A DNA stretch of 64,000 bases from NCBI RefSeq assembly GCF_008180155.1, contig NZ_VSZS01000068.1, positions 124,001-188,000 on the forward strand, in the 5' to 3' direction. Shown here piece by piece: positions 1 to 64,000 of the stretch; the stretch's first letter is position 1, and each line of letters starts with the position of its first letter. The stretch comes from Neoaquamicrobium microcysteis (GTDB lineage Bacteria > Pseudomonadota > Alphaproteobacteria > Rhizobiales > Rhizobiaceae). Made by a program: the position numbers and the translations under genes. The notes under the pieces are model-generated. The model made no database searches, was not told the origin of the DNA, and saw only the letters and a list, made by a program, of their open reading frames with translations.

Positions 1-530
1 CCGGCAACGTGAAGCATGGCGGGCTTTTCGAGGCCGCGTTCGGCATGACGCTGGGCGAGATCGTGGACGAGATCGGCGGCGGCACGGCGACCGGCCGTGA
101 GATCAAGGCGGTTCAGGTGGGCGGGCCGCTCGGCGCATATTTCCCGCGCGCGCTGTTCGACACGCCGTTCGACTATGAAGCTTTCGCAGCCAAGGACGGG
201 CTGATCGGCCATGCCGGCATAACCGTCTTCGACGAGACCGCCGACATGCTCAAGCAGGCGCGGTTCGCGATGGAGTTCTGCGCCATCGAGAGTTGCGGCA
301 AGTGCACGCCCTGCCGTATCGGCTCCACACGAGGCGTCGAGACGCTCGACAAGGTGGCGGCAGGCGTCGAACCGGAGAAGAACCTCGCGCTCGTTACAGA
401 CCTCTGCAACACGATGAAATTCGGTTCACTCTGCGCGTTGGGGGGCTTCACGCCCTACCCGGTCATGAGCGCCATCAATCATTTCCCGGATGACTTCGCG
501 CCGCGTGCCGTCGCAGAAGCGGCAGAATAG
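1..530 (+). CDS. fdsB: NAD-dependent formate dehydrogenase beta subunit, 3' part
   Basis: This is the C-terminal part of the NuoF-like, FMN- and Fe-S-binding subunit that passes electrons from formate oxidation to NAD+ in soluble formate dehydrogenases. The frame is open to the window edge, so the true start lies upstream; the GTG at 9 is an internal valine. The SLBB-like stretch comes first, then the four-cysteine [4Fe-4S] region with CGKCTPCRIG near 293-322 and the last cysteine in SLCALGG near 428-445. It is followed 10 nt later by fdsA, the usual fdsGBACD order. The family is certain; FdsB rather than NuoF is inferred from the fdsA neighbour. Confidence 0.93.
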   Translation, partial: GNVKHGGLFEAAFGMTLGEIVDEIGGGTATGREIKAVQVGGPLGAYFPRALFDTPFDYEAFAAKDGLIGHAGITVFDETADMLKQARFAMEFCAIESCGKCTPCRIGSTRGVETLDKVAAGVEPEKNLALVTDLCNTMKFGSLCALGGFTPYPVMSAINHFPDDFAPRAVAEAAE

Positions 531-540
531 GAGAACCGCC

Positions 541-3435
541 ATGGGTCTCGTTCACGAAATCGACTACGGAACACCGGCCTCCCGGGCCGAAAAGCAGATC
601 ACGCTGACGGTCGACGGCTTCGAGGTGACGGTGCCCGAAGGCACATCGATCATGCGCGCCTCAATGGATGCGGGCATCGCCATCCCCAAGCTCTGCGCGA
701 CCGACATGGTCGACGCGTTCGGATCCTGCCGGCTCTGCCTCGTCGAGATCGAAGGCCGCAACGGCACGCCATCCTCCTGCACCACGCCCGTTGCCGAAGG
801 CATGGTCGTGCACACGCAGACTGGTCGCCTGAAGGACATCCGCCGCGGCGTGATGGAGCTCTACATCTCCGACCATCCGCTCGACTGCCTGACCTGCGCA
901 GCAAACGGAGATTGCGAATTGCAGGACATGGCCGGCGCGGTCGGCCTGCGCGACGTTCGCTACGGCTACGATGGCGACAACCATGTGTTTGCGAAAAGCT
1001 GGGGCGCACTGTCGGATGGCACTGCAAACATGCGTTGGATGCCGAAGGACGAGTCCAACCCTTACTTCACCTACGATCCGTCCAAATGCATCGTCTGCTC
1101 GCGCTGCGTGCGTGCCTGCGAGGAAGTGCAGGGCACGTTTGCGCTGACGATTGAGGGCCGCGGCTTCGGCAGCCGCGTGTCGCCCGGCATGCATCAGGAT
1201 TTCCTTTCTTCGGAATGCGTGTCCTGCGGCGCTTGCGTGCAAGCCTGCCCTACTGCGACGCTCACCGAAAAATCCGTCATCGAGATCGGCCAGCCGGAAC
1301 GCTCGGTCGTCACCACCTGTGCCTATTGCGGTGTTGGCTGCTCGTTCAAGGCTGAGATGCGCGGCGACGAACTGGTGCGCATGGTGCCCTACAAGGACGG
1401 CAAGGCCAATCGCGGCCATAGCTGCGTTAAGGGCCGCTTTGCCTATGGATACGCGACCCACAAGGAACGCATCCTGAACCCGATGGTGCGCGAGAAAATC
1501 ACGGACCCTTGGCGTGAGGTGACCTGGGAGGAAGCCTTCGCCCACATCGCCGGAGAGTTCCGCCGCATCCAGTACCAGTATGGCAGGGGCGCGATCGGCG
1601 GCATCACCTCCTCGCGCTGTACCAACGAGGAAACCTACCTCGTTCAGAAGCTGATCCGGCAGGGTTTCGGCAACAACAATGTCGATACCTGCGCCCGCGT
1701 CTGTCACTCGCCCACCGGCTACGGCCTCGGCCAGACCTATGGAACGTCGGCTGGCACGCAGGATTTCGATTCCGTCGAGCATTCCGACGTCGTCATGGTG
1801 ATCGGTGCCAACCCTGCCGCCGGGCACCCTGTATTCGCCTCGCGCATGAAGAAGCGCCTGCGCCAAGGGGCGAAGCTCATCGTGATCGACCCGCGCCGCA
1901 CGGAGACCGTGAAGTCGCCGCATGTCGAAGCGTCCTATCATCTGCCGCTCAAGCCCGGAACCAACGTCGCGATCGTGACGGCGATGGCGCACGTCATCGT
2001 CACCGAAGGGCTGTTCGACGAGGCTTTCATCCGCGAGCGGTGCGACTGGTCCGAGTTCGAGGATTATGCCGAGTTCGTTTCCGACAAGGCCTACAGCCCG
2101 GAGGCGGTGGAAGCTTTCACGGGCGTGGAGGCCGAGACGATCCGTGGCGCGGCCCGGCTCTACGCCACTGGCGGCAACGGCGCGATTTATTACGGTCTTG
2201 GCGTAACCGAGCACAGCCAGGGCTCGACGACCGTGATGGGCATCGCGAACCTCGCCATGCTGACCGGCAATATCGGCCGCCCGGGGGTGGGCGTAAACCC
2301 GTTGCGCGGCCAGAACAACGTTCAGGGCTCGTGCGACATGGGCTCGTTCCCGCACGAACTGCCGGGCTACCGCCACGTATCGGGCGATGCGGTGCGTGAC
2401 ATCTACGAGGCGCTGTGGGGCGTCAAGATTGACACCGAGCCGGGCCTGCGCATTCCCAACATGCTCGACGCCGCAGTGGAAGGCACGTTTAGGGGCATAT
2501 ACATCCAGGGTGAGGACATCCTGCAGTCCGACCCCGACACCAAGCATGTCTCCGCCGGCCTTGCCGCGATGGAATGCGTCGTCGTGCACGACCTGTTCCT
2601 CAACGAGACCGCGCGGTATGCGCATGTTTTCCTGCCGGGTTCGACGTTCCTTGAGAAGGACGGCACGTTCACCAATGCCGAGCGGCGCATCAACCGCGTG
2701 CGCAAGGTGATGGCCCCGAAGAACGGGCTTGCCGACTGGGAGGTAACGCAAAGGCTTGCGCAGGCGATGGGGCTCAACTGGGCCTACGACCACCCGTCGC
2801 AGATCATGGACGAGATCGCACAGACGACGCCGTCCTTCGCCAATGTCTGCTACGACTATCTGGAGCGAATGGGCTCGGTACAGTGGCCTTGCAATGACAA
2901 GGCGCCTGCGGGCACGCCGATCATGCATGTGGACGGGTTCGTGCGCGGCAAGGGCAAGTTCATCCGCACCGAATATGTCGCGACCGACGAGAAGACCGGG
3001 CCGCGCTTCCCGCTGCTGCTGACCACCGGCCGCATCCTCAGCCAGTATAATGTCGGAGCGCAGACGCGACGCACGCCGAACGTCATCTGGCACGACGAGG
3101 ACGTGCTTGAAATCCACCCACACGACGCCGAGCAGCGAGGTGTGCGTGACGGAGACTGGGTGCGCCTGACCAGCCGCTCGGGCGAGACGACGCTGCGCGC
3201 GACGATCACCGACAAGGTCGCGCCGGGCGTGGTCTACACAACGTTCCATCACCCAGACACGCAGGCCAACGTCATTACCACCGACTATTCTGACTGGGCG
3301 ACGAACTGCCCCGAATACAAGGTGACGGCGGTGCAGGTCGGCCCTTCGAACGGGCCGTCTCGGTGGCAGGAAGAATATGAAGACCTGTCGCGCAAGAGCC
3401 GCCGGATCGAAGGACACATGGAGGCGGCGGAGTGA
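541..3435 (+). CDS. fdsA: NAD-dependent formate dehydrogenase alpha (molybdenum) subunit
   Basis: Catalytic subunit, 964 aa, that oxidises formate to CO2 at a bis-MGD molybdenum centre in the cytoplasm. The N-terminus is NuoG-like: a [2Fe-2S] domain (C52, C63, C66, C80), a His-Cys3 cluster site (H112, C116, C119, C125) and two ferredoxin-type clusters (C183-C193 and C226-C236). The molybdopterin domain begins with C260, C263, C267 and C295. The CARVCHSP motif at 384-391 holds C388, which aligns with the molybdenum ligand that is selenocysteine in E. coli FdhF, so this is a cysteine enzyme. The start ATG follows AGGAGAACCGCC. The frame stays open upstream but that part overlaps fdsB. The stop overlaps the GTG of fdhD. 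Confidence 0.97.
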   Translation: MGLVHEIDYGTPASRAEKQITLTVDGFEVTVPEGTSIMRASMDAGIAIPKLCATDMVDAFGSCRLCLVEIEGRNGTPSSCTTPVAEGMVVHTQTGRLKDIRRGVMELYISDHPLDCLTCAANGDCELQDMAGAVGLRDVRYGYDGDNHVFAKSWGALSDGTANMRWMPKDESNPYFTYDPSKCIVCSRCVRACEEVQGTFALTIEGRGFGSRVSPGMHQDFLSSECVSCGACVQACPTATLTEKSVIEIGQPERSVVTTCAYCGVGCSFKAEMRGDELVRMVPYKDGKANRGHSCVKGRFAYGYATHKERILNPMVREKITDPWREVTWEEAFAHIAGEFRRIQYQYGRGAIGGITSSRCTNEETYLVQKLIRQGFGNNNVDTCARVCHSPTGYGLGQTYGTSAGTQDFDSVEHSDVVMVIGANPAAGHPVFASRMKKRLRQGAKLIVIDPRRTETVKSPHVEASYHLPLKPGTNVAIVTAMAHVIVTEGLFDEAFIRERCDWSEFEDYAEFVSDKAYSPEAVEAFTGVEAETIRGAARLYATGGNGAIYYGLGVTEHSQGSTTVMGIANLAMLTGNIGRPGVGVNPLRGQNNVQGSCDMGSFPHELPGYRHVSGDAVRDIYEALWGVKIDTEPGLRIPNMLDAAVEGTFRGIYIQGEDILQSDPDTKHVSAGLAAMECVVVHDLFLNETARYAHVFLPGSTFLEKDGTFTNAERRINRVRKVMAPKNGLADWEVTQRLAQAMGLNWAYDHPSQIMDEIAQTTPSFANVCYDYLERMGSVQWPCNDKAPAGTPIMHVDGFVRGKGKFIRTEYVATDEKTGPRFPLLLTTGRILSQYNVGAQTRRTPNVIWHDEDVLEIHPHDAEQRGVRDGDWVRLTSRSGETTLRATITDKVAPGVVYTTFHHPDTQANVITTDYSDWATNCPEYKVTAVQVGPSNGPSRWQEEYEDLSRKSRRIEGHMEAAE

Positions 3436-4259
3436 CCGCCCGCCCGCCCGTCACCTCGACGACGCGCATCGCACGGCGCGCGTCGGGAATGAAAGCCGCG
3501 GCGCGCAACGTGCCGGAAGAGACGCCGGTCGCGCTGTCTTATGCCGGCACGACGCATGCGGTGATGATGGCAAGCCCGGCGGATTTCGAGGATTTCGCAG
3601 TCGGTTTTTCGATCACCGAGGGGATCGTCGCCAAAGCGGACGAGATCGAAAGCGTGACGATGCAGGATGTGGGCGCCGGCGTGGACATCCAGATCAGGCT
3701 TAAGGACACCGCCAATACACGCTTCGAGGCGCGGCGCAGGCGACTGGCCGGGCCCGTAGGCTGTGGGTTGTGCGGGATCGAATCTATCGACGAAGCGATG
3801 CGCGACGTGGACACGGTACGCGGCTCGACCCTGGCTCTGGATGCTTCCCAGATTACCGAGGCGGTGCAGTTGCTTTCGAAGCAGCAACCTTTCCATGCAG
3901 AGACTGGCGCGGTGCACGCCGCAGGCTTCTACGTGCCAGGCAAGGGCATCGTGATGGCGCGTGAGGATGTGGGCCGCCACAACGCACTCGACAAGTTGGC
4001 CGGCGCGCTGAGCAAGGCGGGCATCGCGGGTGCGTCGGGCGCAGTGGTGGTCACATCGCGCGTGTCGGTGGAAATGGTGCAGAAGACGGCTGCCATCGGA
4101 GCGCCGTTCATACTTGCCGTTTCCGCGCCGACGGCGCTGGCGATCCGCACGGCCGATGCCGCCGGCATGACGCTTGTCGCGCTGGTGCGGGGCGAGGACT
4201 TCGACGTCTTCACCCATCCCGAGCGGCTGAAAAGCGGAGATGCACGCGATGTCGCATGA
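3432..4259 (+). CDS. fdhD: Formate dehydrogenase accessory sulfurtransferase FdhD/FdsC
   Basis: FdhD-family protein, 275 aa, that transfers sulfur from a cysteine desulfurase to the molybdenum cofactor before insertion into formate dehydrogenase. The diagnostic CGLCGIES motif with its two cysteines lies near residues 112-119. The start is GTG, in a GTGA overlap with the fdsA stop and behind a GGAGGCGGCGGA purine run, so translation is probably coupled. In Rhodobacter capsulatus the same position is occupied by FdsC, which is of this family. No irregularity seen. Confidence 0.95.
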   Translation: MTARPPVTSTTRIARRASGMKAAARNVPEETPVALSYAGTTHAVMMASPADFEDFAVGFSITEGIVAKADEIESVTMQDVGAGVDIQIRLKDTANTRFEARRRRLAGPVGCGLCGIESIDEAMRDVDTVRGSTLALDASQITEAVQLLSKQQPFHAETGAVHAAGFYVPGKGIVMAREDVGRHNALDKLAGALSKAGIAGASGAVVVTSRVSVEMVQKTAAIGAPFILAVSAPTALAIRTADAAGMTLVALVRGEDFDVFTHPERLKSGDARDVA

Positions 4260-4509
4260 CGAAACTCCCTTCGACCCGTACGCCAAGCTGGTGCGGATGG
4301 CGAACCAGATCGGAACCTTCTTCGAATCCAAACCGCACGACGAGGGCGTCGCGGGCGTGGCCGAACACATCAACAAGTTCTGGGAACCGCGGATGCGACG
4401 CCATCTGTTCGAAGTCGTCGATGCCGGTGGTGGGGACCTGAAGCCGATCGTGCTGGAAGCGGCAGGGACGATCAGGCGACCCGCGCCGGAGGAGCGCAAG
4501 GCAGGCTAG
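4249..4509 (+). CDS. fdsD: Formate dehydrogenase delta subunit
   Basis: Small cytoplasmic protein of 86 aa matching the FdsD family: N-terminal DPYAKLVRMANQI, then FFESKPHDEGVAGVAEHINKFWEPRMR. FdsD is known as an accessory, sub-stoichiometric subunit of FdsGBAD complexes. The ATG at 4249 has AGCGGAG at good spacing; the in-frame ATG at 4240 sits directly against that motif and is less likely. It overlaps the 3' end of fdhD by 11 nt and closes the operon; the AraC gene downstream is convergent. Confidence 0.93.
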   Translation: MSHDETPFDPYAKLVRMANQIGTFFESKPHDEGVAGVAEHINKFWEPRMRRHLFEVVDAGGGDLKPIVLEAAGTIRRPAPEERKAG

Positions 4510-4520
4510 AGCGCGTCCGA

Positions 4521-5516
4521 TCATCCAGCCATCGGTCGAGCGCGCGCCGTATCGACCTCGGCCAGCGCCATTCTCATGAAGCGGCCCGGCGCAATGCCGA
4601 CGTGACGGCTGAAGGCCGTGCTGAAAGTGCTCGCCGACCCGTAGCCGATACGACCAGCCACTTCATCCAGGGCAATATCGCCACCTCGCAGAAGGCTCTT
4701 GGCAACCGCCATACGCCAGGACAGGAGATACTCCATAGGCCTGACGCCGGTCATTCTGGTGAAGCGGTCGAAGAAGGCCGACCGGGACATACCGGCTTCG
4801 CGTGCGAGGTCGGGGATGGTCCAGGAACGCTCCATGTCGCCGTGCATGCATCGCAGCGCTTTCGCGATACGGGCGTCGGCCAGACCGCGCAGCAGGCCCG
4901 GACCCGCCTCATGGCCGGGTGCCGCGCGCAGCGCCTCAATGAGCAGAATTTCCACCAGCCGTTCGAGTATGAAGTCCCGGCCGATATTGTCGCACGCCGC
5001 TTCCTCGCCGACCAGGCGCACAAGTTGCGCCAGCCGCGGGACACCGCGCACGTGGATCATGCGCGGAAGACGCGACACAAGCAGCGCCGCGTCGGGCGAC
5101 CCGAATTTGAACCAGCCGCCGAACTGACGGACGTCCACTGGTCCATCTTGGCGGCCGTAGCGGATTTCGCGGCCCGGCGACAGGGAGGCCTGCGGATCTA
5201 TATGTCGGAGGGGTGCGGGCTCGAAGCCGGACATGGTGAAGGCAGGTGTAGCTGGCAGCAGGACGAAGTCACCGGCTTCAAGAACAACAGGCGCCTCACC
5301 ATCGACGGCAAGGTGACACCTCCCTTCCGTGACGGCGCAGAAACCCGCTTGGCCAAATTCGCCATAGCGCACCGCCCAGCGGCCGGCACCGCAGATGCCT
5401 TTGGAAAACACCGCGCTCGGTCGCAGTAACTGGATCACCTGGGACAATGGGTCGATCAAAACCGGACTATCTCCAATGAATATAGGACTTCTGATCGATG
5501 ATGGTCCATCATCCAT
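4521..5516 (-). CDS. AraC-family transcriptional regulator with cupin-type sensor domain
   Basis: A 331-aa regulator. The N-terminal two thirds has cupin-type features (CHLAVDGEAPVVLEAGDFVLLP near 85-110) and the last ~100 residues form the double helix-turn-helix: WTIPDLAREAGMSRSAFFDRFTRMTG and a second one ending GYGSASTFSTAFSRHVGIAPG. It is divergent from the SDR gene at 5563, its likely target. Only 46 nt separate the two ATGs, so the true start may be a later codon; the family-like sequence begins around residue 20 (VLIDPLSQVIQLL). The effector is unknown. Confidence 0.9.
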   Translation of the reverse strand: MDDGPSSIRSPIFIGDSPVLIDPLSQVIQLLRPSAVFSKGICGAGRWAVRYGEFGQAGFCAVTEGRCHLAVDGEAPVVLEAGDFVLLPATPAFTMSGFEPAPLRHIDPQASLSPGREIRYGRQDGPVDVRQFGGWFKFGSPDAALLVSRLPRMIHVRGVPRLAQLVRLVGEEAACDNIGRDFILERLVEILLIEALRAAPGHEAGPGLLRGLADARIAKALRCMHGDMERSWTIPDLAREAGMSRSAFFDRFTRMTGVRPMEYLLSWRMAVAKSLLRGGDIALDEVAGRIGYGSASTFSTAFSRHVGIAPGRFMRMALAEVDTARARPMAG

Positions 5517-5562
5517 TGGCTACATAGGTCTCGTCAACACCAAACACACATAGGAGACCTGA

Positions 5563-6306
5563 ATGAAAACCGTACTGATCACCGGTTGCTCGTCCGGCTA
5601 CGGACTTGAAACGGCACGCCATTTCCATGCGCAGGGCTGGCGCGTCATCGCGACCATGCGCAATCCCCGCGACGGGTTGCTCCCCGTCTCGGAGCGCATT
5701 CGTCTTCTCCAGCTCGACGTAACCAGCGAGCCCAGCATCGCCGCCGCGATCGAGGTCGCCGGCCCTATCGACGTTCTCGTCAACAATGCAGGGATCGGCG
5801 TGGTCGGGGCCTTCGAGGCGACGCCCATGTCTCATATACGCAAAGTGTTCGAGGCCAACACCTTCGGTGTGATGGCCATGGTACAGGCCGTGATCCCGCA
5901 GATGCGGGCGCGGCGTGCGGGCACCGTCGTCAACGTGACCTCCAGCGTGACCTTGGCGCCGATGCCGCTGGCTGCAGCCTACACCGCCAGCAAACAGGCC
6001 ATTGAAGGTTTTACCGGCTCTTTGGCTCATGAACTGGATGTGTTCGGCATCCGGGTGAAGCTGGTGGAACCGGGTTACGCGCCGACAACGCGATTTGCGG
6101 CGAACACAGATATTCCGGTCGCAGATCTGATCCCCGAGCCCTACGCAGATTTTGCAGGGCCGATCTTTGCCGAATTCGCCAGACCGGCCCAGACGACGAG
6201 GGAAAACGATGTGGCCGAGACGATCTGGCTGGCCGCCAACGACACGTCGAGCCGCCTGCGCTATCCGGCAGGGCCAGATGCCGTCGCACTGGCAAGGGCG
6301 GGTTGA
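5563..6306 (+). CDS. Short-chain dehydrogenase/reductase
   Basis: Classical SDR of 247 aa, an NAD(P)-dependent oxidoreductase. The glycine-rich dinucleotide motif TGCSSGYG lies at residues 7-14, NNAG near 72-75, and the catalytic YTASK near 139-143 with the serine in VTSSV before it. AGGAG precedes the ATG. It is divergent from the AraC gene, so the pair is probably a self-contained regulated unit. The substrate cannot be deduced; related SDRs act on small carbonyls. Confidence 0.93.
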   Translation: MKTVLITGCSSGYGLETARHFHAQGWRVIATMRNPRDGLLPVSERIRLLQLDVTSEPSIAAAIEVAGPIDVLVNNAGIGVVGAFEATPMSHIRKVFEANTFGVMAMVQAVIPQMRARRAGTVVNVTSSVTLAPMPLAAAYTASKQAIEGFTGSLAHELDVFGIRVKLVEPGYAPTTRFAANTDIPVADLIPEPYADFAGPIFAEFARPAQTTRENDVAETIWLAANDTSSRLRYPAGPDAVALARAG

Positions 6307-6471
6307 CGGAATCGTGTCACCGCAAACGAAAAAGGCCGGGATTGACCCGACCCTTCCCTACGCTCTCGCCTATGCCGGTTCATCCGCGGTCATCGACTGG
6401 CGATCTCTTCTCGCAGGCAGACATAGCTCGCCGGGATGACGGGCAGATGACAGCCTGCGGGAAACCGGCGT

Positions 6472-6843
6472 TCAGGCCTCCCTGCGGAAGATGATCACCG
6501 CAAACAACAGAACGCCTGCAAAGGTGACCAGCGACGATATGGCGACCAGCGGTTCCAGTTCGGTCCGCCCGCTCAGGAGCATGTAAAGGCTCGGCGTCAT
6601 GACGGCGACGCCGATCGTGTAGACGAAGTATTGTATCCTCGCCAGGCGCGTTGCGCCCTTGCTCGGATGAAGCGCCAGATAGACGCCGAACAGGAACATA
6701 GTGACCCAGCCGAGCAGGTTGATGTGGGCATGCGCGCCCGCCGGTGCATAGCTGTGGGTGATCGACATATGCAGGCCGACCATGATGCCGACGATAAGGA
6801 AAACGATCGCCGTCTTGAAGTAATAGTTGGATATGTTGGTCAT
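6472..6843 (-). CDS. Small four-helix membrane protein, haem-copper-oxidase subunit I-like
   Basis: A 123-aa hydrophobic protein with about four membrane segments (near residues 10-28, 42-60, 70-90, 98-118). Helix 1 contains GLHMSITHSY and helix 2 contains AHAHINLLGW. Histidines placed this way resemble the N-terminal helices of cbb3/NorB-type oxidase subunit I, and short proteins of this kind are often labelled cytochrome-c oxidase. It is far too short to be a whole oxidase subunit. A strong GGGAGGGG Shine-Dalgarno precedes the ATG. No oxidase partner is nearby; function unknown, haem binding is a guess. Confidence 0.75.
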   Translation of the reverse strand: MTNISNYYFKTAIVFLIVGIMVGLHMSITHSYAPAGAHAHINLLGWVTMFLFGVYLALHPSKGATRLARIQYFVYTIGVAVMTPSLYMLLSGRTELEPLVAISSLVTFAGVLLFAVIIFRREA

Positions 6844-6931
6844 CGTACACCCCTCCCAATAAAGGCGGGGCAGAAAATAGCATAAACGATGTGACTCTTA
6901 CATCATCACAACTGGTATCCACCGCCAAAAG

Positions 6932-6962
6932 AGAAGGCCGAAAGGATGACTTTCGGCCTTCT
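6932..6962 (-). terminator. Terminator after the aldehyde dehydrogenase operon
   Basis: A perfect 13-bp stem (AGAAGGCCGAAAG pairing with CTTTCGGCCTTCT) with a GATGA loop lies just past the stop of the aldehyde dehydrogenase gene and is followed on the minus strand by CTTTTGG. It ends the long minus-strand transporter operon. Confidence 0.85.
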
Positions 6963-6980
6963 GGTTTGCGTCTCGTGTTT

Positions 6981-8441
6981 TCAGAAAACCGGAGGATAGG
7001 GCCGGCCGCCGCGATCGAGCGTGATCCAGCGCGTTTCGGTGAAGGTTTCAAGCGACCAGCGCCCGCCATGCTTGCCGACCCCGGAAGCCTTGAATCCGCC
7101 GAACGGTACATGCGGCTCGTCGTTCACCGAGGAACAGTTGATGTGGCAATTGCCTGTGTCCAGACGGTTGACGATGGCCAGGCCGCGGTTCTCGTCGCGC
7201 GTCATCACGCCGGCCGACAGGCCGTACTCGGTGTCGTTGGCGATCTGTACCGCCTCGTCGTCGGTACGGAAGGGAATGACCGGAACGACGGGGCCGAACG
7301 TCTCGTCCTGATAGAGTTTCATGTCGGGCGTGACGCCGGTTAGGATCGTCGGCTCGACAAAACGGCCCTCGATCTTGCCGCCGAGCACGACCTTCGCTCC
7401 CTTGGCGATGGCGTCTTCGAGCTGCTCCTTCACCTTGGCAACCTGCTTGTCGTTGATAAGCGGGCCTATGATGTGCTCCTTGCTCTTGGTCGGGTCACCG
7501 ACCTTGAGCTTGGAGGCGCGCTCGACGAAACGCTTGAGGAAGTCGTCGAAAATCTTCTCGTGGACCAGCACCTTCTCGACGGACATGCAGATCTGGCCCT
7601 GATGCATGAAGGAGCCGAAATTGGCGGCCTGGGTGGCGCGCTCCATCTCGGCGTCGTCCAGGACGATAAGGGAGTCCTTGCCACCGAGCTCCACGCAACA
7701 CTTCTTGAGATGCGCGCCCGCCTTGGCCGCGATCTGCCGGCCGACCGCGGTGGACCCGGTAAACGAGATGCCCTTGACGTAGGGGTGCTCGATCAGCTCG
7801 TCGCCCACTTCCTGCACATTTTCGCGCGAGCAGGTGACGACATTGAAGACGCCTTTGGGCAGGCCTGCCTCCTCGAAAATCTCGGCGAAGAGCAGACCTC
7901 CCAGATAGGGCGTCTCCTCCGACGGCTTGAGCACGATGGTGTTGCCGGCGACCAGCGGAAAGAGAAAGCCGCGCGCGGTGAGGATGCAGGGGAAGTTCCA
8001 TGGCGAGATGACCGACACAACGCCCATCGGCCGGCGCGTCGCCATCGAGACCTTGCCGTATTCGGACGGCATGACCTCGCCGATCGGGTTCCACACGGAC
8101 GCCGCGGCAGCATGGAAAACCTCAGGAACGTAGCCGGTTTCGAACATGCCCTTGCCGAACCAGCCGCCGCCCTCGGCCTGGATGGCATCGACGATTTCCA
8201 TGCGTCGCCGTTCCCAGATCTCGGCAGCCTTATGCAGGTAGTGGGCGCGCTTGGAAAACGGCAGTTGCGACCATTCGGGGAACGCCGCATGCGCCGCCTC
8301 AATGGCGGCGGCCGTCTCGGCGCGGCCGCTGTCAGGCACGTCGGCCCACACGGAGCCGTCGGCGGGGTTGAGGTCCTTGAAGGTCTTCTTGGCGGCAGCC
8401 CAGCCGCCGCCGATATACATGCCTTCGAAAACGCGAGCCAT
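6981..8441 (-). CDS. Aldehyde dehydrogenase (NAD(P)+), last gene of the transporter operon
   Basis: ALDH-superfamily enzyme, 486 aa, oxidising an aldehyde to its acid. The catalytic cysteine is in HQGQICMSVEK and the general-base glutamate in VELGGKDSLIVL; the cofactor-binding SFTGSTAVGR is also present. The ATG at 8441 lies 7 nt after a GGAGG that overlaps the end of the LivF-like gene; the two genes are 2 nt apart, so they are co-transcribed and probably translationally coupled. Together with the second ALDH at 13708 it suggests that the transported compound is metabolised through an aldehyde. The substrate is unknown; similarity to benzaldehyde- or vanillin-type ALDHs is an impression only. 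Confidence 0.93.
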   Translation of the reverse strand: MARVFEGMYIGGGWAAAKKTFKDLNPADGSVWADVPDSGRAETAAAIEAAHAAFPEWSQLPFSKRAHYLHKAAEIWERRRMEIVDAIQAEGGGWFGKGMFETGYVPEVFHAAAASVWNPIGEVMPSEYGKVSMATRRPMGVVSVISPWNFPCILTARGFLFPLVAGNTIVLKPSEETPYLGGLLFAEIFEEAGLPKGVFNVVTCSRENVQEVGDELIEHPYVKGISFTGSTAVGRQIAAKAGAHLKKCCVELGGKDSLIVLDDAEMERATQAANFGSFMHQGQICMSVEKVLVHEKIFDDFLKRFVERASKLKVGDPTKSKEHIIGPLINDKQVAKVKEQLEDAIAKGAKVVLGGKIEGRFVEPTILTGVTPDMKLYQDETFGPVVPVIPFRTDDEAVQIANDTEYGLSAGVMTRDENRGLAIVNRLDTGNCHINCSSVNDEPHVPFGGFKASGVGKHGGRWSLETFTETRWITLDRGGRPYPPVF

Positions 8442-8443
8442 AT

Positions 8444-9841
8444 TCAAGCCTCCTTGTGCTTCTTCCGCTTCTTGCCAGCGGTTTCGGATTTTCCGGCCTT
8501 GGGAGAAGGCCGGGCGGGAATGGTGTAGGCGGTCAGGCGCTTGCCCCGCTGGGCGGTCACGTGAGCCGCGTGGATCGAGGCCGCGCGAGCAACCAGCTCG
8601 GCAATCGACAATCCGGCCGCCCGATTTGGAGCCTGCGCCTCATCGTCGATGGCAAGTCCGGCACTGTTGTGGCCGATCAGCCCGTGCGAGCCGTTTAGCG
8701 CCGATTGCGGCTGATGCGATGCCGGCTCAGGCTTCGGCGATGCCACGAAAGCGCTGGGCCGCGGCGCAGTGAGGCGGGAGGCGACCACATGTGCAACCAG
8801 TCGCTCGCTCGCACGCGCTGCCAGTGCGACGGCATCGTCGGAGAGTTTGCGTGCATCCTGCGAAACTGTCGCCGCGCGCGTTTGCGCCTGCGAAGGCGAT
8901 GCCTCCGCGATTTCGGCCCATGGGTCGGCAGCGGCCTTCGGATCGTAGCGGCCGACGAATGCCGATGGCAGGGCACCATCGCGTCGCAGCGCGCGCACGA
9001 AAGCCTGCTGGATGCGCCCTGCTCTCCCGGCAAAATCGCCGATTGCCTGGCTCATCGCTTCGATGCTATCCGGCAGCCGCATTGACGGAGGCAGCAACAC
9101 CTGCGGCGCGGCGGCGGGCGACGCCGTCTTGGCCGCACCGCCCAGATAGGCGCTGACCACGGCGGGATCGTTCATCAGTGCCTTGGCGGTGTTCTCTCCC
9201 GTGACGTGGCCGTTTTCGATCAGGTAGCCCCGCTCGGCGATCTTGAGGCTCTGCTTTGCGTTCTGCTCGACCAGCAGAATGCCGACACCCGTCTTGGCCA
9301 CTTCGGCAAGCGCGCGGAAAAGCTCCTGCGATAGCAGCGGCGACAGGCCGAGCGATGGCTCGTCGAGCATCAGGATGTCGGGTTTGGACATCAGCGCCCG
9401 GCCTATGGCGACCATCTGCTGTTCGCCACCCGACATCGTGCGCGCGATCTGCGCCTTGCGCTCGGCAAGGCGGGGGAACAGCGCATAGATGCGCCTCAGC
9501 GTCTCCGCCTCACCGGCCCTTGCACGCGCAGCGAACGCGCCAAGGCGCAGGTTCTCGGCCACCGTCAGGTCGCCGAAGATGCCGCGCCCTTCGGGCACCA
9601 GCGCAATGCCTTCTTCGACTATGCGGTGAGGCTTGAGCGCGGTGATCGGCTTGTCGTTCATAACGACAGTGCTGCCGGTTTCGGCCCGCACGATGCCGGC
9701 GATGGCCTTGAGAAGAGTGGATTTGCCTGCACCATTTGCGCCCAGCACGACGCAAATCTCGCCCTTGTCGACGCGAGCGCTGACACCCTCGAGCGCCCGA
9801 TGGCGGCCGTAGCTGACGGAGAGGTTGCTGACCTCAAGCAT
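8444..9841 (-). CDS. LivF-type ABC transporter ATPase with long C-terminal extension
   Basis: ATP-binding subunit of a branched-chain-amino-acid-type importer. Residues 1-235 form a normal LivF: Walker A GANGAGKST near 34-42, signature TMSGGEQQM near 134-142, Walker B ILMLDEPSLG near 155-164. LivF proteins usually end near 235-240 residues; this one runs to 465. The extra ~220 residues are Ala/Pro-rich, with helical stretches (MSQAIGDFAGRAGRIQQAF) and a very basic tail ending KKRKKHKEA. The start is one of three tandem ATGs; the last, at 9841, is best spaced from GGGGG. It overlaps the 3' end of the LivG-like gene by 8 nt. Confidence 0.9.
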   Translation of the reverse strand: MLEVSNLSVSYGRHRALEGVSARVDKGEICVVLGANGAGKSTLLKAIAGIVRAETGSTVVMNDKPITALKPHRIVEEGIALVPEGRGIFGDLTVAENLRLGAFAARARAGEAETLRRIYALFPRLAERKAQIARTMSGGEQQMVAIGRALMSKPDILMLDEPSLGLSPLLSQELFRALAEVAKTGVGILLVEQNAKQSLKIAERGYLIENGHVTGENTAKALMNDPAVVSAYLGGAAKTASPAAAPQVLLPPSMRLPDSIEAMSQAIGDFAGRAGRIQQAFVRALRRDGALPSAFVGRYDPKAAADPWAEIAEASPSQAQTRAATVSQDARKLSDDAVALAARASERLVAHVVASRLTAPRPSAFVASPKPEPASHQPQSALNGSHGLIGHNSAGLAIDDEAQAPNRAAGLSIAELVARAASIHAAHVTAQRGKRLTAYTIPARPSPKAGKSETAGKKRKKHKEA

Positions 9842-10568
9842 CATCATCCCCCAGATAGGCGCGTATGACTTCGGAGTCGGACAATGTCTCGGCCACGCCA
9901 CCTTCGGCGATCTTCACGCCGCTGGACATGACGACGCAGCGGTCGCAGAGCGTGCGGATGGCGTCCATCACATGCTCGACCATGATAATCGTGCGGCCTT
10001 CGTGACGCAGCTCGTCTATGAGCGAGATGCCGATCTTGAGTTCGGATGGGTTGAGACCGGCCAGCCATTCGTCGAGCAGAAGCAACCGAGGATCGGAAGC
10101 CAGCGCGCGGGCCAGCTCCAGCCGCTTCTGGTCGATATAGGTCATCGCGGCTACGGGCGCGTGCGCCTTGCCGGCCAGCCCGACGCGCTCCAGCAAGCGA
10201 TGCGCCAGTTCCCGCGCCTCTTCACCCCAAAGCCGGCGATGGCCGAAGACGGCGCCCGCCATGACGTTGCCCTCGGCATCTAGCGAAGGCAGCACGCGAA
10301 CGAGCTGGAAAGTGCGCGACACGCCCCTGCGTGCGATGTGATGTGCGGCAAGTCCCGAAATCGCCTTGCCGCCAAGCGCAATCTCGCCGGCCGTTGGCTT
10401 GAGCGCGCCGGAGATGAGGTTCAGCATCGTGGTCTTGCCGGAGCCGTTGGGGCCGATGAGGCCCAGAAGCTCGCCTTGCTTCACATCGAAGGATACGTCG
10501 TTGACGGCTATAAGGCCGCCGAACTTCTTCTGCGCGCGGTTGACTGAGAGGATGGGCGCTGCGGTCAT
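9834..10568 (-). CDS. LivG-type ABC transporter ATPase
   Basis: A 244-aa ATP-binding subunit of the same importer. It has Walker A GPNGSGKTT near 39-47, the LivG-type insertion YIDQKRLELARAL in the signature region and Walker B LLLLDEWLAGL. In Walker B a W replaces the usual P after DE, as is common in LivG. The true start is the ATG at 10568; the longer open frame upstream is only antisense/overlap sequence from the permease gene. ATGA overlap with the LivM-like gene and an 8-nt overlap with the LivF-like gene show tight coupling. Confidence 0.93.
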   Translation of the reverse strand: MTAAPILSVNRAQKKFGGLIAVNDVSFDVKQGELLGLIGPNGSGKTTMLNLISGALKPTAGEIALGGKAISGLAAHHIARRGVSRTFQLVRVLPSLDAEGNVMAGAVFGHRRLWGEEARELAHRLLERVGLAGKAHAPVAAMTYIDQKRLELARALASDPRLLLLDEWLAGLNPSELKIGISLIDELRHEGRTIIMVEHVMDAIRTLCDRCVVMSSGVKIAEGGVAETLSDSEVIRAYLGDDDA

Positions 10569-11524
10569 GCCGCCTTCTCCTCGCCGACAGCCGTCTGGCG
10601 TGCCTGCCATTTCGCCCGCGCCTGCTCGATCAATCCCGTTACCCCGTTGGGAATGAAATAGACGATAGCGAGGAAGGCGAGGCCGATGACGATCGAGGTG
10701 TGGTTGGGGAACCGCGCCGAGACGATGTCCATGACGATGGTAAACGGCACCACGCCTACGAGCGGACCCCACAACCGCTTCGTGCCGCCCAGAAGCGCCA
10801 TGATGACGACGAGGAACGAAATCATAGGATTGAAAGCCGATGGCGGCTCGATATAGGCGTAGCGCGGGGCGCTGATCGCGCCGGCGATGCCGATGAACGC
10901 GCCCGAGACCATGAACAGCACGATCTTCGCGCGGGCAGTGTCGATGCCGACATGCTTCGCCACCGTCTCATCGTTACCGATGACCTGCATGGCAAAGCCC
11001 AGCCGCGATCGGTTAATCGCCCAGCCGGTGATGAAGACAGCCACGGTGAGTGCCAGCAGCATCCAGTAGATGTGTTCCTCTGTCATGTCGGTGAAGACGT
11101 AAAGCCCCATTCGCGTCGTGAACTTGGCCTGCGCCCAGGTGACGAGCTGGCGGACCAGTTCTGCCAGACCCAGTGTGAAGATGACAAAATAGACGCCTGA
11201 CAGCCGCAGCGTTGCTGCGCCGACGAGGCCTGCGAGCGAGGCCGATACGAGGGCGGCGATGCCGACCAGAACCGGATAGGGCAGATGGTTGATCCACAGG
11301 CCGACAGAATAGGTGCCCAACCCGAAGAAGGCGGCGGTTGCCAGCGAGATGTAGTGCGTCGGGCCAGAGAACAGCGTCCACGCCGTGCACAGGGCGGCGT
11401 AGAGCATGATGTTGACCGATATCGACAGGTAGTAGCCCTGATCAAAAAGCGGCAGCGTCGCCGCAAGCGCCGCGACAGCAGCACCTGCGAGGCCGATGCG
11501 GATTTCGTGTGACGTGAGGTTCAT
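10565..11524 (-). CDS. LivM-type ABC transporter permease
   Basis: Inner-membrane permease of 319 aa with 8-9 predicted membrane segments and the family-typical stretches SGPTHYISLATAAFFGLGTY near 54-73 and ISFLVVIMALLGGTKRLWGP near 235-254. It starts in an ATGA overlap with the stop of the LivH-like gene and ends in an ATGA overlap with LivG. It pairs with LivH to form the translocation channel. Confidence 0.93.
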   Translation of the reverse strand: MNLTSHEIRIGLAGAAVAALAATLPLFDQGYYLSISVNIMLYAALCTAWTLFSGPTHYISLATAAFFGLGTYSVGLWINHLPYPVLVGIAALVSASLAGLVGAATLRLSGVYFVIFTLGLAELVRQLVTWAQAKFTTRMGLYVFTDMTEEHIYWMLLALTVAVFITGWAINRSRLGFAMQVIGNDETVAKHVGIDTARAKIVLFMVSGAFIGIAGAISAPRYAYIEPPSAFNPMISFLVVIMALLGGTKRLWGPLVGVVPFTIVMDIVSARFPNHTSIVIGLAFLAIVYFIPNGVTGLIEQARAKWQARQTAVGEEKAA

Positions 11525-12387
11525 GTGGTCTGCCTCCCGAAGATGCCTTGCGGCCGGAACAGCAGCACGAGGATGAAGAGCGTGTAGGTAGCGGCCAGCG
11601 TGAGGCCTGGATCGATGAGGCTGGCAACCGCCGTCTCGGCCACACCGAGGATGAGCGCCGCCAGAACAGCGCCGCGGATATCGCCCACCCCGCCCATGAT
11701 GACGATGATGAGTGCCTTCATCGTGAAGACGACGCCCATGGACGCGTTGAACGTATAGAAGGTCGAAAGCAGCGCGCCACCACAGGCCGTCAGCGCACCG
11801 CCTAGCGCAAACGCGAAGGCTGCGGTGCGCGCCACGTCGATGGCGACAAGATTGGCCGAGGTAGGATCTGCCGCCACGGCGCGGACCGCAGTGCCGTGCC
11901 TCGTGTGATACAGGAACAGGTAAAGCGCCAGCGCGATGACGACGGCGGCGGCGAACGCGACCACCCGGTTGAGCCCGTAGGCGCTGCCGAACAGCACGAA
12001 ACGCTCGGCGAGGAAGGTGTAGGAGAAATACTCGCCGCCGAAGCTGAGCAGCATCAACCCTTGAAGCAGGAACAGCAAACCAAAGGTGGCGAGGATGGAG
12101 TCCACCTCCAGCATGCCGCGGTTCTTGGCTCGGTTGACGAGCGGGCGCAGCGCGAAGCGATAGATCGCCCAGTTGAGCGCGAAGGCCGCGGGCGCGATGA
12201 TGAGCAGTCCGTAGATCGGGCTGATGGCGAATGAGGCGTAAAGCCAGAACGCCACGAAGCAGCCCGCGACCAGCGTTTCACCGTTGGCAAGGTTCATGAT
12301 GCGCGCGACGCCGTATTGCAAGGTCAGCCCCAGCGCGATCAGCGCGTAGGTGCCGCTCAGCAATATGCCCGTAACCAGAATTTCCAT
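11521..12387 (-). CDS. LivH-type ABC transporter permease
   Basis: Inner-membrane permease of 288 aa, mostly hydrophobic, with the LivH hallmarks SGTYALIALGLTLQYGVARIMN at the N-terminus (residues 11-32) and MKALIIVIMGGVGDIRGAVLAAL near 224-246. It is separated from the upstream binding-protein gene by 65 nt that hold a strong stem-loop, and overlaps the LivM gene by 4 nt. Confidence 0.93.
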   Translation of the reverse strand: MEILVTGILLSGTYALIALGLTLQYGVARIMNLANGETLVAGCFVAFWLYASFAISPIYGLLIIAPAAFALNWAIYRFALRPLVNRAKNRGMLEVDSILATFGLLFLLQGLMLLSFGGEYFSYTFLAERFVLFGSAYGLNRVVAFAAAVVIALALYLFLYHTRHGTAVRAVAADPTSANLVAIDVARTAAFAFALGGALTACGGALLSTFYTFNASMGVVFTMKALIIVIMGGVGDIRGAVLAALILGVAETAVASLIDPGLTLAATYTLFILVLLFRPQGIFGRQTT

Positions 12388-12407
12388 GGATCAATCTACC
12401 ATTGAAG

Positions 12408-12440
12408 CCAACCGGCGCGGCACGAAACCGCGCCGGTTGG
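12408..12440 (-). promoter_or_regulatory. Intercistronic stem-loop between binding-protein and permease genes
   Basis: A perfect 13-bp GC-rich inverted repeat (12408-12420 with 12428-12440, 7-nt loop) follows the binding-protein stop and precedes the LivH-like start. It has no T-run on the minus strand, so it is more likely an mRNA-stabilising or partial-attenuation element that keeps binding-protein mRNA above permease mRNA than a full terminator. Confidence 0.65.
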
Positions 12441-12452
12441 TTTATGCCGGGG

Positions 12453-13655
12453 CTATTCCCAGCCTTCCTTGCGAACCGGTTCGATGGCACCGTCGATGCC
12501 GTTGGCGGCGACGCCGTGGAAGACGCCGTCCTTCCACTGACCGACCGTCCAGAGCGAGCGGTTGACGTTGTTTTCGAACTTGATCGGACCCATCACCGTG
12601 TCGAACGTGCCGGTCTTGATCGCCTCGATGACGGCCGCGCGATCCTTGGTACCGGCCTGCTCAATCGCCTGCTCCAGCACCTGGAGGCCAGAATAGGTGA
12701 CCGCGCTCGCCCAGTAGTCCGGCTCGGCCCCCGTGACTTCCTTGTGGCGCGCGCGATACTCCTGGATCGTTGCGTCGTCGGGGTTGGTGCCGCCGGCGCC
12801 CAGCACGCCGTTGGCAGCCGCGCCGAAGCGGCCGGCATAGGCCGGGAAGGATGCGCCGACGCCGACGTAGAACGCGCCGACATCAAGCCCCTGTATCTGC
12901 GCCTGCTCGGTCAGCGCGAAGGTGTCGCCCGGGTACGAGAAGCCGACGAATGCATCGGGAGCGGCGGCCTTGGCCTGGCTGATGATGGGGGCGACATCCT
13001 GCGTGCCGAACGGGTAGGAAGCCTCGTAGACGATCTCGAAGCCGGCTTCTTCAAGTGCGGGCTTGCCTGCACCGGCCAGTTCGAGGCCGAAGGCATCGGC
13101 CACATGAACGAGCGCCACCTTGTTGCCGATATGGCCCGCATCGCGCAGGCGCGTCAGGGTTTCGGCAGCACCAACGGCGAGTTCGCGCGACGTCCCGAGC
13201 ATCCAGAACGAGTTAGGCCAGCGCTCTGCAAACTCCTCGACGCCGTCCGTGATGGCGCTGGTGGTGATGTGCGGGTAGCCGTAGCGTGCGATGAGCGGCG
13301 CGGTCGCGACGTTGAGGCCGGTCGAGTAGGGCGTCACGATAAAGTCGACATTGTCGACTGTCGCGAGACGCTGGATGTTCTTGATAGCTTCCTCGGCGCT
13401 GGTCTTGTCGTCGTATTCGATGAGTTCGACCTTGAGCTGCTTGTCGCCGACCTTGATGCCGCCGCGCTCGTTAACGTCGTTGACCCATAGCTGGATGTTG
13501 GGCCAATGGCTGGTCGCGCCGCCGCCGCCGAGCGGCCCGGTCTTGGGCGCGCTGGCGCCGATCTTCAGCACCTCGTCCTGCGCCAAGCCGGCTGCCGGCA
13601 GCATCGCCAGCGTCGCGGCCGATGCGGCCAGTGCAAGAAGCGTTCTCCTGAGCAT
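12453..13655 (-). CDS. Periplasmic substrate-binding protein of the Liv-type ABC transporter
   Basis: A 400-aa type-I periplasmic binding protein. Residues 1-25 are a Sec signal peptide (MLRRTLLALAASAATLAMLPAAGLAQ, cleavage near 25). The mature part begins EVLKIGASAPKTGPLGGGG and continues with VELIEYDDKTSAEEAI, the LivK/Per_bP_6 pattern for amino-acid-like, amide or aromatic-acid ligands. It is the second gene of the operon, after an aldehyde dehydrogenase. The ligand is unknown; the flanking ALDHs make an aromatic or amine-derived compound conceivable, but this is inference. Confidence 0.92.
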   Translation of the reverse strand: MLRRTLLALAASAATLAMLPAAGLAQDEVLKIGASAPKTGPLGGGGATSHWPNIQLWVNDVNERGGIKVGDKQLKVELIEYDDKTSAEEAIKNIQRLATVDNVDFIVTPYSTGLNVATAPLIARYGYPHITTSAITDGVEEFAERWPNSFWMLGTSRELAVGAAETLTRLRDAGHIGNKVALVHVADAFGLELAGAGKPALEEAGFEIVYEASYPFGTQDVAPIISQAKAAAPDAFVGFSYPGDTFALTEQAQIQGLDVGAFYVGVGASFPAYAGRFGAAANGVLGAGGTNPDDATIQEYRARHKEVTGAEPDYWASAVTYSGLQVLEQAIEQAGTKDRAAVIEAIKTGTFDTVMGPIKFENNVNRSLWTVGQWKDGVFHGVAANGIDGAIEPVRKEGWE

Positions 13656-13707
13656 GTCATTCCTCCCTTGGTTGCCGAAAGACGCGGGATCATCCCGCGC
13701 GTAAGCG

Positions 13708-15108
13708 TCAGAGCGGGTAATCCTGTTTCCCGCTCTGAATGGTGATCCACCGAAGCTCGGTGAATTCGTCTATGCCGGCACGCCCGCCGAAGCGGCCGTA
13801 GCCGGAAGCCTTGACCCCGCCGAACGGCATCTGTGGCTCGTCGTTGATGGTGGCGCCGTTGATGTGGCAGATGCCCGTCTCCAGCCGCTGCGCGACGTTG
13901 AGCGCGCGGGCCACGTCGCGGCCGAATACGGCGGCGGACAAGCCGTATTCCGTATCGTTGGCGATTGAGACCGCCTCGTCGACATCCGAGTAACGGATGA
14001 CGGAGGCGACAGGGCCGAACGTTTCCTCATAGTAGATGCGCATGTTGGGCGTGACTCCATCGAGGATCGTCGCGTCGAGATAGGCGCCATCCTGACGGCC
14101 GCCGGCGATCAGCTTCGCGCCTTTCATAAGCGCATCGTCCACCAGCGCCTTCACGCGGTTGGCAGCTTGCTCGCTTATCATCGGGCCGATCTTGCTGTCC
14201 GGTTTTCCCGGATCGCCTACCGTCATGCGCTCGGCCTTCGCGCGCAGCTTCTCGACGAACGCTCCGACCAGATCTTCATGCACGATCAGACGCTCGGTCG
14301 ACATGCAGATCTGTCCCTGATGAAAGAACGCGCCGTAGGCTGCCGCTGCCACGGCCTCATCCACATCGGCATCGTCGAGCACGATCAGCGGAGCCTTGCC
14401 GCCGAGTTCCAGCAGGCACTTCTTGAGATGGCGCGCACACAGCAAGGCGATGACCCTGCCGGCGCGCGTCGAGCCGGTGAAGTTGACCCGGCGCACAGCG
14501 GGGTGGGCGATAAGTGCCTCGGCGATCTCTTCCGCCTCGTCACCGGCATTGTGGACGATGCCCACGACGCCGGCCGGCAAACCCGCTTCGGCCAGCACGC
14601 TCACGATCAGCTCATGGGTGCGGGGGCATAACTCGGATGCCTTGAAGACGACCGTGTTGCCACAGGCAAGCGGGGTGGCCAGCGCACGTACACCCAGTAC
14701 AATAGGAGCATTCCACGGCGCCATGGACAGTACGACGCCGCAGGGTTGCCTCACGGCCATTGCGAGCATGCCCGTTCGATTGGCGGGCACGACCTCACCA
14801 GCGATATTGGTGGTGGAGGCGGCCGCCTCGCGCAGGATGGAAGCGCCGAGCTGGCAGTTAAGTTCGCTCCACGCACGGGTGCCGCCGGTCTCGGCCGCGA
14901 TGAGCCTGACGAAATCCTCGGTGTGAGAAAGCAGAAGGTCGGCCGCACGATCGAGCACCGCGCGGCGTTGCGACGGCGACGTCTGCGACCAGACGGGAAA
15001 CGCGGATGCCGCAACATTGGCGGCATGGCGCGCATCGGCCACTGTGGCCGGCGCGGGGCGTTCGTCCGGTTGCGTCGATGCGCTCGCGGCGCGCACGGCC
15101 TCGTTCAA
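13708..15108 (-). CDS. Aldehyde dehydrogenase (NAD(P)+), first gene of the transporter operon
   Basis: ALDH-superfamily enzyme of 466 aa. The catalytic cysteine is in FHQGQICMSTER, the general base in LLELGGKAPLIVL, and the cofactor motif is NFTGSTRAGR. The chosen start is TTG at 15108, 8 nt after GGAGG; the frame remains open to 15153 without a ribosome-binding site. The N-terminus is shorter than in most ALDHs: the usual conserved opening strands before the xxAVxAA segment are reduced. It lies 52 nt upstream of the binding-protein gene and is the first gene of the operon. It resembles vanillin/benzaldehyde dehydrogenases in general layout; the substrate is not proven. Confidence 0.9.
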   Translation of the reverse strand: MNEAVRAASASTQPDERPAPATVADARHAANVAASAFPVWSQTSPSQRRAVLDRAADLLLSHTEDFVRLIAAETGGTRAWSELNCQLGASILREAAASTTNIAGEVVPANRTGMLAMAVRQPCGVVLSMAPWNAPIVLGVRALATPLACGNTVVFKASELCPRTHELIVSVLAEAGLPAGVVGIVHNAGDEAEEIAEALIAHPAVRRVNFTGSTRAGRVIALLCARHLKKCLLELGGKAPLIVLDDADVDEAVAAAAYGAFFHQGQICMSTERLIVHEDLVGAFVEKLRAKAERMTVGDPGKPDSKIGPMISEQAANRVKALVDDALMKGAKLIAGGRQDGAYLDATILDGVTPNMRIYYEETFGPVASVIRYSDVDEAVSIANDTEYGLSAAVFGRDVARALNVAQRLETGICHINGATINDEPQMPFGGVKASGYGRFGGRAGIDEFTELRWITIQSGKQDYPL

Positions 15109-15310
15109 GCTTGTCTCCTCCCTGGCAGCCAGCTCTCCCGTCCGGTTGCGCAATCGACTGGCGAAAGCGCGATCCCGCCACCATCAAGCAAACAGCAAAG
15201 CGCCCGGTCGGTAGAATAGAAAAATCTGGCTATCTATTGTATAAATATGGCCCATCTGAAATCACGCGCTAGAGTGCCGGGCCAGTTAGCCGGCAAATGT
15301 CAGGAACGAG

Positions 15311-16180
15311 ATGAAAGCCGAACCTATCGAGAGCAGCCTCCATTCGCGGATATGGTCGTTCAACCGACAGAGCGAAAATGTCGCGCGGCATGTGGTGCTT
15401 CTGACCGACGGCACGGGCGAGGCGGAGATCGGCGACCTGCGTTTCGCCGTTTCTGCGCCGGCTATTCTCTGGCTCGGCAACACCGAACCGGGGCGACTGA
15501 GGGTCGAGGCCGGAGGCACCGGCTTTCGCGGCTGGGCCAGCGATGCGATGGTGGTTTCCGCCATCGGCGACCAGGCGGAATCCGTCGGCCTCCACTATCT
15601 TGTCGAGCGCAGCTTCGTGCTTTCCCTGTCGGGACAGGATGAACAGGCGAGGTTGCTGGAACGATGTTTCCTGGGCGTGCTGAACGAACTGCGCCAGCCG
15701 ATGGAGGGTTCGCAACTGCTCCTGTCAGCCTTGCTACGCATCATCCTGGTTTCGATGATCCGGGTGTCGGGCGGCAAGGAAATGGCGCCTTCGGGCATCG
15801 GCGAGAAGAACAGCCTGCTGCAGCGCTTTCGCCAGCTCGTGGAGATGAATTTCCGCGGCCACTGGAGCGTCGCGCAGTATGCCGACGCTCTCGGCATCAC
15901 CACCGACCGGCTGCACGCAATCTGCACGACCGGCATCGGGAAGTCCCCTAAGGCGCTGATTTCCGAAAGGCTGGCGCACGAGGCCGCGCTGCGGCTGGAG
16001 CGTTCGTCGCTGACCATCCAGCAACTGGGCCACGCGCTTGGGTTCAACGATCCGGGGCACTTCTCCAGCTTCTTCCGGCGCATGACAGGCATGCCGCCGG
16101 GTCGCTACCGCAAGCAGGCGGCGGCCTCACGGCTTCAGGGTGTCAACGCGCCCACGCCAAGCTTCGCCGACTGGCCATAG
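15311..16180 (+). CDS. AraC-family regulator, probable regulator of the transporter operon
   Basis: A 289-aa regulator with an N-terminal cupin-like sensor half and a C-terminal AraC double helix-turn-helix (WSVAQYADALGITTDRLHAICTTGIG near 188-213; LGHALGFNDPGHFSSFFRRMTGMPPG near 242-267). It is divergent from the ALDH-ABC operon with about 200 nt between the start codons. That gap contains the AT-rich stretch TATCTATTGTATAAATATGG, the likely promoter/operator region for one or both directions. The style is that of HpaA/PobR-type activators of aromatic catabolism, which fits but does not prove an aromatic substrate. Confidence 0.88.
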   Translation: MKAEPIESSLHSRIWSFNRQSENVARHVVLLTDGTGEAEIGDLRFAVSAPAILWLGNTEPGRLRVEAGGTGFRGWASDAMVVSAIGDQAESVGLHYLVERSFVLSLSGQDEQARLLERCFLGVLNELRQPMEGSQLLLSALLRIILVSMIRVSGGKEMAPSGIGEKNSLLQRFRQLVEMNFRGHWSVAQYADALGITTDRLHAICTTGIGKSPKALISERLAHEAALRLERSSLTIQQLGHALGFNDPGHFSSFFRRMTGMPPGRYRKQAAASRLQGVNAPTPSFADWP

Positions 16181-16228
16181 CGCCTAGCGCAATTGACAAG
16201 CAGGCGGTGGCCGAAACACTCTGCGACC

Positions 16229-17113
16229 ATGAATCTGCCCAACGACCGCATCCGCGCCCTCCCCTGCTGGAAGGGCGAAATCGCAATCGAGCCGCTTCAC
16301 GGCGGCCTCTCCAACCAGAATTTCCTCGTCACCGACGCCGCAGGCAGGCACGTGGTGCGGTTCGGCGAGGATTTTCCGTTCCATCACGTGCAGCGAGAAC
16401 GCGAGATCATGACCACCCGCGCAGCTCATGCGGCCGGCTTTGCGCCTGCCCTGCACTACACACAGCCCGGGGTGATGGTAAGCGAGTATCTGGGAGCAAA
16501 AACCTATGGCGAGGAGGATGTACGCGCCAATCTTGCAGGCGTGGCGCAGCTGATAAAGCGGTTTCACGACACCATGGCCGCCCACGTTTCAGGCGCAGGT
16601 TTCATATTCTGGGTGTTCCATGTGATCCGCGACTATGCACGCACGCTGGAGCACGGAAAGAGCCGCAAGATCCCCGATCTGCCCCGCTATCTGGAACTGT
16701 CTCACGAGATGGAGGCGGCGCAGGTGCCGTTGCCGATCATCTTCGGCCACAACGATCTGCTGCCCGCCAACCTGCTCGATACGGGCGACCGCTTGTGGCT
16801 GATCGATTTCGAGTATGCAGGTTTTTCCACCGCCATGTTCGACCTTGCCGGCCTGTCTTCCAACGCCAGTTTTTCGGCTGACGAATCCGAAGGGCTTCTG
16901 GCGATCTATTTCGGCGCGTCGCCAACGCCGGAGCTGAAACGGTCGCTGGCCGCCATGCAGTGCGCGTCGCTCCTGCGTGAGGCGATGTGGAGCATGGTGT
17001 CGGAGTTGCATCTGGATGCGCCCGGTGTCGACTATGTCGCCTATAGCGAGGAAAACCTCGAGCGTCTCGCAACGACCCTCGACAGCTATCGCAGCCTCTA
17101 CGGAAAAGCATGA
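16229..17113 (+). CDS. Choline/ethanolamine-kinase-like phosphotransferase
   Basis: Cytoplasmic aminoglycoside-phosphotransferase/choline-kinase-fold protein of 294 aa. Visible motifs are GGLSNQNFLVT near 21-31 (nucleotide loop), IIFGHNDLLPANLL near 170-183 (Brenner catalytic HxDxxxxN) and LWLIDFEYAG near 189-198 (metal-binding D). The start ATG at 16229 gives a family-like N-terminus; an upstream extension to 16193 looks non-coding. Its last four bases overlap the start of the FAD/GcvT gene, so both act in one pathway, plausibly choline, ethanolamine or methylated-amine metabolism. Confidence 0.88.
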   Translation: MNLPNDRIRALPCWKGEIAIEPLHGGLSNQNFLVTDAAGRHVVRFGEDFPFHHVQREREIMTTRAAHAAGFAPALHYTQPGVMVSEYLGAKTYGEEDVRANLAGVAQLIKRFHDTMAAHVSGAGFIFWVFHVIRDYARTLEHGKSRKIPDLPRYLELSHEMEAAQVPLPIIFGHNDLLPANLLDTGDRLWLIDFEYAGFSTAMFDLAGLSSNASFSADESEGLLAIYFGASPTPELKRSLAAMQCASLLREAMWSMVSELHLDAPGVDYVAYSEENLERLATTLDSYRSLYGKA

Positions 17114-19551
17114 CCATGACGCTTCCCTCCCATGCACAGATCGTCGTCATCGGCGGTGGCATCATCGGCTGCTCGACGGCGTATCATCTTGCCCGCGACA
17201 AGGCCGACGTCCTGCTTCTGGAGCAGGGCAAGCTGACCTCCGGCTCCACGTGGCACGCCGCCGGACTGGTCGGCCAGTTGCGCTCGTCGGCGTCTATCAC
17301 GCGAGTGCTGAAATACTCCGTCGATCTCTACAAACAGCTGGAGGCGGAAACCGGCCTCGCGACCGGGTGGAAGATGACCGGCTGCCTGCGGCTGGCAACC
17401 AACCAAGACCGGTGGACGGAATTCCGGCGGTTGGCGACAACGGCCAAGAGCTTCGGCATGGAAATGCACCTCGTCTCTCCGGAGGAGGTGAAGCGCATGT
17501 GGCCGCTGATGGAGGTGTCCGATCTCGTGGGCGCGTCATGGCTTCCCACCGATGGGCAGGCCAGCCCGTCCGACATCACCCAGTCGCTTGCCAAGGGCGC
17601 GCGGATGCACGGTGCGAAGATCGTCGAGGATGTACGCGTGACGGGCTTCGAGATGGACGGTGCCCGCATCGTCAAGGTGAAGACGACGCAGGGTGACATC
17701 GCCTGCGACAAGGTCGTCAACTGCGCGGGACAGTGGGCGCGGCAGGTCGGCGCGATGGCCGGCATCAACGTGCCGCTGCAGCCGGTGAAGCACCAGTACA
17801 TCATCACTGAGAAGATCGAGGGGCTTTCGGCCGACGCACCCACCATCCGTGACCCCGATCGGCGCACCTATTTCAAGGAAGAGGTCGGCGGTCTGGTCAT
17901 GGGCGGCTACGAGCCCAACCCGCAGCCATGGACCACCGGTGATGTCCCGAACGACTGGGAGTTCAGGCTGTTCGATGACGACTTCGACCACTTCGAACAG
18001 CATATGATGCAGGCTATCGAGCGTGTTCCCGCGTTGGAGACGGCAGGCGTCAAGCAGATGATAAATGGGCCGGAGAGCTTCACGCCCGACGGCAACTTCA
18101 TCCTCGGGGCGGCGCCCGAATGCGCAAACATGTTCGTAGGTGCGGGCTTCAACGCCTTCGGTATAGCGTCGGGCGGCGGCGCTGGCTGGGTGCTGGCGCG
18201 GTGGGTCATCGACGGCGAAGCGCCGCTGGACCTGTGGACGGTCGACATACGCCGCTTCTCGGGCCTGCACCGGAACCGCGACTGGGTGTGCGAGCGCACG
18301 CTGGAAGCCTACGGCAAGCATTACACGGTCGGCTTTCCACATGAGGAATATGAAAGCGGCAGGCCCGCCATCGTCTCACCGCTCTTTGAGAGGCTGAAGG
18401 CGCATGGCGCGGTGTTCGGCTCCAAGCTCGGCTGGGAGCGGCCGAACTGGTTTTCCGAGGAACCCGGCGCGCGCGACGAATATTCGATGGGAAGACAGAA
18501 CTGGTTCGATGCTGTCGGGCGCGAGCACGCCCATGTGCGTGAGAAGGTCGGTATCTTCGACCAGTCGTCATTCGCGAAATACGAGCTGTCGGGAAGCGAC
18601 GCTCAGAAGGCGCTCGATTTCATCTGCGCCAACGACGTGTCGAAGCCGGCGGGTCGGCTGACCTACACGCAGTTGCTCAACACGCGCGGCGGCATTGAGG
18701 CCGACCTGACCGTGGCGCGTCTTTCGGACGACCGGTTCTATATCGTGACCGGCACCGGCTTTCGGACCCATGACTTCGGCTGGATCTCGGACCATATCGG
18801 CGACGGGCTCGATGCGGCGCTGGTGGACGTGACGGAGCGCTTCGGCACCCTCTCGCTGATGGGACCAAAGGCGCGCGATGTTCTCGAAAAAGTGACAGAC
18901 GCTGATGTCTCCAACGCCGGTTTCCCGTTTGGTCACGTGCGCGAGATTTCGATCGCGGGCCACGTAGTGCGAGCATTGCGCGTCACTTATGTCGGTGAAC
19001 TGGGCTGGGAGCTTCACGTGCCCATAGCCGCGACGGGCGAAGTGTTCGATGCGCTGATGGACGCGGGCAAGCCATTCGACATACGGCCGGTCGGCTATCG
19101 CGCGCTGGAATCGCTGCGGCTGGAAAAAGGCTATCGCGCCTGGGGCTCCGACATCACGCCTAACGACTCGCCCTTCGAGGCTGGGTTGGGTTGGGCGGTG
19201 AAGCTGAAGAAGAATATCGACTTCCTCGGCCGTGACGCATCCGCAACCTTCTTAGCCAAGCCGCTCAGGAAGCGGCTGGTCTGCTTCACCATGGACGACC
19301 CCAACGTCGTGCTGCTGGGTCGCGAGACGATCCTGCGCGACGGCGCGCCGGTGGGCTACCTCACCTCCGGCGGCTATGGCTACACGGTCAGCAAGAGCAT
19401 CGGCTACGGCTACGTCCGAAATGCAGAAGGCGTTAGCGACCAGTTCCTGACGTCAGGCCGCTACGAACTGGTGGTCGCTATGGAAAACGTACCCGCAACC
19501 ATCCATATCGAGCCGCTGTATGATCCGTCTGCAAGCCGCGTGAAGGCCTGA
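17110..19551 (+). CDS. FAD-dependent oxidoreductase/aminomethyltransferase fusion, dimethylglycine-dehydrogenase-like
   Basis: Large soluble enzyme of 813 aa. The N-terminal DAO-type FAD domain starts with VVIGGGIIGCSTAYHLARD (residues 12-30) followed by the TSGSTWHAAGL flavin-attachment-type region. An FAO_M linker comes next, then a GcvT-like aminomethyltransferase domain from about residue 430 (VGIFDQSSFAKYELSG; LGWELHVP; ESLRLEKGYRAWGSDI). This is the architecture of dimethylglycine and sarcosine dehydrogenases, which demethylate N-methyl amines and load the C1 unit on tetrahydrofolate. Substrate uncertain; methylated amino compounds are likely. Starts in an ATGA overlap with the kinase gene. 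Confidence 0.92.
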   Translation: MTMTLPSHAQIVVIGGGIIGCSTAYHLARDKADVLLLEQGKLTSGSTWHAAGLVGQLRSSASITRVLKYSVDLYKQLEAETGLATGWKMTGCLRLATNQDRWTEFRRLATTAKSFGMEMHLVSPEEVKRMWPLMEVSDLVGASWLPTDGQASPSDITQSLAKGARMHGAKIVEDVRVTGFEMDGARIVKVKTTQGDIACDKVVNCAGQWARQVGAMAGINVPLQPVKHQYIITEKIEGLSADAPTIRDPDRRTYFKEEVGGLVMGGYEPNPQPWTTGDVPNDWEFRLFDDDFDHFEQHMMQAIERVPALETAGVKQMINGPESFTPDGNFILGAAPECANMFVGAGFNAFGIASGGGAGWVLARWVIDGEAPLDLWTVDIRRFSGLHRNRDWVCERTLEAYGKHYTVGFPHEEYESGRPAIVSPLFERLKAHGAVFGSKLGWERPNWFSEEPGARDEYSMGRQNWFDAVGREHAHVREKVGIFDQSSFAKYELSGSDAQKALDFICANDVSKPAGRLTYTQLLNTRGGIEADLTVARLSDDRFYIVTGTGFRTHDFGWISDHIGDGLDAALVDVTERFGTLSLMGPKARDVLEKVTDADVSNAGFPFGHVREISIAGHVVRALRVTYVGELGWELHVPIAATGEVFDALMDAGKPFDIRPVGYRALESLRLEKGYRAWGSDITPNDSPFEAGLGWAVKLKKNIDFLGRDASATFLAKPLRKRLVCFTMDDPNVVLLGRETILRDGAPVGYLTSGGYGYTVSKSIGYGYVRNAEGVSDQFLTSGRYELVVAMENVPATIHIEPLYDPSASRVKA

Positions 19552-19555
19552 GGCG

Positions 19556-19819
19556 TCAATTGCCGCGCGGCGGGAGCACGGGAACAGGCTGGTAAATGAC
19601 CACGGGCCAGCTGCTGCGTTCGAACGACGCCATGCTGGCACGGCGCTCGGCCCGGCGATCGAGCTCAATGCGCTGCAGGCATTCGGCAAACGCTTCGCTG
19701 CCCTGCCGAAATCCGTAGTCCCGGCATACTGCTTCGTCGGCTGCGCGACGCTCCTCCAGTGTCGTGGTGCAGCCGGCCAGCGCGGCGAGCGCGACGATCA
19801 GGGGGATGGTCGGTTTCAT
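19556..19819 (-). CDS. Small putative lipoprotein
   Basis: An 87-aa protein with a lipoprotein signal peptide: basic N-terminus, hydrophobic core and lipobox LAGC with the acylated cysteine at residue 16. The mature part (TTTLEERRAADEAVCRDYGF) is charged, has two further cysteines and ends in a Pro/Val-rich tail. It lies 4 nt from the convergent stop of the FAD/GcvT gene. It is of no known function; the lipobox and start codon make it a credible gene. Confidence 0.8.
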   Translation of the reverse strand: MKPTIPLIVALAALAGCTTTLEERRAADEAVCRDYGFRQGSEAFAECLQRIELDRRAERRASMASFERSSWPVVIYQPVPVLPPRGN

Positions 19820-19926
19820 GACAACCTCGCGAAACTGTAGCCAAGACTATTGAACCTGAACATTGGCGTCCAGTTTTATCGCTGCGTTCCATTCACTCCA
19901 TCCAGACCAGCGCCCAGGTTGGATGG

Positions 19927-21159
19927 CTATTCGGCGGGCGCTACCTGTGCGCCGTCGAAACCCGGCTCGCTCGCGGCCAGTTCGACCGCCTTCGGCACCG
20001 ACAGCCACAGCGCGATGGCGAAGCCGGCAATGCCACCGCCAAGCTTGCCCAGCAGCAGCGGCAGGATGGTGGCAGGCTGGAAATTGGCCGAGAATGCCAG
20101 ATGGTCGCCGAACATGAAGGCCGCGCATACGGCAAAGGCAATGGCCAGCACCTTGTCTTGCGGGCGCATGTCGCGCACCAGCCGGAACATCGCGATGATA
20201 TTCGCGCAGGCGGCTAGGAGGCCGGCAGCACCCGCTGCCTCGACGCCGATGCGCTTGCCCAGCGCCTCCATCGGCCCGGCCAGATACTTCGTCAGCAGGT
20301 ACACCATCGGAAACGCGCCGGCGAGCATGATGCCGATATAGCCGGCGATCTCGAGCGCGCGGAACTGGTCTGCCTCGTCCGCGATAATCGGATCGAAGCC
20401 CCAACCACCGAAAACCATGCTGAAAAAGCCGGTGAAGTATTCGACGATGGAAAATACCAGCACGAGCGTGATGCCGGCATACATGATCCGGCCAAACCAG
20501 AGAAAGCCCGTAATCATCGCGTCGGGCGCGAACCTCAAGCCCAACGCAATGGCGACGCAAAAGACTATCAGGGGCAGAAGGTTGGTGAGGATCGCGCCGA
20601 AGGTGAGGCCGATGGTGTGCATCGTCTCGGTGTCGGCGGTGTTGACCGTGGGGCGCACCTCCAGCCCGGACATCGCGAGGATCGCACACGTGATAAACAC
20701 GCCGACAGGCACGCTGAGGATGCCCGACATGATGCCCAGCGCCATGTATTTGTGGTCGCGCTTTTCGAGCATGGCGAGACCGACGGGGATGGAAAAGATG
20801 ATGGTGGCGCCCGCCATGTAGCCGACCACCGCAGCCATGATCCAGCCGTCGCGCGTTTCGGCAAGCGCGTCAGCCAGTTGGTAGCCGCCCATGTCGACGG
20901 CGATGATGGTGGTGGCCGCGATGGCGGGGTCGGCCCCGATAACGGAGAAGAGCGGCCCGACCAGAACGCGCACGAACTCCGACAGATAGGGGATCGCGGC
21001 CATGATGCCTGCAACGGGAATGAAGATAGGACCTATCGCATAGATGCCTTCTCGAAACTCCTTGCCCAGCCCTTCATCCGCGTTGCGGATCGAGGCAATG
21101 GCGCCGGCAACCGCGCAAGCCATGATGATGTAGATGACGACGGTTCCGATAGCGGCCAT
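19927..21159 (-). CDS. eutH: EutH-like ethanolamine transporter
   Basis: Inner-membrane protein of 410 aa with 10-11 hydrophobic segments and EutH-family stretches: GLGKEFREGIYAIGPIFIPVAG near 29-50, ADPAIAATTIIAVDMGGYQLA near 76-96, and IMSGILSVPVGVF. EutH is a presumed ethanolamine permease. The ATG at 21159 follows a GGGAGGG motif and begins the first helix. There is no ethanolamine ammonia-lyase in view, but a choline/ethanolamine-kinase-like gene and an N-methyl-amine dehydrogenase-like gene lie close by, so the substrate may be an ethanolamine-like amine. Confidence 0.88.
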   Translation of the reverse strand: MAAIGTVVIYIIMACAVAGAIASIRNADEGLGKEFREGIYAIGPIFIPVAGIMAAIPYLSEFVRVLVGPLFSVIGADPAIAATTIIAVDMGGYQLADALAETRDGWIMAAVVGYMAGATIIFSIPVGLAMLEKRDHKYMALGIMSGILSVPVGVFITCAILAMSGLEVRPTVNTADTETMHTIGLTFGAILTNLLPLIVFCVAIALGLRFAPDAMITGFLWFGRIMYAGITLVLVFSIVEYFTGFFSMVFGGWGFDPIIADEADQFRALEIAGYIGIMLAGAFPMVYLLTKYLAGPMEALGKRIGVEAAGAAGLLAACANIIAMFRLVRDMRPQDKVLAIAFAVCAAFMFGDHLAFSANFQPATILPLLLGKLGGGIAGFAIALWLSVPKAVELAASEPGFDGAQVAPAE

Positions 21160-21254
21160 GTGTCCCTCCCCACACTGCACCCGCGACTCGCACGCAGGCA
21201 TTGCGATGATGCCGTAGCGTCAACCGGATGGAAAGTGGGTTTGGAACGAGGCGC

Positions 21255-22538
21255 CTAGTGGGGAGTGACGTGGCGCCGGTGGACGTTCGCCGGCCTGCCG
21301 GGCAACGCCAAGGCAGTGGCGCGACGCGGACGCTCCGCGACCAGCCTGCCCTTGGCGACCACGGCGACGCGGTCGGCGCGCAGGCGGATCGCCTCGATAG
21401 GGTTGCCGGCATCGAGCACGACAAGGCTGGCTGTCTTGCCGACTTCCAGTCCGTAGTGGTCCAGCCCCATGATGGCCGCGCTGGTCTTCGTCACCATGTC
21501 GAAGCAGCGGCGCATGTCGTCAGGGCTGGTCATCTGCGCCACGTGAAGCCCCATGAACGCGACGTCGAGCATGTCGGCCGTGCCCAGCGAGTACCAGGGG
21601 TCGAGCACGCAATCCTGCCCGAAGCCGACGCGAATACCTGCCTTCAGCATCTCGGGCACGCGCGTCATGCCCCGGCGCTTGGGATAGGTGTCGTGGCGGC
21701 CTTGAAGCACGATGTTGATGAGCGGATTGGGGATCGCCGACACCTGCGCCTCGGCGATCAGCGCCAGCAGCTTGGAGACGTAGTAGTTGTCCATGGAGTG
21801 CATGGAGGTGAGGTGCGAGCCGGCCACCCTCCCCTGCAACCCAAGGCGCTGCGTCTCATACGCAAGCTGCTCGATGTGGCGCGACAGCGGGTCGTCGGTC
21901 TCGTCGCAGTGCATGTCGACCATCAAGCCGCGCTGCGCAGCGATCTCGCAAAGCTCGGTGACGGAGCGGCGGCCGTCCTCCATCGTGCGCTCGAAATGCG
22001 GAATGCCGCCGACCACGTCGACACCCAGGTCGAGCGCGCGGATCGTGTTCGCCCTGGCCGTCGGATCGCGGAAATAGCCGTCCTGCGGGAAGGCGACCAA
22101 TTGCAGATCGATGTAGGGCGCGACTTCCTTCTTGACCTCCAATAAAGCCTCGACGGCGAGCAGCCGGTCGTCGCAGGTATCGACATGGGTGCGGATGGCC
22201 AGCAGGCCCATCGACACGGCCCAATCGCAGTAAGCGAGCGCGCGCTGCTTGACCGCCTCTTGGGTGAGCAACGGCTTCAACTCACCCCACAGCGCGATGC
22301 CTTCCAGAAGCGTGCCAGAGGCGTTGATGCGCGGGATGCCGTAGGAAAGTGTGGCGTCCATATGGAAATGCGGATCGACGAAAGGCTGCGAGACGAGGCA
22401 GTCGGCAGCATCGACGTCGCTACCCGCTTCCGCCTCAATAGTAGGTTCGATGGCAGCAATTTTGTCTCCCCGAATGCCGATGTCAGCACGCGTTCCATCC
22501 GGCAGGATGCCGCCCTTCACGATCAGGTCGAAGCTCAT
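21255..22538 (-). CDS. Cytosine-deaminase-like amidohydrolase
   Basis: Metal-dependent hydrolase of 427 aa with the CodA pattern: VDPHFHMD near 61-68 (metal histidines), DMHCDETDD near 213-221 (HCDE with catalytic Glu), GSHLTSMHSM (metal His) and GFGQDCVLDPWYSLG (metal Asp with the CodA-type DPWY). Its ATG overlaps the stop of the ABC permease upstream (ATGA), so it is the last gene of the BMP-type transporter operon. This implies that the imported compound is a cytosine-like or N-heterocyclic amine that is deaminated in the cytoplasm. Whether cytosine itself is the substrate cannot be told. Confidence 0.9.
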   Translation of the reverse strand: MSFDLIVKGGILPDGTRADIGIRGDKIAAIEPTIEAEAGSDVDAADCLVSQPFVDPHFHMDATLSYGIPRINASGTLLEGIALWGELKPLLTQEAVKQRALAYCDWAVSMGLLAIRTHVDTCDDRLLAVEALLEVKKEVAPYIDLQLVAFPQDGYFRDPTARANTIRALDLGVDVVGGIPHFERTMEDGRRSVTELCEIAAQRGLMVDMHCDETDDPLSRHIEQLAYETQRLGLQGRVAGSHLTSMHSMDNYYVSKLLALIAEAQVSAIPNPLINIVLQGRHDTYPKRRGMTRVPEMLKAGIRVGFGQDCVLDPWYSLGTADMLDVAFMGLHVAQMTSPDDMRRCFDMVTKTSAAIMGLDHYGLEVGKTASLVVLDAGNPIEAIRLRADRVAVVAKGRLVAERPRRATALALPGRPANVHRRHVTPH

Positions 22539-23479
22539 CTCTCGCCTTTCTGGTATGGAATCATCAACGCCTTGGGATAGGCCGCGCGCCGTGACATGAC
22601 GACCAGCGCCAGGATCGACAGGACGAACGGCATCATCAGGAAAAGCTGGTAGGGCACCGCGCCACCGGTGATCTGCTGCAGGCGCACCTGATAGGCGTCG
22701 AAGGCAGCGAACAGGATTGCGCCCAGCAGCGCCTTGCCCGGCCGCCACGATCCGAACACCACGAGCGCGATGCAGATCCATCCGCGGCCATTTATCATCT
22801 CGAAGAAGAAGGAGTTGAAGGCCGACATGGTCAGGAACGCGCCACCTACGGCCATGAGCGCGCTGCCGGCCATGACCGCGCCCGTGCGGATGGCGGTTAC
22901 GCTGATGCCTTGCGCCTCGACGGCGGACGGGTTCTCGCCAGCGGCACGCACGGCTAACCCCAGAGGTGTCCGATAGAGCACCCATGCAACCACGCCGACG
23001 GTGACGAAGGCGAGATAGGTCAGCGGCGTCTGGTTGAAGAGCGCGGGCCCGAGCACAGGAATCTCGGAGAGTACGGGGACCGGCAGCGGCTGGAACGACG
23101 CGATCCGGGGCGGCGACGTCACTTCCGGCAGGACGATGCGGTAGGTGAAATAGGTCAGGCTGGTGGCCAGCAACGTGATGCCGATGCCGACCACATGCTG
23201 CGACAGGCCCAGCGGCACCGTGAGCGTGGCATGAAGCAGGCCGAACATCGCGCCGGCCATCGCTGCAATCGCCACGCCGGTCCACAGATCGCCGCCGAGA
23301 TAGACGGTAAGCCAACCGGCGAACGCGCCCGCAACCATTATGCCCTCGATGCCGAGGTTCAGAACGCCAGCCCGCTCGCAGATGAGCTCGCCCATGGTGG
23401 CGAAGATCAGCGGCGAGGCGATACGGATCGCTGCAACCCAGAAGGATGCGGTAAAGAGGATTTCGAATGCTTCGATCAT
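22535..23479 (-). CDS. ABC transporter permease, BMP/nucleoside type (second)
   Basis: Inner-membrane permease of 314 aa with 8-9 hydrophobic segments. It contains RIASPLIFATMGELICERAGVLNLGIEGIM near 20-49, the hallmark of the YufQ/NupQ-like permease of BMP-dependent nucleoside importers. It lies 4 nt after the other permease and overlaps the deaminase gene by 4 nt. Confidence 0.93.
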   Translation of the reverse strand: MIEAFEILFTASFWVAAIRIASPLIFATMGELICERAGVLNLGIEGIMVAGAFAGWLTVYLGGDLWTGVAIAAMAGAMFGLLHATLTVPLGLSQHVVGIGITLLATSLTYFTYRIVLPEVTSPPRIASFQPLPVPVLSEIPVLGPALFNQTPLTYLAFVTVGVVAWVLYRTPLGLAVRAAGENPSAVEAQGISVTAIRTGAVMAGSALMAVGGAFLTMSAFNSFFFEMINGRGWICIALVVFGSWRPGKALLGAILFAAFDAYQVRLQQITGGAVPYQLFLMMPFVLSILALVVMSRRAAYPKALMIPYQKGER

Positions 23480-23483
23480 TGCA

Positions 23484-24533
23484 TCACCGCCACCTCACGC
23501 GGAAACGCGTGAGCATGATTGCGACCACCATCGTCAGCAGCGAGGTCGCAACCATGACCTGCGCGATGTAGGAGGGAACGCCGGCGGTTCGGCTCATGGC
23601 GTCGGCTCCGACGAAGATGCCGGCGACGAAGATGGCGGCCAGCACCACGCCCAGCGGGTTGAGCATGGCCAGCATGGCGACCACGATGCCGGTGTAGCCG
23701 AAGCCCGGCGAGAGGTCCAAGGTGAGATTGCCCTTGAGCCCGGCGACCTCGGAGAAGCCTGCGAGCGCCGCCAGGCCGCCGGACAGCAGCGCTGTCTTCA
23801 TCAGCACGTGATTGACAGGGATGCCGGCAAAACGAGCGGCCTCCGGGTTATGGCCCACGGCACGCATCTCGTAGCCCAACGTCGTCTTTTTCATGATGAC
23901 CCAGACCGCCACGGCCGCCACCAGCGCTATGAGGAACCCCAGATGCAGCCGCGTGCGCGGAATCAGACGCGGCAGTTGGGCCTCGGCGATGACGCGCTGC
24001 GATTGCGGCCAGCCCATGCCCATCGGGTCTTTCAAAACACCTTCCAGCAGCATCGACACGAAGAGCAGCATGATGAAGTTGAACAGAAGCGTCGTGACGA
24101 CCTCGTCGACGCCGAAGCGTGTCTTGAGTATGGCCGGGCCGAGAAGAACGAGCGCGCCGGCCGCCATGGCCACGACCATGATGAGCGGAATGAGTATGGG
24201 GGCCGGTAGTGGCAAAAGGCCGGTGCCGAGCACGACAGTGATGATCGCACCGGCGTAGAGTTGGGCCTCGGCGCCGATGTTCCAGAGCTTGGCGCGGAAC
24301 GCCACGGCAACGGCCAGCCCGGTGAAAATGAGCGGTGTCGCGCGTGTCAATGTTTCAAGAAGTGCGAACTGCGACCCGGCTGCTCCCTTCGCCACCAGCC
24401 CGAAGACGGAGAAGGGCGAAGCCCCTGCAGCAAGGACCAGCAGCGACGAAATGACGAACGTCGCGGCCATCGCGCCGATGGGATAGGCAAGCATGGTGGC
24501 CAGAGATGGCGCCGGCTTCGGCTCAAGCCGCAT
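23484..24533 (-). CDS. ABC transporter permease, BMP/nucleoside type (first)
   Basis: Inner-membrane permease of 349 aa with about nine membrane segments and the family signature TPLIFTGLAVAVAFRAKLWNIGAEAQLY near 63-90, as in YufP/NupP-type permeases. The start ATG at 24533 overlaps the end of the ATPase gene by 11 nt; the frame continues upstream only as antisense of the ATPase. It pairs with the downstream permease. Confidence 0.93.
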   Translation of the reverse strand: MRLEPKPAPSLATMLAYPIGAMAATFVISSLLVLAAGASPFSVFGLVAKGAAGSQFALLETLTRATPLIFTGLAVAVAFRAKLWNIGAEAQLYAGAIITVVLGTGLLPLPAPILIPLIMVVAMAAGALVLLGPAILKTRFGVDEVVTTLLFNFIMLLFVSMLLEGVLKDPMGMGWPQSQRVIAEAQLPRLIPRTRLHLGFLIALVAAVAVWVIMKKTTLGYEMRAVGHNPEAARFAGIPVNHVLMKTALLSGGLAALAGFSEVAGLKGNLTLDLSPGFGYTGIVVAMLAMLNPLGVVLAAIFVAGIFVGADAMSRTAGVPSYIAQVMVATSLLTMVVAIMLTRFRVRWR

Positions 24534-26061
24534 CGGCTGCCTCCCCCATGCCGTGGCCGGCCATGAGTTCGCCGAGTTGCTGTATCGAGCGTTCGCCGCG
24601 CGGCGAGGGCTCGGATATTTTGCCCTTGAACATGACGCGCACTTCGTCGGACAGCGCGAGGATTTCGTCGAGATCTTCGGAGATAAGCAGGATAGCCGCG
24701 CCCCTCCCCCGCGCCTCCAGAAGCCGCCGGTGGACATAGGCGACCGCGCCGACATCAAGCCCCCGCGTCGGCTGGTTGGCGAGGATGACGACGGGGTCGG
24801 GATAGAGCGCGCGGCCAAGGATGAGCTTCTGCATGTTGCCGCCGGAGAGCAGCCTGATGCGCGCGTCGGGCGACGGGCACTTCACATCATAGTCCCGGAT
24901 CAGTTCCTCCGCGAAGGCACGCGCGGCTTTCCAGTCCATGAAGCCGTGCCGGCTGAACTGGGCGGAGCGGTAGCGCTCGGCGATCACGTTTTCGGCGACG
25001 CTCATGTCACCTATGGAGCCGACGGCGTGTCGGTCCTCGGGAATGCGGGCGATGCCCCCTTCGAGTGCCTTGCGCGGCGACCAATCCGAAACCGCAGCAC
25101 CGGCAAGGCGCATGGTGCCCGCTGAAGGGGCGAGCGCGCCGGCCAAGAGTGCTGCAAGAGCTGCCTGTCCATTGCCGGAAACGCCGGCAAGGCCGGTGAT
25201 GACGCCGCCGTGCAACCGTAGCGATACATGATCGAGCGCGCTGCCGCCGGCGCGCGCAGCGGTTGAGACATCGTCGAGGGACAACAGCTCGCCGCCACGT
25301 ACGACCGGGGCAACGGGCGGCGACATCACCTCCCGCCCGACCATGAGCGCTGCAAGTTCTTGCCTTGTCGTGTCAGCCGTTATGCGCTCGCCGGCCAGCC
25401 TGCCGCCACGCAGCACCAGCACGCGGTCGCTGACAGCCATCACCTCGTTCAGCTTGTGGGAGATGAAGATGATCGAGAGCCCGCGCGCCACCAGCATCTT
25501 GAGAGTGCGGAACAGCCCTTCCGTCTCAAGCGGCGTGAGCACGGCCGTGGGTTCATCGAGGATGAGCACGCGCGCGTCGCGATAGAGCGCCTTGAGTATC
25601 TCGACGCGCTGGCGTTCGCCCACCGACAGAGCGGCGATCTGCCGGTCAGGATCGACGGCGAGGCCGAAGTCGGTCGCTAGCTGGCGGATGCGAGCCCGTG
25701 CGCCGGAACGGTCCAGCCGCCAAGACCAGGGGTTTTGCGTGCCCAGCGCAATGTTTTCGAGCACCGTCATGTTGTCGGCCAGCGTGAAATGCTGGTGGAC
25801 CATGCCGACGCCGGCGCCCAGCGCAGCGCGCGGATCGCCCGGCGGCAGCATCCGGCCAAACGCCTCGACAGTGCCTTCGTCGGCCACATAGTGACCGAAG
25901 AGGATGTTCATTAGCGTCGTCTTGCCTGCTCCGTTCTCGCCCAACAAGGCGACGACCTCGCCCTTACCCAGTTCCAGCGAAATCGAATCGTTGGCGACCA
26001 GCAGGCCGAACCGCTTGGTCACGTTGGCGATGCGAAGGACGGGCGTGCTATCTGACGTCAT
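24523..26061 (-). CDS. ABC transporter ATPase with two nucleotide-binding domains, BMP/nucleoside type
   Basis: A 512-aa tandem ATPase. Domain 1 has Walker A GENGAGKTT near 41-49, signature ALSVGERQRVEI and Walker B VLILDEPTAVL. Domain 2 has a degenerate Walker A region (GVSGNGQAALAAL) as in RbsA/NupA/YufO-type proteins and the signature LLSGGNMQKLIL. This two-domain form is normal for sugar and nucleoside BMP importers. The ATG at 26061 precedes MTSDSTPVLRIANVTKRFG. It overlaps the first permease gene. The 161-nt gap upstream, 26062-26222, holds no gene. Confidence 0.93.
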   Translation of the reverse strand: MTSDSTPVLRIANVTKRFGLLVANDSISLELGKGEVVALLGENGAGKTTLMNILFGHYVADEGTVEAFGRMLPPGDPRAALGAGVGMVHQHFTLADNMTVLENIALGTQNPWSWRLDRSGARARIRQLATDFGLAVDPDRQIAALSVGERQRVEILKALYRDARVLILDEPTAVLTPLETEGLFRTLKMLVARGLSIIFISHKLNEVMAVSDRVLVLRGGRLAGERITADTTRQELAALMVGREVMSPPVAPVVRGGELLSLDDVSTAARAGGSALDHVSLRLHGGVITGLAGVSGNGQAALAALLAGALAPSAGTMRLAGAAVSDWSPRKALEGGIARIPEDRHAVGSIGDMSVAENVIAERYRSAQFSRHGFMDWKAARAFAEELIRDYDVKCPSPDARIRLLSGGNMQKLILGRALYPDPVVILANQPTRGLDVGAVAYVHRRLLEARGRGAAILLISEDLDEILALSDEVRVMFKGKISEPSPRGERSIQQLGELMAGHGMGEAADAA

Positions 26062-26222
26062 GGAACAACGGTAATGGTTGGCGCGGTCCCTCCGCTCGCG
26101 GGAGGCTGGACAATCGCCGAGAGCGATTGGGCGGGAGGGTTCGCCGCGGCACCCCCGGCTGATCTGCCCCACCCGCCTCACTTCGCTCGGCATCCTCCGC
26201 TCAAGGCAAGGAAAGCCGCAGA

Positions 26223-27263
26223 TCAGCTCGACTTCGGCTCCTCGTCATTGATCTCGACCGTAAACGAGCCGTCTTTGATGGCCGCCTCGCGCTCAGCCAC
26301 CAGCGCCTTGATCTCGTCCGGCACCTTGTCTTCGAAAGTGCCGAGAGGTGCTATCGAGCAGCCGCCTTCCTTCATGAAGGAGTAGACCCCGTAATCCTCA
26401 GCGGTGAAGGAACCCGCCTTGACCTGCTCGATGGCGCGGTCGAGCGTCGGCTCGAAGTGCCAGAGCGCGGACGCGACGACGGTTTCCGGATAGTCCGCCT
26501 GCGTGTCGATGACGTTGCCGATGGCCAGAACGCCGCGTTCCTGTGCGGCATCGGAGACGCCGAAGCGCTCCGCATAGAGGATGTCGGCCCCGGCATCGAT
26601 CTGGGCGAAGGCGGTTTCCTTCGCCTTGGGCGGATCGAACCACGAGCCTATGAAGGCGACCTGGAATTTGGCGTCGTCACCGGCCGTCTCGCGCACGCCT
26701 GCCATGAAGGCGTGCATGAGGCGGTTGACCTCGGGAATCGGAAAGCCGCCGACCATTCCGATGTTCTTCGACTGGGTCATTGCGCCCGCGATGAGGCCGG
26801 TGAGATACGACGCATCCTGAATGTAGTTGTCGAAGGGCGCGAAGTTCGGCACCGCCGCGTCTTCCTTGAAGCTGGACCCCATGAGGAAGGCGACCTCGGG
26901 ATAGTCGCGCGCGACGTCACGTGCGGCCTGCTCGACGCCGAACACTTCGCCCAGGATCAGCTTGTTGCCCGCCTCGCAGTATTCGCGCATCACGCGCTCA
27001 TAGTCGGTGTTCGAGACGTTCTCGGTCGCCGTATATTCGATGTCACCGCGGTCCTTGGCAGCGTTGGCGGCGATATGGATGCGGCTGACCCACTGCTGCT
27101 CGAAAGGCACGGTATAGACGGCCGCAACCTTGAGCGGCTCCTGCGCGAAAAGTCTTGTCGGCAGGCCAGCCGTGGCGGCAAGGACAGCGCCTGCCCCGGC
27201 GGTCTTGAGAAGGCTGCGTCGCGTGGGCGTGAAAAATTTCAGGTTCTTCGGAAAATCGGGCAT
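26223..27263 (-). CDS. BMP-family substrate-binding protein (Tat-type leader)
   Basis: A 346-aa BMP/Med-type binding protein for purine-nucleoside-like ligands. The N-terminus carries a twin-arginine-like signal (TRRSLLKTAGAGAVLAATAGL, residues 15-35) rather than an ordinary Sec or lipoprotein leader. The mature part shows VAAVYTVPFEQQWVSRIH, EVGVEQAARDVARDYPEVAF-like BMP strands and GAMTQSKNIGMVGG. The start at 27263 is the ATG of MPDFPKN. It is the first gene of the five-gene operon binding protein-ATPase-permease-permease-deaminase. Confidence 0.92.
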   Translation of the reverse strand: MPDFPKNLKFFTPTRRSLLKTAGAGAVLAATAGLPTRLFAQEPLKVAAVYTVPFEQQWVSRIHIAANAAKDRGDIEYTATENVSNTDYERVMREYCEAGNKLILGEVFGVEQAARDVARDYPEVAFLMGSSFKEDAAVPNFAPFDNYIQDASYLTGLIAGAMTQSKNIGMVGGFPIPEVNRLMHAFMAGVRETAGDDAKFQVAFIGSWFDPPKAKETAFAQIDAGADILYAERFGVSDAAQERGVLAIGNVIDTQADYPETVVASALWHFEPTLDRAIEQVKAGSFTAEDYGVYSFMKEGGCSIAPLGTFEDKVPDEIKALVAEREAAIKDGSFTVEINDEEPKSS

Positions 27264-27402
27264 TTGACCACCTCTGGTTGGCTTGCGTTGACGTTGCAAT
27301 CCCGTCTCTTTTTATCGTTTGGTCAACGCTAGGCGAAATTTGACGGAGCGGCAATCGACGCCACGGGTTTGCCGCAAATTCTTGCGCTGCCAGCTGAAAG
27401 CT

Positions 27403-28059
27403 TCACCCGCCGCTGACGGCCAACGCTATCGCCGCGCGCAGTTCGTCCATTCCCTCACCCTTCTCCGACGAGGTGGCGAGGATGGCCGGAAAGGCTGCCG
27501 GACGCTTCTTCACCTTCTCGGCCGTTTCGGCAACGAGACGCGGTACGCCTGCGGCCTTGATCTTGTCGATCTTGGTGAGAACGATCTGGTAGGATACGGC
27601 CGCCTTGTCGAGCAGGCTCAGCACCTCTTCGTCATTCTTCTTGATACCGTGGCGTGCGTCGATCAGCACGTAGACGCGCTTGAGCGTAACGCGGCCCTTG
27701 AGATAGTCGAAGACCAGCTTGGTCCAGGCATCGACCTGCGCCTTGGGAGCCTTGGCATAACCGTAGCCGGGCATGTCCACCAGCGCCATGGGTGGCAGGT
27801 CGCCCGCCTCGCCCGAATAGCCGTCGGGCACGAAGTAGTTGAGCTCCTGCGTGCGCCCCGGCGTATTCGACGTGCGGGCGAGACCCTTCTTGCTCACCAG
27901 TGCGTTGATGAGCGATGACTTGCCCACGTTGGAGCGGCCGGCGAATGCGATCTCGGCCGGCCCTTCCGGGGGCAGGAACTTCATCGAGGGCACGCCGCGG
28001 ATGAATATCCACGGCCGCGTAAACACGTCGCGCCCTATGCCTTCTGCCTCACTATCCAT
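27403..28059 (-). CDS. engB: Ribosome biogenesis GTPase EngB/YihA
   Basis: A 218-aa GTPase of the TrmE-Era-EngA-YihA superfamily. Motifs in order: G1 GRSNVGKSS near 42-50, G3 DMPGYG near 97-102, G4 TKID, and the G5-like SSEKGEG near the C-terminus. EngB is essential for 50S assembly in E. coli and B. subtilis. It is part of a housekeeping run with rpmH, rnpA and yidC; in many Rhizobiales engB follows yidC directly, here two genes intervene. Confidence 0.95.
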
Positions 28060-28069
28060 CGCCGCTTTC

Positions 28070-28714
28070 CTACACCGATCTTTCCAGCCGATCGATGTCG
28101 GCGCCGCGGATGGCATCAAGGTTGCGCGTGATCTTGTCAACCGGCCAATCCCACCATGCCACAGCAAGAAGCCTTCGGACGGTGGCTTTCTCGAACCGCA
28201 TCTTGACCACACGTGCCGCATTGCCGGCCACGATCGCATAGGGTGGCACGTCGCGCGTAACCACCGAACGCGCGGCCACCACCGCTCCGTCGCCTATGGT
28301 GACGCCCGGCATGATCACCGCCTCCATGCCGATCCACACATCGTTGCCGACAGTCGTGTCGCCGCGAACTTCCTTTTCCCACGTGCCGACGTCGAAGCCC
28401 TTTTCCCAGCCATGCCCGAAGATATTGAACGGATAGGTGGAGAAGCCAGACATTGCATGATTGGCGCCGTTCATGATGAAGCGCGCGCCTTCGGCTATGG
28501 CCGAGAACCTGCCTATCACAAGCCTGTCGCCGATGAAGTCGTAGTGATGCAGCACGCATTTGTCGGCGAACGTGTCCGGCCCGTCGGGGTCGTCGTAGTA
28601 GGTGAAGTCTCCGATCTCGATATTGGGCCGGTCAATCAGAGGCTTGAGAAAGCCGACACGGGGATGCATCGGGATCGGGTGCTTGATTTCGGGTTTGGGG
28701 CCCTGGTCTTCCAT
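28070..28714 (-). CDS. Xenobiotic-acetyltransferase-like (Vat/CatB) hexapeptide transferase
   Basis: A 214-aa left-handed beta-helix acyltransferase. Hexapeptide repeats are visible around [17 protein letters not shown] (near 65-81) and [29 protein letters not shown] (near 118-146). The active-site histidine of CatB/VatD-type enzymes lies in [14 protein letters not shown]. Such enzymes O-acetylate chloramphenicol, streptogramin or unknown natural substrates. Chromosomal copies are common and do not by themselves mean resistance. The start ATG at 28714 opens [14 protein letters not shown]; the stop is 10 nt from the engB start. Confidence 0.9.
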
Positions 28715-28773
28715 GGAACGCCTCCTGTCGTGCACAAAACAGGGTAGCGCAGGGAGCGCGCTTCGCCAAAACG

Positions 28774-28802
28774 CGAACGGCCCGCACGAGGCGGGCCGTT
28801 CG
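28774..28802 (-). terminator. Terminator after the fasciclin gene
   Basis: A perfect 12-bp stem (CGAACGGCCCGC with GCGGGCCGTTCG, ACGAG loop) downstream of the fasciclin gene, followed on the minus strand by CGTTTTGG. Confidence 0.8.
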
Positions 28803-28835
28803 TAGAGCACGGACGTGCTGACTGGCTAGATCGCG

Positions 28836-29390
28836 TCAGCCGGGGATCAGCACGCGGTTGACGACATGGATAACGCCGTTCGACTGATTGACCGTAGCGA
28901 TGGTGACGACGCTTCGGTTGCCCTGCGCATCGACGACAGCGACGCCGCGACCCGATGGCACCACAGTGAGCGTTCCGCCTTGAACGGTGGTAAGCCGAGC
29001 CTGCGAGCCACCTGCGCGCGCGCGCCTCAGAAGGTCCGACCCCGACAGACGGCCTGGAACCACATGATAGGTGAGCACGCTTGTCAGTTGCCCACGGTTG
29101 GCCGGCTGCAGTAGCGTGTCTACGGTACCGGCCGGCAGCCGTCCGAACGCCGCGTTGACCGGCGCGAATACGGTGAATGGCCCCACCCCCTGCAGTGTTT
29201 CGACGAGGCCGGCCGCCTGAACGGCCGCTACCAGCGTCGTATGATCCGCGGAGTTGACCGCATTCTCCACGATGTTGCGGTTGGCAAACATGGGCGCGCC
29301 ACCCACCATCGGATTTTCCTGGGCGCTAGCCATGCCGGTAAGGACGAGTGCGGTCGAAAGCGCAAGCGCCTTGATCGAGATTCCCTTCAT
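28836..29390 (-). CDS. Secreted fasciclin (FAS1) domain protein
   Basis: A 184-aa exported protein: Sec signal peptide of about 23 residues (ALALSTALVLTGMASA) followed by one FAS1 domain with ADHTTLVAAVQAAGLVETLQGVGPFTVFAPVNAAFGRLP (H1 region) and the closing strand NGVIHVVNRVLIPG (H2 region). FAS1 domains mediate cell-surface adhesion; in rhizobia some are linked to symbiosis or stress. It stands alone with its own terminator. Confidence 0.93.
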   Translation of the reverse strand: MKGISIKALALSTALVLTGMASAQENPMVGGAPMFANRNIVENAVNSADHTTLVAAVQAAGLVETLQGVGPFTVFAPVNAAFGRLPAGTVDTLLQPANRGQLTSVLTYHVVPGRLSGSDLLRRARAGGSQARLTTVQGGTLTVVPSGRGVAVVDAQGNRSVVTIATVNQSNGVIHVVNRVLIPG

Positions 29391-29602
29391 AAGATTGCTC
29401 CTCCATTGGCTCGGTTGTCGAGCGATTGGAGCCACGCCATCACTGTCAGGGAAGTTTCGGAGATAACCGATTCGTGATTGTCGATTAGGTCGAGCCGTTC
29501 GCCGACCCAGCGGCTGCGGTACACCTTCTCGCCGTCAATGCACCCCGGATGTCCTCACCGGGCGGAGACAGCACGATCTGCTACCGGAGGATTGATAATG
29601 AA

Positions 29603-29624
29603 AAGGCCCCGTTGCCGGGGCCTT
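29603..29624 (-). terminator. Terminator after yidC
   Basis: A perfect 9-bp stem (AAGGCCCCG with CGGGGCCTT, TTGC loop) 16 nt past the yidC stop, flanked by a T-rich stretch on both strands, so possibly bidirectional. The remaining intergenic sequence back to 29391 holds no gene I can support. Confidence 0.88.
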
Positions 29625-29639
29625 CTTTCGTTCAACGTC

Positions 29640-31478
29640 CTATTCCGCCGGCTGGCTGGGTTTCTTCTTGAACAGGCCGATCAGGTTGTCCCACAACTCG
29701 ATCTTGGCGCCTTGGCGTTTCATGATGACGCCCTGCTGAATGATCGACAGGAAGTTGTTCCAGGCCCAGTAGATGACGAGACCCGCCGGGAACGTCGCCA
29801 GCATGAAGGTGAAGACCACCGGCATCCAGTTGAAGATCATCGCCTGCGTCGGATCGGGCGGCGTCGGATTCATGCGCATCTGCAGGAACATGGTGATGCC
29901 CATGATGACGGGCCACACGCCGATCATCAGGAATGCCGGAACGCTGTACGGCAAAAGGCCGAACAGGTTGAACAGCGACGTCGGGTCGGGTGCGGAAAGA
30001 TCCTGAATCCAGCCGAAGAACGGCGCATGCCGCATCTCGATCGTGACATACAGAACCTTGTAGAGCGCGAAGAAGACCGGAATCTGGATGAGGATCGGCC
30101 AGCAGCCTGCAAGCGGATTGATCTTCTCCGTCTTGTAGAGCTCCATCATCGCCTGCTGCTGCTTCATGCGGTCATCCGCGTATTTCTCGCGGATTTCGAG
30201 CATCTTTGGCTGCACCTTCTTCATGTTCGCCATGGACTTGTAGGACTTGTTGGCGAGCGGGAAGAAGATGGCCTTCACCACGACCGTCGTGGCCAGGATG
30301 GCGAGGCCGAAATTGCCCAGCATCCGGAACAGCCAGTCGATGAGGTAGAACATCGGCTTGGTGATGAAATAGAACCAACCCCAGTCGATCAGCAGGTCGA
30401 ACTGGCGGATGCCTCGATCGGCCTCATAGGCGTCGATCTTCGCGGTTTCCTTGGCGCCGGCGAAAAGCAGCGTCTCCACCGTGCGCGACTGCCCGGGCTC
30501 AATGGCCAGCGGATCGGTCAGGTAATCCGCCTGGTAGCGGACGCGGCCATCGTCGAAGAAGGCATAGCGGGGCTGGAAGGGCTGAGCCCCCGAAGGCACC
30601 ATGGCGACCGCCCAGTACTTGTCGGTGATGCCGAGCCAGCCATCCTCGGACTTGCCGGGCTGGATTTGCCGCTTCTCGGCCAGATCGGAATAATCGATCT
30701 CCTGCAGGCCCTCCGTTCCGGTCACGCCGATGAGGCCTTCATGCAGGATGAAGAAGCCTTCGATCTGCGGCGTGCCAATGCGCGCCACGCGGCCGTAGTT
30801 GGACAGGGTCACCGCCTCGCCGCTCTCGTTCGCGACAGTGTCGGAGATGGTGAACATGTAGTCGTTGTCGACCGCGATGGTGCGCGTGAAGGTCAGCCCA
30901 CGATCATTGGTGAAGGTGAGGGTGACCGGCGTCGCCGGCGTCAGCGTCTGCTCGCCCTCCACCGACCAAACGGTGTCTGGCCCCGGAACGGCGCCCGTTT
31001 GAGCGTTGCCGATGAAGCCGACCTCGGCATAGTAGCCGTCAGGCATCGCTGCGGGATTGAGCAATTCGATGTTGGGGGAGTTACGCTCGACCGTCGTGCG
31101 ATAGTCCTTAAGAACGAGATCGTCCACGCGCCCGCCCGTCAGGCTGATCGAACCGGAAATGCGCGGGGTGTCGATCGCAACGCGTCCGCCGGAGGCGAGC
31201 GCGGCAGCGCGCGAGGAACCGGCAGGCACGCCAGCACCCGTGTCAGGCACCGCGGGCGTGGGAGCCACGCCCCCCGGCAGGTCGGAATCGCCCGGCGTGG
31301 CCGGCAGGTCCGGCTGCTGCTGGGTCACCTGGCGCTGCGCTTCTTCGGCCTGCTCAGCCTCGATGCGGGCGGTCTCGCGCTGCGCCTCGATGCGCGGGTT
31401 CATGTAGAACACCTGCCAGAGGACCAGGATCAGCACGGAAAGCGCGATCGTGATGAAGAAGTTACGATTGTTTTCCAT
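29640..31478 (-). CDS. yidC: Membrane protein insertase YidC
   Basis: A 612-aa inner-membrane insertase/chaperone acting with and without SecYEG. There is an N-terminal anchor (residues 5-22), a low-complexity Glu/Gln/Pro-rich linker, the periplasmic beta-sandwich domain from about residue 100 to 350, and the conserved 60-kDa-IMP C-terminal helices from about 380 (YFITKPMFYLIDWLF; NPLAGCWPILIQIPVFFALYKVL; IYWAWNNFLSIIQQ). It is 9 nt downstream of rnpA in the conserved rpmH-rnpA-yidC order. Confidence 0.96.
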   Translation of the reverse strand: MENNRNFFITIALSVLILVLWQVFYMNPRIEAQRETARIEAEQAEEAQRQVTQQQPDLPATPGDSDLPGGVAPTPAVPDTGAGVPAGSSRAAALASGGRVAIDTPRISGSISLTGGRVDDLVLKDYRTTVERNSPNIELLNPAAMPDGYYAEVGFIGNAQTGAVPGPDTVWSVEGEQTLTPATPVTLTFTNDRGLTFTRTIAVDNDYMFTISDTVANESGEAVTLSNYGRVARIGTPQIEGFFILHEGLIGVTGTEGLQEIDYSDLAEKRQIQPGKSEDGWLGITDKYWAVAMVPSGAQPFQPRYAFFDDGRVRYQADYLTDPLAIEPGQSRTVETLLFAGAKETAKIDAYEADRGIRQFDLLIDWGWFYFITKPMFYLIDWLFRMLGNFGLAILATTVVVKAIFFPLANKSYKSMANMKKVQPKMLEIREKYADDRMKQQQAMMELYKTEKINPLAGCWPILIQIPVFFALYKVLYVTIEMRHAPFFGWIQDLSAPDPTSLFNLFGLLPYSVPAFLMIGVWPVIMGITMFLQMRMNPTPPDPTQAMIFNWMPVVFTFMLATFPAGLVIYWAWNNFLSIIQQGVIMKRQGAKIELWDNLIGLFKKKPSQPAE

Positions 31479-31487
31479 ACGGTTCCC

Positions 31488-31835
31488 TTACCGCGCGCCG
31501 CGTATCCGGCGGGAAAGCTCTTGCCTGAGTTCGTCGAAGGGGACGCCAAGCACCTCGCGTCGACCGACGATCACATAGTCGCTGCCGGCTGCCATGTCAC
31601 CACCGGCGTGAACGCGGGTGGCTTCCTTCAACCTTCTGCGGACGCGGTTTCTCACCACGGCGTTTCCGACCTTCTTCGTGACGGTAAGTCCGAAGCGGGG
31701 CGCCGCATCGTCCGCCCGGTCGAGGACCTCAAGCAGAAAAAGCCGCCCGCGGCGCTTTTCGCCACGCCGGACGGCCAGAAATTCCGAGCGCTTCTTCAAG
31801 CGCCCGGGCTGTTTGCCCATTGGCCGGATAGTCAA
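31488..31835 (-). CDS. rnpA: Ribonuclease P protein component
   Basis: A 115-aa basic protein that assists RNase P RNA in tRNA 5' maturation. Hallmarks are [26 protein letters not shown] near the N-terminus and the RNR motif region [19 protein letters not shown]. The TTG at 31835 has GAAGG 8 nt upstream; an in-frame ATG at 31820 lacks a ribosome-binding site but would give an equally family-like N-terminus. Confidence 0.93.
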
Positions 31836-31855
31836 CTGACCGGCCTTCGACCACG

Positions 31856-31990
31856 TCAGGCGGAAAGCCGCTTGCGACCGCGATTGCGGCGGGCAGCGAT
31901 CACGCCGCGGCCGCCCTTGGTGGCCATGCGTGCGCGAAATCCGTGACGGCGCTTGCGAACAAGCTTGGAGGGCTGATAGGTGCGCTTCAT
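31856..31990 (-). CDS. rpmH: Ribosomal protein L34
   Basis: A 44-aa, very basic protein beginning [18 protein letters not shown] and ending NRGRKRLSA, the near-invariant L34 sequence. First gene of rpmH-rnpA-yidC. It lies 20 nt before rnpA. Confidence 0.98.
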
Positions 31991-32111
31991 TTGTTTAATA
32001 CCGCGGAGTGCGGCCCTTCTTGAATCTGTCTCAACGTGAGCAGGAGCATTCGCCGGCCCTTCCATGCACAGCCAAAGGCTGCGCCGGACCAAGGGCCCGA
32101 GCGTGAGCGGG

Positions 32112-32140
32112 CTTATAGGGACATGCCGGCTATGAGTCAA
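32112..32140 (-). promoter_or_regulatory. Sigma-70-type promoter for rpmH-rnpA-yidC
   Basis: On the minus strand TTGACT (32140-32135) and TATAAG (32117-32112) are separated by exactly 17 nt, close to the housekeeping consensus. It lies about 120 nt before the rpmH ATG, implying a long leader. The 31991-32315 gap contains no gene otherwise. Confidence 0.7.
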
Positions 32141-32315
32141 TCGGCGGCCGAAGCCGCGCAGGCGATCCGAAATGACCGCGCCTGCGTAAAAGAGACGCAC
32201 CCGTCAATCGAGGCCCCCAAGGGGTGAAATTGGCAAGTGTGCCGCAATCTCCTATTTTGCGAGCGAGCATTTGCCGTCCCCTGCCCGCCGGATTGAAGAC
32301 CCGCGCCAGGCCGGC

Positions 32316-33824
32316 ATGACCAAACCGGAGGAAAGTGTGCCGCAGAGAGGCCAAGTGGAGGAAACCGGACGCAAGCGGAGCAACGAACAGGTTCCGCTGT
32401 CACGGGGACTGTCGACCAAGCTGCTGCTGCTCACCATACTATTCGTCCTGCTGGCCGAGGTGCTGATCTTCGTACCGTCGGTCGCGACCTTCCGGCTGCG
32501 CTGGCTGGAGGAGCGCCTGGCAACGGCGGCGGCCGTCGGCATCGTGCTGATGGAAAGCGACGCCGACAGCCTGTCGCGGCAGATCCAGGACGACGTGCTC
32601 CTTTCGCTCGACGCCAAGGCCGTTGCGGTGCGTGCCGACGGCGCTTCACAGCTTCTCGTCGTCACCGAGATGCCCCCGCAGGTCGACCTGCACATAGACC
32701 TTGCCGACACCTCGCTTCCCACAGCAATGAGCGAAGCACTCTATACGATGGTGCTGGGCGGGGACCGGGTGCTGCGCGTCTTCGGACCTGTCGGGGAAAG
32801 CGACAAGGAATTCGAACTGGTGATGGCTGAGACAAAGCTGCGAAAAGCGCTGCTGGTCTATGCCCGCAACGTGGCAATCCTGTCGCTGCTGATATCGCTT
32901 ATCACTGCCACGCTGGTGTTCTACGCCATCAACCGCATCATGATCCGGCCGATCCGCACGATGACCCGCTCCATGCTGGATTTTTCGGAGGCGCCCGACG
33001 ACCCGGCGCGGATCATCCGTCCCGAGGCGCGGGACGACGAAATCGGCGTGGCCGAGCGCGAGCTCGCCTCCATGCAGAGCCAGCTTCAGCGCACACTGGG
33101 CGAGCGGAAGCACCTGGCCGATCTGGGTCTCGCCGTCTCCAAGATCAACCACGACATGCGCAACATCCTGGCGGCAGCACAGCTCACCTCCGACCGGCTG
33201 GCAACGGTGAAGGACCCCACGGCGCAGCGTTTCGTGCCGCGGCTTGTGCGCGCGCTTGACCGTGCGGTCTCCTACTCGGAAGGCGTGCTTTCCTACGGCC
33301 GCACGCAGGAGGCGCCGCCGATGCGCAGGCGCGTTCGGCTGCATCTCCTGGTAGAGGAGGTGCATCTGCTGCTCGGGCTCGATCCGGACGGAGGCATCGA
33401 GTTCGTCAACGCGGTCGACCCCGAGTTGGAGATCGATGCCGACCAGGAACAGCTTTTCAGGGTGCTTTCCAATCTGGCGCGCAATGCCGTCCAGGCCATG
33501 GCCGGCGAACGCGAAGGCATCGTCGTGCGCCGGCTCTCCGTCAGCGCCTCGCGAACAGGAAGCATCTGCCGCATCCTGATCGAGGATACCGGCCCCGGCC
33601 TGCCGCAGAAAGCGCGCGAGAACCTGTTTGCGGCGTTTCGCGGTTCGGCGCGCAGCGGCGGCACCGGCCTGGGCCTCGCCATAGCCCATGAGCTCGTGCG
33701 TGCGCATGGCGGCACGCTGGAACTGGTGGAAAGCCGTGGCGGACATACGGTCTTCGCCATCACCATTCCCGACCAGCCCGTCGACCTAGACGCAGCCCGC
33801 ACCGCGCTGCGCAGGCCCGCCTGA
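32316..33824 (+). CDS. Membrane sensor histidine kinase (orphan)
   Basis: A 502-aa sensor kinase. Membrane segments near 34-56 and 184-205 flank a ~125-residue periplasmic domain; a HAMP-like region follows (NRIMIRPIRTMTRSMLDF). The H-box is SKINHDMRNILAAAQL with H279. The ATPase part has an N-box (LARNAVQAMAGE), G1 (EDTGPGLPQKARENLF) and G2 (GGTGLGLAIAHELVRAHGG). HDMRN, without the usual P, marks the kinase subfamily. No response regulator is adjacent. The ATG at 32316 is chosen over upstream codons because it begins a soluble, charged N-terminus; the signal sensed is unknown. Confidence 0.9.
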   Translation: MTKPEESVPQRGQVEETGRKRSNEQVPLSRGLSTKLLLLTILFVLLAEVLIFVPSVATFRLRWLEERLATAAAVGIVLMESDADSLSRQIQDDVLLSLDAKAVAVRADGASQLLVVTEMPPQVDLHIDLADTSLPTAMSEALYTMVLGGDRVLRVFGPVGESDKEFELVMAETKLRKALLVYARNVAILSLLISLITATLVFYAINRIMIRPIRTMTRSMLDFSEAPDDPARIIRPEARDDEIGVAERELASMQSQLQRTLGERKHLADLGLAVSKINHDMRNILAAAQLTSDRLATVKDPTAQRFVPRLVRALDRAVSYSEGVLSYGRTQEAPPMRRRVRLHLLVEEVHLLLGLDPDGGIEFVNAVDPELEIDADQEQLFRVLSNLARNAVQAMAGEREGIVVRRLSVSASRTGSICRILIEDTGPGLPQKARENLFAAFRGSARSGGTGLGLAIAHELVRAHGGTLELVESRGGHTVFAITIPDQPVDLDAARTALRRPA

Positions 33825-33946
33825 GACGGGCGATGAAAGTTTTGCGATGGGCCGCTTGCATTTCGTGCGATGAGTGGCTAGGTAACGCCGCACGAAACGC
33901 GGCGACGCCTAGTCGCCGGGTTCAGGTCGGTTCGCCGGCCCGGCGC

Positions 33947-34023
33947 GCGCCCGTAGCTCAGCTGGATAGAGCACCAGACTACGAATCTGGGGGTCAGAGG
34001 TTCGAATCCTTTCGGGCGCGCCA
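33947..34023 (+). tRNA. tRNA-Arg (anticodon ACG)
   Basis: A complete 77-nt cloverleaf: acceptor GCGCCCG paired with CGGGCGC, discriminator G and encoded CCA; D arm GCTCAGCTGGATAGAGC; anticodon arm CCAGACTACGAATCTGG with ACG at the loop centre; T arm with TTCGAAT. ACG is read as ICG after deamination. An integrative element begins immediately downstream, so the 3' end is probably the attachment site. Confidence 0.97.
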
Positions 34024-34364
34024 TTTAACCCACTGAAATCACTTCATTTTCTGCCTTCAGCGCGATAGCTCCCCAGCATAAAAATCCATTTTAGTCTGGG
34101 TTTTAGTCTGGGGTTTTTGTTGCAGATAGACGCGGAATGTCGGCATCGGCAGCATGTGATTCCCACTTTTTGATAGCTGGTGGGGCGAATTTGATGATGG
34201 TCTCGGGGGGAAAGCCTTCCCCCTGGCCGGCACTTCGTTGCCGGCGCACCCCCTTCTGCGGGGAGACCCCGCAACGCCCCCCTAGAGTGAGAGGCAGGCC
34301 GGGTTTGCCGTGACGGGCTGGGATCGGGAGAGAGGCTCCCGAGGCCCGTCGCGGAGTAATCCCG
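34024..34364. other. Left end of the element, no gene
   Basis: The 341 nt between the tRNA and ardC hold an AT-rich start with a tandem TTTTAGTCTGGG-like repeat (about 34090-34113), several short GC inverted repeats around 34205-34245, and the hairpin leader of ardC at 34312-34350. No credible gene is present, although a minus-strand frame ending at 34103 reads smoothly for about 30 codons. Confidence 0.6.
34312..34350 (+). promoter_or_regulatory. Hairpin leader of ardC (leader family A)
   Basis: Two nested stems: GACGGGC (34312-34318) with GCCCGTC (34344-34350), and TCGGGAG (34324-34330) with CTCCCGA (34336-34342), loop AGAGG. It ends 15 nt before the ardC ATG. The same layout, loop and flanks recur before the ParB-like gene at 35737-35776, and in looser form at 39673-39726. 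Confidence 0.75.
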
Positions 34365-35327
34365 ATGGCCAGACATGACCGCAGCGCTCGCGCCGGCTCG
34401 GACCGGACGAGCCTTTACGACGACATCACCGACAAGATCATCGCCGAACTGGAGGCGGGCCGCGTGCCCTGGGTGCAGCCTTGGGGCACCCCCGAGGCCG
34501 ACGCGCTCCTCGGCCTGCCGAAGAACGCCGTCACCGGCCGGCAATATTCCGGCATCAACATCCTTCTTCTCTGGGGCGCCGTGGTCGAGCGCGGCTTCCC
34601 CGGCCAGGGCTGGCTCACCTTCCGCCAGGCGCTCTCGCTCGGCGGCAATGTTCGCAAGGGCGAGCACGGCACCACGGTCGTCTACGCCGACCGCTTCATC
34701 CCCGACGAGGAAAAGAAGCGCGCGCAGGAAACCGGCGAGGAAGCCCACGCGATTCCCTTCCTGAAGCGCTTCACCGTGTTCAACACCGTGCAATGCGAGA
34801 ACCTTCCCGAAGACGTCACCGTCGCCGCACCGCCTCCGCCGCCCGGCCAGATCGAGCCCACCGTCGAGGCGCTCATCAAGGCCACCAGCATCGACTTCCG
34901 CATCGGCGGCGACAAGGCATTCTATATGCCGGCCCCCGACTATGTGGTCGTGCCGCCCCCGGCCGCCTTCTTCGAGCCGATCAACTGGCACCGCACGGCC
35001 CTGCACGAGCTGTCGCACGCCAGCGGCCATCACTCGCGCCTCGCTCGCGATCTCGGCGGCTCCTTCGGCTCGAAGAAGTATTTCGTCGAGGAATGCGTCG
35101 CCGAGCTTTCGAGCGCCTTCTGTTGCGCGGCGCTGGGCATCAGGCCCACCGTGCGCCATGCCGACTATATCGGCGCGTGGATCGACACGATGCGCGAGGA
35201 CAACCGCGCCATCTTCCGCGCCGCGTCGCAGGCCAGCAAGGCGGCCGACTGGCTTCTCTCCTTCCTGCCGGCCGACGAGCAGCCCGCCGTCGATGCCGCC
35301 TCCTCGATCGACAGGAGGGCGGCATGA
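34365..35327 (+). CDS. ardC: ArdC-type antirestriction protein / zincin-like peptidase
   Basis: A 320-aa protein. The N-terminal ArdC ssDNA-binding domain (residues 10-140; SLYDDITDKIIAELEAGRVPW, YSGINILLLW) is followed by a zincin-like metallopeptidase domain with HELSHASGHHSRL at 214-226, where the two His and Glu of HExxH are seen. ArdC-type proteins protect incoming single-stranded DNA during conjugation and counter restriction. First gene of the element after the tRNA. The stop overlaps the next start (ATGA). Confidence 0.92.
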   Translation: MARHDRSARAGSDRTSLYDDITDKIIAELEAGRVPWVQPWGTPEADALLGLPKNAVTGRQYSGINILLLWGAVVERGFPGQGWLTFRQALSLGGNVRKGEHGTTVVYADRFIPDEEKKRAQETGEEAHAIPFLKRFTVFNTVQCENLPEDVTVAAPPPPPGQIEPTVEALIKATSIDFRIGGDKAFYMPAPDYVVVPPPAAFFEPINWHRTALHELSHASGHHSRLARDLGGSFGSKKYFVEECVAELSSAFCCAALGIRPTVRHADYIGAWIDTMREDNRAIFRAASQASKAADWLLSFLPADEQPAVDAASSIDRRAA

Positions 35328-35665
35328 TGACCTACGCGCAATTGCGCACCGCGCTCGCTCGGATGGAGGAGAGCCTGGCTGAGACCCGGCACAACCTCGC
35401 CCTTGTCGAGCGCCGGCTTTGCGACGGCGCGGAAGCCGAGACCATCAGGCGGCGCCCGAAGTCGCGCTGGTATCATCGCCGGATGAGCCGCTGGACCGGA
35501 GCCGACGAGGCCGAATACCGGCGCATCCTCGATCGTACGTCCAAAGCCGCGCAGGCCGAGCTTGAGCGGCTTCGCCGCAAGGTCGAGCGGCAGAACGGCG
35601 CGATTTTAGCGCTGCGCTGCAAATACCGCATCAACGACGAACGGCCCCGGCAGTACGCCTTGTGA
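35324..35665 (+). CDS. Small conserved-looking protein of unknown function
   Basis: A 113-aa, highly charged, probably helical protein (LARMEESLAETRHNLALVERRL; LDRTSKAAQAELERLRRKVERQNG), consistent with a coiled coil at both ends. The ATG overlaps the ardC stop, so the two are translated together. I do not recognise a family. The reading frame, start overlap and codon use support a real gene. Confidence 0.75.
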   Translation: MMTYAQLRTALARMEESLAETRHNLALVERRLCDGAEAETIRRRPKSRWYHRRMSRWTGADEAEYRRILDRTSKAAQAELERLRRKVERQNGAILALRCKYRINDERPRQYAL

Positions 35666-35736
35666 CCGTTCCGGCCGATGGCTGCGCCGGTGTGTGCCGG
35701 CGCAGCCGAGAGGAAGAGAGGTGCCGGGGTTTCCGT

Positions 35737-35776
35737 GACGGGTTGGAAGCGGAGAGAGAGGCTCTCCGCGCCCGTC
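35737..35776 (+). promoter_or_regulatory. Hairpin leader of the ParB-like gene (leader family A)
   Basis: Outer stem GACGGG (35737-35742) with CCCGTC (35771-35776), inner perfect 8-bp stem GCGGAGAG (35749-35756) with CTCTCCGC (35762-35769) and loop AGAGG, ending 15 nt before the ATG. The inner stem sequence differs from the ardC leader but pairing, loop and spacing are kept (compensatory change). Confidence 0.75.
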
Positions 35777-35790
35777 GTGGAGAAACCACG

Positions 35791-37944
35791 ATGGCAAGAG
35801 CTGCCAGGAAGAAGTCCGCCGCCGTCCCAATGATCGTGTTCTCGCGGGCGCGCGATATTCCGTTCAACCGGATCAGGCTGTCGGACAGCAATGTCCGCGA
35901 GGTCGACGTCGAGGCCGGCCTGGACGAACTCACCTTCGACATCGACCGCCGCGAGGACCTCGTGCAGGGTCTCAATGTCCGTGCCATCCTCGACGCGGAC
36001 GGCAACGAGACCGGCGATTTCGAGACGCCGGCGGGCGGGCGCCGCTACAGGTCGATCGCCCGGCTCGTGAAGGCGGGGCGTTTCCCCGAGGACGGGCTCG
36101 TTCCCTGCATCGTCAAGAAGGCCGACGCCAAGACCTCGGCCGTGGACGACTCGCTCGCAGAGAACGTGCTGCGGCTGGCGCTGCATCCCCTCGATCAGTT
36201 CCGCGCCTTCAAGCGCATGGTCGACGGCGGCATGTCCGAGGCGGAGGTCGCCACCGCCTACTTCACCACCGAGCGCTATGTCGCGCAGCGCCTCGCGCTC
36301 GCCAAGGTCTCGCCGAAGCTGCTGGAGGTCTATGCCGAGAACGGCATGACGCTGGCGCTGCTGGAGACCTTCACCGCGAATCCCGATCATGCCCGTCAGG
36401 AGCAGGTCTGGGATGCCGTGAGGCAGTCGCACTACCGCGAACCCTGGCACGTCCGCCAGATGCTCACCGAGACCAGCGTTCCCGCGTCCGACAAGCGCGC
36501 CATGTTCATCGGCCTCGACGCCTATGTCGCGGCCGGCGGCCCGGTGCTGCCCCGCTACCTGTTCGACGAGGAGGATGGCGGCTGGCTCGACGACGTGCCT
36601 CTGCTCGACAGGCTGGTTGCGGACAAGCTCAGGACCGTCGCCGACGAGGTGGCCTCCGAGGGCTGGAAGTGGATCGCCGTCAGCCTCGACCTCCCGCTCG
36701 GCCACGAGCGGGGCCTTCGCGTGCTCGCCGGCACCTTGCCCGAACTCACGCGGAAGGAGCGCAAGCAGCGCGAGGCGCTGCGCGACGAGTACGACGCCCT
36801 GATGGCCGAGCATGACGGCTGCGACGAGCTGCCCGACGAGATCCACCAGCGGCTCAGCGAGATCGAGGCGGCGCTTGACGCCTTCGAGAACCGCCCGGCC
36901 ATCTATGACCCGGCCGAGATCGCCGGCGCCGGCGCCTTCATCTCGGTCGATTCCGATGGCGATCTTGTCGTCGAACGCGGCTATGTCCGGCCCGAGGACG
37001 AGCCGGCCGCGGCCGTCGACGGCGAAGCGCCGGAGGCCGTAGGCGCCGACGGCGACGGCACGGAGGAGCCGCGAGTCATGCGGACCGTCATCACCATCGG
37101 CGGCGAGCCTGCCGAGCCGGAGGAGGACGAGGAAGACGTCATCCGTCCCCTGTCGGAAAGGCTGGTGGCCGAGCTGACGGCGCATCGCACGCTCGCCCTG
37201 CGCGACGCCGTGGGCGCCAACCCGCAGGTCGCGCTCACGGCGCTGCTGCACAAGCTGGTGCGCGACACGTTCGGGCGCTCCACCACCGGCGCCGCGGTCG
37301 GGGCTTCCGTCCGCGAGGTCTATTTCCGCGAGCAGGGTCCGGACCTCAAGGACAGCCCCTATGCGCAGTCGGTCAAGGAGCGGCACGACGGCTGGAAGGC
37401 GGACCTTCCGTCCGACGACGACGCGCTCTGGGACTGGCTCGCCGCGCTCGACGAGGCCAGCCGCCTGGCGCTGCTCGCCCATTGCGTGAGCTACGGCGTC
37501 AACGCGCTCTACGAGCGGCCGAACCCGATCAGCGCCAGCGGCATCTCGCAGCACGGTCTCGACCTTCGCATGGCCGAGGCCGACCGGCTCGCCCGCACCA
37601 CCGGCCTCGACATGATCGAGGCGGGCTTCCGGCCCACGGTCGAAAACTATCTCGGCCGCGTTCCGAAGACCCGCATCCTCGAAGCCGTCCGCGAGGGCGC
37701 CGGCGATCGCGCGGCCGACCTGATCGCCCATCTGAAGAAGGGCGACATGGCCGAGGAAGCCGAACGGCTGCTCGCTGAAACCGGCTGGCTGCCCGAGCCG
37801 CTGCGGCCGCTCGACGCCGAGCCGGAGCTTGAGGCGGGCACGGAGGGCGATGGCGAGGCGCTTCCCGCCTTCCTCGCCGGTGATGAGGAGGAGGCGGTCG
37901 GCAGCGTTGAGGGCGATCCCGAGCATCTGGTCGCCGCCGAATAG
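35791..37944 (+). CDS. ParB/RepB-like nuclease-domain protein
   Basis: A 717-aa protein. The N-terminal ParB-like domain (residues 20-130: IPFNRIRLSDSNVREVD, AGGRRYRSIARLV, CIVKKADAKTSAVDDSLAENV) is followed by a helix-turn-helix region (MSEAEVATAYFTTERYVAQRLALAKVSP) and a long acidic C-terminal part rich in Glu/Asp. It is twice the size of a plasmid ParB, so it is unlikely to be a simple centromere binder. Such large ParB-fold proteins are common on alphaproteobacterial conjugative elements. The start at 35791 follows its hairpin leader; the frame upstream is not coding. Confidence 0.88.
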   Translation: MARAARKKSAAVPMIVFSRARDIPFNRIRLSDSNVREVDVEAGLDELTFDIDRREDLVQGLNVRAILDADGNETGDFETPAGGRRYRSIARLVKAGRFPEDGLVPCIVKKADAKTSAVDDSLAENVLRLALHPLDQFRAFKRMVDGGMSEAEVATAYFTTERYVAQRLALAKVSPKLLEVYAENGMTLALLETFTANPDHARQEQVWDAVRQSHYREPWHVRQMLTETSVPASDKRAMFIGLDAYVAAGGPVLPRYLFDEEDGGWLDDVPLLDRLVADKLRTVADEVASEGWKWIAVSLDLPLGHERGLRVLAGTLPELTRKERKQREALRDEYDALMAEHDGCDELPDEIHQRLSEIEAALDAFENRPAIYDPAEIAGAGAFISVDSDGDLVVERGYVRPEDEPAAAVDGEAPEAVGADGDGTEEPRVMRTVITIGGEPAEPEEDEEDVIRPLSERLVAELTAHRTLALRDAVGANPQVALTALLHKLVRDTFGRSTTGAAVGASVREVYFREQGPDLKDSPYAQSVKERHDGWKADLPSDDDALWDWLAALDEASRLALLAHCVSYGVNALYERPNPISASGISQHGLDLRMAEADRLARTTGLDMIEAGFRPTVENYLGRVPKTRILEAVREGAGDRAADLIAHLKKGDMAEEAERLLAETGWLPEPLRPLDAEPELEAGTEGDGEALPAFLAGDEEEAVGSVEGDPEHLVAAE

Positions 37945-37987
37945 TCGCGGAGCGGCTCCGGCCGCTCCCTTCCATCCCTTCACTCTC

Positions 37988-38030
37988 GGCCCGGCCATGC
38001 GCCGGGCCGTTATCGTTTCAGGAGATCGAC
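37988..38030 (+). promoter_or_regulatory. Hairpin leader (leader family B)
   Basis: A perfect 8-bp stem GGCCCGGC (37988-37995) with GCCGGGCC (38001-38008), CATGC loop, then TTATCGTTTCAGGAG and the ATG of the 86-aa gene, 23 nt after the stem. The same hairpin plus TCGTTTCAGGAG recurs at 38517-38558. Confidence 0.75.
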
Positions 38031-38291
38031 ATGGCGATTCCCGACCATGCACGCACCAACTTCAAGACGCTGCTGAGAGCGGCTGGCGATGGCAACCTCG
38101 CCCTGATGGAGTGCCAGGACGCCGCGACCGGCAACCTGCGCTACGTCATCTGCGCGGTCGGCCGCGACGGCGGCGATTACGTCTTCACGCCGTTCGGCCA
38201 TCTGGCCGATGGCGATCCCTACGACGCCTATCTTCCGCCGGACCCGGACGATCCGTCCGGCTTCCTGGCGCCCGACGACGGAGGCCGGTGA
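38031..38291 (+). CDS. Small DUF6117-like protein
   Basis: An 86-aa protein, MAIPDHARTNFKTLLRAA at the start and DYVFTPFGHLADGDPYDAYLPP near the end; I recall this as the DUF6117 type found on conjugative elements, without a known function. It has AGGAG at good spacing and overlaps the next gene by 1 nt (TGATG). Confidence 0.8.
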   Translation: MAIPDHARTNFKTLLRAAGDGNLALMECQDAATGNLRYVICAVGRDGGDYVFTPFGHLADGDPYDAYLPPDPDDPSGFLAPDDGGR

Positions 38292-38488
38292 TGCTGCACA
38301 CGCTCTATCCCAATCTCGGCGTCACCCCGCTCGATACGGACCGGGCCGTGCTCCGGGCGGCGGTAAGATTTCTGTCGCCGGAAGTCCGCGCCGATCCGTG
38401 CCGGCGGCTGCTCCGCAGGATCTTCTACTGCGCGATGCTTCGCCGCCACGCGGAGATCCAGCGTGGCTTCATGCGAACCCGCCACTGA
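38291..38488 (+). CDS. Small basic protein of unknown function
   Basis: A 65-aa protein (MLHTLYPNLGVTPLDTD at the N-terminus, then RFLSPEVRADPCRRLLRRIFY) rich in Arg. Its ATG overlaps the stop of the DUF6117-like gene, arguing for coupled translation. No family recognised. Confidence 0.65.
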   Translation: MLHTLYPNLGVTPLDTDRAVLRAAVRFLSPEVRADPCRRLLRRIFYCAMLRRHAEIQRGFMRTRH

Positions 38489-38516
38489 CGTCGTTCCCTC
38501 CCTTTCTCCCAACCTC

Positions 38517-38558
38517 GCCCGGCCTCTTGCCGGGCATTTTTCGTTTCAGGAGGCTTCC
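38517..38558 (+). promoter_or_regulatory. Hairpin leader (leader family B)
   Basis: Stem GCCCGGC (38517-38523) with GCCGGGC (38529-38535), CTCTT loop, followed by ATTTTTCGTTTCAGGAGG. The T-run right after the stem could also act as a terminator/attenuator for the gene before. The ATG is 24 nt after the stem. Confidence 0.75.
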
Positions 38559-38972
38559 ATGCCCACCTTCACCATCGAGACCGCGCATGACGTGCCGGTC
38601 TACCGTCTTCGCAGCTACGAGGCCGATACCGTCGACAAGGCATGCCGGCTGGCGGTGGACGACGGCGATTGGTCGATCCGCAAGATTTCTCACGACACCC
38701 CCGGCGAAACCTTCGTCAGCGGCATCTGGGAAGGAACCGGCGCTCCCCACTCGGCCCGCAGCCTTCCGGTTCCCTCGCAATATGGCGACACCATGCGCCG
38801 GAAGGCCCGGCATTTCGAGGTGCTGCTCGGCCTTCTCAAGATGTTCGCCGCCGCCGATCCGGCAGCGCCTGAACTCGCGCTCTGGCGGCAACGTGCGGTG
38901 TCCGCAATCGCCAAGGCCGAAGCGATGATGGCCGCCGCCCGCGATCCCAAGGGGAGCGACCGCCATGCCTGA
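38559..38972 (+). CDS. Protein of unknown function
   Basis: A 137-aa soluble protein (PTFTIETAHDVPVYRLRSYEA; DGDWSIRKISHDTPGETFVSG; C-terminal helix LALWRQRAVSAIAKAEAMMAAA). It follows the family-B leader with GGAGG 6-7 nt before the ATG and overlaps the next gene by 8 nt. No domain recognised. Confidence 0.75.
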   Translation: MPTFTIETAHDVPVYRLRSYEADTVDKACRLAVDDGDWSIRKISHDTPGETFVSGIWEGTGAPHSARSLPVPSQYGDTMRRKARHFEVLLGLLKMFAAADPAAPELALWRQRAVSAIAKAEAMMAAARDPKGSDRHA

Positions 38973-39609
38973 GATCGTCGAAACCACCGTCTACCGCCTC
39001 GGTGAGCTGTCCGCGGACGCGAAGGACAGGGCGCGTGCATGGTATCGCGAAGGCGCGTTCGACCATGACTTGCACGAGTTCATCTTCGATGATTTCGAGC
39101 GTGTCTGCGAGATTCTCGGCGTGCGGCTCCGGACCCGCACCGTTCCGCTCTATGGCGGCGGCACCCGTCAGAAGCCGTGCATCTACTTCTCCGGCTTCTG
39201 GAGCCAGGGCGACGGTGCTTGTTTCGAGGGAAGCTACAGCCACGCCAGGGGCGCACCGCGAAAAATCCGCGACCATGCTCCCAAGGATGGCGAGCTTCAC
39301 CGGATCGCCGACGCGCTCCAGGCGATCCAGCGCCGCAACTTCTACCAGCTCCATGCCGGCGTCAGCCATCGCGGCCGCTACTGCCACGAATACTGCATGG
39401 TCATATCGGTGGAACGCGACAGTCCTATCTATCAGGACATGACCGCCGACGCCGAGGACGCCGTGACGGAGGCGCTGCGCGATCTCGCACGCTGGTTCTA
39501 CCGCCAGCTTGAGCGTGAATACGAGTTTCTGTTGTCGGACGAGGTGGTCGACGAGGCCATTGCCGCGAACGAATACACCTTCACCTCATCTGGCCGCCGC
39601 TTCGGCTGA
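38965..39609 (+). CDS. Protein of unknown function, sometimes labelled TA-system antitoxin
   Basis: A 214-aa protein (ETTVYRLGELSADAKDRARAWY; IYFSGFWSQGDGACFEGSY; REYEFLLSDEVVDEAIAANEYTFTSSGRRFG). Similar proteins on mobile elements and phages are labelled antitoxin of a toxin-antitoxin stability system, but no toxin-like partner is adjacent and I cannot support that role. The ATG overlaps the preceding gene. Confidence 0.78.
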   Translation: MPEIVETTVYRLGELSADAKDRARAWYREGAFDHDLHEFIFDDFERVCEILGVRLRTRTVPLYGGGTRQKPCIYFSGFWSQGDGACFEGSYSHARGAPRKIRDHAPKDGELHRIADALQAIQRRNFYQLHAGVSHRGRYCHEYCMVISVERDSPIYQDMTADAEDAVTEALRDLARWFYRQLEREYEFLLSDEVVDEAIAANEYTFTSSGRRFG

Positions 39610-39672
39610 TCCGCTTCCGGCAGATCGCGCGGGCGCTTGCCGGTCCCGGTGGTCCGAGAGCGAGAGGAAGGC

Positions 39673-39726
39673 CGGGACGGGTTCGAGCCGGTGCGGTCGA
39701 GAGAGAGCGCCGGTCGGCTCGTCCCG
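39673..39726 (+). promoter_or_regulatory. Hairpin leader of the helicase/methyltransferase gene
   Basis: CGGGAC (39673-39678) pairs with GTCCCG (39721-39726) and GAGCCG (39685-39690) with CGGCTC (39715-39720), loop region containing GAGAGAGAG. The upstream GAGAGGAAGGCCGGG motif matches the flank of the family-A leaders. It ends 25 nt before the ATG. Confidence 0.6.
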
Positions 39727-39751
39727 TTCCCGCTCTCCTTGAGGCTCCCAT

Positions 39752-42700
39752 ATGAACATGATGCCCGCTACCGTGGCCGCCAACGCTGCCGCGCCGATCC
39801 CGCTCGCCTCCGAGCCCGGCACCGCCGCCGCCATCCTCGCGGCCGCGCAGCTCCTTCTCCCCCATCTCGAACGCGGCCAGCGCATCGACGCTCCGGCGCT
39901 GCGCCACGCGATGGAAACCGCCTTCGGCGGCTCCGACGCGGCGGGCGCATGGAACTGGAAGACCGCCTACGAAGCCTGCGAGGCGGCCACGGTGCTGTTC
40001 CTGCGCAAGTTCGGCAAGGCGCTGCTCCGCAAGAGCGGCTCTCCCGCTGCGAGCCTGCCGCTGCTGGAACGCATCGCGGCGCTGATGCTGACCCACACGC
40101 GCCGCTCCGAGGAGGTGCAATCCTTCCAGCAGTTCTCGACCCCGATCCCGCTCGGCCTGGTCGCGGCCACCGCCGCCGCGATCACGCCGGCCGACCGCGT
40201 GCTGGAGCCCTCGGCCGGCACCGGCCTGCTCGCCATCCTGGCCGAGATCGCCGGGGGCACGCTCGTCCTCAACGAGCTGGCCGAGACCCGCGCCTCGCTC
40301 CTCTCCTCCCTCTTTCCGGCCCTGTCCGTCACGCGCTTCGATGCGGCCCAGATCGACGACCACCTCGACCTGGCCGTGACGCCGACCGTGGTGCTGATGA
40401 ACCCGCCATTCTCGGTCATGGCGCATGTCGAGACCCGCATGGCGGACGCGGCATTCCGCCATGTCGCCTCTGCGCTGGCGCGCCTCGCTCCCGGCGGCCG
40501 CCTTGTCACCATCACCGGCGCCAACTTCGCACCCGACGCACCCGAATGGGCTTCCGCCTACGCCCGTCTGCAGGAACGCGGCCGTGTCGTATTCACGGCC
40601 GCCATCGACGGCGCCGTCTATGCCAAGCACGGCACGACGTTCCCGACGCGGCTGACCGTCATCGACAAGCAGCCGGCCGACGATCCCACAGTCTTTCCCG
40701 CGTCGCTCGGCATCGCGCCCGACGCGGATGCGCTGATGGGCTGGGTTGCCGAGCATGTGCCGGCCCGCCTGCCGGTCGATCCCGCCGTCGCGGTTCCGGT
40801 CGCCGCCACGCCCGCGCCCCGCACCGTGCGCGGCTATCTCGCCCGCTCCGCAAAGGCCGCGCCGAGGAAGCCCCTAGCCGAGCCGGAAGGCGTTGACCTC
40901 AGCTACGAGATCATCGACCGCCAGGATGCCGGGAGCGCCGGCATCACCGATTCCATCTATGAGGAATACGCGCTCCAGTCGATCCGCATCCCCGGCGCGC
41001 AGCCTCATCCGACCAAGCTGGTGCAGTCGGCGGCGATGGCGTCCGTCGCGCCGCCGAAGCCGAGCTACCGGCCGCGCCTGCCGGCCAACATCCGCGACCT
41101 CCTGTCGGATGCCCAGCTCGAAACCCTGATCTATGCCGGCGAGGCCCATTCCGATTATCTCGCCGGCGCGTGGACGGTCGATGAGACCTTCGACGTCGTG
41201 ACGGCCGCTGCCGACGACGCGAGTGGTTCCGTCCGCTTCCGGCGCGGCTTCATGATCGGTGACGGCACCGGCGTCGGCAAGGGCCGCGAATCCGCGAGCA
41301 TCATCCTCGACAACTGGATGAGAGGCCGCCGCAAGGCGCTGTGGATCTCGAAGTCGGACAAGCTGCTCGAAGACGCGCAACGGGATTGGTCGGCGCTCGG
41401 CATGGAGCGCCTGCTGATTACGCCGCAGTCGCGCTTCCCGCAGGGCAAGCCGATCACGCTGCCGGAAGGCATCCTGTTCACCACCTACGCCACGCTCAGG
41501 ACCGACGAGCGCGGCGAGAAGGCGTCGCGCGTCCAGCAGATCGTGGACTGGCTCGGCGCCGACTGGGATGGCGTCGTCATCTTCGACGAATGCCACGCGC
41601 TTCAGAACGCCGTCGGCGGCAAGGGCGAGCGGGGCGATGCCGCTCCGTCGCAGCAGGGCCGCGCCGGGCTTCGTCTCCAGCATGCGCTTCCCGACGCCCG
41701 CGTCGTCTATGTCTCGGCGACCGGCGCCACCACGGTTCACAATTTGGCCTATGCGCAGAGGTTGGGCTTGTGGGGCGGCGAGGACTTCCCGTTCTCGACG
41801 CGGGCCGAGTTCGTCGAGGCGATTGAGGCCGGCGGTGTTGCGGCGATGGAGGTGCTGGCCCGCGACCTGCGCGCGCTCGGCCTCTACACCGCGCGCTCGC
41901 TCTCCTTCGACGGCGTGGAATACGAGCTGGTCGAGCACGAGCTAACGCCCGAGCAGACCCGCATCTACGACGCCTATGCCGGGGCGTTCGCCATCATCCA
42001 CAACAACCTCGACGCCGCCATGCAGGCCGCCAACATCATCGGCGGAGGCGAAGGCGGCTCCGGCACGCTGAACAAGCAGGCAAAGTCCGCCGCGCGCTCC
42101 GCATTCGAGTCGGCCAAGCAGCGCTTCTTCGGCCATCTGCTCACCAGCATGAAGACGCCCACCCTGATCCGCTCGATCGAGCGCGATCTGGAGGCGGGCC
42201 ATGCCTCCGTGGTGCAGATCGTCTCGACCGGCGAGGCGCTGATGGAGCGCAGGCTGGCGGAGCTTCCCACGGAGGAATGGAACGACGTCCGCGTTGACAT
42301 AACGCCTCGCGAGTATGTCCTGGACTACCTTCGCCATTCTTTCCCGGTGCAGCTCTACGAGCCCTTCACCGACTCGGAGGGCAGGCTGTCGTCGCGGCCC
42401 GTCACGCGCGACGGCCAGCCGGTCGAGAGCCGCGAGGCCGTCGCCCGCCGGGATACGCTGATCGCGAAGCTGGCGAGCCTGCCGCCCGTTCCCGGCGCGC
42501 TCGACCAGATCGTCCAGCGCTTCGGCACCGACATCGTGGCCGAAGTCACCGGCCGGTCGCGCCGCATCGTCCGCAGGACGAGCAATGGCGGCCACGATCG
42601 GCTCGTCGTCGAGACCCGCGCCGGCTCGGCCAATCTCGCGGAGACCGCCGCCTTCATGGACGACCAGAGGCGGGTTCTGGTCTTCTCGGACGCGGGCGGA

Positions 42701-44107
42701 ACGGGCCGCAGCTACCACGCCGAACTGTCGGCGCGGAACACACGGCTGCGCGTCCACTATCTCCTCGAACCCGGCTGGAAGGCCGACGCCGCCATCCAGG
42801 GGCTCGGCCGCACGCACCGGACCAATCAGGCGCAGCCGCCCCTGTTCCGGCCGATCGCCACCAACGTCAAGGCCGAGAAGCGGTTTCTCAGCACGATCGC
42901 GCGCCGGCTCGACACGCTGGGCGCGATCACGCGCGGCCAGCGGCAGACCGGCGGTCAGGGCCTGTTCCGCCCGGAGGACAATCTGGAATCGCATTATGCC
43001 CGCGACGCGCTGCGCCAGCTCTACATGCTGATCGTGCGCGGCAAGGTCGAGGGCTGCTCGCTGGGGAAGTTCGAGGCGTCGACCGGCCTAAAGCTGATGG
43101 ATTCGACCGGCATCAAGGACGAGTTGCCGCCGATCACCACCTTCCTCAACCGGCTGCTCGCGCTCACCATCGAGATGCAAGGCATCATCTTCACCGCCTT
43201 CGAGGGGTTGCTGAACGCGCGGATCGAAGGCGCCATCGCGTCGGGCAGCTACGATGCCGGCCTGGAGACGCTGAGCGCCGAGAGCTTCGTCGTCACCGGA
43301 AGGGAGACGATCTACACGCATCCCGGCACCGGCGCCGAGACCCGGCTTCTCACCATCTCCGAGCGCAAGCGCAACCGGCCGGTCACGCTCGATGCCGCGC
43401 TCGACCATCTCCTTGACCCGCGCGCGAAGCTGCTGGTCAACGAACGCTCCGGCCGCGCCGCGGTGCGGGTCCATGCGCCGTCCGTGATGACCGACGATGG
43501 CGATGTCCAGTATCGCGTCCGGCTGATCCGGCCGATGGAGGCTCACACCATCCCGTTCGGTGCGATGGTCGGAAGCCATTGGGTCGAGGCGGACCGAGAC
43601 GCCTTCGCATCGGTCTGGCAGGCAGAGGTGGCGGAGGTGCCGGAGTTCTCGGATTCCACCATCCACATCGTCACCGGCCTGCTGCTGCCGATCTGGCGAC
43701 GCCTGCCCAACGAGTCCTCGCGCGTCTACCGGCTTCAGACCGATGACGGCGAGCGCATCATCGGCCGCAGGGTCTCGCCGGCATGGGCGGCGAACGCGGT
43801 GACGACCGGATCGGTCTCGCTCTCTGCCGACGAGGCGTTCGCGGCGCTGATGGAGGGGAGGACCATCATCGACCTCGACGATGGGCTCCAGCTTCGCCGC
43901 GTCCGCGTCATGGGCGCCCACCGCATCGAGCTGTCGGGCTTCACCGACACGATGCGCGAGCGTCTCTCGGCCTACGGCTTGTTCCACGAGATCATCTCGT
44001 GGAAACTACGCATGTTCGTTCCCACCGACGCGAGCGGGGTCGCGGTGCTGGCGAGGCTGCTCGACCGATGGTCGGTCGAGCGCTTCAGCGAACGGGAGGC
44101 CGCATAA
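39752..44107 (+). CDS. Methyltransferase/Strawberry-notch-type helicase fusion
   Basis: A 1,451-aa cytoplasmic protein. The N-terminal part holds an adenine-methyltransferase-like domain (EPSAGTGLLAIL near 150-161; MNPPFS near 215-220). A long middle follows, then a Strawberry-notch/SNF2-type ATPase with the Walker-A-like GDGTGVGKGRE near 504-514, DECHAL near 611-616 and the C-terminal helicase half with GWKADAAIQGLGRTHRTNQ near 1008-1026. Such proteins are common on conjugative elements; proposed roles are DNA protection or processing during transfer. It is by far the largest gene here. ATAATG overlap with the Toprim gene. Confidence 0.9.
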   Translation: MNMMPATVAANAAAPIPLASEPGTAAAILAAAQLLLPHLERGQRIDAPALRHAMETAFGGSDAAGAWNWKTAYEACEAATVLFLRKFGKALLRKSGSPAASLPLLERIAALMLTHTRRSEEVQSFQQFSTPIPLGLVAATAAAITPADRVLEPSAGTGLLAILAEIAGGTLVLNELAETRASLLSSLFPALSVTRFDAAQIDDHLDLAVTPTVVLMNPPFSVMAHVETRMADAAFRHVASALARLAPGGRLVTITGANFAPDAPEWASAYARLQERGRVVFTAAIDGAVYAKHGTTFPTRLTVIDKQPADDPTVFPASLGIAPDADALMGWVAEHVPARLPVDPAVAVPVAATPAPRTVRGYLARSAKAAPRKPLAEPEGVDLSYEIIDRQDAGSAGITDSIYEEYALQSIRIPGAQPHPTKLVQSAAMASVAPPKPSYRPRLPANIRDLLSDAQLETLIYAGEAHSDYLAGAWTVDETFDVVTAAADDASGSVRFRRGFMIGDGTGVGKGRESASIILDNWMRGRRKALWISKSDKLLEDAQRDWSALGMERLLITPQSRFPQGKPITLPEGILFTTYATLRTDERGEKASRVQQIVDWLGADWDGVVIFDECHALQNAVGGKGERGDAAPSQQGRAGLRLQHALPDARVVYVSATGATTVHNLAYAQRLGLWGGEDFPFSTRAEFVEAIEAGGVAAMEVLARDLRALGLYTARSLSFDGVEYELVEHELTPEQTRIYDAYAGAFAIIHNNLDAAMQAANIIGGGEGGSGTLNKQAKSAARSAFESAKQRFFGHLLTSMKTPTLIRSIERDLEAGHASVVQIVSTGEALMERRLAELPTEEWNDVRVDITPREYVLDYLRHSFPVQLYEPFTDSEGRLSSRPVTRDGQPVESREAVARRDTLIAKLASLPPVPGALDQIVQRFGTDIVAEVTGRSRRIVRRTSNGGHDRLVVETRAGSANLAETAAFMDDQRRVLVFSDAGGTGRSYHAELSARNTRLRVHYLLEPGWKADAAIQGLGRTHRTNQAQPPLFRPIATNVKAEKRFLSTIARRLDTLGAITRGQRQTGGQGLFRPEDNLESHYARDALRQLYMLIVRGKVEGCSLGKFEASTGLKLMDSTGIKDELPPITTFLNRLLALTIEMQGIIFTAFEGLLNARIEGAIASGSYDAGLETLSAESFVVTGRETIYTHPGTGAETRLLTISERKRNRPVTLDAALDHLLDPRAKLLVNERSGRAAVRVHAPSVMTDDGDVQYRVRLIRPMEAHTIPFGAMVGSHWVEADRDAFASVWQAEVAEVPEFSDSTIHIVTGLLLPIWRRLPNESSRVYRLQTDDGERIIGRRVSPAWAANAVTTGSVSLSADEAFAALMEGRTIIDLDDGLQLRRVRVMGAHRIELSGFTDTMRERLSAYGLFHEIISWKLRMFVPTDASGVAVLARLLDRWSVERFSEREAA

Positions 44108-45147
44108 TGCCCCGTCTCGACGCTTCCGAGCTTGCCCGCCGTCTCGGCCTCCATGCCGAGGCGGCTTGCCGCCACTATCTGTCCAACGGACGACGCCAGG
44201 GCAATTACTGGCTGGTCGGGGACGCCCGGAACCTGCCCGGCCGCTCCACCTTCGTCCGGCTGCGCAGCTCGGCCAAGGGACCGCCCGGCCACTGGACCGA
44301 TGCCGCCACCGGCGAGCATGGCGACATGCTCGATATTGTCCGCGAAAGCCTCGGCCTCGTCGACTTCAAGGACATAGCCGACGAGGCGCGACGCTTCCTC
44401 AGCCTGCCTCATCCCGAACCGGACACCGGAACGGCGGCCGGGAAGGCGAGCCGGCGCGCATCCGGCTCGCCCGAAGCGGCACGGCGCCTGTTCGGCATAT
44501 CGAAGCCGATCCGCGGCACGCTCGCGCAAACCTATTTGCGCCGGCGCGGCATCACGGACCTCTCCGGCATCTCCAGCCTACGGTTCCATCCGCGCTGCTA
44601 TTACCGGCCTGACGAGCACAGCCCGAGAAAGACCTTGCCGGCGTTGATCGCCGCCGTCACCGACCTTGACGGCCGGCTTACCGGGGCGCATCGCACCTGG
44701 CTCGCGCCGGACGGATCGGGGAAGGCTGCCGTCGACACGCCGAGGCGGGCGATGGGCGACCTGCTCGGCCACGGCATCCGCTTCGGCGCGTCGGACGATG
44801 TGCTGGCGGCCGGCGAAGGCATCGAGACGGTGCTGTCGCCCCGCATGGTCCTGCCCATGATGCCGATGCTGGCGGCGACCTCGGCCGCCCATCTCGCCGC
44901 GATCCTGTTCCCGGCGACGCTGCGCAGGCTCTACATCCTGCGCGACCGCGATCCGGCCGGCGACGGTGCGCGGGACCGTCTGGTCGAGCGGGCGGCGAGC
45001 GCCGGGATCGAGGCGATCGTGCTGTCGCCACGGCTCGAGGACTTCAACGAGGATCTGCGGCTCCACGGCCCGGAGGCCCTTCGGGCGCAGATGCGGCCTC
45101 AGCTCGTCCATGAGGACGCCAGCCGCTTCATGGCCCTGGCGGCATAG
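44107..45147 (+). CDS. Toprim-domain primase-like protein
   Basis: A 346-aa protein. The N-terminal region (SELARRLGLHAEAACRHYLSNGRRQGNYW; GHWTDAATGEHGDMLDIVRE) resembles the primase zinc-ribbon-replacing domain of plasmid primases. The C-terminal Toprim domain has the glutamate in AGEGIETVLSP near 237-247 and the DxD-like YILRDRDPAGDGA near 278-290. A role in priming plasmid or transferred DNA is likely. Its ATG overlaps the preceding stop. Confidence 0.9.
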   Translation: MPRLDASELARRLGLHAEAACRHYLSNGRRQGNYWLVGDARNLPGRSTFVRLRSSAKGPPGHWTDAATGEHGDMLDIVRESLGLVDFKDIADEARRFLSLPHPEPDTGTAAGKASRRASGSPEAARRLFGISKPIRGTLAQTYLRRRGITDLSGISSLRFHPRCYYRPDEHSPRKTLPALIAAVTDLDGRLTGAHRTWLAPDGSGKAAVDTPRRAMGDLLGHGIRFGASDDVLAAGEGIETVLSPRMVLPMMPMLAATSAAHLAAILFPATLRRLYILRDRDPAGDGARDRLVERAASAGIEAIVLSPRLEDFNEDLRLHGPEALRAQMRPQLVHEDASRFMALAA

Positions 45148-45467
45148 TCGGGATCGGGGATGGAGCAGGCGGCGCGGCCGCCGTCCCCGGTTCGCTTCCG
45201 CGCGGCTCCCGCGATCGTCGGCAGAGACCGCCACCCGGCCTTCCCAGAGGGCGATCGAGCCCACAAACGGCCCGGACAAGCAATGGCGGCGCTCCGGCTA
45301 TCGTCCGCCGGCGGGGCGAGCCCCGCCTTTGCATCGCGAAACAAGATTGCCGGGCTTAGCCATCAAGGCCCTCGCGAGCGAGGGCTGCCAGTCCGGGCCG
45401 CCCGTGGGCTTCCGACGCCATGAAGGCCGCGAGGGTCGCGGTCGGACCGACGAAGGAGACCACGCAG
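45148..45467. other. Non-coding stretch with two perfect hairpins
   Basis: No credible gene. Two perfect 8-bp stems with GA loops are present: GGCGGGGC/GCCCCGCC at 45310-45327 followed by TTT (terminator-like), and GCCCTCGC/GCGAGGGC at 45368-45385. The second lies upstream of the DUF2493 gene. Confidence 0.65.
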
Positions 45468-46409
45468 ATGGGAAGCGAACACGAAGACGGCTTCGAGCCG
45501 CAGCACGCCTCATCCCCAACCGACCGCCTGCTCACCGAACTCCAGCTCTATGGCTGGCGCCCCTTCGAGGACGAGCCCGGTCCGAGGCCGCTGCCCGAGG
45601 GCAGCACGGTGGCCGGAGCCATCGCAGACATCTTCGACGCCCTCATCGCCACGCTTGGCGACACCCGCCTCGAACCCGATCTCGACGACCTGCTCTGGTC
45701 GACCGTCAATCTCTTCCACCGCGCCGTCCAGCGGATCGAGCGCACGCTGGACGACAACGAGCAGTCCCAGCGCCGCCTCCAGCGGGAACAGGACGGCACC
45801 GAGATCAAGGCGGTCGAGCTGGAGCGCCTTACGGCCGAGGGCCAGACCATGATCGAGCGGCGCGACGCCTTCGAGCTGATGCGCGACCAGGCCGCCGAAC
45901 ACTACGAGCGCCACACCGGCTCAAGCTGGCGGCCGCGTTCCGGCTCGATGGTCAACCACCGCAACCTGACCTCGGCGCTGGTCGACAGCCGCGACTTCAT
46001 CTCCGCCCGCCGCAGGGCGGACGCCGAGGTGCTGATCCCGGCAGGCCCGAGGATCGCGGTCTCCGGCGCCAACACCTTCAACGACCACGCTCTCATCTGG
46101 GGCGTGCTCGACAAGGTTCACGCCAAGTATCCGCAGATGGTCCTCCTGCATGGCGGCGCCAGGACCGGCACCGACCTGATCGCCGACAAGTGGGCGGCGA
46201 ACCGCAAGGTGCCGACCGTTCCGTTCCCGCCCGACTTCGCCAAGTATCCGGCGAAGCAGGCGCCCTTCAAGCGCAACGACACCGTGCTCGAAACGCTTCC
46301 GATCGGCGTCATCGTCTTTCCCGGCGGCGGCATCCAGGGCAACCTTGCCGACAAGGCGAGGAAGCTCGGCATCAACGTCTACGATTTCCGCGATCGGGGT
46401 GGCGCTTAG
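45468..46409 (+). CDS. DUF2493 (SLOG-like) protein
   Basis: A 313-aa protein: an N-terminal charged helical part, a ~60-residue coiled-coil-like stretch (IERTLDDNEQSQRRLQREQ, ELERLTAEGQTMIERRD), then a C-terminal DUF2493/YspA-type Rossmann domain (RIAVSGANTFNDHALIWGVLD; LLHGGARTGTDLIADKWA; IGVIVFPGGGIQGNLADKARK). DUF2493 belongs to the SLOG nucleotide-binding superfamily, which includes sensors in anti-phage systems. On conjugative elements its function is unknown. The ATG at 45468 has AAGGAGA upstream. Confidence 0.88.
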   Translation: MGSEHEDGFEPQHASSPTDRLLTELQLYGWRPFEDEPGPRPLPEGSTVAGAIADIFDALIATLGDTRLEPDLDDLLWSTVNLFHRAVQRIERTLDDNEQSQRRLQREQDGTEIKAVELERLTAEGQTMIERRDAFELMRDQAAEHYERHTGSSWRPRSGSMVNHRNLTSALVDSRDFISARRRADAEVLIPAGPRIAVSGANTFNDHALIWGVLDKVHAKYPQMVLLHGGARTGTDLIADKWAANRKVPTVPFPPDFAKYPAKQAPFKRNDTVLETLPIGVIVFPGGGIQGNLADKARKLGINVYDFRDRGGA

Positions 46410-46548
46410 GCGCCGCCGCTTGACGATCGCCAGCAAAAGGAGTCAAATCCGTGCATCCTCGCAGCACCGGCATAGAAGCAAAGTCGCAGGCGGAGCGTAT
46501 CGTCGGACAGCCTGTCGTGATCCTTGGACCGATCATCCGGAGGCTTCC

Positions 46549-46965
46549 ATGACCCTCATCCTGCTTGCCGTCTCGCTGTCGATCGCGCTCACCATGATCG
46601 CATGGCACTTCGCGGTCTACGCCCTCCCGTTCATGGTCGGGCTTGCCGCGTTCCGCTACGTCCATGCGGTCGATGCGGGGATTGCCATGTCCATCGTCGC
46701 CGCGCTCGGCGCTGCCGGCCTTTCCGTTCTGGTCGCCGCCGCCGTCCTCGCCTTCGTGCGGGCACCCCTCCTGCGTCTTCCCGTCCTCGTGCTATTCGCC
46801 GCGCCCGCCGCCCTGGCAGGCTATGCGGTGGTGCATGGCGTCGCGCAGAACGTCATCGAGTCGACGGTTGCGCTAAATCTTCTATGCGGCACCGGCGGCC
46901 TGTTCGTCGGCATCGCCGCGCTGTTGAACATCAGCGCCCACGCCGCCGCCTTCACGCCGCGCTGA
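46549..46965 (+). CDS. Small integral membrane protein
   Basis: A 138-aa protein with four hydrophobic segments (residues 3-30, 44-70, 76-100, 110-132) and almost no soluble part. CGGAGGCTTCC precedes the ATG, the same ribosome-binding sequence as before the gene at 38559. Unknown function; members of this kind accompany DUF2493 genes on conjugative elements. Confidence 0.75.
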   Translation: MTLILLAVSLSIALTMIAWHFAVYALPFMVGLAAFRYVHAVDAGIAMSIVAALGAAGLSVLVAAAVLAFVRAPLLRLPVLVLFAAPAALAGYAVVHGVAQNVIESTVALNLLCGTGGLFVGIAALLNISAHAAAFTPR

Positions 46966-47058
46966 AGCCTTCTATCGCCCCTCCGGGCGGACTTGATCAG
47001 ATCGCTGCCGGGAAATGGTTCACATGGTCGACGCCGATGGGTCACGCGAGCCCGACAC

Positions 47059-48483
47059 TCACGTTTCCAAAGAACGGAGCAGTTCTTCCCGATTCAACTC
47101 AGCCTTCTCGTCAATCAGATCAAGATACCGCTCCACCGCCTTGGCAACGCTTAGCCGAATGTGCCCGAGGTCATCCCACGAGATCGTCCCATTCGGATGG
47201 CCGAGACTGTGCAGATACTCGTCTCTCAACGTGTAACCGCGCTCCAGCCAGTCCGCTTCGTTGTCGTCATCAACGAGACGTCTGTATCTGCGCTTCATCT
47301 TCTCGCGGCCGCGATGTTCCCTGAGCATCAAGGTCGCCTCGATACAGCTTATGTTCACAACGATCTCGTCGATCCCTTCTTCCGAGAGAGCTTTGACGAA
47401 GAAGTGCTTAGTCAGCGGATGTAAGATCGCTCTCTCTGTGCCTCGCTTTGCAAGCACCTTTTGAAGCAACCGCCATCGCTGTTCGAGTGTGTCGAGTTGT
47501 TGTCGGCCAAGCTCGAAAGACTCCGACCGATCGGGAACTTCGATCTCCTCGTCCGGATGACCGATGAGGGTCCAGGTCATAGCCGCCGCGTCGGGCGCGC
47601 GCGGCGCGTCAGCGAACGGATCGTCGGAGAACGAATAGACCCAGGGAACGTCAAACGGTTCCCACGAGCCGTCAATCGACTCCTTGCTAAGACACAAAAG
47701 CAGCACAAATAGCGCGTCCTCCACAGGCGACGGAAACGTCGGCTCGAACACTGGAACCTTGCCGATCTCATCCCATCGCTTGTGAAGCACGCCAAGCCAA
47801 GTGCGTTCCCATAGCGCACCAGCCGGCTCGGACTCGCTCGTGACAAGCCAATAGAACCCATCCAATCTTTCGACGGGAAATTGCTGCCAACGGCCGAAGC
47901 GTTTTAGCGCATCATGCCGCACGCGCCGACCGAGTTCCCCGCGTCTGAGAAGGGCGATCTCGTTCGTCCCGAAACGCACATTCTCGACGCTTTGGTGCGG
48001 CCGCTGACTTGAATCGTCCAGATCGAGGCGATCGAGGGGCGCGTAATGGAATCGCGTCACTTCCTCGACCAAGAAAGCGCGATGCAGCTTCCGTGCTGTG
48101 TCATCGGCAGTTTGCAGGCTGCCTGAATGCCAAGGTGCCTCATTCCAGCGGAAGAAGTTTTCGAGTGCCGTCCGCAGTTCCTTTCGCGATGAATCACCGG
48201 AAGGACGTTTCGAGAGCCGAGAACCGCTCATGTCGGGATAGATCAAAGCGCAATTGCTCTCAAGCAACCGAAATGCTGCCGAGCTATAAGCTTCTTCCTC
48301 CGTTCGGCATGCCGCACGCCAAAGGTCGGCGACAGCCAGCCGTATCGCTTCAGGTGCCTCCTCTGTTTCCTTACCCAAGGTCGTTCCCTCCAGCCACGCC
48401 ATCATCGCACTTTCCGATGAAATCAAAAATGGCCAATCGGCGATGCAAGTGGCCGCTCCCATGACAAAGGGCCTCGACGGCAT
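47059..48483 (-). CDS. Unknown protein with HEPN-like C-terminus; candidate defence gene
   Basis: A 474-aa protein on the strand opposite to its neighbours, with visibly lower GC than the flanking element genes. The first ~350 residues match nothing I recognise (SRLSKRPSGDSSRKELRTALENFF; RRGELGRRVRHDALKRFGRW). The last ~110 resemble ApeA-like HEPN domains: helices around IEATLMLREHRGREKMKRRYRRLV and the R-x4-H motif RDEYLHSLG (R420, H425). The frame opens at 48585 with TTG; ATG 48483, behind GGAG motifs, is the first plausible start, and ATG 48462 is possible. It lies in a typical cargo position between the membrane gene and ssb. Confidence 0.72.
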   Translation of the reverse strand: MPSRPFVMGAATCIADWPFLISSESAMMAWLEGTTLGKETEEAPEAIRLAVADLWRAACRTEEEAYSSAAFRLLESNCALIYPDMSGSRLSKRPSGDSSRKELRTALENFFRWNEAPWHSGSLQTADDTARKLHRAFLVEEVTRFHYAPLDRLDLDDSSQRPHQSVENVRFGTNEIALLRRGELGRRVRHDALKRFGRWQQFPVERLDGFYWLVTSESEPAGALWERTWLGVLHKRWDEIGKVPVFEPTFPSPVEDALFVLLLCLSKESIDGSWEPFDVPWVYSFSDDPFADAPRAPDAAAMTWTLIGHPDEEIEVPDRSESFELGRQQLDTLEQRWRLLQKVLAKRGTERAILHPLTKHFFVKALSEEGIDEIVVNISCIEATLMLREHRGREKMKRRYRRLVDDDNEADWLERGYTLRDEYLHSLGHPNGTISWDDLGHIRLSVAKAVERYLDLIDEKAELNREELLRSLET

Positions 48484-49100
48484 CTCCACCAGCTCTCCGA
48501 ACCTCGCCCATGACGGGCTGGCCGCCGGTATCCGCTCCGTCTTCGCATCGCCGTCTCCGCATCTAGCCGGCGCGGGACGTCCCAATCAGCGTGATCGCGT
48601 CTTTGGTGCTCTCGACGCCTTCCCGGTCGGCCCACCGTGGCGTGGCAGCGCGGCGAGCCGGAGCCATGCTTCATCCCTTCAGGCGCGCACGAGCCGTCAC
48701 CGTTGCCCCGGAGATGGTAACGGCGCCATTCGCCCGGACGCCGGTGCCGGCGCTGTTCCTCATCAGCAATCCGAGATCGGCATGCGCTTGAGACAGGCGC
48801 GGCGATCGCGCTGTTTCCCGAGATGGCGCGGGTAAGAGGCCACGACCGATGGCCGGGCCGGCAAGGAGGAAGGTTCTGCGGTTTCTCCGTGATGCGTTCG
48901 CGGAAGGACATGCCCTCCGACTGACTGATCCCCTACGGCCGAGCGGTTTCCGCCCTCAACCCCCGCGGCTCCGGACCGTGTTGGCGCGAAGCGCCTGCCC
49001 GCCCCACTCCGGGCCTTAAGGGTTGCTGTCGGCTCCCGGCGACCGTGGCCGGGTCTCGTCGGAGGGACGGTCCCTCCGATTGAAGCAACGGAGAACTACC
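48484..49100. other. Non-coding stretch between the candidate defence gene and ssb
   Basis: About 600 nt without a gene I can support. It contains the promoter region of the 47059 gene (minus), a minus-strand frame near 48680-48790 that reads coding-like for ~40 codons but has no start, and the leader hairpin of ssb at its right end. It may be remains of a disrupted gene. Confidence 0.5.
49059..49079 (+). promoter_or_regulatory. Hairpin leader of ssb
   Basis: A perfect 9-bp stem TCGGAGGGA (49059-49067) with TCCCTCCGA (49071-49079), loop CGG, 21 nt before the ssb ATG. It may control translation or mRNA stability; AACGGAGAAC after it supplies the ribosome-binding site. Confidence 0.7.
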
Positions 49101-49502
49101 ATGCAGAACATCGTCATTCTTGCCGGCAACATCGGTCAGGACCCCGAGGGCCGCACCACCATCAACAACACCCGCATCGTCCACTTCACCCTAGCCACCT
49201 CGCGCCCCCGCTACGCGGAAGGCAAGGTTCTGCGGGACAAGGACGGCTACCGGGTCCAGGAGACCGAATGGCACCGCATCACCTGCTTCAACGGCCTCGG
49301 CAAGACGGTCGAGCAGCATTGCCAGAAGGGCATGAAGGTGCTGGTCCGGGGCCGCATCCACTACACGAAGTGGACCGACCGGGAAGGCGTCGAGCGCTAC
49401 AGCACGGAGATCATCGCCGAGACGGTGGACTTCCTGAGCTGGCCGAAGCGGGAGGACGACAGCCGCGGCGCCAACGATCCCGACGACGAGATCCCGTTCT
49501 GA
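49101..49502 (+). CDS. ssb: Single-stranded DNA-binding protein
   Basis: A 133-aa SSB with an OB fold (MQNIVILAGNIGQDPEGR; ETEWHRITCFNGLGKTVEQHCQKGMKVLVRGRIHY) and the acidic C-terminal tip DDEIPF that recruits partner proteins. Shorter linker than chromosomal SSBs, as usual for mobile-element copies. It protects single-stranded DNA during transfer and replication. Followed by a clear terminator. Confidence 0.95.
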   Translation: MQNIVILAGNIGQDPEGRTTINNTRIVHFTLATSRPRYAEGKVLRDKDGYRVQETEWHRITCFNGLGKTVEQHCQKGMKVLVRGRIHYTKWTDREGVERYSTEIIAETVDFLSWPKREDDSRGANDPDDEIPF

Positions 49503-49517
49503 AAGGAGGTGTCGAGA

Positions 49518-49541
49518 GCCCGGCGGCGAAAGCCGCCGGGC
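49518..49541 (+). terminator. Terminator after ssb
   Basis: A perfect 10-bp stem (GCCCGGCGGC with GCCGCCGGGC) closed by a GAAA tetraloop and followed by CTTCTTC, 15 nt after the ssb stop. The sequence from here to 49921 contains no gene I can support. Confidence 0.88.
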
Positions 49542-49921
49542 CTTCTTCATGTTCGCGGCCAGAAACTTCGCGACCCGGCTTCGAGCCTTCCCGCAACGCT
49601 CACTCGACGTCTCGCCCTGTCTGGGCCGAGCATATCCGCCGCCGATCCTCTGCCAGGTGGCGGGCAGGCATCGACGGCGTGCCACCCGCGCGCACGCCCG
49701 AGCGTGGCATTGACGCGAGGCCGAACCTACCGGCGCATCCGGGCGAGGACGTGCAGCTCCGTGGGGAGGAATGCCACCCCGCTCTTTGAGGCTTACCTTC
49801 GTTCCAGTCGCGGCCTTCCACGATCAACCCCAAGGGGTCGGACTATGCACGGCATGCCGCCGCCGGAGGCTTCGCCCCGGCGGTGATCGCGGCCGCGGCC
49901 GAAACCCATCGGGCGCCTGTC

Positions 49922-49942
49922 GAGCGGGGATGGCCCCCGCTC
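49922..49942 (+). promoter_or_regulatory. Hairpin leader of the 55-aa gene
   Basis: A perfect 8-bp stem GAGCGGGG (49922-49929) with CCCCGCTC (49935-49942), loop ATGGC, 19 nt before the ATG at 49962; AGGAG lies between. Same placement as the leaders at 34312, 35737, 37988, 38517 and 49059. Confidence 0.7.
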
Positions 49943-49961
49943 CAGATCAGGAGCCGCAGCA

Positions 49962-50129
49962 ATGTCCCTTCCAGACGCACAAGCCTTCGCCTTCAGCCTC
50001 GCCGCCACCCTGCTGGTCACGATCGTCATCTTTCGCGCCGGCGACGGCACGGTCGGCGCCATGCCCGCCGCCGAATATGACGGCGACGACGAAGCCATCA
50101 TCCGCGAGATCGACCCGTTCGCCCCTTGA
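49962..50129 (+). CDS. Very small single-pass membrane protein
   Basis: A 55-aa protein: MSLPDAQAFAFSLAATLLVT at the start gives one membrane helix (residues 7-24), followed by a short acidic tail ending EIDPFAP. It has AGGAG 8 nt before the ATG and its own hairpin leader, which argues for a real gene despite the size. The stop lies inside the loop of the hairpin at 50117-50137. Unknown function. Confidence 0.6.
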   Translation: MSLPDAQAFAFSLAATLLVTIVIFRAGDGTVGAMPAAEYDGDDEAIIREIDPFAP

Positions 50130-50137
50130 GGGCGAAC
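50117..50137. terminator. Bidirectional terminator-like hairpin between convergent genes
   Basis: A perfect 8-bp stem GTTCGCCC (50117-50124) with GGGCGAAC (50130-50137); the loop CTTGA holds the TGA stop of the 55-aa gene. It lies next to the XRE stop at 50139, so it separates the two convergent genes. Confidence 0.65.
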
Positions 50138-50138
50138 G

Positions 50139-50354
50139 TCAGGGTCTCGACACGCGGATCAGCTCGCAGGGGTCGACGTCGAGCGCGTCCGCCACCTTTC
50201 CGAGAATGCTCACGCTCGCCGAAACCTTGCCGCGTTCGATCGAGCCGATATAGCGAGCGCTCAGCCCGGAGCGCTCGGCCACTTCTTCTTGCGTCATATC
50301 CTTGTCATGGCGCAGCCGACGCATGTTGATCGCCATGACCTCTTTGAGGTCCAT
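50139..50354 (-). CDS. XRE-family transcriptional regulator
   Basis: A 71-aa Cro/CI-type helix-turn-helix protein (INMRRLRHDKDMTQEEVAERSGLSARYIGSIERGK, residues 9-43), no sensor domain. It is the only minus-strand regulator in this part of the element and faces the DUF2285 and repA genes across a 228-nt gap with a tandem operator. It is a good candidate for the master repressor of the element's replication/transfer genes. Confidence 0.93.
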   Translation of the reverse strand: MDLKEVMAINMRRLRHDKDMTQEEVAERSGLSARYIGSIERGKVSASVSILGKVADALDVDPCELIRVSRP

Positions 50355-50374
50355 GACGCATCGGAACCAGAACC

Positions 50375-50402
50375 GGAATTATCGTTCTAGGAATGATCGT
50401 TC
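50375..50402. promoter_or_regulatory. Tandem operator upstream of the XRE gene
   Basis: Two 13-nt copies, GGAATTATCGTTC (50375-50387) and GGAATGATCGTTC (50390-50402), with a 15-nt period. Each with its next base is a near-palindrome (GGAA-N6-TTCC in the second). They begin 20 nt upstream of the XRE start codon in the divergent region, the expected position for autoregulation. The rest of 50355-50582 is AT-richer and probably holds promoters for both directions. Confidence 0.7.
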
Positions 50403-50582
50403 CGATTCGGTATGGTCGACCACATGCGCTGAGATCAAGTGCGTCGCAGCCCGTCGACTTTCTGTCGAATCGCGGAATGGAAGCATTCCGAGAATCTTCG
50501 ATGCCAGTCGCGGAACTTCTATTGCACCTCAAAGCGATGACGTATTTGTGAACTACATGCGCGAGGAAGTAAGGACACTACG

Positions 50583-50846
50583 ATGAGCAAATCTCCCTTC
50601 AAGGACAGCCCTCCGCTGACCGACAGGGTGAATGCCTATGACGAAGCCAACCTCGCAACCTATCTGCGCCTGCTCGACGCTGCCGCCGAGGGCGAGGACT
50701 GGCGGGAAGTCGCGAAGATCGTGTTCGGCCTCGACGTCGACGCCGATCCCGAACGCGCGAAGCGGATGCACGACACCCATCTCGCCCGCGCCCGCTGGAT
50801 GACCGAGAAGGGCTACAAGCACCTGCTGGAACCGCGCATGCAATGA
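50583..50846 (+). CDS. DUF2285-type small regulator
   Basis: An 87-aa protein whose second half is the typical DUF2285 end: LLDAAAEGEDWREVAKIVFGLDV and RAKRMHDTHLARARWMTEKGYKHLL. Proteins of this kind lie beside XRE and repA genes on conjugative elements of alphaproteobacteria and are thought to bind DNA. GGAAG-type site precedes the ATG. Confidence 0.85.
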   Translation: MSKSPFKDSPPLTDRVNAYDEANLATYLRLLDAAAEGEDWREVAKIVFGLDVDADPERAKRMHDTHLARARWMTEKGYKHLLEPRMQ

Positions 50847-51001
50847 TGGGCGGCGCATCACCGCATCGCCGACGACAGCGCGACCCCGGATTGCTCGCCA
50901 CGGTCGAGATTTCCATTCCGATTTTCCATCTTCACGCGAGGTCGACCCCGCCAATACTCGAATCATCCCGATGGCAAAGACCGGGCGGGGAGGATTTCGT
51001 C

Positions 51002-51818
51002 ATGGAGCCGCTGCACGACTGGCGATCACCGCAGTTCGAGGAACATCTGGGCCGTCTCGACCGGGGCGGCGTGTCGTTCGAGTTTCTTCGTCGCAACCGT
51101 GAATACCGGCAGGACTATGCCGAGACGCTGGCAAGGGTGGCCTCCGGCGGCGCGGACAAGAAGGACGCGATAGCGCTCCTGTCCCGTCGCTGGGGGCTCG
51201 CCTTTCCCGGCGGACCCTTCTGCATCGGCGTTGACCGCTCGACCCGTCTGGCTGCCTCGAATCTTCCCTGCCGTGCTCATTGTCATGGCTGTCCCCGAAG
51301 GCTTTGCAGCTTCTTCGCTTCCTGATCCTCGCGCGCTGCCGCTACTGGGCGAACTGGCCGGCGACGGCCTGCACGCCGTTGCTGAAGACCAGGCCGGGGA
51401 TCACCGGCTCTGGCTCCAGCATGGTGCTGAACCGGCCAACGCCGGTATCTTCCTTCCGCTCGACGAGCATTTCTGGTGGCGTCACCGAAATGCCGGCCGC
51501 CTGAAGCGCCGGCTGGACAGGAAGCCGGCCGGTCCCTCGCCACGCCAGCAGCGCCTATCCGCATTCCAGATTCGTCGCGCCGCTCTGATGCTGCGTGCCT
51601 GGGACGGCGTGGAATCCGGCGCCTCGCGCCGCGTCATCGCCGCCGTTCTCATCAACCGGACCGTCGAGACAATGCGCGCCCTCGACTGGCAGAACGCTCC
51701 GGAGCGGCGGCGGCTCGCACGTATCCTCGCGGCCGCGCGCCGGCAGATCGAGAGCGGCTATCTGCGCTGGCTGGTGCCCCACGCATCGCGTGGTCGGCGC
51801 GAAAGCGATCGAGACTGA
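51002..51818 (+). pseudogene. Frameshifted transcriptional-regulator-domain/DUF2285 gene
   Basis: Two consecutive frames carry one protein. From ATG 51002 (behind GGGGAGG) the N-terminal regulator domain reads DWRSPQFEEHLGRLDRGGVSFEFLRRNREYRQDY and RRWGLAFPGGP to about 51225. The sequence then continues in another frame from about 51235 (RPVWLPRIFPAVLIVMAVPEGF) to the DUF2285 C-terminus (TVETMRALDWQNAPERRRLARILAAARR) ending at 51818. The change corresponds to a net +1 shift between about 51215 and 51260. It could be a real mutation, a programmed shift or a sequence error. If real, the DUF2285 half is lost. Confidence 0.8.
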
Positions 51819-51959
51819 CTCGCCAGCAGACCCACGCGCTCGAAGGGGGGACACTTCTCCTAAGACACCCCGATTTTTGTCACTCCGCCCAACCGCTGAT
51901 TTTTCGCCATCGTCGCATCTGACTCGCCGTTCTCACGGCGGCCGCGACGGAGGCCGATC

Positions 51960-52226
51960 ATGGACAATATCACCGACAGCAATTGGCCGCGCTTCGTGCG
52001 GACGCCGGAGGCGGCCCGCCTCCTCGATCTCTCGCCCCGCACGCTGGAAAAGCATCGCTGCGACGGCACCGGGCCGATCTACCACAAGCTCGGCGGCCGC
52101 GTGGTCTACGCCGTCGCCGACCTGCAAGCCTGGATCGAGGCGAGCGCACGTCAATCCACCTCCGAGCCGGCGACGCCGAGCCTGCCCGCGCCGCGCGACA
52201 CGGGCGCGGCCGACGCGACCCGCTGA
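51960..52226 (+). CDS. AlpA/MerR-like helix-turn-helix DNA-binding protein
   Basis: An 88-aa protein with a winged-helix excisionase-type domain: FVRTPEAARLLDLSPRTLEKHRCDGTGPIYHKLGGRVVYAVADLQAWIEA (residues 12-61), then a Pro/Ala-rich tail. Proteins of this fold act as excisionases or activators of phage/ICE genes. It sits directly upstream of repA (7 nt), so control of replication or excision is likely. The 141-nt gap before it has two ATTTTT stretches 25 nt apart and the promoter. Confidence 0.88.
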   Translation: MDNITDSNWPRFVRTPEAARLLDLSPRTLEKHRCDGTGPIYHKLGGRVVYAVADLQAWIEASARQSTSEPATPSLPAPRDTGAADATR

Positions 52227-52233
52227 CCACCGC

Positions 52234-53097
52234 ATGACCGCGCGCCGCACATATCAGGGCCAGCAGCTCGAACTCTTCAGGGCACGCTCCGGCGAGATCG
52301 CCGCGCGCGACGCACAAGACCTGATGTCCTGGCCGTTCTTCTCGCTCGGCAAATCGCGCCGCGTCACGCCGATCGACTTCCGCATGGGCGACGTGTCGAT
52401 CCGCGTCGAGGCGACGTCCGAGCACGGCATGGCGACCATCTGGGATGCCGACGTGCTGATCTGGGCCGCGAGCCAGATCGTCGACGCGCGCGACCGTGGC
52501 CTCTCCACCTCGCGCTTCATGGCGTCCACCTCCTACGAGATTCTCACCTTCATCGGCCGCACCGATTCCGGCTTGAACTACGACAGGCTGAAGGCGGCGC
52601 TGGACAGGCTGCAATCGACCACCATCCTCACCTCGATCCGCCAGCCCTCCGAGCGTCGCCGGCATCGCTTCTCGTGGATCGCCGAGTGGAAGGAGCGGCT
52701 CGACGCGCAGGGGCGATCGCTCGGCATCGAGCTGATCCTGCCGGATTGGTTCTATGCCGGCGTCCTCGACGACGCGCTCGTGCTGACCATAGACCGCGAC
52801 TATTTCGGGCTGACCGGCGGCCTCGAACGCTGGCTCTACCGGCTCGTGCGCAAGCATGGCGGCCGGCAGAGCGGTGGCTGGAGCTTCGACGTTCCGCATC
52901 TTCATCTGAAGTCCGGCAGCCTGTCGCCGCTCCGGCGCTTCCGCTTTGAGCTGCGCGCCATCGTCCAGCGCCAGCCGCTTCCCGGCTACCGCCTGGCGCT
53001 GGTGGACGATCCCGATGGTCGCCAGCGTCTGACCTTCCAGCCCATCGACGAGCAGCCCATGCCGCGCCGCCGCAAGCGTGCGGGAGCGACGTCATGA
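52234..53097 (+). CDS. repA: Replication initiator protein A
   Basis: A 287-aa RepA of the plasmid replication-initiator type (SWPFFSLGKSRRVTPIDFRMGDVSIRVE near 32-59; WDADVLIWAASQIVDARDRG near 69-88; FSFDVPHLHLKSGSLSPLRRFRFELRAI-like winged helices). Such initiators occur on ICEs of alpha- and betaproteobacteria and allow the excised circle to replicate. The ATG at 52234 follows the AlpA-like stop by 7 nt. Iteron-like repeats lie about 60 nt after its stop. Confidence 0.9.
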   Translation: MTARRTYQGQQLELFRARSGEIAARDAQDLMSWPFFSLGKSRRVTPIDFRMGDVSIRVEATSEHGMATIWDADVLIWAASQIVDARDRGLSTSRFMASTSYEILTFIGRTDSGLNYDRLKAALDRLQSTTILTSIRQPSERRRHRFSWIAEWKERLDAQGRSLGIELILPDWFYAGVLDDALVLTIDRDYFGLTGGLERWLYRLVRKHGGRQSGGWSFDVPHLHLKSGSLSPLRRFRFELRAIVQRQPLPGYRLALVDDPDGRQRLTFQPIDEQPMPRRRKRAGATS

Positions 53098-53157
53098 TCG
53101 GAGCCGGGACATCGCTCCACCGCAGCCGTGGAAAGCCTGTGGACGGAACCGTACTAT

Positions 53158-53212
53158 CGGGAACGCTGATTCCCGTCTTTTCGGGAACGCGAATCCCGTA
53201 CCATCGGGAACG
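53158..53212 (+). repeat. Iteron-like repeats downstream of repA
   Basis: CGGGAACG occurs three times, at 53158-53165, 53182-53189 and 53205-53212, spaced 24 and 23 nt (about two helix turns). The first two are followed by an inverted TCCCG (53171-53175 and 53194-53198), making imperfect palindromes. This is the expected layout of a RepA-binding replication origin or a repA operator. The 53098-53368 gap otherwise has no gene. Confidence 0.68.
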
Positions 53213-53274
53213 CCAACCGCCGGCAAGCGTCGGATTCGACAGGCGGAATCCGGCCCCTCTAACTTCCCTAACTA

Positions 53275-53293
53275 AAGAATCCTTCGGATTCTT
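53275..53293 (+). terminator. Stem-loop between repA and the methyltransferase gene
   Basis: A perfect 8-bp AT-rich inverted repeat (AAGAATCC with GGATTCTT, TTC loop), readable as a UUCG-type tetraloop in RNA. There is no T-run, so terminator activity is uncertain; it may belong to the origin region. Confidence 0.45.
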
Positions 53294-53368
53294 GCTAACG
53301 CGCCCTCCCATTTCACGGAATCGGGGACAACGGCGCCGCAGCCTGATCGGCATGCGGAGGATCGCGCC

Positions 53369-54112
53369 ATGACGATCCTGACCGGCGATTGCCGCGACCT
53401 GATGCCGGCGCACGGCCCGTTCGATCTGATCCTCGCCGATCCGCCCTATGGCGACACGTCGCTCGCCTGGGACCGGCAGGTCGACGGCTGGTTGCCGCTC
53501 GCCCGCGCCTCCCTGAAGCCGTCCGGCTCGCTCTGGGTGTTCGGCTCGCTGCGTTCGTTCATGACCACCGGAGGAGCGTTCTCGGATGCCGGCCTGACCT
53601 ATGCGCAAGAGATCGTCTGGGAGAAGCAGAACGGCTCTTCCTTCCACGCGGATCGCTTTCGCAGGGTCCACGAGCTGGCCGTCCAGTTCCGCCGTGCCGA
53701 CGTGCCGTGGAGCGCCGTCTACAACGAGGTGCAGACGACTCCGGACGCCACGGCCCGCACCGTGCGGCGCAAGAAGCGACCGCCGCATACCGGCCGGATC
53801 GACGCCGGCCACTATGTCAGCGAGGACGGCGGCCCGCGCCTGATGCGCTCCGTGATCTTCCTGCGCAACGCGCATGGTCGCGCCATCCACCCCACTGAAA
53901 AGCCCGTCTTCCTCCTCGAAATCCTGATCCGTACGAGCTGCCCGCCTGGCGGCCTGGTCGGCGATTGGTTCGCGGGCTCCGGTGCTGCGGGCGAAGCCTG
54001 CCGGCTGACCGGCCGCCGCTATCTCGGCTGCGAGATCGACGCGGCGATGGCCGAGCGCGCGCGAGCGCGCATCGCATCCGTGCTGCCCTTCACGGAAGGG
54101 ACACCAACATGA
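53369..54112 (+). CDS. DNA methyltransferase (beta-class, adenine- or cytosine-N4-specific type)
   Basis: A 247-aa solitary methyltransferase with the catalytic DPPY at 24-27 before the target-recognition region and the SAM-binding GDWFAGSGAAGEAC near residue 200, the beta-class order. The recognition region contains KKRPPHTGRIDAGHYVSEDGG. No restriction enzyme is nearby, so it may protect the element from host restriction or regulate transfer. Its ATG (53369) follows CGGAGGATCGCGCC; the stop overlaps the DUF2840 start. Confidence 0.93.
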   Translation: MTILTGDCRDLMPAHGPFDLILADPPYGDTSLAWDRQVDGWLPLARASLKPSGSLWVFGSLRSFMTTGGAFSDAGLTYAQEIVWEKQNGSSFHADRFRRVHELAVQFRRADVPWSAVYNEVQTTPDATARTVRRKKRPPHTGRIDAGHYVSEDGGPRLMRSVIFLRNAHGRAIHPTEKPVFLLEILIRTSCPPGGLVGDWFAGSGAAGEACRLTGRRYLGCEIDAAMAERARARIASVLPFTEGTPT

Positions 54113-54603
54113 CGACAAGCATCCGCAACGCCGGCCTGCCGGCCGACCGCACGGTGGTCGAGCTGACCTGGCGCGAGAACCACGTCGAACACTGGATACG
54201 CTTCGGCCGCGCCGCCGAGGACCAGCGCCTCGACCGCCATCGCCGTGTCGTTGTCTTCGCGCCGGGCAGCATCTTCGCCTTCGTCCGCTGGGCCGGCAAC
54301 GAGCATGGCACGATCATCTCGCGCATCGACATCGTGCGCGCCGTAGCAAGTGGCGAGCCTTTCCAGACGCTCCCGTTCGTGCGACCGGGCGGCGACATTC
54401 TCTTGCGCATCACCGGCTGGCCGAAGGTCGAGGCGGTGCTGAAGGTGGTCGATGCGATCGAGGCGCTTGGCATCGACCCCGCCGATGTGGCGCCGGATCA
54501 CTGGCGTCACATCTACAACCGCATCAGCGTCAACGAGCCGTTCCGCGTCTATTCCGCCGAGCAGCACCGTGCCTGGCTCCGGCGCCGCGAGGTGACGCGA
54601 TGA
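54109..54603 (+). CDS. DUF2840 protein
   Basis: A 164-aa protein (ENHVEHWIRFGRAAEDQRLDRHRRVVVFAPGSIFAFVRWAGNEHGT; RISVNEPFRVYSAEQHRAWLRRR) of the DUF2840 family, which almost always precedes traF on conjugative elements. Function unknown; co-transcription with transfer genes suggests a transfer role. ATGA-type overlaps on both sides. Confidence 0.88.
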   Translation: MTTSIRNAGLPADRTVVELTWRENHVEHWIRFGRAAEDQRLDRHRRVVVFAPGSIFAFVRWAGNEHGTIISRIDIVRAVASGEPFQTLPFVRPGGDILLRITGWPKVEAVLKVVDAIEALGIDPADVAPDHWRHIYNRISVNEPFRVYSAEQHRAWLRRREVTR

Positions 54604-55160
54604 TCGCGCGCCGCGTGACGCTCATCACCATGATCGCAGGCGCGGTGCTGGTCGCGGCTCCGGCATGGCATCGGCCCGATCTGCGCTTCATCTGGAACGC
54701 ATCGGCCAGCGTGCCGGTCGGCCTCTACCGCATCGTCCCGGCCGACCGCATCGAGGTCACGGACCTCGCCGTCGTCATGCCGCCCGACGAGCTGGCGGAC
54801 TTCCTCGCCGAACGCGGCTACCTGCCGCGCGGCCTGCCGCTCATCAAGCGCGTGCTGGCACTCGCCGGAACCGAGGTCTGCCGGCACGACAGCACCATCA
54901 CCGCCTACGGCGCGACCTATGGTGACGCTCGCGCGCTCGACACGCACGGCCGCCCGCTACCTGTCTGGCAGGGCTGCCGCACGCTCGGCGAAGGCCAAGC
55001 CTTCTTCATGAACTGGGACAGCCCGGACAGCTTCGACAGCCGCTATTTCGGGCCGCTCCCCGTCGCAACCATAGTCGGCCGGGCGGTCCCCGTCTGGACA
55101 ACCGACGACCCCGATCCGGACGCGGAATCCTTCCGTGAGCCGGTCCCCGACGAGCCATGA
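54600..55160 (+). CDS. traF: TraF-type S26 signal peptidase for conjugal transfer
   Basis: A 186-aa membrane-anchored serine peptidase (helix 8-22) that processes and cyclises the pilin in RP4-type systems. The nucleophile serine lies in ASVPVGLYRI (S37) and the general-base lysine in LIKRVLALAG (K83). It overlaps DUF2840 (ATGA). Its TGA stop lies in the loop of the hairpin at 55150-55168. The pilin gene trbC would be expected with the trb genes outside the window. Confidence 0.92.
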   Translation: MIARRVTLITMIAGAVLVAAPAWHRPDLRFIWNASASVPVGLYRIVPADRIEVTDLAVVMPPDELADFLAERGYLPRGLPLIKRVLALAGTEVCRHDSTITAYGATYGDARALDTHGRPLPVWQGCRTLGEGQAFFMNWDSPDSFDSRYFGPLPVATIVGRAVPVWTTDDPDPDAESFREPVPDEP

Positions 55161-55168
55161 CGGCTCGT
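55150..55168 (+). promoter_or_regulatory. Hairpin over the traF stop and before DUF736
   Basis: A perfect 7-bp stem ACGAGCC (55150-55156) with GGCTCGT (55162-55168); the loop ATGAC contains the traF stop TGA. It lies 27 nt before the DUF736 ATG, the same distance as in other leaders of this element. Confidence 0.6.
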
Positions 55169-55195
55169 TCTCCAACCTCGCGAAAGGAACATCGC

Positions 55196-55522
55196 ATGGC
55201 CCAGATCGGCACCTTCACCCGCAACGATGATGGCTTCTTTGGCCGCGTCCGCACGCTCAAGCTCGATGTAGAAGTCGCCATCCTGCCGGCCGAGGAATCG
55301 GATGCCGAGAACGCGCCCGAGCATCGCGTCTTCCTCGACGGGCAGGAAGTCGGCGCGGCCTGGGACCGCACCGGCGACAAGGCCGGAAGCTATCTGTCCC
55401 TGACTATAGACGATCCGTCCTTCTTCGAGCCGATCCGCGCGCGCCTGTTCGAGTCCGACACAAAGAAGGGCGCGTGGAACCTGCTCTGGACGCGCCGGAA
55501 GAAGAACGACGGCGAGGCATGA
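55196..55522 (+). CDS. DUF736 protein
   Basis: A 108-aa protein beginning MAQIGTFTRNDDGFFGRVRTL, the conserved opening of DUF736, and ending GAWNLLWTRRKKNDG. DUF736 genes are ubiquitous on rhizobial symbiosis islands and plasmids; function unknown. GAAAGGAAC precedes the ATG. Confidence 0.92.
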   Translation: MAQIGTFTRNDDGFFGRVRTLKLDVEVAILPAEESDAENAPEHRVFLDGQEVGAAWDRTGDKAGSYLSLTIDDPSFFEPIRARLFESDTKKGAWNLLWTRRKKNDGEA

Positions 55523-55804
55523 CCGATCATGCGCTGCCATCGTTCTCGTCATCCTTCAAGCTCACTCTCCTTGATCGGTCGAATGCCGGTCACTCCCCTC
55601 GACCCGATCGTCCATCGGGCGGCCGTCGCGCGCAGCGGAGGTCAAGGGCGGCGGCCTGTTTTCCGGGTTTCGGTCATATCGCCCGACGATGCCCGTCCGG
55701 AAAATGTCGGCCGCCGGCGAAGCCTCGCCCTTGGCCGCAGCGAGCACGATGGCAGGCTTGTCGCGCATCGGGACGGCGGTGCCTGCGCTGCCGTCCCGAC
55801 CCTC

Positions 55805-56533
55805 ATGACGATGCTGTTCGCATGCGCCATGATCGTCGTCATGGTGGCTCCTGCGTCGGCCGAGCCGCCGCCCGGCGAACCGCTCCCGGCCACCGTCTCG
55901 GCCGCTCCGCGATCCGATCCGTGGGCGCCCCATGTCGCCGCGGCCGCCCGCCGCTTCGCCATTCCCGAGCGATGGATACGCGCGGTCTTGGCCGTCGAGA
56001 GCGTTGGCGATCCCGCCGCGCTCTCGCCAAAGGGCGCCATCGGCCTCATGCAGGTCATGCCTGCGACATGGGAGGAGCTGCGCGCGAAGCATGGCCTCGG
56101 CGCGGACCCCTGGCAGCCGCGCGACAACATCCTCGCCGGCACCGCATATCTGCGCGCGATGCACGACCGCTATGGCTCGGTCGACGCCATGCTGGCCGCC
56201 TACAATGCCGGCCCCGGCCGCTATGACGAGCATCTCGCGAGCGGCCGCGCGCTGCCGGCCGAGACTGTCGATTACGTCGCGAAAATCGCGCCGATGATCG
56301 ACGGCACCGCACCGATCACACGCACGGCTGGTTCATCGTCATCGCCGTCATGGCGTCGCGCTCCGCTCTTCTTCACGCGCTCCACTGACCGCGATCACGA
56401 CGATGCGGACGACTCCCTCCCTCTTTCCGGCCGACCTTCCGACGACCCGCCGATCGTCGATCTGTCGGCGCTCGTGCCACCATCCGACGGTCTGTTCGTG
56501 GAACGGCCGGCAAGGGAAGGAGATCGGCGTTGA
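55805..56533 (+). CDS. Lytic transglycosylase of the transfer system
   Basis: A 242-aa SLT-type muramidase that opens the cell wall for the conjugation apparatus. Signal peptide FACAMIVVMVAPASA (residues 5-19), catalytic glutamate in AVESVGDP (E65), then GLMQVMPATWEELR and AAYNAGPGRYDEHL. The C-terminal ~70 residues after PMIDG are Ser/Asp/Pro-rich. The frame is open from 55529, but a start at 55805 places the signal peptide at the N-terminus; a longer N-terminal part cannot be ruled out. The 55523-55804 gap shows no other gene. Confidence 0.88.
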   Translation: MTMLFACAMIVVMVAPASAEPPPGEPLPATVSAAPRSDPWAPHVAAAARRFAIPERWIRAVLAVESVGDPAALSPKGAIGLMQVMPATWEELRAKHGLGADPWQPRDNILAGTAYLRAMHDRYGSVDAMLAAYNAGPGRYDEHLASGRALPAETVDYVAKIAPMIDGTAPITRTAGSSSSPSWRRAPLFFTRSTDRDHDDADDSLPLSGRPSDDPPIVDLSALVPPSDGLFVERPAREGDRR

Positions 56534-56774
56534 AGATCGCATTTCCTCGCTTCGCGTGGTGCGCAATCGCAGGGATTGCGGTGCGCTGCGGGACAGCGGC
56601 ACATCAGGCCGAAGGAGGGCGGGATAAAAAGCGGCACATCGCCGCTCGGTTGGGGTGTTGTTTCGCTTGCGCTTTTCGGGTTTCCGCGCACATCGCGGAT
56701 CAGGCGCGCGAGGTGCGCGCCAAGATATTCTCCTGCGATTTCCGCGGAAACCGCACATCGCACAGGAAGCGGCC
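56534..56774. other. Gap before the relaxase gene, candidate oriT
   Basis: A 241-nt non-coding stretch directly upstream of the relaxase. It holds a locally AT-rich, T-rich part (about 56655-56690), repeated GCACATCGC (56635-56643, 56693-56700 region and 56753-56760) and short inverted repeats around GGCGCGCGAGGTGCGCGCC (56702-56722). This is the usual position of oriT, but no nic site can be assigned. Confidence 0.4.
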
Positions 56775-58511
56775 ATGAGCCGGGACGACGACTTCCGCGT
56801 CCGGCCGGGCCGCATCCGTTCGAGCCGGGCGCAGCGAGCGAAGCCCTTCGTCGCCCAGGCGCTCGCCGCCGCGCAGAAGGCAGGCGGCCGTATCTCCCGC
56901 TCCGGCAGGATCACCTCCGGCAACGGCTCGCGCTTTGGCCGCGGCCGTGTTGCGAGCGTGCGCGCCAACCGCCTCATATCCAGCCGCTCGCGCGGCGCCA
57001 TCATCAAGACACGCGTGGTCCGGCATAGCGCGCGCTCCGCGCCGCTCACCGCCCACCTCAACTATCTGCGCCGCGACGGCGTGACCCGCGACGGCGAGAA
57101 GGCGCGCATGTTCAGCCCGGAGACCGACGACGCCGACGTGAAGGGCTTCGCCGAACGCTGCGAGGACGACCGGCATCATTTCCGCTTCATCGTCTCCCCG
57201 GACGACGCGACGGAAATGTCCGACCTGAAAACCTTCACCCGCGATCTGATGGCGAAGATGGAAAAGGACCTCGGCACGAAGCTCGACTGGGTGGCCGTCG
57301 ATCACTGGAACACCGGGCATCCCCATGTCCACGTCATCCTGCGCGGCCGCGCCGATGACGGCTATGACCTCGTGATCGCTCGCGATTATATAAAGGAGGG
57401 CATGCGCAACCGCGCGCAGGATCTCATCACCCAGGAGCTCGGCCCGCGCACCGATCTCGACATCCGCCGCGCGCTGGAGCGGCAGGTCGAGGCCGAGCGC
57501 TGGACCCAGCTCGACAGCCAGCTTGCCCGCGACACCAACAAGCATGGGATCATCGACGTTGCCCCGTCGCCGGACAGGCAGCCCGACGAGTATGTGACGC
57601 TGAAGGTGGGCCGGCTTCGGCACCTCGAACGTCTCGGCCTCGCCGAGACCATCGGTCCCGGCCAATGGATCATGGCCGACGACGCCGAAGCCACCTTGCG
57701 CGAGCTGGGCGAGCGCGGCGACATCATCAAGCGCATGCACCGTGCGCTCACCGAAAGCGGCATAGATCGCGGCCTGACTGGCTACGTATTAGCCGGCGAA
57801 GCCGGTCCGGAGCCGGTCCTCGGCCGGCTGGTCGAGCGCGGTCTGGACGACGAGCTGCGCGGCACCGCCTATGCCGTGATCGACGGTATCGACGGCCACA
57901 CCCATCACATCCGCTTCGACGATCTCGACGCGGCCGGCGATTCCGCACCGGGCTCCGTCGTCGAGCTGCGCCGCTATGAGGATAGCGGTGGCTGGACCCG
58001 TACCGCACTCGCCGTCCGCGCCGACCTCTCGATCGAGGCCCAGACCACGGCGACCGGCTCCACCTGGATCGACCGCCAGCTTATCGCCCGCGATCCCCTC
58101 GACACCGGCGGCGGCTTCGGCCTGGAGGTGAAGCAGGCGATGGAGGCCCGCGCCGATCATCTCGTAGCCGAGGGCCTCGCACGGCGCGAGGGCCAGCGTA
58201 TCGTCTTCGCCCGCAACCTGCTCGCCACGCTGCGCGAGCGCGAGTTGGACGCGCTCGGCCAGAAGCTCGCGGCCGAGACAGGCACGTCCTTCCAGAAGGC
58301 GGCCGCAGGCGAATACGTCGCCGGCACCTACCGGCAGCGTTTCGCGCTCGCCTCCGGCCGCTTCGCCATGATTGACGACGGACTCGGCTTCAAGCTGGTG
58401 CCCTGGACCCCATCGGTCGAGAAGCACATCGGCCAGCACATCTCCGGCGTTGCCCGCTCCAATGGCGGCGTGGATTGGTCGTTCGGACGCAAGCGCGGGC
58501 TCGGGCTATGA
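56775..58511 (+). CDS. Relaxase (VirD2-like, DUF3363)
   Basis: A 578-aa DNA-nicking relaxase. Basic N-terminus (residues 8-85), HHFRFIVSPDD near 134-144 and the metal-binding histidine triad in DHWNTGHPHVHVILRG (H177, H182, H184, H186). The C-terminal half is the DUF3363 region (residues ~260-570), ending GGVDWSFGRKRGLGL. Such MOBP-type relaxases initiate transfer of ICEs with trb-type secretion. Next to traG as usual. The start at 56775 has GGAAGCGGCC before it. Confidence 0.93.
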   Translation: MSRDDDFRVRPGRIRSSRAQRAKPFVAQALAAAQKAGGRISRSGRITSGNGSRFGRGRVASVRANRLISSRSRGAIIKTRVVRHSARSAPLTAHLNYLRRDGVTRDGEKARMFSPETDDADVKGFAERCEDDRHHFRFIVSPDDATEMSDLKTFTRDLMAKMEKDLGTKLDWVAVDHWNTGHPHVHVILRGRADDGYDLVIARDYIKEGMRNRAQDLITQELGPRTDLDIRRALERQVEAERWTQLDSQLARDTNKHGIIDVAPSPDRQPDEYVTLKVGRLRHLERLGLAETIGPGQWIMADDAEATLRELGERGDIIKRMHRALTESGIDRGLTGYVLAGEAGPEPVLGRLVERGLDDELRGTAYAVIDGIDGHTHHIRFDDLDAAGDSAPGSVVELRRYEDSGGWTRTALAVRADLSIEAQTTATGSTWIDRQLIARDPLDTGGGFGLEVKQAMEARADHLVAEGLARREGQRIVFARNLLATLRERELDALGQKLAAETGTSFQKAAAGEYVAGTYRQRFALASGRFAMIDDGLGFKLVPWTPSVEKHIGQHISGVARSNGGVDWSFGRKRGLGL

Positions 58512-58661
58512 GCAACGGCCGCGTTTGTCAGCCGCAACCCGCAAGTATTTTCCGCACCTTCTACGACCGGCTTCGAGCTGCCCTCAACCCGCCATTGAAA
58601 CCCGTGTGCAGCGTGTTCTTCTTCGCGCTCTTGGACCGAAACGCGAGGGAGTTTCGCTGCC

Positions 58662-60719
58662 TTGTCTGCAAGCCGCGTCATGTGGGGCCAGATCGTCGTG
58701 GTGTTCTCGATCGTGCTCGTCGCGGTCTGGTCCGCGACGCAATGGACGGCGTGGCGGCTCGGCTTTCAGGCTCAGCTCGGACAGCCCTGGTTCGAGATTG
58801 CCGGCCTGCCGGTCTATCCGCCACCGGCCTTCTTCTGGTGGTGGTATTTCTACGACGCCTATGCGCCGACCATCTTCTACGGGGGCGCCGGCATCGCAGC
58901 TTCCGGCGGGCTGATCGCCATCGCGGCCGCCATCCTCATGTCGATCTATCGCGCGCGCGAGGCGAAAGACGTCAGAACCTTCGGCTCCGCGCGATGGGCC
59001 GAGCGCAAGGAGATCGCGGCCGCCGGCCTACTCGGCGAAGATGGCGTCGTCCTCGGCAAGCTCGACCGCGATTATCTCCGGCATGACGGTGCCGAGCATG
59101 TCCTGTGTTTCGCCCCAACGAGAAGCGGCAAGGGCGTCGGCCTCGTGGTGCCGACGCTGCTCACTTGGCCGGGCTCCGCCATCGTCCACGACATCAAGGG
59201 CGAGAACTGGGATCTGACTGCCGGCCTGCGCTCCTGCTTCGGCCGGGTGCTCCTGTTCGATCCGACCAATGCGCAGTCTGCCGCCTACAATCCGCTGCTG
59301 GAGGTGCGGCGCGGCGAATGGGAAGTGCGCGACGTGCAGAACGTTGCCGACGTGCTGGTCGATCCCGAGGGAAGCCTTGAGAAAAGGAACCATTGGGAGA
59401 AAACCAGCCACTCGCTGCTCGTCGGTGCGATCCTCCACGTACTCTATGCCGAGAAGGACAAGACCCTTGCCGGCGTCGCCGCCTTCCTCTCCGATCCACT
59501 TCGGCCGATCGAGTCGACGCTGGCTGCCATGATGAACACGCCGCATCTTGGCGAGAAGGGTCCGCATCCCGTCATCGCAAGTGCCGCCCGTGAGCTGCTC
59601 AATAAGTCTGATAACGAGCGCTCCGGCGTTCTCTCCACGGCGATGAGTTTCCTAGGTCTCTATCGCGATCCCGTTGTTGCCGCCGTCACCGCGCGCTGTG
59701 ATTGGCGCATCGCCGACATCGTGTCCGGAGAACGCCCGACCACGCTCTATCTCGTCGTGCCGCCTTCGGACATATCTCGAACCAAGCCGCTGGTTCGTCT
59801 CGTGCTCAACCAGATCGGGCGCCGGCTGACCGAGGAACTGCACGCCAGCGGCCGCCGCCATCGCCTGTTGCTCATGCTCGACGAGTTCCCCGCGCTAGGC
59901 AGGCTCGACTTCTTTGAATCGGCGCTTGCCTTCATGGCCGGCTACGGCATCAAGGCGTTCCTGATTGCGCAGAGCCTCAACCAGATCGAAAAGGCATACG
60001 GAGCAAACAACTCCATCCTGGACAACTGCCATGTCCGCGTCAGCTTCGCGACCAACGACGAGCGCACCGCCAAGCGCGTTTCCGACGCCCTCGGCACCGC
60101 CACCGAGATGCGCGCCATGCAGAACTATGCCGGCCACCGTCTCGCGCCGTGGCTCGGCCATCTCATGATCTCGCGCTCCGAGACCGCCCGGCCGCTGCTT
60201 ACCGCCGGCGAAGTGATGCAGCTTCCGCCCGACGACGAGATCGTCATGGTTGCCGGCATCCCGCCGATCCAGGCGAAGAAGGCGCGCTACTATGAGGATA
60301 CCCGTCTAACGGAGCGCCTCCTTCCCGTTCCCGCGAACCCCCGCGCAGGTCTTGTCCAGCGGCCGGACGACTGGTCGACGCTGAAGCCGATCGTCGCGCC
60401 GATCCCGGAGCAAGCAAATGTCACTTCCGCAAATGGTCTGGCTCCCCACGCTGCTGCATCGGCTGCGAATCGCGTGGCAAAGCCCCCCACCAATGGCAAA
60501 CAGGACGACGACCCCGCCAATGCCGGCCTGCGCCGAGAACCGGGCCTTGAGCCGCACAAGGACATCGCGCCGGAACCGCCGAAGCCGCCCGTCAACGAGT
60601 TCGATCCCGATCCTGAAGAACCAGACGGCGAAGCAGCGGCCAACCAGACGCTCGTCCGCAACATGCGGCAGATGGCGCGGCAGGTTTCGATGGACCCCGG
60701 CGACGGCATGGAGCTTTGA
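58662..60719 (+). CDS. traG: Conjugal transfer coupling protein TraG/VirD4
   Basis: A 685-aa inner-membrane ATPase that feeds the relaxase-DNA complex into the secretion channel. Two membrane segments (residues 8-30 and 70-95), Walker A APTRSGKGVGLV near 151-162, Walker B RLLLMLDEFPALG near 404-416, then FLIAQSLNQIEKAYG. The C-terminal tail (560-685) is Pro/Glu-rich. The TTG at 58662 has GAGGGAG 10 nt upstream; ATG 58680 lacks one. The 58512-58661 gap holds no gene. Confidence 0.95.
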   Translation: MSASRVMWGQIVVVFSIVLVAVWSATQWTAWRLGFQAQLGQPWFEIAGLPVYPPPAFFWWWYFYDAYAPTIFYGGAGIAASGGLIAIAAAILMSIYRAREAKDVRTFGSARWAERKEIAAAGLLGEDGVVLGKLDRDYLRHDGAEHVLCFAPTRSGKGVGLVVPTLLTWPGSAIVHDIKGENWDLTAGLRSCFGRVLLFDPTNAQSAAYNPLLEVRRGEWEVRDVQNVADVLVDPEGSLEKRNHWEKTSHSLLVGAILHVLYAEKDKTLAGVAAFLSDPLRPIESTLAAMMNTPHLGEKGPHPVIASAARELLNKSDNERSGVLSTAMSFLGLYRDPVVAAVTARCDWRIADIVSGERPTTLYLVVPPSDISRTKPLVRLVLNQIGRRLTEELHASGRRHRLLLMLDEFPALGRLDFFESALAFMAGYGIKAFLIAQSLNQIEKAYGANNSILDNCHVRVSFATNDERTAKRVSDALGTATEMRAMQNYAGHRLAPWLGHLMISRSETARPLLTAGEVMQLPPDDEIVMVAGIPPIQAKKARYYEDTRLTERLLPVPANPRAGLVQRPDDWSTLKPIVAPIPEQANVTSANGLAPHAAASAANRVAKPPTNGKQDDDPANAGLRREPGLEPHKDIAPEPPKPPVNEFDPDPEEPDGEAAANQTLVRNMRQMARQVSMDPGDGMEL

Positions 60720-60722
60720 GCT

Positions 60723-61139
60723 ATGATTGAGCGACCCGACAAGAAGAAGCGCCTTTCCGTCTATCTCGATCCGGATCTCATGCGCCGGCTGGCCGACTTC
60801 GCCGATCGGCGCCAGCAATCCCGCTCGCTGATAGCCGAGGCGGCAATTGCCTCCTTCCTGTCACCTGACGCAGATGAGCGGCAGGAGGCCGCTATCGTCA
60901 AGCGTCTCGACCGGATCGACCGAAACGTCCAGCGACTTGAACGTGATCTAAACATCGTGAATGAGGCTTTTGCCATCTTCATCCGCGCTTGGTTGACCTC
61001 GATTGCACCGTTGCCTGACGCTGCACAGGTCGCCGCACGCGCGAAGGGCGGCGAGCGCTACGACAAATTCCTCGAGGCGCTCGGACGGCGCCTAGCTAGG
61101 GGGCCAAGTCTGAGGCAGGAGGTGCCAAATGATGGCTGA
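60723..61139 (+). CDS. Ribbon-helix-helix (CopG-like) protein of the transfer region
   Basis: A 138-aa protein with an N-terminal ribbon-helix-helix domain (KRLSVYLDPDLMRRLADFADRRQQSRSLIAEAAIASFL, residues 9-46) and a helical C-terminus (VKRLDRIDRNVQRLERDLNIVNEAFAIFIRAWLT). In related elements this gene stands between traG and trbB and is thought to regulate trb. It begins 3 nt after the traG stop. The trb genes do not follow here. Confidence 0.9.
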   Translation: MIERPDKKKRLSVYLDPDLMRRLADFADRRQQSRSLIAEAAIASFLSPDADERQEAAIVKRLDRIDRNVQRLERDLNIVNEAFAIFIRAWLTSIAPLPDAAQVAARAKGGERYDKFLEALGRRLARGPSLRQEVPNDG

Positions 61140-61248
61140 CCGATACGGAATTCCTCTCTGCTTTTGAGGGTCGTTCATACGATTCGTCTTTCACGTCCGC
61201 CGTCTGTGGGTGCCTTACGAAGTTGCGTTCGGACCGGTCCTTACATCG

Positions 61249-61755
61249 CTAGATCAACGACGAAGTGGATCGATGAGAACAGAGGATCAGGATGATGGCT
61301 CCACCTACAATTGCCACGTCTGCGATGTTGAACGTCGGCCAGTGCCATGAGCCGGCATGGAGATCAATGAAATCTGTTACTTTGCCCCGCTGTGCGCGGT
61401 CGAACACATTTCCAAGCGCGCCACCGGTCATCAGGCCCAGAGCCGCGGTCGTAACGACGCGATGGGAGAAGATCATCCAGACCAGCAACACCATTACCAG
61501 CAACACCATTACCAGCGCCACCGTCATCCAGATCACTAGGGTCAATCGGTCTCTCAAAAAATCCGAGAACAACCCGAAGCTGATGCCCTGATTGTAACTG
61601 AGCGTGATGTTCAGAAATGACGTGACGTAGATTACACGAGGCGGCTGCATTACTATTTCCACGATCACGGCCTTCGTAAGTTGATCGATCGCGAATGCCG
61701 AAAGGATGCAGATAAAGCCAACCAGAATGCGCGTTGTGTTGGTGCCTCGCATCAT
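61249..61755 (-). CDS. lspA: Lipoprotein signal peptidase (signal peptidase II)
   Basis: A 168-aa inner-membrane aspartic protease that cleaves diacylated prolipoproteins. Four membrane segments and the conserved AFAIDQLTKAVI near 21-32, ITLSYNQGISFGLF near 50-63, the first catalytic aspartate in GKVTDFID (D128) and the second in FNIADVAI (D146). GGAG lies 7 nt before ATG 61755; GTG 61782 is less likely. Lower GC than the transfer genes. A 5-residue VMVLL duplication lies in helix 2-3. It is probably an extra, element-borne copy. Confidence 0.93.
   Translation of the reverse strand: MMRGTNTTRILVGFICILSAFAIDQLTKAVIVEIVMQPPRVIYVTSFLNITLSYNQGISFGLFSDFLRDRLTLVIWMTVALVMVLLVMVLLVWMIFSHRVVTTAALGLMTGGALGNVFDRAQRGKVTDFIDLHAGSWHWPTFNIADVAIVGGAIILILCSHRSTSSLI
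61481..61515. repeat. 15-bp tandem duplication inside lspA
   Basis: The unit ACCAGCAACACCATT occurs at 61481-61495 and again at 61496-61510, followed by a partial third copy (ACCAG). It keeps the frame and duplicates five hydrophobic residues in a membrane helix of LspA. Confidence 0.9.
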
Positions 61756-61961
61756 CGCAGTCTCCCGTGGTTTGTAGACCACATATCGCTCGCACCTCTA
61801 GTTAGCTGAGCTTCAAGGGGGCGGCTGAAGGTGTCTGTGGAAAAACAGTTCTCGGGAGGAGGCGCGCACTCACGAGAATGTTACGGTGCTGCAATGGACC
61901 TTACGGCCTATTGCCGTTAGGCCTTTGGTAACAAAGTTTAACCGATTAAGTGGGGGCTCCG

Positions 61962-62567
61962 ATGGGGGCATTGTGTTGGTCGCTGGCGACCTTCGCTATC
62001 GTGCTGTCAACGCTTGCCTCGACTTCTACGGTCCAAGCGCACCCATCGCCGATGATCACCGGCGGTTTCACGTCACAACCGATCGGGCACTATGAGTTCT
62101 GCAAGCGCAAGCCGGCGGAGTGCTCCATCAGAACACGCGACTTCGGCACGTTGCCGATGTCGGAGGAACTGCTTGCTCGGCTGGAGCGTCTTACAGTCAA
62201 GGTCAATCAGGCGATTAAGCCGAAAAGCGACCTTGAGATATATGGGGTCGACGAGTATTGGACCTATCCTGTAGATGCTGGAGATTGCGAGGATTACGCG
62301 CTGGCGAAACGTCGCATCCTGCTCAAGGAAGGCGTCTCGACCTCGAATCTCCTTTTGACTGTACTTCGGCGGCCGAACGGCGAAGGCCATGCTGTACTGA
62401 CCGTGCGAACGGACATCGGCGACGTGGTCCTGGACAATCTCACCGATGCGGTTCTGAACTGGGATGAAACCGAGTATCTCTATCTCAAACGGCAGGCGAC
62501 AACGCACACAGGCCGGTGGGTCACGATCCGTGAAGGCGATGCTCCCCTTGTAGGATCCCTGCACTAG
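61962..62567 (+). CDS. Transglutaminase-like cysteine peptidase (BTLCP, LapG-like)
   Basis: A 201-aa exported protein: signal peptide (residues 5-26, ending TVQA) and a transglutaminase-like core with the catalytic triad Cys in DAGDCEDYAL (C109), His in GEGHAVLTV (H143) and Asp in VVLDNLTD (D158). The family includes LapG, a periplasmic protease that releases adhesins. No LapD-like partner is visible. ATG 61962 has GGGG at 7 nt; GTG 61950 is possible. Its stop overlaps the convergent lnt stop (CTAG). Lower GC than the neighbours to the left. Confidence 0.9.
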   Translation: MGALCWSLATFAIVLSTLASTSTVQAHPSPMITGGFTSQPIGHYEFCKRKPAECSIRTRDFGTLPMSEELLARLERLTVKVNQAIKPKSDLEIYGVDEYWTYPVDAGDCEDYALAKRRILLKEGVSTSNLLLTVLRRPNGEGHAVLTVRTDIGDVVLDNLTDAVLNWDETEYLYLKRQATTHTGRWVTIREGDAPLVGSLH

Positions 62568-64000
62568 GGATTTGTTTCGCTCTTAATCACTGCGTCACGC
62601 CTCCTTCTCCGGCAAAACGCCCCAATGCCGATCACGAGACCGACGACAATCAAAGTCGGCATGTCACCAAGTTTGCTGTAGAGCGTACGCTGCGGGGTGG
62701 GTCCAGGCAGGGCGGCGTCGAAAGCCCCCTCGACCGCCAACGGCAGCATCTGCTGAATCCGGCCATAGCCATCGACGACCGCGCTGATCCCGCTGTTCGC
62801 GGCGCGGATCATGGGCAGGCCCGATTCAATCGAGCGGACTCTTGCCGAAAGAAAATGCTGGTAGGGTCCCGCCGATACGCCGAACCAGGCGTCGTTCGTG
62901 ACGTTGAGTAGCCATCGCTCCTCATCGACCTTCGGCGACGGGAAAATCGCCTCATAGCAGATCAGCACTCGAAAGGGCGGTACTGCCGGAAGGGTCATTG
63001 GTGAGCTGACCGAACCCGGCACGTAGTCGATATCGCCTGCCGTGAGCTTGCTGATGCCGGGCAAGCTTTTGAAAGGCGTGAACTCGCCGAACGGCACCAG
63101 CCTGATCTTGTCGTAGTCGGCAACGACCTTGCCTGTATGATCGACGGCGAGCAGGCTGTTCAGCAGCCCCCCAACCTCAGCGGTGTCCCCGGGGACAGCT
63201 CGTACCGCGCCGAACAGCAGCAATCCTCCTTCGGGAATGCTCCCAAGTAGGGCTTCAGGCAACCTGACGACCTCGGAAAAGAGATACGGATAAGCCGTTT
63301 CCGGCCATACTACGACGCGTGGCCGCCCGGCAGCGCCCGATGTGCTGAGGTCATGCAGCTTCTGAAGGTTCCGCGTTGCCGCGTCTGGATCCCATTTTTG
63401 ATCCTGCGGGATGTTCGGCTGGACGACACGGATTCGGGGACCGGCGCCATCGGCGGTTTCGGCGTTTGCGAGCCGGACCGCTCCGAAAGCCCAGAAGAAC
63501 CCTGCCCCGAGCATGGGCACTACGAGCATCGTCACCGCCAGAGCCCATGGTCCGAGACGGTATCGTTCCGCGAGCGCCAAAGGAACCATGCATAGGGTCG
63601 CGGTGACGAAACCAACTCCGTGAACGCCGATCGCCGACATAGGCTGGAGCGTCGCGTCGCTGAAACCCCAGACATATCCTGTCAGGTTCCAGGGAAAGCC
63701 GGTGAAGAGGACGCCGCGCGCCATTTCGGCAAGGGTCCAGAATCCGGGAAGTATGAGAAAGACGGTCGGTCCGCGTCCGCCAAGATAGCGCGTTGCCGCG
63801 GCTGCGAATGCCGGGAACAGGGCAAGGAAGCCGGAAAGGCCCAGCACTGCCGGCCAGGCGAGTGCGCCGAACCGATCCGCGTCGACGAAAAAGCTCTCGG
63901 ATATCCACCGCAGGCCGACTGCGAACTGGCCGATGCCGAAGCCCCAGCCGATCAGGAAGGCGGCACACGAGCCACGGGCGTGACGGATGAACAGGGCGAA
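62564..64000 (-). CDS. lnt: Apolipoprotein N-acyltransferase, 3' part
   Basis: C-terminal ~478 residues of the membrane enzyme that adds the third acyl chain to lipoproteins; the N-terminus lies beyond the window. The membrane helices are followed by the periplasmic nitrilase domain with the catalytic triad Glu in VVWPETAYPYL, Lys in DYDKIRLVPFGEF and Cys in VLICYEAIFP. A final helix (LIVVGLVIGIGAFC) and basic tail close the protein. With lspA it forms a lipoprotein-processing pair at the end of the transfer region. Since Lnt is normally a single chromosomal gene next to ybeX, this may be a second copy. Confidence 0.95.
   Translation of the reverse strand, partial: FALFIRHARGSCAAFLIGWGFGIGQFAVGLRWISESFFVDADRFGALAWPAVLGLSGFLALFPAFAAAATRYLGGRGPTVFLILPGFWTLAEMARGVLFTGFPWNLTGYVWGFSDATLQPMSAIGVHGVGFVTATLCMVPLALAERYRLGPWALAVTMLVVPMLGAGFFWAFGAVRLANAETADGAGPRIRVVQPNIPQDQKWDPDAATRNLQKLHDLSTSGAAGRPRVVVWPETAYPYLFSEVVRLPEALLGSIPEGGLLLFGAVRAVPGDTAEVGGLLNSLLAVDHTGKVVADYDKIRLVPFGEFTPFKSLPGISKLTAGDIDYVPGSVSSPMTLPAVPPFRVLICYEAIFPSPKVDEERWLLNVTNDAWFGVSAGPYQHFLSARVRSIESGLPMIRAANSGISAVVDGYGRIQQMLPLAVEGAFDAALPGPTPQRTLYSKLGDMPTLIVVGLVIGIGAFCRRRRRDAVIKSETNP

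Follow-up and report, generated by a model that had tools for sequence, protein, structure and literature searches.

In the window (the whole 64,000-nt stretch of DNA analyzed), the gene under study is located on the minus strand amid plus-strand backbone genes. To its left lie a gene for a DUF2493/YspA SLOG protein (45420-46409, plus strand; PF10686, E = 5.6e-26), which was matched in 28 of 100 related genomes, and a gene for a small protein that by eye is of membrane type (46551-46965, plus strand). To its right lies an SSB gene (49101-49502, plus strand; PF00436, E = 8.5e-29). This agrees with the first-pass annotation, which had described an opposite-strand gene among element genes. The small membrane-type gene was kept in L057, L066, and L072, was conserved alongside the slot in several elements, and gave no match in the Pfam search. 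Other neighbors with Pfam matches were a strawberry-notch-type helicase, a Toprim protein, RepA, a DNA methylase, and a TraG-type coupling protein; 3 of the 10 neighbors tested had no match (35662-37944, 38965-39609, and the small membrane-type gene).

The gene was originally delimited as an open frame at 47059-48483 (minus strand) encoding 474 aa, to which all residue numbers given here refer; R420 and H425 fall in the motif RDEYLHSLG of this translation, as had been stated. A TTG at 48585 could also open the frame and would give 508 aa. About 11 residues at the N-terminus of the 474-aa version are probably non-coding, because the DNA from 48451 onward is homologous (blastn) to that of an element without the gene (L057). 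Since this DNA is element backbone, M27 at 48405 is probably the start rather than 48483, which gives an open frame at 47059-48405 (minus strand) and a protein of 448 aa. By eye, GGAAAG stands immediately upstream of ATGATG at 48405. Relatives start mostly at residues 35-47; the L002 frame opens at residue 21, and L015, L078, and the broken L011 start later than residues 35-47.

The DNA between the flanking homologies, 46966-48450 (1485 bp by the alignment edges; blastn with L057), was treated as the content of a cargo slot, with the small membrane-type gene at its left edge. Slots were compared across 21 loci, including two copies of the window stretch (L001, 100%; L003, 99.98%); the slot was unreadable in 12 of the 21, in which the DUF2493 gene was present and the SSB match was absent from the fetched stretch. 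Among the seven comparable elements, three held a family member, one held other cargo, and three had no insert of such size. The slots of the window and L002 both hold the window-family gene. In L057, which belongs to the same genus and has flanks 90.6% and 93.0% identical to those of the window element, homology ends at 46965 and restarts at 48451, with 2391 bp of other DNA between these points. In L059, L065, and L066, the flanking homologies are 410-459 bp apart vs. about 1.9 kb in the window. The slot of L072, from another family of the order, holds a relative of 434 aa with 29% identity, oriented with the backbone and thus opposite to the window copy. On this comparison (window, L002, L072, L057, L059, L065, and L066), the slot is a variable cargo site, which two divergent family members entered in opposite orientations. 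Both the proposed cargo-site position and the suggested variability of the site among related elements were therefore borne out, 46966-48450 being replaced by other DNA in the same-genus element and an insert of such size being absent from L059, L065, and L066.

The alternative cargo of L057 (L057:3028-5418) consists of two ORFs of about 180-200 aa, neither with a match in the Pfam search, and by eye repeated stretches surround them. A transposase-like gene (by eye) lies to the left of the membrane gene in L066. In L004, from a Rhodovibrionaceae bin, a copy with 64% identity directly adjoins the DUF2493 gene; the membrane and SSB genes had no match there, and the arrangement is unlike that of the window.

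The GC content of 47059-48405 was 57.2%, lower, as had been noted, than on either side (68.8% for 44000-46965 and 64.9% for 48451-51000; 64.7% for the whole window). Of 627 windows of 1347 nt, 1.9% had a GC content as low as this. Purifying selection acts on the gene: the comparison with L002 (Aliihoeflea sp. 2WW; 81% identical) gave dN = 0.095 and dS = 0.491 over 448 codons, a dN/dS of about 0.2. The comparison with L004 (64% identical) gave dN = 0.26 and dS = 2.4, close to saturation, and dS was incalculable for L002 vs. L004.

Relatives of the gene are sparse. They were found in 2 of 100 close genomes, the window's own included, in 1 of 385 class-level genomes (its own genome), and, by a profile search, in 5 of 397 order-level genomes, with a full-length copy in two (its own and G633). 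Four loci were matched in genome_contigs, two being copies of the window. Three queries matched 25, 31, and 32 of 72,556 plasmids, partial matches counted, and 20 of the 25 matched plasmids were typed as conjugative. One sequence, at ≥99% identity, is carried by 11 Agrobacterium plasmid records, including NC_002377.1 (plasmid Ti). No relative was confirmed in viral contigs, which were scanned by a few peptide patterns each, and no match to the window family was found in phage records; therefore, these collections do not link the gene to phages or prophages. Among the matches listed in the literature search, no paper was tied to the window family.

An alignment of 18 members showed a median pairwise identity of 30% (range 22-82%) and 21 invariant columns, its rows being non-independent (window, L002, and L004 form one clade; L012, L015, L016, and L017 form another). 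Copies and twins (L001, L003, L005, L013, L019, L020, and L084), L082, and fragments or weak matches (L021, L022, L079, L083, and L086-L090) were omitted. L086 and L087, weak domain-search matches from 299 genomes, were rejected by eye. L088:1276-2022 (minus strand) encodes a 248-aa protein with a weak profile match (E = 0.004) and YSGYVHG, a look-alike of the motif without arginine. In L079:8637-10414 (Rhizobium leguminosarum pPR4), a family member is seemingly cut by an IS3-family transposase gene.

The first-pass annotation had called the N-terminal region unrecognised, and this description stood: Pfam, PADLOC, NCBIfam, and PDB sequence searches gave no convincing match to the N-terminal ~330 residues. 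The region (residues 27-330; 47494-48405, minus strand) may act as a sensor. Its conservation peaks at about residues 195-317, and W212, L213, R227, G241, P280, W281, D288, and F290 are invariant. Pfam, PADLOC, and NCBIfam contained no model fitting the window protein or its relatives, nor did PHROGs, and none of 15 family members matched any of the 5027 models of PADLOC-DB 2.0.0 at E ≤ 1. The sole Pfam row, DNAPolymera_Pol (E = 0.12), was put down to chance, as were the matches to PDB sequences (designed barrels, talin, UBR1, uL16, and an Sm-domain protein).

The C-terminal domain (residues 331-474; 47062-47493, minus strand) very probably belongs to the HEPN type, judging from its invariant residues and its profile alignment to ApeA-type HEPN domains. 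Nine of its residues were invariant in the 18 rows (H360, D372, I381, R399, R420, H425, G428, R443, and L469). The single Rx4H motif of the protein is the conserved one, and its predicted catalytic residues, R420 (codon 47224-47226, minus strand) and H425 (codon 47209-47211, minus strand), were kept in 18 of 18 members. One Rx4H alone is at chance level, shuffled copies of the window protein containing 1.25 on average; the motif exceeds chance because both residues are kept in all 18 members at a median identity of 30%. When the letters of the invariant columns were shuffled, R and H occurred at such spacing in 1.8% of trials. R is followed by D in the window clade and by S in the remaining members, fitting the polar residue described for HEPN domains in PMC3710099.

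The profile relationship to the ApeA HEPN domain offers weak support, with hhalign probabilities ranging from 0.5% to 37%. Against seven PF18739 members, the C-terminal domain aligned on the HEPN motifs (score 21.4, P = 0.018, probability 2.5%). Of 200 profiles with shuffled columns, 198 scored ≤19.1; the other two exceeded the real score (131 and 133), but through artefactual alignments spanning 5 and 9 columns at the extreme end of the shuffled profile. The full-length family aligned with five ApeA-type proteins over 70 columns, in the HEPN part only (P = 0.012). A bridging protein of 453 aa (L023) was found by the family profile (E = 4.9e-4) and reached E = 0.16 against PF18739, below the family cut-off; its Vibrio relatives are annotated as HEPN domain proteins, and the one tested matched no Pfam model at E ≤ 1. 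When L023 and L091 were added to the family, the alignment to the five ApeA-type proteins extended to 106 columns over the HEPN domain (score 34.3, P = 0.002), a score reached by none of 60 shuffles (best 21.0); L023 and L091 alone gave a non-significant alignment (P = 0.12). Pfam HEPN models did not match the family. A structure model of the full protein, for which three relatives were used, had a pLDDT of 34, and a model of the domain was all helical and poor (pLDDT 60). Fold searches with these low-pLDDT models returned no HEPN-named protein and listed ferritins and helical repeats at non-significant scores. The HEPN-like domain with Rx4H that had been proposed thus finds its support in the conservation across 18 members and in the HEPN register of these weak profile alignments.

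A same-strand upstream gene, overlapping or within 75 bp, was seen by eye at 8 of the 17 loci of alignment A6. By eye, the partner was a candidate PD-(D/E)xK protein in L006, L007, and L008, a TIR protein in L014, a small Rx4H protein in L018 (RNTLAH) and L072 (RNDLVH), a small protein without the full motif in L010, and the product of a gene annotated as ATP-binding in L009. No upstream partner gene was seen for the window, L002, or L004. A 162-aa frame (48423-48911, minus strand) ends just upstream of 48405, within backbone DNA; L002 agrees with it in the first ~20 residues only, and it is not kept as a protein there. In L004, no same-strand frame of ≥100 aa was found just upstream. A fixed two-gene system was rejected because the window, L002, and L004 are without a partner and partners vary elsewhere. 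The initial proposal of a single-gene protein consequently held for these three copies and failed for the eight A6 loci with a tightly linked upstream gene.

The RNDLVH protein of L072 (L072:11046-11519, minus strand; 158 aa) shares the slot with the family member, being encoded directly upstream of it, and gave no match in the Pfam search. In L014:6538-8987 (NC_002377.1, Agrobacterium tumefaciens plasmid Ti), a full-length member overlaps the end of the TIR-domain gene by 4 bp. The candidate PD-(D/E)xK protein, which is very conserved, ~200 aa long, and marked by GDVVA...ECKGG, had no Pfam match in the two copies tested. This candidate nuclease is encoded at L006:2679-3314 (minus strand), L007:7367-7969, L008:7373-7969, L018:5734-6333 (minus strand), L080:6001-6612, L081:6001-6612, and L079:8001-8603, with 64-82% identity to the first (L006). 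The motif was kept in six of seven relatives, L080 being without the lysine, and in several loci this candidate nuclease adjoins the window family, a HEPN gene, or TrlF.

The plasmid relatives are found in defense-rich neighborhoods. A long member was present at 11 distinct annotated plasmid loci (L007-L010, L012, L014-L018, and L078), and by product names 9 of these loci had defense-type genes within about 8 kb: a HEPN/Toprim-associated protein (L008), ABC-three-component and AbiE genes (L009), a reverse transcriptase and an S8 peptidase (L010), an S-4TM effector (L012, product name given in its twin L013), TIR, ABC-three-component, and type I restriction genes (L014), a retron-type HNH gene (L015), a restriction endonuclease and TrlF (L016), TrlF (L018), and HNH and restriction endonuclease genes (L078). 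L007 and L017 had none by product name. A partial match in L083 was surrounded by metabolic and secretion genes.

At a threshold of E ≤ 1e-5, 383 PADLOC families were matched in 118 neighbor proteins of nine plasmid loci vs. 17 in 142 control proteins, a count of families rather than proteins in which 383 is inflated by overlapping ATPase models. When single PADLOC families were considered, the best were matched by 6 of 118 neighbors vs. 2 of 142 controls. Control proteins were taken from 17 kb of DNA lying about half a replicon from the locus on each of nine plasmids (all except L014 and L016). Edge-cut CDS, family members, two short L015 CDS, and one L094 control CDS with a length not a multiple of three were excluded. 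The suggestion that homologs might lie in defense islands is supported by the defense-rich surroundings of the plasmid relatives. The tested neighbors of the window copy were replication and transfer genes, with no defense gene beside it.

We consider it likely (probability roughly 0.65) that the gene encodes a stand-alone defense effector with a C-terminal HEPN RNase, carried as cargo of an integrated conjugative element and acting by abortive infection. We infer that residues 331-474 would form a HEPN ribonuclease that as a dimer cuts RNA without metal through R420 and H425, and that the N-terminal ~300 residues would hold the protein inactive until they sense an invader, either some component of a phage or a plasmid or element in competition. 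RNA degradation by the activated HEPN domain would then stop growth and block the invader. Defense against invaders of any kind is about as probable as this reading as a whole; defense against phages in particular is less so.

A wider and more tentative proposal, which we hold to be somewhat doubtful as it stands, is that the window gene represents the single-gene branch of an undescribed modular immune family in which one conserved N-terminal sensor is fused to a HEPN RNase. Plasmid members would be encoded directly downstream of interchangeable first genes (for a TIR protein, a candidate PD-(D/E)xK nuclease, or a second, small HEPN-like protein), and conjugative elements would have taken up the gene at least two times, in opposite orientations, in one slot.

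The protein could instead be a HEPN toxin that serves the element through addiction or the exclusion of competing elements, phages not being the main target. Carriage by a conjugative element, the conjugative typing of most matched plasmids (20 of 25), and the existence of HEPN toxins with antidotes (HEPN/MNT; PMC7641770 and PMC4621449) are consistent with this. However, no partner gene was seen beside the window copy or L004, partner genes vary between loci where they occur, and anti-phage models abound around the plasmid relatives, so we regard such a role as unlikely.

Less probable still is a HEPN protein that binds RNA for the element in a regulatory or non-catalytic capacity, for example to tune the expression of transfer genes. 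The gene is embedded among backbone genes, and some HEPN domains without the motif are thought to be non-catalytic, according to PMC3710099. Both predicted catalytic residues are nevertheless kept in every aligned member, and the gene is absent or replaced in otherwise similar elements. The gene also faces different ways relative to the backbone in the window and in L072, and so stands outside the backbone operon. Equally improbable is a helical domain unrelated to HEPN whose conserved R and H are structural or serve other chemistry: the unmatched Pfam HEPN models, low profile probabilities, and fold-search results agree with it, but the invariance of R and H, spaced as in HEPN domains and lying in the C-terminal domain, the register and extent of the ApeA-type alignments, which exceed those of shuffles (two artefacts aside), and the bridge that L023 forms between the family and PF18739 argue against it.

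HEPN domains are well known as defense RNases. A HEPN effector is therefore unsurprising in itself, and the novelty lies in the sensor-like N-terminus and in the varying upstream partners. If the reading as a defense effector is correct, the anti-phage repertoire of Proteobacteria, including that of Agrobacterium plasmids, would gain a HEPN effector family that is as yet unnamed and brings a new N-terminal module, and a conjugative-element slot would be named in which defense genes can be sought.

Among known systems, ApeA (HEPN_Apea, PF18739; ApeA-NTD1) resembles the window protein in its similar size, its large N-terminal region, its C-terminal HEPN-type Rx4H domain, to which the profile alignment extends, and its occurrence as a single gene, as in the window. 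However, none of 15 members matched PF18739 at E ≤ 1, nor did three further members, and the N-terminus of the window family does not align with the collected ApeA-type N-termini; ApeA-NTD1 is described in PMC3710099 as built mainly of beta strands and as having several conserved aromatic residues. The ApeA-like membership suggested in the first-pass annotation was therefore dropped, the profile alignment being limited to the HEPN part. HEPN systems with a partner gene (HEPN/MNT, or HEPN with restriction genes) are similar in that 8 of 17 A6 loci have an upstream gene, but no MNT partner was noticed and the window copy is without a partner. Tha, from Staphylococcus prophages, is likened here by its description: according to PMC11087260, it is one gene with an N-terminus without discernible domain and a C-terminal HEPN RNase with Rx4H, it is activated by phage tail proteins and causes non-specific RNA decay, and its histidine is required for activity. 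It shares with the window gene the single-gene form, the unrecognised N-terminus, the C-terminal HEPN-type Rx4H, and carriage on a mobile element, but differs in length (301 aa for Tha-1 in that text vs. 448 aa for the window protein). Tha offers a close working example of the proposed abortive-infection design. The best reading is a design like that of ApeA or Tha, with the protein placed in neither.
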